NCBI GenBank assembly: GCA_021814005.1
Contig: JAKAJC010000015.1
Coordinates: forward strand, 1-34,846
Direction: 5' to 3'
Origin: Microcaldota archaeon
Lineage (GTDB): Archaea; Micrarchaeota; Micrarchaeia; Anstonellales; Anstonellaceae
DNA length: 34,846 nt
The translations under genes were made by a program, and so were the position numbers. Below the pieces are notes generated by a model. The model made no database searches. It had not been told where the DNA came from and saw only the letters and a list, made by a program, of their open reading frames with translations. The stretch's first letter is position 1. Each line of letters opens with the position of its first letter. Shown one piece after another: positions 1 through 34,846 of the stretch.

Positions 1-2
1 CG

Positions 3-530
3 CTGGACGACCGCGTGGGCTGCTACATTCTTCTCGAGGCCGCAAAGGCGCTGAAGAATTCCAATGTGGTGCTCGTCGGCACGGTGCAGGAGGAGGTTTC
101 GATGTTCGGCAAGGGTGCGGCATTGTCGGCATACACCCTGCAGCCGCGCGCGTTTATCGCCGTAGACACTGCGGTGGCCGGAGACCATCCAGAAATAGCC
201 GAGGAGGACACCGGAGGGGTGAGCGTTGACAAGGGCCCCACGCTCACGCTGGTGGAGGCGTCGGCTGTAGGAAATGTTGCTGACCGCTCATTGCGCGAGC
301 ACTTTATGGAAACGGCGCGCAAATCCCGCATCCCGCTGCAGCTTGAAGTTATCGAGGGTGGCGCAACAGACGCTGCAACGGTTTACAGCGTGCGCGGCGG
401 CATTCCGTCCATTGCCATCGGCGTGCCCACGCGCTACATACACTCGAACGTGAGCGTGTGCTCTGGCAAGGACATTGAGAAAACGCTGGCGCTCTTGGTA
501 AAGGCAGTGCAGACAATGCCGAAGAAATAG
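3..530 (+). CDS. M42 family metallopeptidase (glutamyl aminopeptidase/endoglucanase type), C-terminal part, truncated by window start
   Basis: Frame continues upstream as LDDRVGCYILLEAAK; then GTVQEEVSMFGKGAAL, AVDTAVAGDHP and GGIPSIAIGVPTRYIHSNVSV, typical of M42 peptidases. Confidence 0.9.
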   Translation: MDDRVGCYILLEAAKALKNSNVVLVGTVQEEVSMFGKGAALSAYTLQPRAFIAVDTAVAGDHPEIAEEDTGGVSVDKGPTLTLVEASAVGNVADRSLREHFMETARKSRIPLQLEVIEGGATDAATVYSVRGGIPSIAIGVPTRYIHSNVSVCSGKDIEKTLALLVKAVQTMPKK

Positions 531-534
531 ATAG

Positions 535-603
535 AGAAAAACAAAAACAACGGCGCGGCCTTCGAAGGCCGCCGGGCGCTCGGGCGCCCGAATTTGTTTT
601 TCT
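535..603. terminator. Structured bidirectional terminator / three-way-junction-like element between convergent genes
   Basis: Perfect 11-bp outer stem AGAAAAACAAA (535-545) / TTTGTTTTTCT (593-603) enclosing palindrome GCGGCCTTCGAAGGCCGC (555-572) and hairpin CGGGCGC-TCGG-GCGCCCG (573-590). Confidence 0.6.
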
Positions 604-628
604 TTCTCTTTTTGGTTTTTCTCTTTTT

Positions 629-1207
629 CTAATCCCGATTCCGCAATACAAAGGCCAGCGTCAGCACCAGCACGATTCCTGCGGCAATCACCCACAGCCA
701 TTCCTGCGGCAGGGTGAGCGGTATGTCGGGGCCAGACGATAGAGCGGACTGGTTGGAATGCCCGTTATTGGGATAGCTGAAAGCGCCGGCAGAACTTGAC
801 GGCGCGTTGAACATCGAATTGGAGGAGAAATGCAGGCGCCCGATGCGGACGAGGCGCTCGTCCAAGCGCTGGTAGAGGTCTGAAGATGACGCGCATGTGA
901 AGTTCGGAGAAACGCCGTCCGCTGGCTTGGCGGGGCAATTCGGCGCCAGCACGGCGCTCGGGCCGATCGTTCCGGCCCCGTCGGAGAGAAGGTATGTAGA
1001 AGATGACACAAGCCAGGCATTTTCACCGGCGTCGGTTTGAGGCACGAATGTCAGCTGCGCAAGCACTGCGCGCGCCTCGGTTGTGTTGAGGTCGGAGTCA
1101 AGCTGCCAGGAGCCGGCGGATACGCTGGCTGCAAAAACCGGGCTTGCGCTGGCGAACAGGGCAAGAACTATGCAGCAGATGCCTATCGCATGCGAACTGG
1201 CTCGCAT
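629..1207 (-). CDS. Secreted/membrane-anchored hypothetical protein (N-terminal signal sequence, C-terminal TM helix)
   Basis: Start at MRASSHAIGICCIVLALFASASPVFAA (signal-like); C-terminal WLWVIAAGIVLVLTLAFVLRNRD. ORF track extends to 1306, but the signal peptide fits the internal Met. Confidence 0.55.
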   Translation of the reverse strand: MRASSHAIGICCIVLALFASASPVFAASVSAGSWQLDSDLNTTEARAVLAQLTFVPQTDAGENAWLVSSSTYLLSDGAGTIGPSAVLAPNCPAKPADGVSPNFTCASSSDLYQRLDERLVRIGRLHFSSNSMFNAPSSSAGAFSYPNNGHSNQSALSSGPDIPLTLPQEWLWVIAAGIVLVLTLAFVLRNRD

Positions 1208-1320
1208 GATTAGGGCAGGGAGAGAGGGAATATAAAACGAATACAGAATTGGAAAAAAAAGAAGAAGATGAAAAGAAGGGGGAGTGGCCCGGATTCCCCG
1301 AGCCACTATTTTTGGGTAAT

Positions 1321-1536
1321 TCAGGCGTTTTTCAACTTGGCTTTGTAGACGTAGCCATCCTTGCCCAGGTAGTACATGTAGCCGGATTCCTTGGAGATCT
1401 TCTCGCCACCGACTTTCTTCTTCTTACCCTTCTTGTTGTGCTTCATCGGGGCAGCCCAGACATAGCCATCTTTGCCGATGTAGTAAAGATAGCCGTCTTC
1501 GCGTTTAACTTTTTCGCTGCCAACTTTTGTGCCCAT
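1321..1536 (-). CDS. Small basic protein with two copies of a VGxEKxxKExGYxYYxGKDGYVxxA motif
   Basis: Starts MGTKVGSEKVKREDGYLYYIGKDGYVWAAPMKHNKKGKKKKVGGEKISKESGYMYYLGKDGYVYKAKLKNA; strong GGAGGTG SD on the minus strand just before the ATG. Confidence 0.75.
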   Translation of the reverse strand: MGTKVGSEKVKREDGYLYYIGKDGYVWAAPMKHNKKGKKKKVGGEKISKESGYMYYLGKDGYVYKAKLKNA

Positions 1537-1693
1537 TGGAACACCTCCGAATTTTCGACGAGGACACGAGGATAAAGTTAATAAAGGTATATCGTCGGTG
1601 CATCGAGGAAGAAAACGGCCATGGCGCTGCCCGACGTTTTCACGACGTAGAAATGCCCCGGCTGCCGGCTGATTGCGCATCAGGCCCCCGGCG

Positions 1694-2953
1694 CTACTTT
1701 TTGGCGCGGGCGGCCCTTTTCTTCGTCGCGGCCGGCACCGCGTGGCCCGCCAGTTTTGTCATCGACGACGGGGCGGCCTCGAGAAGGCCGGCCAGCTCGT
1801 CCTCGTCAAAAGAATAATAGGCACAGAGCGCCTGCGAGCCTGGCGACGAGGTGTCGAATGTTGCCGCCTGCGCCTGCACAAGCGGGATGAAATCGGCCGC
1901 GCGCCGGCTCGTCGTGTGGGTGCGGACCGAAATTTTCGCAGACAACGCCTTGCGAAGCGTTCGGCGCGATTTTGTCGCCCCCATCTTCTGGATGTAGGAG
2001 GGGAACATGTAGGAAACGAAGGCGGCCGACGGGTGGCGGCGCGCCGAAGCCACGCCCCATCCCATCAAATCGGATGAATAGCGCAGATAGCCCCAGTACT
2101 GCCGCCGCATTATGCGCCCGTCGAACACGTCGGCGCGCGAGAGGCGGTTGTATCCTTCGGCCCTGTCGTGCGCGTCGGGAATTTCGTTGGGCAGGTTCTC
2201 GCAGATGTAGAGCTTGAGAGTGTCGCGGTCGGAGAGGTTTGTGAGGCCGATGGCGCGCGAGGCCTTGAGGTTCGGCGAGCGGATGTATGCGCGCACTTTT
2301 TCGAGAAGGGAGCGGTCATGCTCGCGCGCGGCCAGAAGATTGTGGGCCTGCAAATCGCTTATTGCGGCGCGCAGGTCTCCGGCGGCGTTGGACACTATGG
2401 TTTTGAGCTGCTCGGCTGACAGGCTGATTTTCTCAGCTTGCGAGATGCGGGAGAGAACGCCCTCCATGTCGGAAGAATTGACGGCCCGCAGCTGCAAAAG
2501 CTCGCAATGCGTTCTAAGCGCCGAGAGCGAGCGGTCGTACGGGTCGATGGCGGTGAGAATTATGGGAACCGACGCTGACGAGAGATGATTAATCAGAATG
2601 GTGATTGCGCTGCGGGCCTTGGCGGCGGCCCAGCTGTCAATGTCTTCCACAAGAATGAGCGACCTGTCGCCGAAAAGCGAGGAGCCGGAAAATGCCGAGG
2701 CTGCCTGCTTTTCCCATCGCTCTTTTTCATCCGGAGCCGGCGGGTCGAGTGAAATGACATTCCAGTTCATCTGTTTTGCCAGAGCTTTTGCAAGGGCCGA
2801 TTTGCCGCAGCCGGAAGGGCCGTGAAGCAGCAGTGGCTTGCCGCGCGCTGCAAGCGAGAAGCCCAGCGCCCACTGTTTGGCGCGGGTGACGGCCTCCTTG
2901 TTTCCGGCGAAGGAATTGAGGCTGGCCGGCGCATGGGATTGCGTCCAGAGCAT
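1694..2953 (-). CDS. rfcL: Replication factor C large subunit (clamp loader)
   Basis: AAA+ ATPase: Walker A HGPSGCGKSALAKALAKQMNW, Walker B LILVEDID, DLRAAISDLQ sensor region; N-terminus MLWTQSHAPASLNSFAGNKEAV. Confidence 0.88.
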   Translation of the reverse strand: MLWTQSHAPASLNSFAGNKEAVTRAKQWALGFSLAARGKPLLLHGPSGCGKSALAKALAKQMNWNVISLDPPAPDEKERWEKQAASAFSGSSLFGDRSLILVEDIDSWAAAKARSAITILINHLSSASVPIILTAIDPYDRSLSALRTHCELLQLRAVNSSDMEGVLSRISQAEKISLSAEQLKTIVSNAAGDLRAAISDLQAHNLLAAREHDRSLLEKVRAYIRSPNLKASRAIGLTNLSDRDTLKLYICENLPNEIPDAHDRAEGYNRLSRADVFDGRIMRRQYWGYLRYSSDLMGWGVASARRHPSAAFVSYMFPSYIQKMGATKSRRTLRKALSAKISVRTHTTSRRAADFIPLVQAQAATFDTSSPGSQALCAYYSFDEDELAGLLEAAPSSMTKLAGHAVPAATKKRAARAKK

Positions 2954-3007
2954 AGGGAAGAGAAGGAAGACAGAGGTTAAATAGGCTCGCGCGCCTAAAT
3001 AGCAGAT

Positions 3008-4174
3008 ATGCTTATCGGAATCATCGGGGCCCCGAACAAGGGCAAATCACTGATTTTCTCCTGCCTCACCAGCATCGCTGTCGGGGTGGCCGATTATCCG
3101 TTTACAACAATTGAGCCAAACAAGGGAGTGGCCCTGCTGCGCGTGCCTTGCGCGCATGTGGCGGTCGGATTGGCCAAGTGCGATGCGCGAGGCGGGCACT
3201 GCAAAAACGGAATGCGCGAAATTGCAGTTCCGCTCCTCGACGTTGCGGGCCTTGTGCCCGGAGCAAGCGAGGGCAAGGGGATGGGCAACCAGTTTTTGGA
3301 TGATTTGAGAACCGCGGACGGGTTCATACAGGTGGTTGACGCCTCCGGCCGCACGGATTTGGAGGGAAACCCGGCGGCCGATTTTACTTTGGAAAAAGAA
3401 ATCGGGTTTCTTGGCGCCGAATTGGAGGCGTGGCTGTGGCAGGTGGTGGAGCGCAACGCCCCGAAATTCAGATTTCGCGGCATGACCGAGATGTCTGCGG
3501 CTCTTTCTGGCTTGGGTTACGACCAGCCGGCGCTGGCGCACGCGGCGCAGACGGCCGGGTTGCGGGTCGAGAGAATTGAATGGAGCACCGAGGACCTCAA
3601 ACGCTTCACGCACGCGCTTTATGCTTCTGGAAAGCCGAGAATTGTGGCGGCCAACAAGGCAGATATTGCGGGCGCGCTGCAAAGAGTCGGCAAGGCGAAG
3701 ACGGGGCTGGCTGCAACATCAATTATGGCATGCTCGGCCATTTACGAGCAGGCATTGCAGAAGGCGGCCGCAAGCGGGATGATAAAATACGAGGCGGGAG
3801 CGGCCGATTTCGAGATTACGGGTGCGCCGGACGCGCAGCAAAAAATGGCGCTGGAGCGCATCCGCGCGTTTATGAAAGAGAACGGGGGCACCGGAGTGCA
3901 CGCGCTGCTTCATCATATGGTGTTCAAACAGCTTGGAATGCAGGTCGTTTATCCAGTGGAGGACGAAAACCGGTACACCGACAGAACGGGAACGGTGCTG
4001 CCCGACGCGCTGCTGGTGCCGCCGCACACAACCACACTGCAGTTGGCCGAGCGCATCCACACTGATTTGGCGAAATCATTTGTATGTGGCGTCGATGCGC
4101 GCACCAAGCGCAGGCTCGGCAAGGACCACGAGCTGGCCGACGGCGATATTGTTAAAATAGTGGCCGCACGATAA
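3008..4174 (+). CDS. YchF/Obg-family GTPase with C-terminal TGS domain
   Basis: MLIGIIGAPNKGKSLIFSCLT, DYPFTTIEPNKGVA, LLDVAGLVPGASEGKGMGNQFLDDLR, NKAD, C-terminal TGS-like DALLVPPHTT...DLAKSF...LADGDIVKI. Confidence 0.9.
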   Translation: MLIGIIGAPNKGKSLIFSCLTSIAVGVADYPFTTIEPNKGVALLRVPCAHVAVGLAKCDARGGHCKNGMREIAVPLLDVAGLVPGASEGKGMGNQFLDDLRTADGFIQVVDASGRTDLEGNPAADFTLEKEIGFLGAELEAWLWQVVERNAPKFRFRGMTEMSAALSGLGYDQPALAHAAQTAGLRVERIEWSTEDLKRFTHALYASGKPRIVAANKADIAGALQRVGKAKTGLAATSIMACSAIYEQALQKAAASGMIKYEAGAADFEITGAPDAQQKMALERIRAFMKENGGTGVHALLHHMVFKQLGMQVVYPVEDENRYTDRTGTVLPDALLVPPHTTTLQLAERIHTDLAKSFVCGVDARTKRRLGKDHELADGDIVKIVAAR

Positions 4175-4236
4175 GGGAAAAGAGATAATTTTCAAATTAT
4201 TGCATGACTCGATGAACACAGGCGAGAGGGATTGAT

Positions 4237-5556
4237 ATGGCTGCAAACAAGAATTCCAAAAACGGCGGCGAGGAGGCCGAGCAGAAAAAACAGACATCGA
4301 TGCTGACTGTGCTGGCGGTTGCCGCCATCTTTGTCATCGCGCTGCTGCTCTGGCAGGGCGGCATGCTGCCGTTTGCCAAGAAGGCGGCCGGAGACGGCGC
4401 CGGCAACAACACGAGCACAAACCTACTGGCCGACCCCTCAGCCAAAGTCCTTATACAGTATATGGAAAAGCAGTCCAGCATGCCCAGCGCATTTGTCATG
4501 CAGTTTGAACAGCCGTCAAACGAGTTGAACATAAGCGTGCGCCTTGAGCAGAACGGCGCGCTGCGGCAGGCGATTGCGACAAATGTGCTGTACTCCAGCC
4601 GTTACATCTGGGCAACCAACCAAACAATCGCGTGTGAAAAAAGCACCGGGGCAGAAGAGGTGTGCGCCACTCTCAACAACACCAGCGCGTTGAACAGAAA
4701 TGCGGAGCAGCTGGAGGCAATGTTCCCGCAGGGTTCGACAACCGGGCAGCTGCAGATTGCGGTAAACAAGAAGCTGATTGAATATGGCGCTTTCAAGTTT
4801 ACAAGCACTCCGAAAGACGGCCGATATGCAAACCGCAGCTGCAAGAGCATTTCATACATATTGGATTACGACCAGATTGACCAGAAGGAACTGCAGGACA
4901 TCAGACAGATTGAGCCGGATTTCAGCGCTCCCGACTCGCGGTTTTTCCGCAACTTCCGCCTTGAACAGTGCATGGACGACGAGTTTGGAGTTGCGTTGCA
5001 CAGCCGTCTGAGTTACGATGCACTGACCCAGAGCGGGGCGTACACACCGGTAGTTGGAGAGCGCATTATTACGGCGTTTGAGAGAACAACACCAGAGATT
5101 GCCATACCGGCCACACAAACCGCATTGGAGGACGTTGAAACGGTGGCTGGCCGGGACCAAAGCATGGGGGTGCGCGCAGTATCCTGCAGGCGCCTGAATG
5201 ACACCAATGATTCCGACACCTGCCTGCGCCAGAGTGCAATTGAATTCCAAAACATCAAATTCTGCACGCTGGCCAGCGACGACGCCGCGATGGGCGACTG
5301 TGTAGTCAAGATGGCAACGCAGGGCAGCCAGGTTCGGCCGGATTTGTGCAGCATGGCCGGGCCCAAAATGTCGGAGTGCTATGCGAATATCGCATATATC
5401 AAAATGGACATCAGCTATTGCGGCCTTGTTACTGACGCGGATTTGAAGGCGCTGTGCACCAAGGAAGTGAATGGCCTGATTGCCAAACGCGGCACAGACA
5501 TCAACACCACCATCGGCAACACAACAGTGATTGTGCACGGAGCCAGCCAAAGGTAG
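4237..5556 (+). CDS. Membrane-anchored hypothetical protein with C-terminal Cys-rich helical repeats
   Basis: One TM (MLTVLAVAAIFVIALLLW); C-terminus with repeated C...xxCLxxxA...xxxC pattern (CRRLNDTNDSDTCLRQSAIEFQNIKFCTLASDDAAMGDCVVKMA...). Confidence 0.7.
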   Translation: MAANKNSKNGGEEAEQKKQTSMLTVLAVAAIFVIALLLWQGGMLPFAKKAAGDGAGNNTSTNLLADPSAKVLIQYMEKQSSMPSAFVMQFEQPSNELNISVRLEQNGALRQAIATNVLYSSRYIWATNQTIACEKSTGAEEVCATLNNTSALNRNAEQLEAMFPQGSTTGQLQIAVNKKLIEYGAFKFTSTPKDGRYANRSCKSISYILDYDQIDQKELQDIRQIEPDFSAPDSRFFRNFRLEQCMDDEFGVALHSRLSYDALTQSGAYTPVVGERIITAFERTTPEIAIPATQTALEDVETVAGRDQSMGVRAVSCRRLNDTNDSDTCLRQSAIEFQNIKFCTLASDDAAMGDCVVKMATQGSQVRPDLCSMAGPKMSECYANIAYIKMDISYCGLVTDADLKALCTKEVNGLIAKRGTDINTTIGNTTVIVHGASQR

Positions 5557-5623
5557 GGAGTGGATTTTCTTCGCCCACCCCATCTCTTTTAATTTGTGGC
5601 TGCCCTAACATAGTTGCCGTTTT

Positions 5624-5722
5624 GGGCTCGTAGCTCAGCTTGGTAGAGCGTTTGACTCTTAAGAGCCGGAATCACCGGCGCAGAGAGATCAAAATGTCGT
5701 GGGTCCGAATCCCACCGAGCCC
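5624..5722 (+). tRNA. tRNA-Lys (CUU anticodon) with a BHB intron 5662-5687 at position 37/38
   Basis: Acceptor GGGCTCG/CGAGCCC, D-stem GCTC/GAGC, anticodon stem TTTGA/TCAAA with loop CTCTTA^A, T-arm GTGGG TCCGAAT CCCAC. Intron fits BHB: 3-nt bulge TAA, 4-bp CTCT/AGAG, 3-nt bulge AGA. Confidence 0.93.
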
Positions 5723-5730
5723 GTTGAGCC

Positions 5731-5764
5731 CTTTTTCTTTTCTTTTTCGAAAGAAAAGAAAAAG
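5731..5764. terminator. Polypyrimidine hairpin after tRNA-Lys
   Basis: Perfect 15-bp stem CTTTTTCTTTTCTTT-TTCG-AAAGAAAAGAAAAAG. Confidence 0.5.
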
Positions 5765-5815
5765 TGCTTCACCCCAAAAAAGAAAAGAAACTGTTTGTTA
5801 GCCGCGAGATGAGAT

Positions 5816-6361
5816 ATGGCAATCTGGGTTTTGAGGTATGGGCATCGGCGGCTGCGTGATGCGCGCGCCAGCACGCACGTTGCCCTCGTCGCCCGAGCGC
5901 TTGGGGCGGCCGGGATTATTTTTCAGGGAGAAAAAGACGACGGACTTATGGAACGCCTGAGAAAAATAACCAAGGAGTGGGGCGGCAAGTTCGAGGTAAA
6001 ATACACTGAAGAGTGGATGAAGGACGTGCAGGAGTTCAAAACAAACGGCGGATGGGTGGCGCACCTCACAATGTACGGGGAGGGGCTGCCCGCGGCGATT
6101 GTGGAGGCGCGCAAGCGCAAAGGAAACGGGCTGGTCATAGTCGGCTCGCAGAAAGTTCCGATTGAAGCATACCAAATGGCTGACTTCAACATCAGCGTGA
6201 CAAACCAGCCGCATTCTGAGATTGCAGCCCTTGCCCTGTTTTTGGACCATTATTTCCAGGGGAAGGAACTGGGGCTTGAGTTTGTGGGCGCTCAGAGGAG
6301 AATCACACCCTCAAAAATGGGTAAAAATGTTGTTTCGTGTGATGAAAAAGGGCAGGTATAA
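5816..6361 (+). CDS. trm56: tRNA (cytidine-56-2'-O)-methyltransferase Trm56
   Basis: VLRYGHRRLRDARASTHVALVARALGAAGIIF, GGWVAHLTMYGEGLP, VIVGSQKVPIEAYQMADFNISVTNQPHSEIAALALFLDHYFQGKEL: archaeal Trm56 hallmark segments. Confidence 0.9.
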   Translation: MAIWVLRYGHRRLRDARASTHVALVARALGAAGIIFQGEKDDGLMERLRKITKEWGGKFEVKYTEEWMKDVQEFKTNGGWVAHLTMYGEGLPAAIVEARKRKGNGLVIVGSQKVPIEAYQMADFNISVTNQPHSEIAALALFLDHYFQGKELGLEFVGAQRRITPSKMGKNVVSCDEKGQV

Positions 6362-6387
6362 ATACGCGGCGTGTTAAATAATAAGAT

Positions 6388-7173
6388 ATGGTGAAAGGGG
6401 CAAAACGCAACAAAAAGGCATCAGTGCGAGCCCCGAAAAAACACTCAATAAAGGCAAAGATTCGCGCGCACGGCCGTTTGAAATCACACGCCCGCAGCCC
6501 GAAGGCTGCAAAGAAATCGCTGCATTTCAAACATCGCAAGGCATCGGCCGCGCCAAAGGCCCCGAAGTTTGTTCACGGCCCATCGCCGGCCGCAAGGCTG
6601 CAGATGGCGAAACTGCACCCACCGGTAAGAAGCGGCGCGCACATCGAGACTACTGGCCGCTGCATTGCGAACAGGCTGTGGCAAAAACAGCTTTTGACTG
6701 ACGCGGCGGTGCGAAAATGGCTGATTCGCACCATGGGAGAGCATGCCATTCATGTTATTCAGGAATTCACACAGGACTTGAGCGACGAGCAGATTGCGCA
6801 GAAGGCGGGCATCCGCGCCAGCGACGTGCGGGTGGTGCTCAACAAACTGCATTCGTTCGGCCTGGCGACATATGCCCGCAACAGGGACAAAAACAGTGGA
6901 TGGTATTCGTACGTCTGGCATTTGAACAACGAGCATCTTTCCGAGATGGTTGGCAAGGTCAAGCACGAGGCCGGAGAGACGACTCAGGTTGCCAGCATAC
7001 AGAGTGAGGACGGCCAGGAGAGATATTTCTGCAATGTATGCGGGCCGGCCAGCTGTGTTGACTTCGAACGCGCTTCGGCTCTTCTTTTCAGATGCGAGCA
7101 ATGCGGCGGCAGTCTGGCGTTTGTTGAGCAGAAAAAGCAAAATGAAACGACGATAACTGCTCCGCCCGAATAG
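6388..7173 (+). CDS. tfe: Transcription factor E (TFE alpha) with a long basic N-terminal extension
   Basis: Winged helix region LSDEQIAQKAGIRASDVRVVLNKLHSFGLATYARNRDKNSGWYSYVWHLN then zinc ribbon CNVC...CEQCGGSL; about 100 residues of K/R/A/H-rich sequence precede the winged helix. Confidence 0.8.
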   Translation: MVKGAKRNKKASVRAPKKHSIKAKIRAHGRLKSHARSPKAAKKSLHFKHRKASAAPKAPKFVHGPSPAARLQMAKLHPPVRSGAHIETTGRCIANRLWQKQLLTDAAVRKWLIRTMGEHAIHVIQEFTQDLSDEQIAQKAGIRASDVRVVLNKLHSFGLATYARNRDKNSGWYSYVWHLNNEHLSEMVGKVKHEAGETTQVASIQSEDGQERYFCNVCGPASCVDFERASALLFRCEQCGGSLAFVEQKKQNETTITAPPE

Positions 7174-7209
7174 ACGGCTATTTAAACTTCGTCTGTTCAA
7201 ATTGAAATC

Positions 7210-7311
7210 AGTGGGATGGGGTAGCTTGGAGTGCCCGCTGGGCTCATATATGCGCAAAACCGTGCGCATTGAGACACCCAGAGATCGGTGGTTCAAATCC
7301 ACTTCCCACTA
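7210..7311 (+). tRNA. Initiator tRNA-Met (CAU) with a BHB intron 7249-7275 at position 37/38
   Basis: AGTGGGA/TCCCACT acceptor, ATGGGGTAGC D-arm as in archaeal initiator tRNAs, anticodon stem CTGGG/CCCAG with GGG-CCC pairs, loop CTCATA^A, T-arm GGTGG TTCAAAT CCACT. Canonical BHB: bulge TAT, 4-bp CTCA/TGAG, bulge ACA. Confidence 0.92.
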
Positions 7312-7317
7312 AATCCC

Positions 7318-7339
7318 TTTTCTTTTTGTAAAAAGAAAA
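7318..7339. terminator. Polypyrimidine hairpin after tRNA-iMet
   Basis: TTTTCTTTTT-GT-AAAAAGAAAA inverted repeat, similar in style and position to the one following tRNA-Lys. Confidence 0.45.
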
Positions 7340-7385
7340 TGTTTTTGCCCCAAAAGAAACGATTCTGATTTTGGTTTTGGTGCGT

Positions 7386-7423
7386 CTTGAGGGACCCCGC
7401 GCTTCCACTATTCGACCTTTTGC
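7386..7423 (+). repeat. Left arm of imperfect inverted repeat bounding an AT-rich island
   Basis: CTTGAGGGACCCCGCGCTTCCACTATTCGACCTTTTGC; the CTTCCACTA core is exactly reverse-complementary to TAGTGGAAG at 7783-7791, with further imperfect matches either side. Confidence 0.55.
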
Positions 7424-7492
7424 TGCGGGCGCGACGAAAATTCCGCTAAAATAAATCAAAAATAAAGTCATATGTTAAGTATTATAAGTATT

Positions 7493-7510
7493 ATGTAACT
7501 ATAGTTACAT
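7493..7510. promoter_or_regulatory. 18-bp perfect palindrome ATGTAACTATAGTTACAT immediately before an ORF start
   Basis: Self-reverse-complementary; ATG of the 80-aa ORF is at 7512; TATA-like ATTATAAGTATTA lies just upstream. Confidence 0.6.
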
Positions 7511-7511
7511 T

Positions 7512-7754
7512 ATGATTATATATTGCTTCGATATAAATTGTAAAGATAAAAAGAGCTTTAATTCAATAAAGCGACGTTTTTACTATGATTTAAAGAAAAT
7601 AAAGCCATTAACGGGTTTCTTTTACTCAAAATCAGTCATTTGTGTTGAAGAATCAAGAGAAACCGAGTTTGACCTGTTCTTTTCCAAATACAAGAATTCA
7701 ATCGTTCTCTTTAAGGGCCATTTGGGCTTTTTGCAGAAAATTTTTGGCCCCTAA
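7512..7754 (+). CDS. 80-aa protein in AT-rich island; possible Cas2/VapD-like ferredoxin-fold protein (unverified)
   Basis: MIIYCFDINCKDKKSFNSIKRRFYYDLKKI...SKSVICVEES...EFDLFFSKYKNSIVLFKG: beta1 ending in an Asp, then alpha-beta-beta-alpha-beta-like pattern. Fold assignment is by eye only. Confidence 0.45.
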   Translation: MIIYCFDINCKDKKSFNSIKRRFYYDLKKIKPLTGFFYSKSVICVEESRETEFDLFFSKYKNSIVLFKGHLGFLQKIFGP

Positions 7755-7769
7755 AAACATCAATTTCGG

Positions 7770-7809
7770 CGCAAAACCCCATTAGTGGAAGTATGGGGGC
7801 TCCCTAAGG
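7770..7809 (-). repeat. Right arm of imperfect inverted repeat bounding the AT-rich island
   Basis: GCAAAACCCCATTAGTGGAAGTATGGGGGCTCCCTAAGG; reverse complement matches the left arm around CTTCCACTA. Confidence 0.55.
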
Positions 7810-7832
7810 TCAAAACTGGGGGCAAATAGAAT

Positions 7833-7898
7833 GAAATTGACAAAAAAACAAAATTAACAGAAAAAACGAAATTAAAAAGAAAAAGGAAAATTCAATTC
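7833..7898. repeat. Degenerate A-rich tandem repeat, unit about 17-18 nt
   Basis: GAAATTGACAAAAAAAC / AAAATTAACAGAAAAAAC / GAAATTAAAAAGAAAAAG / GAAAATTCAATTC. Confidence 0.4.
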
Positions 7899-7906
7899 CT
7901 GCGCGC

Positions 7907-8173
7907 CTACGAGCCTTCCAGGCCCACAGAACCCGCGCCGGCCTTGGTGACGACCACCACATCCTCCACGCTCTTTACCGAGCTGTAGAGCACGCTCTTC
8001 TCCTTGAGAATGCGCTTGGCTTCGTCCTTTGAAACGTTTGCCAATGGCTCCATCACCACGCGCACGATTTTGCCCTGCTCGAGGTCGATGAGGATGTCCT
8101 GCACGCGGCCGAGGAATTTTCCGCCGTCGGTGTAGATATCCATGCCGTAGATTTTCGAAACCTTTACACTCAT
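7907..8173 (-). CDS. PRC-barrel domain protein
   Basis: MSVKVSKIYGMDIYTDGGKFLGRVQDILIDLEQGKIVRVVMEP; GGTGAG SD 4 nt upstream of this Met. Confidence 0.75.
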   Translation of the reverse strand: MSVKVSKIYGMDIYTDGGKFLGRVQDILIDLEQGKIVRVVMEPLANVSKDEAKRILKEKSVLYSSVKSVEDVVVVTKAGAGSVGLEGS

Positions 8174-8271
8174 GTGCTCACCCTGGTCGCTCATGACGAG
8201 ATAGTCGAAACTCGCCTAAATCCCATAGAGGGGGCGGCATTTTATAATCCTATTTGGCGACCAATATCATC

Positions 8272-9894
8272 ATGGCTGAGAACGACACCCCCTCTATTGT
8301 AGAGCATCGGCATTGGGTGGAGCAGCTGGGCCAAAAAGCGCTCGACCGCGGGCCGGGCCCCTACATTGTCACGGCAGGCATGACCACCTCAGGGCCTGCG
8401 CACATGGGCACCTTGTGTGAAATGCTCTACCCACAGGCCATCGCCCGTCACCTCAACCAAACCAAACACCCCACCCAATACATCTTCATCGCCGACATCA
8501 TGGACGCGTTCGACGCGGTCCCGCTCGACATGCAGAAATACACCGCGCAGCTGAACCCCCATCTGGGCAAGCCGCTCTGCGATGTGCCTGACCCGACTGG
8601 CGCCCAACCTTCTTTTGGCGAGCATTATCTGGCCGAGAGTTTCGAAATCGGCAAGCAATTCGGCATCGCGCCGAAACTGGTGCGCGCGCAGGAGCTCTAC
8701 ACTTCGGGGGCAATGGACCATTACGCCCGCCTCTTTATCGAGCAGCTGCCCATGGTGCGAGAGCTTGTCGCCACCACCTCGCTAAAACCCGAGCTGCCGG
8801 CCGACTGGGCGCCAATCATGCCCATCTGCGAAAACTGCGGCCGCATTTCCACCACCCGAGTCATCAACATCACTCCGGAACGCTATTCCTACTCGTGCGA
8901 CAAAAACGTGAAATACACCCAAGGCTGCGGGCACTCGGGTTCCAACTCAATTTCAGACCACAAATACAAACTCACCTGGCGTTTGCATTGGCCGGCATGG
9001 ATGGACTTTTTCCACACTTCCATCGAAGGCGGCGGCGTGGACCACTTCACCCGGGGCGGCTCCTGGGACACCTGCCAGGCGGTCTTTCACAACATCTTTC
9101 ACAAAGAGCCCCCCATCGGCTACCAGTTCGGATTCGTTCTTTTCATGGGTAAAAAATATTCCAAATCAAAAGGCATTGGTATGGGCGTGCGCGAGCTTCT
9201 CTCCCTCATCCCCGCCTCCGTCCTCTCCTACGCTTTACTGCGCCCCGACCTCAACGAAAACCGCGACATCAATCCCACGGCAGAAAATCTTCTGCGCCTC
9301 ATGAATGAATTTGAAGAGGCCGGCCGTCTTGCGCAGGAAATGGGATTGGCAATCGGAAACTCTACATCAACTACAGCCAGCCTTGTGCATCAGGTCCGCT
9401 CTCCCTCTGCCGACATTTCGCGCGCCGAGCGCAAAAAAGCTCTCGCATTCGCGCTCGCCAGCCCCACCCCAATCTGGTCCACCCCGTTCACCGACCTGTT
9501 GATTTACTACGGCCTTTACGGCGACTGGGACCGCGTTGCCGCCAAACTGGGGCAGGCGCAAGACGTTATGGCCCTCTCTCCTTACATCCAGACATGGAAA
9601 TCCAAGGGCATGATTCCAGACATCTACAACTTCCAATTCAAGGGCGCTCCGGCCGCTCACGCATCTGTGCGTGAGTGGGCCCAAACACTGCATCCAGGCA
9701 TGAATGCGCTGGCGATTCACAACTCTGTCTTTGAATATTCCAAATCAAAGCACATCCCGCCCGCCCAAATGTTCGGCGAAATCTATCAGGACCTTCTCTC
9801 AAAATCCATGGGCCCGAAAATCGGCCGCCTCGTCGAAATCCTTGGCGTGCAGCGGGTGCGCGATGCCCTTCTGGCGCCGCCCGCCAAACCATAA
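8272..9894 (+). CDS. lysS: Class I lysyl-tRNA synthetase
   Basis: TAGMTTSGPAHMGTLCEML (HIGH-like) and KKYSKSKGIGMG (KMSKS-like) plus CENCGRIS zinc site; class I LysRS architecture. Confidence 0.88.
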   Translation: MAENDTPSIVEHRHWVEQLGQKALDRGPGPYIVTAGMTTSGPAHMGTLCEMLYPQAIARHLNQTKHPTQYIFIADIMDAFDAVPLDMQKYTAQLNPHLGKPLCDVPDPTGAQPSFGEHYLAESFEIGKQFGIAPKLVRAQELYTSGAMDHYARLFIEQLPMVRELVATTSLKPELPADWAPIMPICENCGRISTTRVINITPERYSYSCDKNVKYTQGCGHSGSNSISDHKYKLTWRLHWPAWMDFFHTSIEGGGVDHFTRGGSWDTCQAVFHNIFHKEPPIGYQFGFVLFMGKKYSKSKGIGMGVRELLSLIPASVLSYALLRPDLNENRDINPTAENLLRLMNEFEEAGRLAQEMGLAIGNSTSTTASLVHQVRSPSADISRAERKKALAFALASPTPIWSTPFTDLLIYYGLYGDWDRVAAKLGQAQDVMALSPYIQTWKSKGMIPDIYNFQFKGAPAAHASVREWAQTLHPGMNALAIHNSVFEYSKSKHIPPAQMFGEIYQDLLSKSMGPKIGRLVEILGVQRVRDALLAPPAKP

Positions 9895-9947
9895 CTATAA
9901 ATAGTAACTTCCCAAAAACGTTTCAAGCGGCCGTACGGGGATGCAAC

Positions 9948-10316
9948 ATGTCATTGCGCAAAACTTTTGGCAATCTCCTCTCATCACCACCTGCCGGCCG
10001 TTTGCGCGCATTTCTGGTCTCCCTTCTCATCATCTCATTCGGCCATGCGGCGCACGCGCAGGCAGTCTCATTTCTCGCCGAGTCGCTCAGCTCGCTCTGT
10101 AGGGGCATACAGGACCTCATCCCCACCACCGCCATGATGCTGGTGATGTTCGCGGCAATCATCTACGCCTCCGGCCAGTTCTTCGGCGCCGAAACCCGCG
10201 CGCGCGCCAATGTATGGGCAACCTCATGCATCACCGGCGCGATTATCGGCATCATCATCTCCACAATCGCGCCCGACATCCTCTCACAGCTTGCGGGCGA
10301 AACCGTGAGCTGCTAA
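9948..10316 (+). CDS. Small secreted/membrane protein, VirB2/TrbC-like pilin candidate
   Basis: Signal sequence ending AHAQA, then two hydrophobic helices IPTTAMMLVMFAAIIYASGQFF and CITGAIIGIIISTIAPDIL separated by a short basic loop. Confidence 0.5.
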   Translation: MSLRKTFGNLLSSPPAGRLRAFLVSLLIISFGHAAHAQAVSFLAESLSSLCRGIQDLIPTTAMMLVMFAAIIYASGQFFGAETRARANVWATSCITGAIIGIIISTIAPDILSQLAGETVSC

Positions 10317-10379
10317 AGCAGTTCATCACCCCCGAGCAAAATCATCCTTCTTTTTAGCCAGTAAAAACATCTTTTTCTT

Positions 10380-11018
10380 ATGAACCGTTCGCGCCGCGGC
10401 TACATTTCATTTCTCTTCATGATGCCTCTCGCCCTTCTCCTTCTTGCGCCTCTTTTTCTGCTGCAGGGTTCCGAAAATTCTCTCACCAGCATTCACATCT
10501 CCAATTCGGCTCTCTCCGAGCAGGTCTCGCTCAAACGGGCTCTTGTTCGCGCGGCCCACACTGCAATATTGGAGAAAAAAGACAACACTGCCGACGCCCT
10601 CATCAGCTCGGCCGTTGTTTTTGGCGCTCCCGAAGTCAAAATAGCCGACATCGCGTTTGACGCCCTTTCTGAGGAGAAAAAGCTGCAGGTTGTGCGCTAC
10701 AACGTGCTTCGCCGCTGGGCAACTCTTCTACAGCAATGGAACCAAAATTCAGATTACACTGCTCATTTATACTGCGGTCAAACCGAAGCCGGCGCATCTG
10801 TTGAATTCGACTACGAATATGACACAAGCATTCTAGGTTCCTCTTCCCCGCCCTCTCCAAGCTGGCAGGCCTGCAGCCAATTCATCACGCGCGACCCCCA
10901 ACTCACCGCTCTATCGCGTCCATATCGAATTTTGCCCGGCTTTTTCATTAGCGTCGAACACCGCTATTTCAACTATTCAGCAGCCGGCCCGCTCCGCCCG
11001 CAGGAGGTTGGCTCATGA
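10380..11018 (+). CDS. Hypothetical protein with N-terminal TM, pilus-operon-like context
   Basis: MNRSRRGYISFLFMMPLALLLLAPLFLL; ATGA overlap with next gene. Confidence 0.6.
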   Translation: MNRSRRGYISFLFMMPLALLLLAPLFLLQGSENSLTSIHISNSALSEQVSLKRALVRAAHTAILEKKDNTADALISSAVVFGAPEVKIADIAFDALSEEKKLQVVRYNVLRRWATLLQQWNQNSDYTAHLYCGQTEAGASVEFDYEYDTSILGSSSPPSPSWQACSQFITRDPQLTALSRPYRILPGFFISVEHRYFNYSAAGPLRPQEVGS

Positions 11019-11404
11019 TGATTTGCTCCGGCCAGACCTCCACAACTCGGGCTCAGGCCACTCTGGAAATGCTGCTGGCTTTTGCGGCATTGCTTCTCAT
11101 TCTCCAACTGCTTGTGTTTCTTTCAAATTTCGGCACAACACAGGCGCAGGGTTTTTCCCAGGCGCAAACCCGCCAGCTGCTGGCGCAGAAATCATTGGTG
11201 CTGGGCGTGCTCTGCTCAGACGGAGAAGGCAGTTCGCTTTACCTCTCTCCCTCCATCCCTCATCCAGCCGCCATGGCTGGATTGGGGCACGTCCTCACCA
11301 GCCCAAACAAGCTTGTCTCCGTCCTGTCCCTGCCGGCCATAGAGTCAAATCCTGACACCGGCGGCATAAAATATTCGTGTGCAAACCTCGAAATTCCAAC
11401 CTAG
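11015..11404 (+). CDS. Archaeal type IV pilin-like protein with class III signal peptide
   Basis: TRAQATLEMLLAFAALLLILQLLVFL matches the Q-x-S/T-x-E class III signal preceding a hydrophobic helix. Confidence 0.7.
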   Translation: MMICSGQTSTTRAQATLEMLLAFAALLLILQLLVFLSNFGTTQAQGFSQAQTRQLLAQKSLVLGVLCSDGEGSSLYLSPSIPHPAAMAGLGHVLTSPNKLVSVLSLPAIESNPDTGGIKYSCANLEIPT

Positions 11405-11409
11405 TGTTT

Positions 11410-11886
11410 ATGCTGATGTTGATACCGATGCCTGCAAAATATCCACCCCCATCCCGCCGCGGCCTGCTTCTCACGCTTGATGCCATAGTCGTCTTTCTTT
11501 TTCTTCTCTCCATAATGCAGCCGTTTTTGCTTCAAACCGCCCTCATGCGCGCCCATACGCACGAGAGGTCAATGAACGACGCGCGCATCGGTCTGCTCAT
11601 GCAGCTCTCACAACAGCTCTACACCCGCGGGGCGGCAGTGCACCTGCAGTCTGGCGCCATCCTCTTACCCCAAAATTACACTCAAGTCGGCTACTACGAT
11701 TCTGATTGGAGCAGTAACTCTAATGCAATTCTACCTATTCTGGCCGAACTCAATCTTTCCTCAGCCGTTCTTGATTCATCTCCATCCAACTCGCCCCAAA
11801 CCTCTTCCCAATCACGCATCTGCCTTTCGCGTTTGATGGCAACTGACTTGGGTGCAGTGCACACCTTGTGGTTATGCGACAGTTGA
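11410..11886 (+). CDS. Pseudopilin-like hypothetical protein
   Basis: SRRGLLLTLDAIVVFLFLLSIMQPFLL N-terminal helix; start could also be GTG 11377. Confidence 0.5.
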   Translation: MLMLIPMPAKYPPPSRRGLLLTLDAIVVFLFLLSIMQPFLLQTALMRAHTHERSMNDARIGLLMQLSQQLYTRGAAVHLQSGAILLPQNYTQVGYYDSDWSSNSNAILPILAELNLSSAVLDSSPSNSPQTSSQSRICLSRLMATDLGAVHTLWLCDS

Positions 11887-11895
11887 GTTGATTCT

Positions 11896-12339
11896 ATGAT
11901 GTGGATTGAAGCAGTTCTTGCGTCCATGCTTCTTGTCACAGCAATGCTGTTGCTCAACCAACAGCCCCAATACTCATCCCCGCTCACAGACACTCTGGCC
12001 TCATGGCAGCTCGAAGACAGGCTGGCTGTTTTGGCCGAACTTGGTTCTGACGCGGGGCTGCAAGAGGGCGCAGGCGCCGGCGCTCCTGCCGGCATCCCAA
12101 CCTCTGATTCAGATTTGCGCCGTGTTGTCTTCAACAACTCCGAACCATTCTGCTATCGTTGGGCGTGGCTGAACGAATCCAACGAATTTGAAAAATCAGC
12201 GGCAGAATTCCATTACAGCGAAGACGATTGCGCGCCTTCTTTCAACACAACCCAGTCCACGCTGCGCTCACTGCGGCGCGGCGCGTGGCGGGCCAAAAGT
12301 TTGCAGTTTCTGCTTCTGGAGCAGGTGCCAAAGAATTAG
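11896..12339 (+). CDS. Pseudopilin-like hypothetical protein
   Basis: MMWIEAVLASMLLVTAMLLLNQQ N-terminal helix; follows the preceding pilin-like ORFs closely. Confidence 0.5.
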   Translation: MMWIEAVLASMLLVTAMLLLNQQPQYSSPLTDTLASWQLEDRLAVLAELGSDAGLQEGAGAGAPAGIPTSDSDLRRVVFNNSEPFCYRWAWLNESNEFEKSAAEFHYSEDDCAPSFNTTQSTLRSLRRGAWRAKSLQFLLLEQVPKN

Positions 12340-12428
12340 TTTTCACGCTTTTCGTCGAATTTTTCAAAGCCAAAGCGTGGCGCTTATATGTTTATTTATC
12401 GCACCACAATCTCAACAAGGTGCTACTC

Positions 12429-13697
12429 ATGGCTTCTTCCAAATCATCTTACGCCGTTGACCAGGCCGAGGCGCTGGACGAAACGTTTCTGCCTTCAGAC
12501 AAACTGGCCGGCCGCAGCTGCGCGCTTCTCACTCCAGCCGCGCGCATGGACAAGGTGGCTTACCCAATCCGCGACATAGTGCTCAAGGCGCGCCAAGTGC
12601 AGGCAACCGGAATTCCCATGCACTGGTTCAACATCGGCGACCCGAACAAGTTCGACTTCGCCCCGCCGCCCTGGGTGACCAAAGCAATAGTGGACGCGCT
12701 GGGCGATTCCAGATTTTCCGCATATGCGCCGTCGGATGGCGACCCTGACCTGCGCGAAACCATTGCAAAAAACGAGGGCATCGAGCCCGAGAAAGTCTTC
12801 ATCACCTCCGGCCTCACCGAAGGGCTTTACTTTGCATTCCAGTGCCTGCTCGAGCCGGGCCAGCACATTCTCCTGCCTGCGCCAACCTATCCTCTCTACT
12901 CCACCATCTCGCGCATGTTCGACGGCGACAACACATACTACAAATCAGACGCGCAATGGCAGCCCGACATCGACGACATGCGCAAGCGCATCAATTCCAA
13001 GACGCGCGCCATCGTGCTCATCAACCCGAACAATCCGACCGGTGCGGTTTATCCGCGCTCCACTATCAAGGCTGTGGCCGATTTGGCAGGCGAGCACTGC
13101 CTGCCCCTCATTGCCGACGAAATATATGACAAATTGGTGTTCGGCGAGCCTCTCACTCCGGTTCACAAAATCGCGGGCGCAGACATTCCCGTAATCCGCG
13201 GCAACGGGCTGAGCAAAAACTTCTTCTATCCCGGCTCGCGCGTGGGCTATCTCGCGCTTCATGGCCCGCGGCTGGAAAAAATAATCCCCGCTCTCAATCG
13301 TTTGTGCAACAGCCGCCTCTCGGTCAATTGGGAAATGCAGCGGGGGGCTTTGGCCGCATTCAGCCAGCCGCCGTCTCACCTGCCGGCCGCGCTGGTAAAA
13401 TTGCGCGCGCGCCGCGACCTCATGGCAAAACGGCTCAACAATATCCCCGGCATCCGCACCACCACGCCGCAGGCCGCATTCTACATTTTCCCAGAAGTGA
13501 CCGACGGGCCGTGGGCCAACGACACCGAATTCATCTACGATTTGATGGAAAACACGGGCATTGTAGGCGTGCCCGGCTCCGGCTTCTCGCCCGAGCGGGA
13601 GGGGCGCTTCTTCCGCCTTGTCTATCTGGCACACGAAGACGAAATCAACGCCGCCATGGACAAGCTGGAAGCGTTCATGAAGAAAAGATTGGCTTGA
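12429..13697 (+). CDS. Class I/II PLP-dependent aminotransferase
   Basis: INPNNPTGAVYP, LIADEIYDKLVFG, GNGLSKNFFYPGSRVGY (PLP lysine); SD AAGGTG before ATG 12429. Confidence 0.88.
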   Translation: MASSKSSYAVDQAEALDETFLPSDKLAGRSCALLTPAARMDKVAYPIRDIVLKARQVQATGIPMHWFNIGDPNKFDFAPPPWVTKAIVDALGDSRFSAYAPSDGDPDLRETIAKNEGIEPEKVFITSGLTEGLYFAFQCLLEPGQHILLPAPTYPLYSTISRMFDGDNTYYKSDAQWQPDIDDMRKRINSKTRAIVLINPNNPTGAVYPRSTIKAVADLAGEHCLPLIADEIYDKLVFGEPLTPVHKIAGADIPVIRGNGLSKNFFYPGSRVGYLALHGPRLEKIIPALNRLCNSRLSVNWEMQRGALAAFSQPPSHLPAALVKLRARRDLMAKRLNNIPGIRTTTPQAAFYIFPEVTDGPWANDTEFIYDLMENTGIVGVPGSGFSPEREGRFFRLVYLAHEDEINAAMDKLEAFMKKRLA

Positions 13698-13790
13698 AAA
13701 AAGAGTGGCTGGAAAATAGAGCCGACCCGCCCGATTCAGAGCCGACCCGCCCCGAATAGTCTTTTTAAGCCTGCCTCGGAAAAGCCCCTT

Positions 13791-14396
13791 ATGCGCGGCT
13801 CTTTCCTATCCTGGCTTCTCCTGTGCGGCGTCGTCTCGCTCATGCTTGTCTTCAGCGGCTGCCTTGCATCATCTCACGCAGACCGCTGCAACGGAGTGCC
13901 GAGCGTCAATCTTGACGACTGCCTGCGCGAAACCGCAGTCTATTATCAGGAGCCGGAAACGTGCTATTCCATAGGCGACACAACTGCGCGCGAGGCTTGC
14001 CTGCGAGATGCGGTCAATCCGGATGCCGCGCAACGGCTGATTGAATCAAAGCAGGCCGTGGGCCGCGCCATCCTTACATCGCCCAGACGGACCACCACAA
14101 CAAACAAAACCGCCGTGCCAAGGCCCTCAACAACTCCGTCTGGCCCGTCGCCAGGTTCGAACAATGCTTTGGTGGCAGACTGCATGAACACCAACAAACT
14201 TATGTCACAGGACGCGTGCCAGCAGCAGGTGGCCATCAACAAACAGGACCTCTCGCTGTGCACGCCTATCACTGCTCCGGACACCCGCACACACTGTATT
14301 TTCGCCATTGCCTCCTCGCTCAAGGACCCGGCGGCATGCGCTGTGCTGAGCGGCGATGACCGGCAGTTGTGCGCGTATTACGCCAAAGGCGGATAA
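13791..14396 (+). CDS. Putative lipoprotein with Cys-rich helical repeats
   Basis: Lipobox-like LMLVFSGC; repeated CxxxxxxxxDxCLRxxA...C pattern related to the C-terminus of the 4237-5556 product. Confidence 0.65.
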   Translation: MRGSFLSWLLLCGVVSLMLVFSGCLASSHADRCNGVPSVNLDDCLRETAVYYQEPETCYSIGDTTAREACLRDAVNPDAAQRLIESKQAVGRAILTSPRRTTTTNKTAVPRPSTTPSGPSPGSNNALVADCMNTNKLMSQDACQQQVAINKQDLSLCTPITAPDTRTHCIFAIASSLKDPAACAVLSGDDRQLCAYYAKGG

Positions 14397-14431
14397 AAAA
14401 TAAGAAATTTTTTTCTTTTCTACTCTTTCTT

Positions 14432-15376
14432 CTACGTCCCGCTCACTCTCGGCATATCCGGCTCGAAATGCCCCGTTGCCCTCAAAATCTTCTCAACATG
14501 GCCCCTTATCGAAATGAGCGCTGCGGCATTTGGAATCGTATCGCTGGTGATTATGCGCGTCACTCCCGAAGTGTGCAGCTTGTCAAGCGCGCCGTGCAAA
14601 AACAGCCCGTGAGTTGCGGCGCATGAAACCGAAGAGGCGCCCATGTCCATCATTTTTTGCGTGGCTTTCACCATGGTGCCGCCTCCGGCAATCATGTCGT
14701 CCACCAAAATGATGTGCTGTCCGCTCACCTCGAAGTCGGCGTCCATTTTGGCCACTGGCCTAAACGCATGGTCTCCGCCGGCATACGCGCCCCTCTCCTT
14801 TCGCATAAACAGCCCGTTCTCACCCACGAGATATTTGGCTCCCGCGTCCGGGCTCACCACTGTGGATTCCGGGCGCGCCGAGCGCAAAAATTCCACAAGT
14901 TCGGGCCCCATGCACAAATTCGTAATCGGCACTCCCTCGTATTCGTAGGTGCCGAATTTCTTGACAAAATGGCAGTCCCAGGTGAAGATGCGCTTCGCCC
15001 CCGAGATTTGCAGCAGCCGCACCAAGAGGCGGGCCGACACCACTTCGCCCGACAGCCACGCCTTGTCTGCGCGGGCGTAAGGCAGATAGGGAATGATAAG
15101 ATATATGTCGCGCACCCCGTTCTCTTTGGCGCCGTACATCATCTGCAAAAGTATGACAAGATTCTGGTCGGGGTCGGGAAAGAGGCGGTGCAAAATCACC
15201 ACGTCGCGCCCGGTGAGCCCCTCGATTCTCTCGAGCCGGCAATAGCTCTCGCCGTCGGGGAAACGTTTGAGCTCGACCGAAGGAGGCGCTATGTCGGCGC
15301 AGTTGGGGGAAATGATAGGGATGGCCCCGTCCAGGAACTGCAGGTCCATCTGGTCCGGCGACTGGGGGGTCATCAT
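14432..15376 (-). CDS. prs: Ribose-phosphate pyrophosphokinase
   Basis: RFPDGESYCRL, YLPYARADKAWLSGEVVSARLLVRLL, WDCHF, VSPDAGAKYL, ILVDDMIAGGGTM (PRPP loop). Confidence 0.92.
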   Translation of the reverse strand: MMTPQSPDQMDLQFLDGAIPIISPNCADIAPPSVELKRFPDGESYCRLERIEGLTGRDVVILHRLFPDPDQNLVILLQMMYGAKENGVRDIYLIIPYLPYARADKAWLSGEVVSARLLVRLLQISGAKRIFTWDCHFVKKFGTYEYEGVPITNLCMGPELVEFLRSARPESTVVSPDAGAKYLVGENGLFMRKERGAYAGGDHAFRPVAKMDADFEVSGQHIILVDDMIAGGGTMVKATQKMMDMGASSVSCAATHGLFLHGALDKLHTSGVTRIITSDTIPNAAALISIRGHVEKILRATGHFEPDMPRVSGT

Positions 15377-15383
15377 CTTACCT

Positions 15384-15998
15384 TCATAGGTGGATGAGGT
15401 TCCACTCTATGCCAATCTTCTGCACGCCGACCTTGATAAACTCGACGGCCACGGCTGCGAGCAGGATGGCCATGACCTTGGAAAACACCTCTATTCCGAA
15501 GCTTCCTATGGCCCTGTTTATCGGCTCGGCCATGAACAGGATGGCCAGAATGAGGAGCACCACCACTGTGGCGCTCACAAACACGGCTCCAAGGCCGTAC
15601 TGGCTGGCCAGAATGACTGCCGTGGTCATGGCCCCCGGTCCGGTGAGAAGGGGCACGCCGACAACCACCGCCGCCACGTTGAGGTCCTTGAGGTTCGGAT
15701 TGTCTATCTCAATTCCAAGGAAATACTGGACCGACATTACCAGAAGCAGTATGCCGCCCGCAATTTGAAATGCGGGCATGGAAATCGACATGGCCGCCAT
15801 CACTCCGGGCCCGGCGATGACAAACACCATGAGCGCCACGCCTGCCACTGCGGCCGCCAGAACGGCCGACGCATGCCTCTGCCGCGCATTCTGTTTTCGC
15901 GTCAGCACCAGAAAAGCCGGCAGGCTGGCGAGTGGGTCCATGATAACGAAAAGCGCGACTATGCACTTGATGAGCGGGCCTATGATGTTGTCGAACAT
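15384..15998 (-). CDS. marC: MarC family membrane protein
   Basis: IMDPLASLPAFLVLT, VPLLTGPGAMTTAVIL, AEPINRAIGSFGIEVFSKVMAILLAAVAVEFI; SD GGTGAG upstream. Confidence 0.88.
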   Translation of the reverse strand: MFDNIIGPLIKCIVALFVIMDPLASLPAFLVLTRKQNARQRHASAVLAAAVAGVALMVFVIAGPGVMAAMSISMPAFQIAGGILLLVMSVQYFLGIEIDNPNLKDLNVAAVVVGVPLLTGPGAMTTAVILASQYGLGAVFVSATVVVLLILAILFMAEPINRAIGSFGIEVFSKVMAILLAAVAVEFIKVGVQKIGIEWNLIHL

Positions 15999-16085
15999 GT
16001 CTGGCTCACCTATCGCAGGAATTTAAGGCTGCCGGCATGAGCCCGCTCCCTGCGGGGTTATTAAAGAAAACTTCGAGAGCAGCCC

Positions 16086-16994
16086 ATGGCGAAAAAACGG
16101 CGCGGCCACAGCGGCGCATGGCGGAGTCTGGCGGGCGCGGCATGGGCGGCAACCGAATGGCTTGTCACCGGCCTTTTGCATCTGTTTTACCTCTTTGTGC
16201 TCGCGCTCCTGCATCTGGCCTCGCTGGCGCTCGGTCTGCTTGTTCATTTTCTCTCTCTTGCCTATGCGCGGCTGTTTGTCAAAACGTCCGCCCCAACCGC
16301 CTCTTCAGAAAAACCCTCCGCCCGCCCACATGTCAAGCCCCAGTACCAGCCGCTCATAGTTCAGAAAAGCGAGAGCGGGCTTCTCGCCTCTTTTGAAAAC
16401 AAAATTCTTTCTTCACAAAGCACCATCGGCCTTGTTGTTGGCGCGCGCGGCAGCGGCAAATCCGCTCTCGGCATGCGCCTGTTGGAAAACATCGTGGCCA
16501 AGACGGACAGAAAAGTCTGCGCAATGGGATTTAGCGAATCTTCTATTCCCGGTTGGATAATGTGCGTGTCTTCGGTTGACGAGGTGCCCAACGGCTCGTT
16601 TGTGCTGGTTGACGAGGGCGGCATTTCCTTCTCCTCGCGCTCCTCAATGTCTTCCGCTAACCAACTACTCTCTTCTCTCCTCTTCATCTCGCGGCACAAG
16701 GACATTTCGGTTCTTTTCATAACCCAAAATTCGGCCAACCTCGAGCTCAACGCAATCCGGCAGGCAGACTATCTTCTTCTGCGCAAGCCTTCGCTTTTGC
16801 AGCGGGGGCTGGAGCGCAAGGAAATCGGGCGCATATACACAAAAATCGGGGAAAAATTCGGCCTCCCGTCCGCCGCCCGCTGGACCTATATCTATTCAGA
16901 TGAATTTACCGGCTTTGTGTCAAACGCCCTTCCCTCGTTCTGGAACGCCGGAGTCAGCAAGCCGCTGGCCGACCTGCGCTTGAAAAGTTCTTAG
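16086..16994 (+). CDS. Membrane-anchored P-loop ATPase, Zot/FtsK-like
   Basis: N-terminal TM segments, Walker A VVGARGSGKSALGMRLL, Walker B FVLVDEGG, LLFISRHKDISVLFITQNSANL. Confidence 0.65.
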   Translation: MAKKRRGHSGAWRSLAGAAWAATEWLVTGLLHLFYLFVLALLHLASLALGLLVHFLSLAYARLFVKTSAPTASSEKPSARPHVKPQYQPLIVQKSESGLLASFENKILSSQSTIGLVVGARGSGKSALGMRLLENIVAKTDRKVCAMGFSESSIPGWIMCVSSVDEVPNGSFVLVDEGGISFSSRSSMSSANQLLSSLLFISRHKDISVLFITQNSANLELNAIRQADYLLLRKPSLLQRGLERKEIGRIYTKIGEKFGLPSAARWTYIYSDEFTGFVSNALPSFWNAGVSKPLADLRLKSS

Positions 16995-17026
16995 GGCAGT
17001 CAGTGTCTTACGCCACACGCCGCATT

Positions 17027-17917
17027 CTACGTGCCGCACAGCATTCTCAGCAAATCACGCAGGCCCGGCGCAAATCCGATTATCGCAACAACCAGCAAAG
17101 CCAGACTGCGCGCCCGCTCATCCATTTCCTCATGCCGCAATGCCCACACCGCAACGGCGGCAAATCCTATTTTGAGCAAAAAGAACAGCCCGAAGCCCAG
17201 CGGCGTGGCCTGCCCTATCGCGTTTGACAAAACATGCTGCTCGAAGTAGCCGGTGCCCATGGCGGGCCCGAACAGATTGATTGCCGTCCACGTGGCCGCG
17301 CCGTCAAGCGCCTGCCCCATAACCGGCAGCGCGTCCATCTTGCGCCATTTCGCGCCGTAGTGGAGCGCCGCTCCTATTCCAAGGCACAACGCAACCGGAA
17401 TAAGCGCATAATCCCAATGTTTGGCCATAGGCAAGAGGAGCAGCAAGCACAGCGCCGCGCCCGCTCCGCCAGCATAAGCCGCAAAATACGGCCTTCCCAT
17501 GGCGCGCCCAAGCGCCCATGTTGTCAAAAACAGGAATGCAATCACAATGTAAATGCCCGGAGTCACGGTGAGCCAGCCGTAATCAAGAATATGTGAGCGA
17601 AGAATGAGCGGATAAGCAAAAGATGCAATCGGCGCGAATAAACCTGAGGTTCCACCACCTAGGGTTTTTTGCATTGTGCCGGCGTCAATAGAATCAGTAA
17701 CCACCCTCACGGACGAGCCGAGCATCACAAACGCCAGCGCGCAAATCCAGAACGAGCGATCAATCTGCACTTTATGCTTCTCGAATTGGCGCCAAATCAG
17801 ATAAAGCGCCGCAAGCGCGATGGCCGCATAGGCCAGCGTGTTGACCATATTGTAGCCTGTTCTTTCCCAGAGCGGGGCCACAAAATTGGTCTGGATAAAG
17901 CCAAAGAAATCCATCAC
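17027..17917 (-). CDS. DUF63 family polytopic membrane protein
   Basis: MDFFGFIQTNFVAPLWERTGYNMVNTLAYA... with multiple TM helices and LGSSVRVVTDSIDAG, typical of archaeal DUF63. Confidence 0.75.
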   Translation of the reverse strand: MMDFFGFIQTNFVAPLWERTGYNMVNTLAYAAIALAALYLIWRQFEKHKVQIDRSFWICALAFVMLGSSVRVVTDSIDAGTMQKTLGGGTSGLFAPIASFAYPLILRSHILDYGWLTVTPGIYIVIAFLFLTTWALGRAMGRPYFAAYAGGAGAALCLLLLLPMAKHWDYALIPVALCLGIGAALHYGAKWRKMDALPVMGQALDGAATWTAINLFGPAMGTGYFEQHVLSNAIGQATPLGFGLFFLLKIGFAAVAVWALRHEEMDERARSLALLVVAIIGFAPGLRDLLRMLCGT

Positions 17918-17966
17918 ACTTCTTCCCCGTCGCTATCTATAAAAACCTCCTATCCGTGGTTGGCGC

Positions 17967-20495
17967 ATGGGCTGCCGTCCAAGTTATCAGGGCAACCGCC
18001 TCGTCATGGATTGCCTTACCTGCGGTCTCGGGCTCACTTCGGCCGCCTGCCTCAACTCGCACTTGCGCACAATCTCCACGCTCGACAAGCCGTGGAAGAC
18101 CATGCGCTATGAGGAGGAAATGATAATCGACTTGGACGAGGAAAAATCAGCCATCTTCTACGAATACATTTCCATCATCCGCCAAATCGAGCAGCTCATG
18201 CTCGACACCAAGATATACGGCCATGTGCAGGACGAGCAGTACATAAACCGCCAGAAGCTGCTGCGCGAATTCTACGAGTCAATGTTCCAAAATCCGCTTG
18301 TGGCGGCGCAGGTTCTGCAGGATTACAACGAGCCGTCGCCTGAGCGCAGCACGTTTTTGGAGGGCTGGCGCACATTCAAGGGCTGGGTGAACGGCATACT
18401 GGCCGCATACACCAAGAGCCGTCTCTATGCTCTTTCATCAAAAGACGAAGACCTGCGCCAGACGTTCATCAACATCCTCGGCCTGCGCAGCATGCCCTAC
18501 TCGCAAACATTCCTCAAGACAGTGCCTGCCGGAGCCAAGCTGATTGACGGTGGCCAATACACTGTCGGCAACGACATGGCTGTGAAGATTTACGAGGTGC
18601 CGGGTGCAGAGGCGCTTTTGTATGTGCAGGAAAATCCCATAATCGAAAACCTGCCAAAAGAGCTGACAACGCTTCTGCAGGACGCCATAGCGGACGAGCT
18701 CAAGAGCCTCAAAGAAACGGTTGATTTCTCCACAATATTTGACAACAAGATGCGCACCTTCCGCCAGCACTTCATTGACCAGGCGCAAATCAAAAACATA
18801 CAAATCACCTCGGCGCAGGCGCTTGCCATGGGCCGCGAGGCAGCAGCATGGACGGTCGGCCTTGGCGCGCCTTTGGAAAACCTCGCCCTTGACCGCGAAT
18901 TTATCACCGATATTTACATCGACGCGCCCAACGCCCCCATTTACATTGAGCACCAGAAATTCGGCCTCTGCCACACGCTCTGGCAGTATTCGACAGACAT
19001 GCTGGAGCGCGCGTTCCGCAACATCACAAGCACAATCGGCGGCGGGCGCAAATTCGACAAAGACAATCCTGTTGTTGACGTTGTGCTCACCCGCCTTGCA
19101 ATGCGCTGCCATCTCCAGCGCCCGCCCGCCACCTTCGGTGAGCTGCAGGCAGCCCTGCGCATAATGAAAGAGCAGCCCTTCACTTATGCCGAATATCTCA
19201 AATACCGCTCATTCACCCCCTTCTTTGCCGGCTATGATGACGTCATGGTGGGCTTGGGCTGCTCCGAGGCCGTGCTGGGCCTCAAAGGAGTGGGCAAAAC
19301 CGCATTCACCGCAGCAAAAATTTCTGCCATCGGCCTCAAGCGCCGCATTCTTCCCATTCAGGACATTGAGGAAATTCCGACCCGCGCATACCGCAAGCGG
19401 GGCTTCCATATCGGCGCAGTGCGCGTCGCCTCTTCAGACCGCGAAGAGTCGCAGCAGGCAGCAGGCTCCGAGCTTGACCTTGTTTCCATGACAAATGCGT
19501 CTTTGCGCATGGGCGACTCGTGTGTTATCATCAACGAAATCCGCTCGCGCACCGCAATTCAGGGTGTTATCAACATGCTCAACACCCAGCCGGGCATCTT
19601 CCTCTTGTACAACCTGCATGCCCAGTCTCTCAAAGACATTCAGGACCGCTTGGAACTGGTGTTCGGCATGCCGGCCGCCTCGATGTATTCCACCGACCGC
19701 TACTCGTTCCTCAAAAAAGTGCGCTTCGGCCGCAAGAGCCGCGTCTACCGCATGCTTGGCTTCCAGTATGAAACAGACATCGAGAAGCACCAGTATGTGC
19801 AAACATTTGACCTCAAGCGCGGCAACGACATCGACCACACCGGCCTTGCCTGTTTGTTCTGTGATTTGCCCGAGGCCAGCTCGCAAGACCTCTACAACGT
19901 CGATTTGGGCACCATCTCCAAAAAGCTGAAACTCAAATTCACCCCGCCCGCGCTGCAGCGGCGCGCTGACGAGACCGGCCTGCCTGTGAAAGACTATGTC
20001 ATGGAGGCATTCTACAAGGGCAAGCTCTACGACCTGATGTATCATGCATCTGTTGAGCATGACGAGCCCGACTTTGTCGAGCTTGACTTCGTGCTCAAAT
20101 GCTTGCAGGTGGCAAACAGAATTCTCAAAGAGCATTCGGGGCAGGAGCCAGACTGGGGCGCATATGACAAGCTGATGGTCGGAGAATTCAACAAGATTCT
20201 TGCGGCAGAATTAAGCGAGCGCGAAGCAACTGCCGCGTCGACGGGACAGGCAAAGAAGGAAAAGAAAGCAGTGCCAACCGCTCCAAGTTCAACACCCAAA
20301 CCACCAGCGCCCGCCCCGGCCGCAAAACCAAATGCGCCAAAGCAAGCAAGCCCCGCAATGCCTCCGCGCTCGCCTCCATCCGCCCGCCGCCCAAAACCAA
20401 AAGCAGTCGAGCCCGATGAAGTGCTGGGGGTAGAAGAAGAGCGGCCGGCAGAAACAACGCCAAGCGAAGAGCAGGCCGGCGAAGAACAGGGCTAA
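17967..20495 (+). CDS. Divergent type II/IV secretion (PilB/TadA/FlaI-like) ATPase with Cys-rich N-terminus and Pro-rich C-terminal tail
   Basis: Walker A VLGLKGVGKTAF, IQDIEEIPTRAYRK, Walker B-like SCVIINEIRSRTAIQGVINMLNTQPGIFLLYNLHAQSLKDIQDRL; TATA-like TATAAAAA about 25 nt upstream. Confidence 0.75.
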   Translation: MGCRPSYQGNRLVMDCLTCGLGLTSAACLNSHLRTISTLDKPWKTMRYEEEMIIDLDEEKSAIFYEYISIIRQIEQLMLDTKIYGHVQDEQYINRQKLLREFYESMFQNPLVAAQVLQDYNEPSPERSTFLEGWRTFKGWVNGILAAYTKSRLYALSSKDEDLRQTFINILGLRSMPYSQTFLKTVPAGAKLIDGGQYTVGNDMAVKIYEVPGAEALLYVQENPIIENLPKELTTLLQDAIADELKSLKETVDFSTIFDNKMRTFRQHFIDQAQIKNIQITSAQALAMGREAAAWTVGLGAPLENLALDREFITDIYIDAPNAPIYIEHQKFGLCHTLWQYSTDMLERAFRNITSTIGGGRKFDKDNPVVDVVLTRLAMRCHLQRPPATFGELQAALRIMKEQPFTYAEYLKYRSFTPFFAGYDDVMVGLGCSEAVLGLKGVGKTAFTAAKISAIGLKRRILPIQDIEEIPTRAYRKRGFHIGAVRVASSDREESQQAAGSELDLVSMTNASLRMGDSCVIINEIRSRTAIQGVINMLNTQPGIFLLYNLHAQSLKDIQDRLELVFGMPAASMYSTDRYSFLKKVRFGRKSRVYRMLGFQYETDIEKHQYVQTFDLKRGNDIDHTGLACLFCDLPEASSQDLYNVDLGTISKKLKLKFTPPALQRRADETGLPVKDYVMEAFYKGKLYDLMYHASVEHDEPDFVELDFVLKCLQVANRILKEHSGQEPDWGAYDKLMVGEFNKILAAELSEREATAASTGQAKKEKKAVPTAPSSTPKPPAPAPAAKPNAPKQASPAMPPRSPPSARRPKPKAVEPDEVLGVEEERPAETTPSEEQAGEEQG

Positions 20496-20546
20496 GCCCC
20501 CATCCAACCCATAACCCTCTTATTCTCCCTCTTTCCTATCATCCTC

Positions 20547-21626
20547 ATGGGCAGCGCCGACAAACTCAAGGAACTAGAAGAAGAACTGGCCCGCACACAG
20601 AAAAACAAGGCCACCGAGTTCCACATCGGCATTCTCAAGTCCAAAATAGCGCACTTGAAGAAAGCCATTGCAGCGCCGAAAAAATCGGGCGTGTCTACTG
20701 CAAGCTTTGACGTGAAAAAATCCGGTGATGCCACTGTCGTCTTCATCGGGCTGCCCTCAACCGGCAAATCCACCATGCTCAATGCCCTCACGGGCGCCAA
20801 ATCCAAAACAGCAGCATATGCATTCACCACATTGACTGTGGTGCCGGGCGCTCTTGATTACCGCGGCGCGAAAATCCAGCTTCTCGACTTGCCCGGCATC
20901 ATTGCGGGCGCAAAAGAGGGCAGCGGGCGCGGGCGCGAAGTGCTGGCGGTTGCCCGCAACGCCGACCTCGTGCTGCTTCTGGTCGATGTTTTCGACCCGT
21001 ACTACCGCCCGAAACTGGTTGAGGAGCTTGAAGGCATCGGCCTGCGCATTGACAAATCCCCTCCAAACGTGCTCATTCACCCAAAACTGCGTGGAGGCAT
21101 CAATATCCATTCCACTGTTCCGATTACCCATCTCAACGACCGCATGGTTATCGGCATTTTGCACGAGCACGGCATCCACAATGCGGAAGTGATGCTGCGC
21201 CAAGACTGCACCGTGGATGAATTCATCGATGTGCTGGTGGGCACGCGCAAATACCCTGTGTCAATTACGGTGCTCAACAAAATCGATTTGGTGCAGCCGG
21301 CTTTTCTCAAGGCAATCCCATACAAGTTCGTGCCTATAGCCGCCGAAAAAGGGCTGGGCATAGAGGATTTGAAGGCCGCCATATGGGACAAATTGAAAAT
21401 GATACGCATCTACACCAAGCGCCGCTCGGAAGAGGCGGATTCGGTGCCCATGATGATGCGCTACGGCTCCACTGTGGGCGACGCCTGCGAGCGTCTGCAC
21501 CGCGATTTGAAAAAACTCTTCCGCTACGCGCAGGTCTGGGGCCCCTCGGCCAAATTCCCCGGGCAGAAAGTCGGGCTTGAGCATGTGTTGCAGGACGGGG
21601 ACGTGCTTTGCGTGTACAAGAGATGA
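20547..21626 (+). CDS. DRG/Rbg-family GTPase with TGS domain
   Basis: LKELEEELARTQKNKATEFHIGILKSKIAHLKK, VVFIGLPSTGKSTMLNALTG, LLDLPGIIAGAKEGSGRGREVLAVARNADL, C-terminal AQVWGPSAKFPGQKVGLEHVLQDGDVL. Confidence 0.92.
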   Translation: MGSADKLKELEEELARTQKNKATEFHIGILKSKIAHLKKAIAAPKKSGVSTASFDVKKSGDATVVFIGLPSTGKSTMLNALTGAKSKTAAYAFTTLTVVPGALDYRGAKIQLLDLPGIIAGAKEGSGRGREVLAVARNADLVLLLVDVFDPYYRPKLVEELEGIGLRIDKSPPNVLIHPKLRGGINIHSTVPITHLNDRMVIGILHEHGIHNAEVMLRQDCTVDEFIDVLVGTRKYPVSITVLNKIDLVQPAFLKAIPYKFVPIAAEKGLGIEDLKAAIWDKLKMIRIYTKRRSEEADSVPMMMRYGSTVGDACERLHRDLKKLFRYAQVWGPSAKFPGQKVGLEHVLQDGDVLCVYKR

Positions 21627-21635
21627 GCTCTTTTT

Positions 21636-21670
21636 GTTATATCTGCAACATTTAGTATTTAATTAAAGCC
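21636..21670 (+). promoter_or_regulatory. Promoter/upstream element copy A (HCS promoter)
   Basis: GTTATATCTGCAACATTTAGTATTTAATTAAAGCC; ungapped 27/35 identity to 28580-28614. Confidence 0.65.
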
Positions 21671-21685
21671 CGCCCATCTTCTCTC

Positions 21686-22768
21686 ATGAATCAAATTCTG
21701 GTACTAGATTCCACACTGCGCGAGGGCGCGCAGGCCCCGAAAGTGCGCTTCAGCCACGAGCAGGCGCTCCAGCTTGCGGGCGGGCTCAACCATTTGGGCG
21801 TGGACTTCATCGAATACTCCCCCATTGTCAGCGAGAGAAGCGCCAAGACTGCGAAAGATTTGCTTAATGCCGGCTACAAATCCAACGTCATATTGCACGG
21901 CCGCGCCCTCCAGTCAGACATCGACCTTCTGCTCAAGCTCGACCCGCAATGGATTGCCATCTACCTCTCAACTTCACAGGTGCATCTGGAGCACAAGCTG
22001 CATATGAGCCAGGAAGACGCTCTCGGCCTGGCGCAGAAGTCAATCGAATATGCCAAAGCGCACGGGGTGAAACTGCGTTTCACATGCGAAGACGCGTCAA
22101 GAACCGGCGCCGGCGACCTGCTGCAATTTGCGCGCGCCGCATCAGATGCCGGTGCAGACCGCATTTCAATCACAGACACGGTCGGCGTCATGACGCCCTC
22201 GCGCATGTTTACTCTCGTGAGCAATGTCCGAGAAGCTCTCCCCTCAATCGGTCTTGATTTGCACTGCCACAATGATTTGGGGCTTGCATTGGCCAACTGT
22301 CTGGCCGGCATAGAAGCCGGTGCAGATTGTATCCACACTTCAGTCAACGGGGCGGGCGAGAGGGCGGGCATTCCGAAGCTTGCCGAAGTGGTGATGGCCC
22401 TGCAGGTGCTCTACGAGCAGAGGCAGGAAATGAAGGCCGACGAGCTGCCAAAACTCTCCCGCCTCTTCTCCCAAATCACCGGCCTTGCATCCGACCCGTT
22501 CAGCCCGGTGGTTGGCGAAAACGTTTTCCGCCACAAGGGAGGCACCCATCTTGGCGCGGTGCTCAAGACCGACGGCCATGCCTACGAGGCTTTCTCCCCC
22601 AATGCGCTCGGCCTCCACCGCCGCGTGGTGGTGGGCGAATACTCGGGCAAAAATGTGGTGCGCTATCTGTCAGAATCTCTGGGCCTGCAGCTGACTGATG
22701 AACAGGTTCAAAAAGCTCTCATTCGCCTCAAGGAAAAGGAGGGGGATAGATTTGAATTTGAAGTGTAA
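21686..22768 (+). CDS. hcs: Homocitrate synthase family (DRE-TIM) enzyme
   Basis: LDSTLREGAQAPKVRFS, LDLHCHNDLGLALANCLAGIEAGADCIHTSVNGAGERAGIPKLAEVVMAL, RHKGGTHLGAVL; heads lysine cluster. Confidence 0.85.
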   Translation: MNQILVLDSTLREGAQAPKVRFSHEQALQLAGGLNHLGVDFIEYSPIVSERSAKTAKDLLNAGYKSNVILHGRALQSDIDLLLKLDPQWIAIYLSTSQVHLEHKLHMSQEDALGLAQKSIEYAKAHGVKLRFTCEDASRTGAGDLLQFARAASDAGADRISITDTVGVMTPSRMFTLVSNVREALPSIGLDLHCHNDLGLALANCLAGIEAGADCIHTSVNGAGERAGIPKLAEVVMALQVLYEQRQEMKADELPKLSRLFSQITGLASDPFSPVVGENVFRHKGGTHLGAVLKTDGHAYEAFSPNALGLHRRVVVGEYSGKNVVRYLSESLGLQLTDEQVQKALIRLKEKEGDRFEFEV

Positions 22769-22793
22769 GCTGTAATTCATGTGAGGTGTAGTT

Positions 22794-23048
22794 ATGGAAA
22801 ATACGGTCAGTGTGTTTATCGGCGCGGTCACGGATGAGAAAGTCAAGACCGCCCACATTTCCGAAGGCCTGCTCAAAATCAACGGAGTTGCCAGCATCTG
22901 GGAGCTTACTGGCTCTCTGGATTTGCTCATCCTTGTCCGCTCGCCGTCGATTCAGTCAATCAATGATGTGGTGGAAGCCGTGCGCGCGTCGCCCGGCATT
23001 TTGCAAACCACTTCATATCTTGTGCTGGACACCCATCATCGCGCATAG
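22794..23048 (+). CDS. Stand-alone Lrp/AsnC ligand-binding (RAM) domain, no HTH
   Basis: MENTVSVFIGAVTDEKVKTAHISEGLLKINGVASIWELTGSLDLLILVRSPSIQSINDVVEAVRASPGILQTTSYLVLD; GAGGTG SD. Confidence 0.85.
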   Translation: MENTVSVFIGAVTDEKVKTAHISEGLLKINGVASIWELTGSLDLLILVRSPSIQSINDVVEAVRASPGILQTTSYLVLDTHHRA

Positions 23049-23058
23049 GTGAAACAAA

Positions 23059-24327
23059 ATGCCATCCAACTCTTCCAACCCGCAGACGCTGGCGCAAAAG
23101 ATTCTTTCTGCCCACGCGTCCCGCCCCCTCTCTATCGGAGATTTGGCTGTCATCAACGTGGACTACATTCTGGCGCACGATACCACATGCGCATGGGCAA
23201 TCGAGCCCTTCCATCAAATCGCCAAGAAAGTGTTTGACCCAAAAAAGATTTTCATTTTCTTTGACCACGCCTACCCCGCCCCCAGCGTGCAGGCCGCGGG
23301 CCTGCACTCGCTCATCCGAAATTTTGCAAACGAGCAGGGGCTCAACATCATCACAGACGGCGTCTGCCATCAGGTGATGACCGAGCGCTTCACAGAGCCG
23401 AACAAGGTGCTGCTCGGAGCCGACAGCCACACGCCGACCGGAGGCGGCATCGGCGCCATGTGCATGGGCTTCGGCTCCACCGATGCTGCCGTTGCCATGG
23501 CCACAGGCAAAGTGTGGGCGCGCGTGCCTGAAACCATTCAAATCAGGCTCGAAAACAAGCTCGGCCTTGGCGTCTATCCAAAGGATGTCATTCTTTCCAT
23601 TGCCAAGGACCTCTCGGCCGAAGGGGCAAATTACAAGGTGGTGGAATTCGCAGGCAGCGCCATCGACCAGTTTGATGTTCCTTCCCGCATGACATTGTGC
23701 AACATGTGCGCAGAAATCGGAGCCAAGACAGGAATAGTGCCTGCCGACAAAAGAACAGAAGAATATCTGCGCCGCCAGAACCGCTACCGCCCGTTCGAGC
23801 AGCTGCGCTCTGATTCCGGCGCCCAGTTTGCCGATGTTTTCACATATGACATTTCCAAAGTGGAGCCCACTCTTGCCTGCCCGCCCGACATCGACCGTGA
23901 TGTTCCTGTCTCGCAGGTGGAGGGCACGCCAATCACACAAGTTTTCCTTGGCTCATGCACCAACTGCCGCATTGAAGACATGGAAGTTGCCCACCGCATT
24001 CTCAAGGGCCACAAAATTTCGCCCGGCCTCAAGTTCATTGTCACGCCCGCCTCCCGCCAGGTCTATGAGCAGGCGCTTGAGCGCGGCTATCTGGCCGAAT
24101 TCTCACGTTTGGGCGCAATCATCGCCCCGCCCGGCTGCGGCGCGTGTTTGGGCCGCCACATGGGCGTGCTTGATGACAATGATGTGTGCGTAAGCACATC
24201 CAACCGCAATTTCACGGGCCGCATGGGTTCGCCCAAGGCCAAAATCTATCTGGCTTCTCCAGCAACCGCGGCCGCGTCAGCCATAGAGGGCAAGATTGCA
24301 GACCCGCGCAAGTATTTGCGAAACTAG
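23059..24327 (+). CDS. lysT: Homoaconitase/3-isopropylmalate dehydratase-type large subunit
   Basis: LGADSHTPTGGGIGAMCMGFGSTDAAVAMATG, FLGSCTNCRIEDMEVAHRIL, PPGCGACLGRHMGVL, SNRNFTGRMGSPKAKIYLASPATAAASAIEG. Confidence 0.9.
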   Translation: MPSNSSNPQTLAQKILSAHASRPLSIGDLAVINVDYILAHDTTCAWAIEPFHQIAKKVFDPKKIFIFFDHAYPAPSVQAAGLHSLIRNFANEQGLNIITDGVCHQVMTERFTEPNKVLLGADSHTPTGGGIGAMCMGFGSTDAAVAMATGKVWARVPETIQIRLENKLGLGVYPKDVILSIAKDLSAEGANYKVVEFAGSAIDQFDVPSRMTLCNMCAEIGAKTGIVPADKRTEEYLRRQNRYRPFEQLRSDSGAQFADVFTYDISKVEPTLACPPDIDRDVPVSQVEGTPITQVFLGSCTNCRIEDMEVAHRILKGHKISPGLKFIVTPASRQVYEQALERGYLAEFSRLGAIIAPPGCGACLGRHMGVLDDNDVCVSTSNRNFTGRMGSPKAKIYLASPATAAASAIEGKIADPRKYLRN

Positions 24328-24339
24328 AAGGTGTTGCTC

Positions 24340-24954
24340 ATGGCAAAGACAACAAAAAAGAAAACAAAAACTTCAACCGCTTCGCGCCGCTCCCGCTCCA
24401 GCCATGCCTCCGCAGCCCGCTCCAGCCCTGCCTCTGCACGGGTGTCTCATCCTCACCACTCGCGTGTGTGGAAGTTCGGAGATGCCATCAACACCGACCT
24501 CATCACACCGGGCCGCTACAACATGACCATTGACCGCTCCGAGCTGGGGCGCATTGCATTTATTGAGCACAGGCCTGAATATGCAAAGAATGTCAAGCCG
24601 GGCGACCTGATGGTTGCGGGCAGAAATTTCGGCTGCGGCTCCTCGCGCGAGACTGCGGTGCATGCTCTCAAGGCCAACGGCATCTCGGCAGTGGTGGCCA
24701 AATCCTATGCGCGCATTTTCTACCGCAACGGAATCAACAACGGATTGCTCCTACTCATCGCGCCTGCCGAATTCATTGACTCCATCGAGGAGTCTGACCG
24801 CATCGAGCTCACTGACACGCAAATCATCAACCACACCAAGCACGCCTCCGCCCCGGTTTCCATTCCGCCGCTCATGAAGCGCCTGCGCGATGCGGGCGGC
24901 ATACTCCATTTCCTAAAGACGCACAGGATTGAAGAGCTGGAAGCCACGCATTAG
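24340..24954 (+). CDS. lysU: Homoaconitase/LeuD-type small subunit with basic N-terminal extension
   Basis: [62 protein letters not shown]. First ~38 residues are K/S/R/A-rich. Confidence 0.88.
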
Positions 24955-24963
24955 GTGTTTGTC

Positions 24964-26007
24964 ATGGCCAAAAAAACCAAGAGCATTCTCTACATAAACG
25001 GCGACGGCGTTGGGCCGGAGCTGATGGCCCATGCGCGCGCAGTAGTGGATGAGCTCGTTTCGGTTGAGTGGGTGGAAGGTGAAGCCGGTTACACCACCTT
25101 CCAAAAGAGCGGCACTCCCCTGCCTCAGGCCACAATAGATTCTGCCCGCGCCTGTGACGCGGTTCTTTTCTGCGCAGTCACCTCGCCGCCGAACATTCCA
25201 AATTACAAAAGCGCCATCATCGGCCTGCGGCAGGCGCTCGACCTCTATGCAAACCTGCGCCCTTTCGACTCGCTGCCCAATGTTCCAGGGCCGGCATGGG
25301 CCTCGGGCGGCATCCAGCCGCCGCCTTCCGCCTCCCCGCTTCATTTTGCCATTGTGCGCGAAAACAGCGAAGGCCTCTATTCAGGAATAGAGGAATCGGA
25401 CGGGGAGCGGGCAACCGCAACGCGTGTTATAACAAAAAAAGCCAGCGCGCGCATTGTGAAATTCGGATTCGAATACGCCCGTTCGCGTCATTTCTCAAAG
25501 GTCACGCTTGTGCACAAGGCCAATGTGCTGCGCCAGACCGACGGCCTTTTCCTCAACACCGGCCGCGAGGTGGCAGCGGCATATGCGCCGGCAATTTCCT
25601 GCGATGATGCCATCGTTGATTCCGTAGCCATGCGCCTTGTGAAGAGCCCCGCAGACTTTCAGGTCATAGTCACCACCAATTTGTTTGGCGACATTTTGTC
25701 TGACGAGGCAAGCGCGCTCATAGGCGGGCTTGGAGTCGCCCCGTCAGCCAACATCGGCGAAAAATACGCCCTGTTCGAGCCTGTGCACGGCTCGGCTCCG
25801 AAATATGCAGGGCAGGACGTGGTAAATCCGACCGGCATGCTGCGCTCGGCCGCCATGATGCTGGAGCACATCGGCCACAAGAAAGAGGCCAACCGCCTCG
25901 AGTCGGCCATTGAGCGCACTTATGGCCAGCGCATTGTCACAAAAGACGTGGGCGGCAGCGCGAAAACAAGCGAAATGGTCGCCGCAATCCGCAACAATCT
26001 TTCCTGA
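24964..26007 (+). CDS. Homoisocitrate/isopropylmalate/isocitrate dehydrogenase family; HICDH by context
   Basis: INGDGVGPELM, VRENSEGLYSGIE, VTTNLFGDILSDEASALIGGLGVAPSANIG, FEPVHGSAPKYAGQDVVNPTGM. Confidence 0.85.
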   Translation: MAKKTKSILYINGDGVGPELMAHARAVVDELVSVEWVEGEAGYTTFQKSGTPLPQATIDSARACDAVLFCAVTSPPNIPNYKSAIIGLRQALDLYANLRPFDSLPNVPGPAWASGGIQPPPSASPLHFAIVRENSEGLYSGIEESDGERATATRVITKKASARIVKFGFEYARSRHFSKVTLVHKANVLRQTDGLFLNTGREVAAAYAPAISCDDAIVDSVAMRLVKSPADFQVIVTTNLFGDILSDEASALIGGLGVAPSANIGEKYALFEPVHGSAPKYAGQDVVNPTGMLRSAAMMLEHIGHKKEANRLESAIERTYGQRIVTKDVGGSAKTSEMVAAIRNNLS

Positions 26008-26100
26008 CACTCTTTTTTCTATTTTTGTTTTTTATAAAACACTTATTTAATAACGCCGCCACGCCGCATCCAATTTACAACCTCGTAGAGGTGTTGCTTT

Positions 26101-26277
26101 ATGGATGCGACCAAAATTGAATGTCCCGATTGCGGCGGCCACAAGGAGCTGGCGCCCCAGACCGAAATAGGCCAGTTGCTCAACTGCGCAGACTGCGGCG
26201 CTCGCCTTGAAGTGCTCTCGCTCTCCCCGCTCAACATCGGCCACGCGCCCCAAATCGAGGAGGACTTCGGCGAGTAG
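26101..26277 (+). CDS. lysW: LysW-type amino-group carrier protein 1 (58 aa)
   Basis: MDATKIECPDCGGHKELAPQTEIGQLLNCADCGARLEVLSLSPLNIGHAPQIEEDFGE; two CxxC and C-terminal EEDFGE. Not in supplied ORF track. Confidence 0.92.
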   Translation: MDATKIECPDCGGHKELAPQTEIGQLLNCADCGARLEVLSLSPLNIGHAPQIEEDFGE

Positions 26278-26326
26278 GCAATAGACAAAAGGCCGGGTTC
26301 GCCCGCTTGTCTTTTCCGGTGTTTCT

Positions 26327-27193
26327 ATGACCAAGCTCGGCCTTGCCTGCACAATGTTCACTCCGGAAAATATGGCCATCAGAAAGGCGGCCGAAGACTT
26401 CGGAGTTGAGCTCACCGTCATCCGCGACGAACAGGAGCCGTTCTCGCTGTCAGGAGATCCGGCCTTCAGCAATCTGAACGTTCTGCTGGCCCGCTCCTCC
26501 TCATTCACCCGCTCGGTCTATCTGTCCAAGCTGGCCGAGTCGGCTGGCGTGTTTTCCATAAACTCCAGCTCAGCCCAAGTTCTGTGCGGCGACAAGGCGC
26601 TCACAAGCGCCTTTCTGATGCAAAAAAACATCCCCACCCCCAAAGTGCTGCTTGCCTTCTCCCCTTCTGCAGCCCTGCAGGCGGTCGAAACAATGGGCTA
26701 CCCGTGCGTAATCAAGCCGCCGGTGGGCAGCTGGGGGCGCATGGTGTGCAAAGTGAACGACAAATCGGCGGCGCACGCCGTAGTTTCGCTCAAGGATTCT
26801 TTGGGCCACTACACCGACAAGGTTTACTATGTGCAGGAATATGTCGACAAGCCGCAGCGCGACATCCGCGTTTTTGTTGTCGGCGATGAAGTCCAGTTCG
26901 CCATCTACCGCAAGATTACAAGCGGTGACGAGCATGCATTCATCACGAACCTGAATCACGGCGGCTCGGCCGAGGAATTCAAGCTGACGCAGGACATGGA
27001 GGAACTGGTGCACAAAACCACGCATGCTCTTGGCGCCGGCGTCTATGGAATCGACCTCATCGAATACCCTGACGGGCACCCGGCCGTGCTTGAAGTGAAC
27101 CACGCGCCTGAATTCTCCAAATCGGCAGGCCAGAAAATGCCGCAGGTAGCCGACGCAATCATAAAATTCGCCATCTCCCAAGCCAAGAATTAA
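26327..27193 (+). CDS. LysX/ArgX family LysW ligase 1 (ATP-grasp)
   Basis: CGDKALTSAFLMQKNIPTPK, PCVIKPPVGSWGRMVCKVND, YYVQEYVDKPQRDIRVFVVGDEV, VLEVNHAPEFSKS. Confidence 0.88.
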   Translation: MTKLGLACTMFTPENMAIRKAAEDFGVELTVIRDEQEPFSLSGDPAFSNLNVLLARSSSFTRSVYLSKLAESAGVFSINSSSAQVLCGDKALTSAFLMQKNIPTPKVLLAFSPSAALQAVETMGYPCVIKPPVGSWGRMVCKVNDKSAAHAVVSLKDSLGHYTDKVYYVQEYVDKPQRDIRVFVVGDEVQFAIYRKITSGDEHAFITNLNHGGSAEEFKLTQDMEELVHKTTHALGAGVYGIDLIEYPDGHPAVLEVNHAPEFSKSAGQKMPQVADAIIKFAISQAKN

Positions 27194-27219
27194 GATGCCC
27201 CGAAGCGGTGTGGATTGAC

Positions 27220-28134
27220 ATGGACTTTCTTCGCATTACCGACATCACGCCCGCCCAACTGCGGGAAATACTTGCCATTGCCGCCAAGCTGAAAGCCGGT
27301 TTGGCAAAAGGGAGCGCGCCCCCGCTTTTGGACAAAAAAACCCTTCTCATGCTTTTTGAGAAAAATTCCACCCGCACGCGCGTGTCGTTTGAAACCGGCA
27401 TGGCGCAGCTTGGCGGGCACGCCATTTACCTTGACTCCACGCGCTCGCAAATTTCAAGGGGCGAAACTCTCTACGACACCGGCGCGGTGCTGGGCGGCAT
27501 GGCCGACTTCATCATGGCCCGCCTCTACAAGCACGCGGATTTGGAAGAGCTTGCAAAAGGCGCATTAGTGCCTGTCATCAACGGGCTCACCGACGAGGAG
27601 CACCCGTGCCAGACATTGGCCGATTTGCTTACCATACAGGAAAAATGGGGAACTCTAAAGGGGCGCAAGCTCGCCTTTGTGGGCGACTGCGACAACAATG
27701 TGGCCCATTCTCTCATGATCGGCTGCGCCATGATGGGCATGGATGTTTCTCTCTTGGGCCCCAAGGGAGCAAAACCAAAAGACAAATACATCGAAAAAGC
27801 AAAATCATTCAAAACATCAATCACATTCTCTTCCGACCCTGCCATGGCTCTTGCCGGCGCCGATGCGGTTTACACTGACACGTGGGTTTCAATGGGCGAT
27901 GAAAAGGAAGCTGCCGCCCGCCTCAAACTTTTCTCACCCTATCAAGTCGACTCCAAACTCATGGCATATGCAAAACCTGGCGCCATCTTTATGCATGATT
28001 TGCCCGCGCATCGGGGCGAAGAGGTGTCGGCCGAAGTGATGGACGGGCCGCAGAGCGTCATCTACCAGCAGGCTCACAACCGCCTGCATGCGCAGAAGGG
28101 CCTGCTGGTTTGGCTGCTCAAAAGTTCACGTTAA
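27220..28134 (+). CDS. argF: Ornithine carbamoyltransferase (or close carbamoyltransferase)
   Basis: FEKNSTRTRVSFETGMAQLGGHAIYLDSTRSQISRGETLYDTGAVLGGMADFIMAR, DEEHPCQTLADLLTI, MHDLPAHRGEEVSAEV. Confidence 0.92.
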   Translation: MDFLRITDITPAQLREILAIAAKLKAGLAKGSAPPLLDKKTLLMLFEKNSTRTRVSFETGMAQLGGHAIYLDSTRSQISRGETLYDTGAVLGGMADFIMARLYKHADLEELAKGALVPVINGLTDEEHPCQTLADLLTIQEKWGTLKGRKLAFVGDCDNNVAHSLMIGCAMMGMDVSLLGPKGAKPKDKYIEKAKSFKTSITFSSDPAMALAGADAVYTDTWVSMGDEKEAAARLKLFSPYQVDSKLMAYAKPGAIFMHDLPAHRGEEVSAEVMDGPQSVIYQQAHNRLHAQKGLLVWLLKSSR

Positions 28135-28153
28135 TCTATGGCATGGTGATGGC

Positions 28154-28540
28154 ATGGGTTTGGAAACACATTTCAAAGGCGGCAAGGTCAGTGTCTGGAA
28201 AGAAACCTTTGCGATACTGAAGGCAAAGAAACCGGTTCAGGGCGCGCTGGCGCTCATCCAGGACAAGAAAGAGATTACGGTCATAATCGATAAAACCAAA
28301 ATCAGCCCCGAGAATATATTGGAGATAAAAGAGGGATGGAAAGCGATTACGCTCGAAATCTCCTCACCATTCGAATTGGTTGGTTTTCTGGGCATGCTCG
28401 GCTCGGCCATGGCCGAAGAGGGCGTGAGTGTCTGCGTGGTTCCAAGCTATTCCACGGACCATGTGCTGGTGCGGGAAACAGATTTGGAAAAAGCGCTTCG
28501 AAAATTCAAAAAACTCGGTTGTGGTATTCGGTATGATTGA
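28154..28540 (+). CDS. ACT_7/CASTOR-like ACT-domain protein
   Basis: EGWKAITLEISSPFELVGFLGMLGSAMAEEGVSVCVVPSYSTDHVLVRETDLEKALRKFKKLGCGI matches the ACT_7 pattern. Confidence 0.75.
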   Translation: MGLETHFKGGKVSVWKETFAILKAKKPVQGALALIQDKKEITVIIDKTKISPENILEIKEGWKAITLEISSPFELVGFLGMLGSAMAEEGVSVCVVPSYSTDHVLVRETDLEKALRKFKKLGCGIRYD

Positions 28541-28579
28541 TGCGCGCCCTGGCCGGGCGCAGTCGAGTCCGCATCAGTA

Positions 28580-28614
28580 GTTATATTTGCAACATTATGT
28601 ATTAATAATAAGCC
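28580..28614 (+). promoter_or_regulatory. Promoter/upstream element copy B (LysW2 operon promoter)
   Basis: GTTATATTTGCAACATTATGTATTAATAATAAGCC; ungapped 27/35 identity to 21636-21670. Confidence 0.65.
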
Positions 28615-28640
28615 TGCGTCGTATTTACAGGTGATATTTC

Positions 28641-28811
28641 ATGTCAGACTCAGAATGCCCCGAATGCGCCGGCCATATCGCGCCCCGCCCCAATCTTGAG
28701 GTTGGCGAAGTCCTCTCCTGCCCCGACTGCGGAGCAAAACTCGAGGTAAAATCAGTCTCGCCATTCCAGCTGGCCAAAGCGCCAAGCGTGGACGAGGACT
28801 GGGGCGAGTAG
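28641..28811 (+). CDS. lysW: LysW-type amino-group carrier protein 2 (56 aa)
   Basis: MSDSECPECAGHIAPRPNLEVGEVLSCPDCGAKLEVKSVSPFQLAKAPSVDEDWGE; canonical EDWGE end. Not in supplied ORF track. Confidence 0.95.
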   Translation: MSDSECPECAGHIAPRPNLEVGEVLSCPDCGAKLEVKSVSPFQLAKAPSVDEDWGE

Positions 28812-28834
28812 TTTAGTTTCAACAGGTCTTTCCT

Positions 28835-29683
28835 ATGCGTGCCGCAATCCTGTACACAATCCTCAACCCCGAAAACAAGCTGCTGTTGGAGGCAGCCAAG
28901 GCTCGGGGGCTTGAGCTTGAGCGCCTAGTGGACAGCGAAGTCCAGCTCGAAATCACAAACCCGCAAACCGATTTCGACGCCATTCTGCAGCGCTCCTCCT
29001 CCTATGCGCGCACCCTCTACACCTCGTTCTACTACGAGCAGGCGGGTGCGTTTGTGTGCAACCCATATGCGGCGCACCATCTTTGCGGCGACAAGTTTCT
29101 GGCATCCACTCTGCTGGCAAAGGCCGGCATTCCAACCCCGCGCACATTTGGTGCTTTCACTCCGGATTCGGCCACCAAGGCCGCTTCTTCGCTGCCTCTG
29201 CCTCTTGTAATGAAGCCGGTGTTCGGCTCGTGGGCGCGCATGGTCCACAAAATCCAGAGCCGTGAGGCGCTGGAAGCAGAGCTCGAAAACCGCGAGGAGA
29301 TGGGGCATGCGTTCCAGAAGGTGTATTACCTGCAGGAGCACATCGACAAGCCCGGCCGCGACATTCGCGCGTTTGTTGTGGGAAACGAATGCATCGGAGC
29401 CATCTACCGCAACGCAACCGAAAAGTCTGGCTGGATTACCAACACGGGAAGGGGCGGCACCGCCACCAACTGCCCGGTCACGCCCGAAATGGGGGAGCTG
29501 GCTGTTCGCGCCGCAAATGTTTTCGGTGAGGGCATCTATGGCGTTGACATGATGGAGTCCGGCAGCGGGCTCGTAGTGCACGAAGTTAACCACACTACAG
29601 AATTCCGAAACTCAATTGCCCCGACCGGAGTGGACATTCCGGGCAGGATGATTGATTATTTCATTTCAAGAGCCAAGAGGTAA
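28835..29683 (+). CDS. lysX: LysX family LysW ligase 2 (ATP-grasp)
   Basis: CGDKFLASTLLAKAGIPTPRTFGAF, LVMKPVFGSWARMVHKI, YYLQEHIDKPGRDIRAFVVGNECIGAIYR, WITNTGRGGTATNCPVT, EVNHTTEFRNSIAPTGVDIPG. Confidence 0.92.
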   Translation: MRAAILYTILNPENKLLLEAAKARGLELERLVDSEVQLEITNPQTDFDAILQRSSSYARTLYTSFYYEQAGAFVCNPYAAHHLCGDKFLASTLLAKAGIPTPRTFGAFTPDSATKAASSLPLPLVMKPVFGSWARMVHKIQSREALEAELENREEMGHAFQKVYYLQEHIDKPGRDIRAFVVGNECIGAIYRNATEKSGWITNTGRGGTATNCPVTPEMGELAVRAANVFGEGIYGVDMMESGSGLVVHEVNHTTEFRNSIAPTGVDIPGRMIDYFISRAKR

Positions 29684-29707
29684 TGAATCCGTATCAGGTG
29701 TTTTGCT

Positions 29708-30772
29708 ATGTCATTCAAGATTTCCATTGTCGGCGCGTCAGGCTACACGGGCGGCGAGCTGATGCGCTGGGCGCTTCTGCACCCGCAGATGGAAATAGCC
29801 CAGGTCACTTCAGAGCGCTTTGCCGGCACTCCGGTCACCAAGCTCAACCCGAATCTGCGCGGCTTCACAACAGCCGAATTCGTTTCTTCCAAGAGTCTTA
29901 ACACCGACGTTGACACCCTCTTTTTGTGCCTGCCGCACAAGGTGTCAGCCCCCTTTGTCAAGCAATACATCGACACGGGCGTCAAAATCATCGACCTGTC
30001 TGCAGACTTCCGCCTTCATGACGCAAAGGTGTACGAAAAGTACTACCAGCCGCATCCGTGCCCGGAATTGCTCTCCCGCGCAGTCTATGGCTTGCCGGAA
30101 CTCCATCGGGAGCAAATCAAGAAGACGCAGCTGGTGTCAGGCATCGGCTGTCTGGCCTCGTCAGTCATTCTGGCCGCAGCCCCTCTTGTCAAGGCCGGCC
30201 TTATCGACCCGTCGCACATCATCGCAGACTCGAAAATCGGCTCTTCCGCCGGCGGGGCGGCATTTGACATTTCCACCCATCATCCCGAGCGGCAGGGCAC
30301 GGTGCGCGCCTACAAGCCCACCGGGCATCGGCACGTTGCCGAAATGGAGCAGGAGCTGCATGAAGTTGCACAAGCGGCCGGAACTCCCTCAAACGTTTCG
30401 GTGGGCTTCTCGCCGCACGCGGTGGAAATGGTGCGCGGCATTCTCTCCACTGTTCATGCCCCGATGTCTCGCCCGCTCACCGATTTGGATGTGTGGAAGG
30501 CCTACCGCTCGTTCTACTCGGGCTCGCCTTTCATCCGCCTTGTAAAGGACAAGGGCACGCTCTACAGATATCCGGAGCCAAAGCCGGTGGCAGGCACCAA
30601 TTTCGCCGACATCGGCTTTGAGATTGATGCAGACCACAACCGCATTGTTGTCATGTCTGCAATCGACAACCTTGTGCGCGGCTCGGCAGGTCCGGCAATT
30701 CAGTGCTTCAACCTCATGCACAATCTTGACGAGAAGACCGGCCTGTGGGTGCCCGGCTTCCACCCCATTTAG
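29708..30772 (+). CDS. lysY: LysW-L-2-aminoadipate/glutamate phosphate reductase (LysY/ArgC)
   Basis: MSFKISIVGASGYTGGELMRWALLHPQMEI, SADFRLHD, SGIGCLASSVILAAAPL, VGFSPHAVEMVRGILSTVHA. Confidence 0.92.
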   Translation: MSFKISIVGASGYTGGELMRWALLHPQMEIAQVTSERFAGTPVTKLNPNLRGFTTAEFVSSKSLNTDVDTLFLCLPHKVSAPFVKQYIDTGVKIIDLSADFRLHDAKVYEKYYQPHPCPELLSRAVYGLPELHREQIKKTQLVSGIGCLASSVILAAAPLVKAGLIDPSHIIADSKIGSSAGGAAFDISTHHPERQGTVRAYKPTGHRHVAEMEQELHEVAQAAGTPSNVSVGFSPHAVEMVRGILSTVHAPMSRPLTDLDVWKAYRSFYSGSPFIRLVKDKGTLYRYPEPKPVAGTNFADIGFEIDADHNRIVVMSAIDNLVRGSAGPAIQCFNLMHNLDEKTGLWVPGFHPI

Positions 30773-30780
30773 GTGCAGCC

Positions 30781-31623
30781 ATGGCCCAGCTCAAACCCAT
30801 TGTTGTAATCAAGATTGGCGGCTCCACTGCCAACAGCCCCGCCGCCCTCTCCTCAATCGCGTCCGACCTTGCCAGCCTCCAGTCCAAGTACTCATTTGTC
30901 ATAGCGCACGGCGGCTCCGCCCAGACAAACGAGCTGTGCAAGCGCCTCGGCATCCAGCCCAAGTTCCACACCTCGCCAACCGGCGTGAAGTCCCGTGCAA
31001 CAGATGCGCAAATCATCCAGCTCTATGCCATGGCCTGTGGAGGGCAGGCAAATTCAAGCATTGTCTGCGCGCTTCAGTCCGGAGGCGTGAATGCAGTGGG
31101 CCTGTCGGGCTTTGACGGCAAGGTTGTCACGGCCAAGCAAAAAATATTCACGGCCGTGGACGAGAGCGGCAAGCAGAAAATCGTAAGAGACGACTACACC
31201 GGCAAAATCGAGAAGATAAATTCAGAACTGCTGCAAACCCTGCTCTCAGCAGGCTACACTCCAGTAGTTGCCGCTCTTGCAATCGGAGAAAACAGCCAGC
31301 CGCTCAACATTGACGGCGACAGGCTCATGGCCGCTCTCGCCGCCGCTCTGCATGCAGACAAGGCGATTTCGCTCACAGATGTTGACGGTTATTACAAAAA
31401 CTTCCCAAATGATTTGGTGCCCCGCCTCACGGCCTCGGAACTGCAGGCCGCGATGGAGAATGCCGGTGCCGGTCAATCATCGGGCGGCATGAAGAAGAAG
31501 CTTATGGGCTGCATAGAAGCCATCAACGGCGGCGTGCAGGAAGTGATTATCTGCAACGGAACCGCCGCCTCGCCGATTTCGGCAGCCCTGCGCGGCGCAG
31601 GAACCCACATCACCAAGAGTTGA
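30781..31623 (+). CDS. lysZ: LysW-aminoadipate/glutamate kinase (LysZ/ArgB)
   Basis: VVIKIGGSTAN, FVIAHGGSAQTNELCKRLG, NIDGDRLMAALAAALHADKAISLTDVDG, SSGGMKKKLMGCIEAINGGVQEVIICNG. Confidence 0.92.
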   Translation: MAQLKPIVVIKIGGSTANSPAALSSIASDLASLQSKYSFVIAHGGSAQTNELCKRLGIQPKFHTSPTGVKSRATDAQIIQLYAMACGGQANSSIVCALQSGGVNAVGLSGFDGKVVTAKQKIFTAVDESGKQKIVRDDYTGKIEKINSELLQTLLSAGYTPVVAALAIGENSQPLNIDGDRLMAALAAALHADKAISLTDVDGYYKNFPNDLVPRLTASELQAAMENAGAGQSSGGMKKKLMGCIEAINGGVQEVIICNGTAASPISAALRGAGTHITKS

Positions 31624-31628
31624 TTGCC

Positions 31629-32822
31629 ATGACGGAAACAAACCCAACAAACTCCTCGCTTATCGAAGCCGAGAACCGCTTCGAAATGGGCGTTTACCCA
31701 AAGCGCGGCATCTCGCTGGTGCGCGGCTCCGGCAGCCTTGTCTATGACGCGGAAGGCAAGGAATACATTGACTTCACATCGGGCATCGGCATTGCGGTGC
31801 TGGGCCACTCGCACCCCAAGCTGGCGCAAGCCATCTCGCATCAGGCCTCCACCCTTCTTACCTGCAACGAGTCGTTTGCAAACAACGAGCGGGCAAGATT
31901 TCTCACGCGTCTTGCCGCTCTCTGGCAGTCTGCCACCTCTACAAACGGCAAAATATTTCTTTGCAATTCAGGCACCGAAGCCATCGAGGCGGCCATGAAG
32001 CTTGCCCGCGCAAAGACCGGAAGAAAGAATTTTGTTGCAGCCATGAACGCATTCCACGGCCGCAGCATGGGCAGCCTCTCGCTCACCTTCAAGCCCAAGT
32101 ATCGGGAGAGATTCGAGCCCCTTATCGGCCCAATCGCCCGTGTTCGCTACAATGACATTGAAAGTTTGCGCTCGGCCGTGAACAACGAGACTGCCGCGGT
32201 GTTTCTTGAGGTCATTCAGGGCGAGGGCGGCATCAGGCCGGCCACGCAGGAATACATCAAGGCTGCCCGCGAAATCTGCACTGCGGCCGGCGCGCTTCTC
32301 ATCATAGACGAAATCCAGTCGGGCGTGGGCCGCACAGGCAAATTCTTTGCCTTCGAGCATTACGGCATCGCGCCAGATGCCTGCACTCTGGCCAAGGGGC
32401 TGGGCGGCGGCGTGCCTATCGGCGCCCTGATTGCGCGCGAGGATGTGTGCGCTTTCAAGCCGCTCGAGCACGGCTCAACATTTGGTGGCAATCCGCTTGC
32501 CTGCGCCGCCGGCAACGCGGCGCTGGATGTGTTTGAGCAGGAAAACCTGCTTGAGCAGGCCGCCACGAACGGTGAATGGCTGGCCGGCCGCCTGCGTGCT
32601 CTGACCGCCAAGCATCCGTCCATTGTGGAAATCCGCGGCAAGGGTTTGATGATTGGAATTGAATTGAAATCAGAATCAAAGCCGGTTCTGCAGGCAGCGC
32701 AGGCAAAGGGCCTGTTGGTGCTTTCAGGCGGTGATGTTGTGGTGCGCCTGCTGCCCCCGCTCAACACGCCGCGCGAAGTGTATGAGCGCGCGCTCGGCAT
32801 ACTGGATGCTGTGCTGCCCTAA
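31629..32822 (+). CDS. lysJ: LysW-aminoadipate semialdehyde/glutamate semialdehyde aminotransferase
   Basis: [96 protein letters not shown]. Confidence 0.93.
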
Positions 32823-32839
32823 ACTTTGGAGTTGTTTCG

Positions 32840-33910
32840 ATGACCTTGCCTGCACGCCACAAGTTCCTGCTCGAGCTGGTGAAAACCAAGAGCTTCTCGG
32901 GCCGTGAATCAGCCGCCGCACTGCTGTGCGCCCAGCGGATGCGCGAGCTTGGCTACAAGCATGTCAAAATAGACGAAGCCGGCAATGTTGTCGGCGGCAA
33001 TTATGATTATGTGCGCGACCCGCACCCGGACATTCTTCTCTTCTCCCATCTCGACACGGTGGGCGGCTTCTGGCTGGTGAAGGGCGACGCCAATGGCGTG
33101 TCGGGAAGAGGCGCGGTCGATGCCAAGGGCTGTCTTGCCTCTTACATCGAAGCGGGCATCAGCGCGCCTGCAGGCCTCAAGGTGGTTGTTGCCGGAGTGA
33201 CCGAAGAGGAATCTCCAACTTCAAAGGGCGCAATCAGTCTTCTCTCCCGCATCAAGCCGAGCCTCGCGCTCAACGGAGAGCCGTCCAACACAGACGGCAT
33301 CACCATTGCCTACAAGGGCCGCATTCTTGTGGAGTGCCACTCGGCCGGCTCGCCAATGCATGCAGGCGCGCACTCCGAAAATCCGATTGAGAAGACAATC
33401 GAATACTACGAGAAGCTGCGCAGCCACTTCCCCCGCCACCACACGTTCGATTCGGTCATCTTCAACGTCACCCACATCGACTACGGCCGCCGCTCCGAGC
33501 TTAATGTCATCCCCGGCAAGCTCGACTTTTTCATTGACGTGCGCATTCCGCCGTCAGCCGATATAGAAAAAATCGAGCAGGTGCTGCTTTCTTCCGCGCC
33601 GTCCGGCCTTTCAGTCTCCATCCTCGGCTCCTCATTTCCGGGCTGCGAGCTTTCCACAAACCACCCTCTGGTCCGCGCCATGGTGTCTGCGGTGCGCTCG
33701 GCCGGTCTCACGCCGCGCTATCTCAAGAAGTCAGGAATGGCGGACATGAACCTGTCCATGGCGGCAGGCGTTCCCACCATCGCCTACGGGCCGGGGGACT
33801 CCAAGCTCGACCACACAGACTCCGAATTCATTTCATGGGCAGACTATGACAAGGCAGTGTCTGTGCTGGAGAAGTTTTTGCAAAACCCTGCGCTTGCCCG
33901 AAAACCTTAA
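32840..33910 (+). CDS. lysK: LysW-lysine/ornithine hydrolase (M20 family)
   Basis: LLFSHLDTVGGFW, GAVDAKGCLASYIEAG, VAGVTEEESPTSKGA, ECHSAGSPMHAGAHSENPIE, KKSGMADMNLSMAAGVPTIAYGPGDSKLDHTDSEFIS. Confidence 0.92.
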   Translation: MTLPARHKFLLELVKTKSFSGRESAAALLCAQRMRELGYKHVKIDEAGNVVGGNYDYVRDPHPDILLFSHLDTVGGFWLVKGDANGVSGRGAVDAKGCLASYIEAGISAPAGLKVVVAGVTEEESPTSKGAISLLSRIKPSLALNGEPSNTDGITIAYKGRILVECHSAGSPMHAGAHSENPIEKTIEYYEKLRSHFPRHHTFDSVIFNVTHIDYGRRSELNVIPGKLDFFIDVRIPPSADIEKIEQVLLSSAPSGLSVSILGSSFPGCELSTNHPLVRAMVSAVRSAGLTPRYLKKSGMADMNLSMAAGVPTIAYGPGDSKLDHTDSEFISWADYDKAVSVLEKFLQNPALARKP

Positions 33911-33934
33911 CTAGTTCCCCCCTCTTTCTTTTCC

Positions 33935-34096
33935 ATGGCCCTCTCGGAATGCCCCGTCTGCCACACGCACCTCAACGCCAATCCGGCGTGGGCGCTCGAG
34001 GCGCACATAATCTGCCCCGAATGCGGCGCAGAACTTGTCGTGAGCGGGCTGAATCCTCTTGAACTTGAATCAGCAAGCGAGGAAGGAACAGAATAG
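33935..34096 (+). CDS. LysW-like protein 3 (53 aa) with non-canonical C-terminus
   Basis: MALSECPVCHTHLNANPAWALEAHIICPECGAELVVSGLNPLELESASEEGTE; CxxC pairs and terminal Glu kept, but the E-D-[WF]-G-E tail is replaced by SEEGTE. Not in supplied ORF track. Confidence 0.82.
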   Translation: MALSECPVCHTHLNANPAWALEAHIICPECGAELVVSGLNPLELESASEEGTE

Positions 34097-34117
34097 CGAA
34101 GAAGGGCGGATAAGTGC

Positions 34118-34768
34118 CTATTCCTCTTTCTTTTTCTTCATCCATTCTCTGCTTTCTTCAATAAGAAACTTCCAAAAGCCTGCCTCGTCTCCCTTTTTCG
34201 CTTTTGTCGCGTTCCACTTTCTCACCATTTTGTTGTATTCCTCTATTTCAACATTCATCTGCTCTCCCAAAACAAGCATCTTCTTCTCGTCATACTCGTT
34301 TTTCTCCCATTTGCGCGGGCAGACAAAATTCTTGGTGTATTTCAGCCGCCCCTCCCCATCGACAACAAACGGATAAGTCCTGCACACAAGCGGATGATTC
34401 CCCCAAATCGAGCAGCCGGACGAATGCAGCGAGAATGTGCAGAAATTGTTTTTGAGCCTGTGCAATGTCAGCAGGCGCTCCTCCATCTGCCCCTCCTCGA
34501 AAATGAAAATCGGCGTGTGCGGCGCGCTCTCAATGTTCGCGGCCAGCGCCAGCTGCGCGAATTCTTCGGGCTTGTGCCCGGTCGCCTCAATTATGCGCAC
34601 AACATCAAAGCCGGTAATCGGCACTGCAAATCTGTTGCAGCAGCGCACTCCGCAAGAGAGGCATGGTTCGGTAATGGGAATAATGGGGCAACGGCCTGCG
34701 CCCGGGCCAGCCTGCCCAACAGGTTCATCCATCAGTCTGGCCGTCTTTTTCACGTGCTTTATCTTCAT
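34118..34768 (-). CDS. YkgJ-like CxxCxxCC cysteine-cluster protein
   Basis: PCLSCGVRCCNRFAVPITGFDVVRII, CSIWGNHPLVCRTYPFVV, NFVCPRKW. Confidence 0.82.
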   Translation of the reverse strand: MKIKHVKKTARLMDEPVGQAGPGAGRCPIIPITEPCLSCGVRCCNRFAVPITGFDVVRIIEATGHKPEEFAQLALAANIESAPHTPIFIFEEGQMEERLLTLHRLKNNFCTFSLHSSGCSIWGNHPLVCRTYPFVVDGEGRLKYTKNFVCPRKWEKNEYDEKKMLVLGEQMNVEIEEYNKMVRKWNATKAKKGDEAGFWKFLIEESREWMKKKKEE

Positions 34769-34846
34769 GTTTAGATTTAGGCAGGCAGTATTTTAAGGTC
34801 TGATTGATGAATTATTGACGAGGGATAACTATGCCGTCCGAGGTAT

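Follow-up and report, generated by a model that had tools for sequence, protein, structure and literature searches.

Results

A Candidatus Micrarchaeota genome (G000; other genomes are numbered likewise) holds in one gene array two LysW-LysX pairs, W1-X1 and W2-X2, and a single LysY/Z/J/K set common to both. The window, by which we mean the whole stretch of DNA analysed, is 34,846 nucleotides long. Its features are listed below with their model scores; the cut-offs are 53.2 bits for the LysW family (TIGR01206), 275.6 bits for the LysX equivalog (TIGR02144) and 280.85 bits for the OTC equivalog (TIGR00658).

21635..21661, +, lysine-type palindrome TGTTATATCTGCAACA plus ...CATTTAGTATTTA, ~25 bp upstream of homocitrate synthase
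21686..22768, +, homocitrate synthase (HCS); PF00682 and PF22617; TIGR02146 353.8 bits, below cut-off
23059..24327, +, homoaconitase large subunit; TIGR01343/TIGR02086, over cut-off
24331..24954, +, homoaconitase small subunit; TIGR02087, over cut-off
24955..26007, +, homoisocitrate dehydrogenase; TIGR02088 379 bits, just below cut-off; AksF models
26026..26041, +, arginine-type palindrome TGTTTTTTATAAAACA, 60 bp upstream of W1
26101..26277, +, W1, LysW1/ArgW-type carrier; C-terminus EEDFGE; TIGR01206 58.5 bits, over cut-off; own clade
26327..27193, +, X1, putative ArgX-type carrier ligase; GSWGR, EFSKSAG; TIGR02144 253 bits, below cut-off
27208..28134, +, ArgF1, ornithine carbamoyltransferase; TIGR00658 383 bits, over cut-off; DTWVSMG, HDLPAHRG
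28154..28540, +, stand-alone ACT_7 domain protein; PF13840 46 bits
28579..28605, +, lysine-type palindrome AGTTATATTTGCAACA (one mismatch) plus ...CATTATGTATTAA, ~35 bp upstream of W2
28641..28811, +, W2, LysW2, putative lysine-branch carrier; C-terminus DEDWGE; TIGR01206 58.6 bits, over cut-off
28835..29683, +, X2, LysX; GSWAR, WITNTGRGG, EFRNS; TIGR02144 291 bits, over cut-off
29708..30772, +, LysY/ArgC; TIGR01850 391 bits; one match in G000
30745..31623, +, LysZ/ArgB; NF010659 263 bits, over cut-off; one match in G000
31620..32822, +, LysJ/ArgD aminotransferase; TIGR00707 454 bits, over cut-off
32840..33910, +, LysK/ArgE-type deacylase; PF01546 and PF07687; 74.7% identical to the G147 copy
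33935..34096, +, W3, zinc ribbon resembling LysW but lacking the EDWGE tail; 35.7 bits, below cut-off

The initial annotation of this DNA had claimed two LysW-LysX pairs in one cluster; every gene is where it had been placed, the family searches agree, and the motifs quoted for the two ligases are correct. A chance arrangement is ruled out, since the W1-X1 and W2-X2 pairs each recur in further Micrarchaeota genomes. W1 and X1 are under purifying selection (dN/dS ~0.13 each), at values close to those of W2 and X2. Further features of the locus and genome are a third LysW-like gene, a GSWAR/GSWGR variant, two distinct palindromes and, at another place in the genome, a second OTC homologue.

W1 has the zinc-ribbon cysteines (CPDC and CADC) and keeps the terminal Glu, on a tail that reads EDFGE as against EDWGE, with Trp replaced by Phe in 6/6 W1 sequences. 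This tail and a GQ in place of GE are fixed across the six genomes and absent from 25 other carriers of the phylum, and W1 forms a clade with 99/98 support in a carrier tree from which the tail columns were omitted. W3, directly 3' of LysK, ends in SASEEGTE; as a third carrier it was rejected, given the missing EDWGE tail and relatives (G009, G101, G108) that occur in genomes without LysX and ArgC, and its sequence suggests that it is probably not a pathway carrier.

X1 falls in the LysX/ArgX ligase family (phmmer to 3vpd 6e-46, to the ArgX 3vpb 1.9e-40), and its GSWGR motif, which contacts the carrier tail, is intact. The specificity motif is EFSKS in 5/6 X1 sequences and EFSKA in that of G148, and X1 has neither the residues of characterised ArgX (Gly-Phe; WR or FR before TN) nor the LysX signature. 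Judged by these residues X1 is no textbook ArgX, as EFSKS matches neither LysX nor any known ArgX. The motif had been put forward as an argument for the arginine branch: the difference from LysX stands, but it weighs little alone because the ArgX signature is absent too. X2 carries the N-S/T signature and ITNT-RGG (EFRNS, WITNTGRGG), the same as Thermus, and its tail-contacting motif is GSWAR instead of GSWGR, as in all Micrarchaeota X2-group ligases but one (the second of G184). That GSWAR evolved to separate the two pairs was rejected, since one-pair genomes carry it too.

In the ligase tree X1 and X2 form clades with support of 100/100 and 98/95, respectively. Phylogeny had been proposed as one check on the branch assignment: X1 joins the ArgF-linked ligases (Xarg) of related genomes at 95/95, albeit on long branches flagged by the program, but a position of X1 as sister to the entire X2 clade is not rejected either (p-AU 0.32). 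A clade of X1, Xarg, the arg-operon ligases of family f24 and Sulfolobus ArgX (StArgX) is likewise not rejected (p-AU 0.56). X1 as a duplicate or offshoot of the neighbouring X2s was rejected (p-AU 0.015). A contig search with X1 as query, which reaches close relatives only, gave matches in two Micrarchaeota only.

An OTC gene follows W1-X1 in 6/6 genomes from three genera (G000, G147, G148, G149, G093, G150). In G000 this is ArgF1, which has the OTC score, the SMG loop and the H-x-LPA motif, whereas the second homologue, OTC2, is without SMG and H[CD]LP in G000, G147, G149 and G093. Carbamoylation of a non-ornithine substrate by ArgF1 was set aside on the grounds that the OTC motifs are kept in ArgF1 and gone from OTC2. 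The ACT_7 protein is a possible amino-acid sensor by its domain; in G093, G150, G113 and G003, too, ACT proteins stand next to the module with the arginine ligase. G000 does have ArgH, the start of which lies just 37 bases from a contig edge; ArgG was looked for in this genome and not found. No second ArgC or ArgB occurs in the two-ligase genomes of family f1, fragmentary duplicates being confined to single-ligase genomes. As ArgC/LysY and ArgB/LysZ are single-copy, both carriers must be served by the same enzymes.

Different palindromes precede the modules. The 18-mer TGCAACATTWWGTATTWA occurs in the window only before HCS and before W2 (0.02 expected), these are also the only two exact matches of the lysine-type core in the whole G000 genome, and the lysine-type palindrome is conserved in G147. 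All 16 bases of the W1 palindrome recur unchanged, on either strand, before argH (twice in G147, once in G149) and argG (G149), and the five occurrences of this 16-mer across six whole genomes are W1, argH three times and argG once. When sites were scored by pathway, the arginine type gave 8 arginine to 1 lysine and the lysine type 0 to 9 (Fisher p = 0.0004). The arginine palindrome has 25 sites in the six genomes; one stands before HCS, in G113, and many are away from any known arginine gene.

Discussion

The assignment of W1/X1 to arginine and W2/X2 to lysine, with common downstream enzymes, was proposed in the initial annotation and is well supported by the OTC linkage, the palindromes, the ligase tree and the single-copy LysY and LysZ. 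We consider it highly probable that the locus encodes a branched AmCP (LysW) system in which each branch has its own carrier and ligase, the downstream enzymes are shared and ornithine passes to ArgF1. The sequence itself gives the order and homology of the genes, the single copies downstream, the palindromes and the tree; substrates, reactions, regulation and the strictness of ligase-carrier pairing are inferred. X1 would ligate glutamate onto the C-terminal Glu of W1, while homocitrate synthase, homoaconitase and homoisocitrate dehydrogenase would supply alpha-aminoadipate, to be ligated to W2 by X2. Both carrier-bound substrates would then be phosphorylated by LysZ, reduced by LysY and transaminated by LysJ, and LysK would free the products, ornithine in the case of W1 and lysine in that of W2; the ornithine would enter the adjacent ArgF1 and proceed through ArgG/ArgH to arginine. 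Each module has its own upstream region and its own type of palindrome, so the dose of carrier and ligase could govern how much each branch sends through the shared enzymes. The two palindromes predict one lysine and one arginine regulator in this uncultured lineage.

The exclusivity of the ligase-carrier pairs is a separate matter. The carriers may be mutually exclusive tags, with X1 accepting only EDFGE, X2 only EDWGE, and the common kinase, reductase, aminotransferase and deacylase either of them, but we hold this to be rather doubtful; if true, the cell would adjust arginine and lysine output through the amounts of the two carriers, which would compete for the same enzymes. We give about even chances to a duplication for regulation only, in which either ligase charges either carrier and the second carrier merely allows the arginine module to be expressed independently. 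Carrier sharing appears workable in the lineage, in that G113, G146 and G003 have a LysX and an ArgF-linked ligase with one carrier found in each; the same LysZ and LysY must already accept W1 and W2, and the modules carry different palindromes. Against this, the fixed changes of W1 (EDFGE, GQ) and the GSWGR/GSWAR difference between X1 and X2 hint at co-adaptation.

The more distant readings concern the function of W1-X1 itself. It is improbable that X1 is bifunctional or uses some amino acid besides glutamate in its place, with a W1-X1 product such as a secondary metabolite, as with the Streptomyces AmCPs, although its specificity motif is unlike that of all characterised ligases and a Streptomyces plasmid does have, away from any lysine cluster, a LysW-type carrier with a RimK-type ligase and a gene resembling argC next to it; W1-X1 has a fixed linkage to a canonical OTC, a palindrome of the argG/argH type and no conserved accessory tailoring genes alongside. 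Less probable still, indeed very unlikely, is that W1-X1 is a duplicate in decay, with X2 bifunctional like Thermococcus LysX. X1 is diverged and below the LysX equivalog cut-off, and X2-type ligases are the sole ligase in several genomes, but the dN/dS of X1 and W1 near that of X2 and W2, the intact GSWGR and the retention of the module in three genera argue against decay.

The branched two-carrier system that we favour appears to differ from its well-studied relatives, which have a single carrier. In Sulfolobus, LysX (AAA) and ArgX (Glu) share one LysW and one LysZ/Y/J/K set (PMC10433800); G000 likewise has two ligases, of predicted substrates, feeding one such set, but with an adjacent carrier per ligase and with an X1 specificity motif that differs from the Gly-Phe of Sulfolobus ArgX. 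Thermococcus kodakarensis, with its bifunctional LysX and one LysW (PMC10433800), resembles G000 in carrier chemistry and in having common downstream enzymes, and has one ligase and one carrier against two of each in G000. The haloarchaeal ArgW/ArgX of Natrinema gari J7-2 are monofunctional, lysine being made via the DAP pathway (PMC10433800); as W1-X1 would, they pair an arginine-serving carrier with a non-Sulfolobus ArgX motif (Ala-Leu in Natrinema). The Thermus/Deinococcus cluster matches the W2-X2-LysY-LysZ-LysJ order and the NS/WITNT signature of LysX. It differs in that X2 has GSWAR and the ligases of Thermus and Deinococcus GSWGR, and a second carrier is absent from the stretch of the Deinococcus plasmid examined, whereas G000 has two. 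We found no description of two LysW in one genome in the open-licence papers searched.

Within the phylum, the argF-argG-argH operon of the f24 genomes G185-G187 includes a W gene, with X alongside in G186 and G187. Like W1, this W would give the arginine branch a carrier of its own, but it ends in EDWGE and belongs to another clade, and the ligase that goes with it bears the ArgX signature (WRTN, EFKGA/M); from sequence it looks like a separate origin from W1, and a separate arginine carrier apparently arose at least twice in Micrarchaeota. The carrier-bound routes to arginine and lysine have long served as an example of how broad-specificity enzymes are recruited into narrower roles, and the Micrarchaeota span one ligase with one carrier, two ligases with one carrier, and two of each. 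Because these states coexist, a handful of small proteins would suffice for a direct test of the order in which ligase, carrier and downstream enzymes specialised. X1, with K-S in its signature, may represent a new way of telling Glu from AAA.

Gene array and recurrence of the arginine module

The arrangement is real and conserved, and is a new form of the known carrier-protein system: the arginine and lysine branches each have a carrier of their own and share one set of enzymes. Our search of open-licence papers found no description of it. The window corresponds to contig 12 in a 34-contig, 1.2 Mb genome (G000), and all genes and motifs named in the initial annotation were confirmed in it. 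The array runs from homocitrate synthase (HCS) through a stand-alone AsnC/RAM protein, the large and small homoaconitase subunits and homoisocitrate dehydrogenase to W1, X1, ArgF1, ACT, W2, X2, LysY, LysZ, LysJ, LysK and W3. Here W1 and W2 are LysW carriers ending in EEDFGE and DEDWGE respectively, X1 and X2 are the adjacent LysX-type ligases, and ArgF1 is an ornithine carbamoyltransferase (OTC). In a family model search X2 exceeded the LysX cut-off and X1 missed it.

The W1-X1-ArgF module recurs in six genomes, all of one family and spread over three genera (G000, G147, G148, G149; G093; G150), adjoining the lysine cluster or separate from it depending on the genome. In G093 and G150 the module and W2-X2-LysY-Z-J-K are on different contigs; what stays constant is therefore its link to ArgF rather than to the lysine genes. 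All six W1 proteins end in EDFGE, versus EDWGE in 25 of 25 other carriers of the phylum, and all six have GQ at a position that is GE in 24 of those 25. These differences, together with GSWGR/GSWAR, could support exclusive ligase-carrier pairing; GSWAR is the rule in one-pair genomes too.

A LysX/RimK-type ligase was found in 51 of the 301 genomes searched (above the LysX cut-off in only 21) and a LysW match in 23. Some genomes (e.g. G135, G087, G140) have one carrier and one ligase. One carrier accompanies two ligases in G113 and G146, where an X without its own W adjoins ArgF, and in G003, where such an X stands in an X-CarA-ArgF-CarB arrangement; in G104 and G152 a recent duplicate of X2 adjoins X2. 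Two carriers occur in the six W1 genomes, counting G148 and G149, whose second carrier is absent from the recovered contigs, and in other Micrarchaeota, the f24 genomes, where W is located with argF, argG or argH (G185, a carrier at a contig end; G186 and G187, carrier and ligase). Additional pairs with a LysX-like motif occur in G184 and G191. In G191 the kinase and the aminotransferase also seem to be fused, a single 686-aa open frame (L131:1882-3942) matching both LysZ and LysJ.

Downstream enzymes and OTC copies

Copy number supports the proposal that the downstream enzymes are common to both branches. ArgC/LysY gave a single match in G000 and in each other two-ligase genome of the family (in the fragmented G149 assembly one ligase was recovered and LysY was not found); for ArgB/LysZ, all 14 genomes of the family with a match had exactly one. 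G000 thus offers no further ArgB/ArgC copy for a route through acetylated intermediates. ArgH was found in G000, starting only 37 bases from a contig edge, and ArgG was not found in the G000 search; argG and argH are adjacent in G147 and near each other in G148 and G149.

The SMG and CLP motifs of the OTC family bind ornithine. ArgF1 has DTWVSMG and HDLPAHRG. A second OTC homologue in X1-bearing genomes has DVWAEPG (G000, G147, G149) or TSWVDIG (G093), and HPLPARRG/HPLPAHRG in place of the canonical motif:

L051:8062-8964 (G000 contig 31), second OTC homologue without SMG and CLP
L055, L056 and L057, likewise

With the ornithine motifs gone from this homologue, ArgF1 is the only canonical-motif OTC copy seen in X1-bearing genomes; OTCs of genomes without W1-X1 retain SMG and CLP. 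In G093 the second homologue adjoins CarA/CarB.

Ligase phylogeny and signature residues

Assignment of the branches draws on the OTC motifs, the upstream palindromes and the ligase tree with its signature residues. The X1 clade (100/100) grouped with Xarg, the ArgF-linked ligases of related genomes (95/95, with the longest outside branches omitted and long branches flagged), and a clade of X1, Xarg, the f24 arg-operon ligases and Sulfolobus ArgX had a likelihood slightly above that of the free tree (p-AU 0.56). A grouping of X1 with the neighbouring X2s was rejected (p-AU 0.015); a position as sister to all X2 was not (p-AU 0.32).

Reported signature residues are N-S/T in LysX, N-A in Thermococcus LysX, G-F in Sulfolobus ArgX and A-L in Natrinema ArgX (PMC10433800; our alignment). 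EF[KR] is taken to precede them, this being the one place compatible with the published Asn-Thr/Gly-Phe swap. X2 then has N-S, Xarg G-C or G-F, and f24 G-A or G-M. X1 has K-S (K-A in G148), which matches no listed signature and hence makes X1 a new signature type; from its context, X1 is presumably glutamate-specific.

Upstream palindromes

Two copies of TGCAACATTWWGTATTWA are present in the window, versus 0.02 expected; its core is found exactly twice genome-wide, upstream of HCS and of W2, and it overlaps a palindrome, TGTTR-N6-YAACA, found also before HCS and W2 in G147 and before W2 in G113, G146 and G003. Upstream of W1 stands TGTTT-N6-AAACA instead, a form first recognised upstream of W1 and of the ArgF-linked ligase in G113/G146. 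The argG/argH sites of G147 and G149 were found afterwards, in loci outside those defining it. Across six genomes the exact 16-mer TGTTTTTTATAAAACA or its complement has five copies, before W1 (one), argG (one) and argH (three, two of them belonging to the two argH copies in G147, where contamination is possible). In its degenerate form the palindrome is present at 25 places in these six genomes, many of them away from known arginine genes, and one precedes HCS in G113. In G093 and G150 another palindrome replaces TGTTT-N6-AAACA before W1:

L032 near 2603 (G093), GGACA-N3-TGTCC between W1 and the divergent ACT gene
L058 near 6775 (G150), the same

Proposed pathway

Genes, copy number, palindromes and phylogeny form the observed basis of a two-branch model, whose reactions, substrates and regulators we infer. 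X1 would load glutamate on W1 and X2 alpha-aminoadipate on W2; LysZ-LysY-LysJ-LysK would act on both loaded carriers, and ornithine from the W1 branch would pass to ArgF1-ArgG-ArgH.

Neighbouring genes

W3 retains the zinc ribbon and lacks the EDWGE tail:

33935-34096, + strand, third LysW-like zinc ribbon, 3' of LysK

It is conserved near the cluster in G149 (66%) and G147 (59%). In G009, G101 and G108, where no LysX or ArgC was found, W3-type relatives have unrelated neighbour genes.

The AsnC/Lrp ligand-binding (RAM) protein between HCS and homoaconitase (window 22794-23048; also in G147) is a candidate lysine sensor. ACT_7/ACT_9 proteins, candidate arginine-responsive regulators, are recurrent neighbours of the arginine ligase module and are in many cases transcribed divergently:

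Window 28154-28540, ACT_7/ACT_9 protein
L032:2538-3299, likewise
L058:6154-6780, likewise
L061:9532-10134, likewise
L133:6953-7561, likewise

In G147 the place of the G000 ACT gene, between ArgF and W2, is occupied by a gene that is TnpB-like by eye (L005:10813-11946, opposite strand), with CGCAACATTATGTAG, a fragment of the lysine-type sequence, at its edge.
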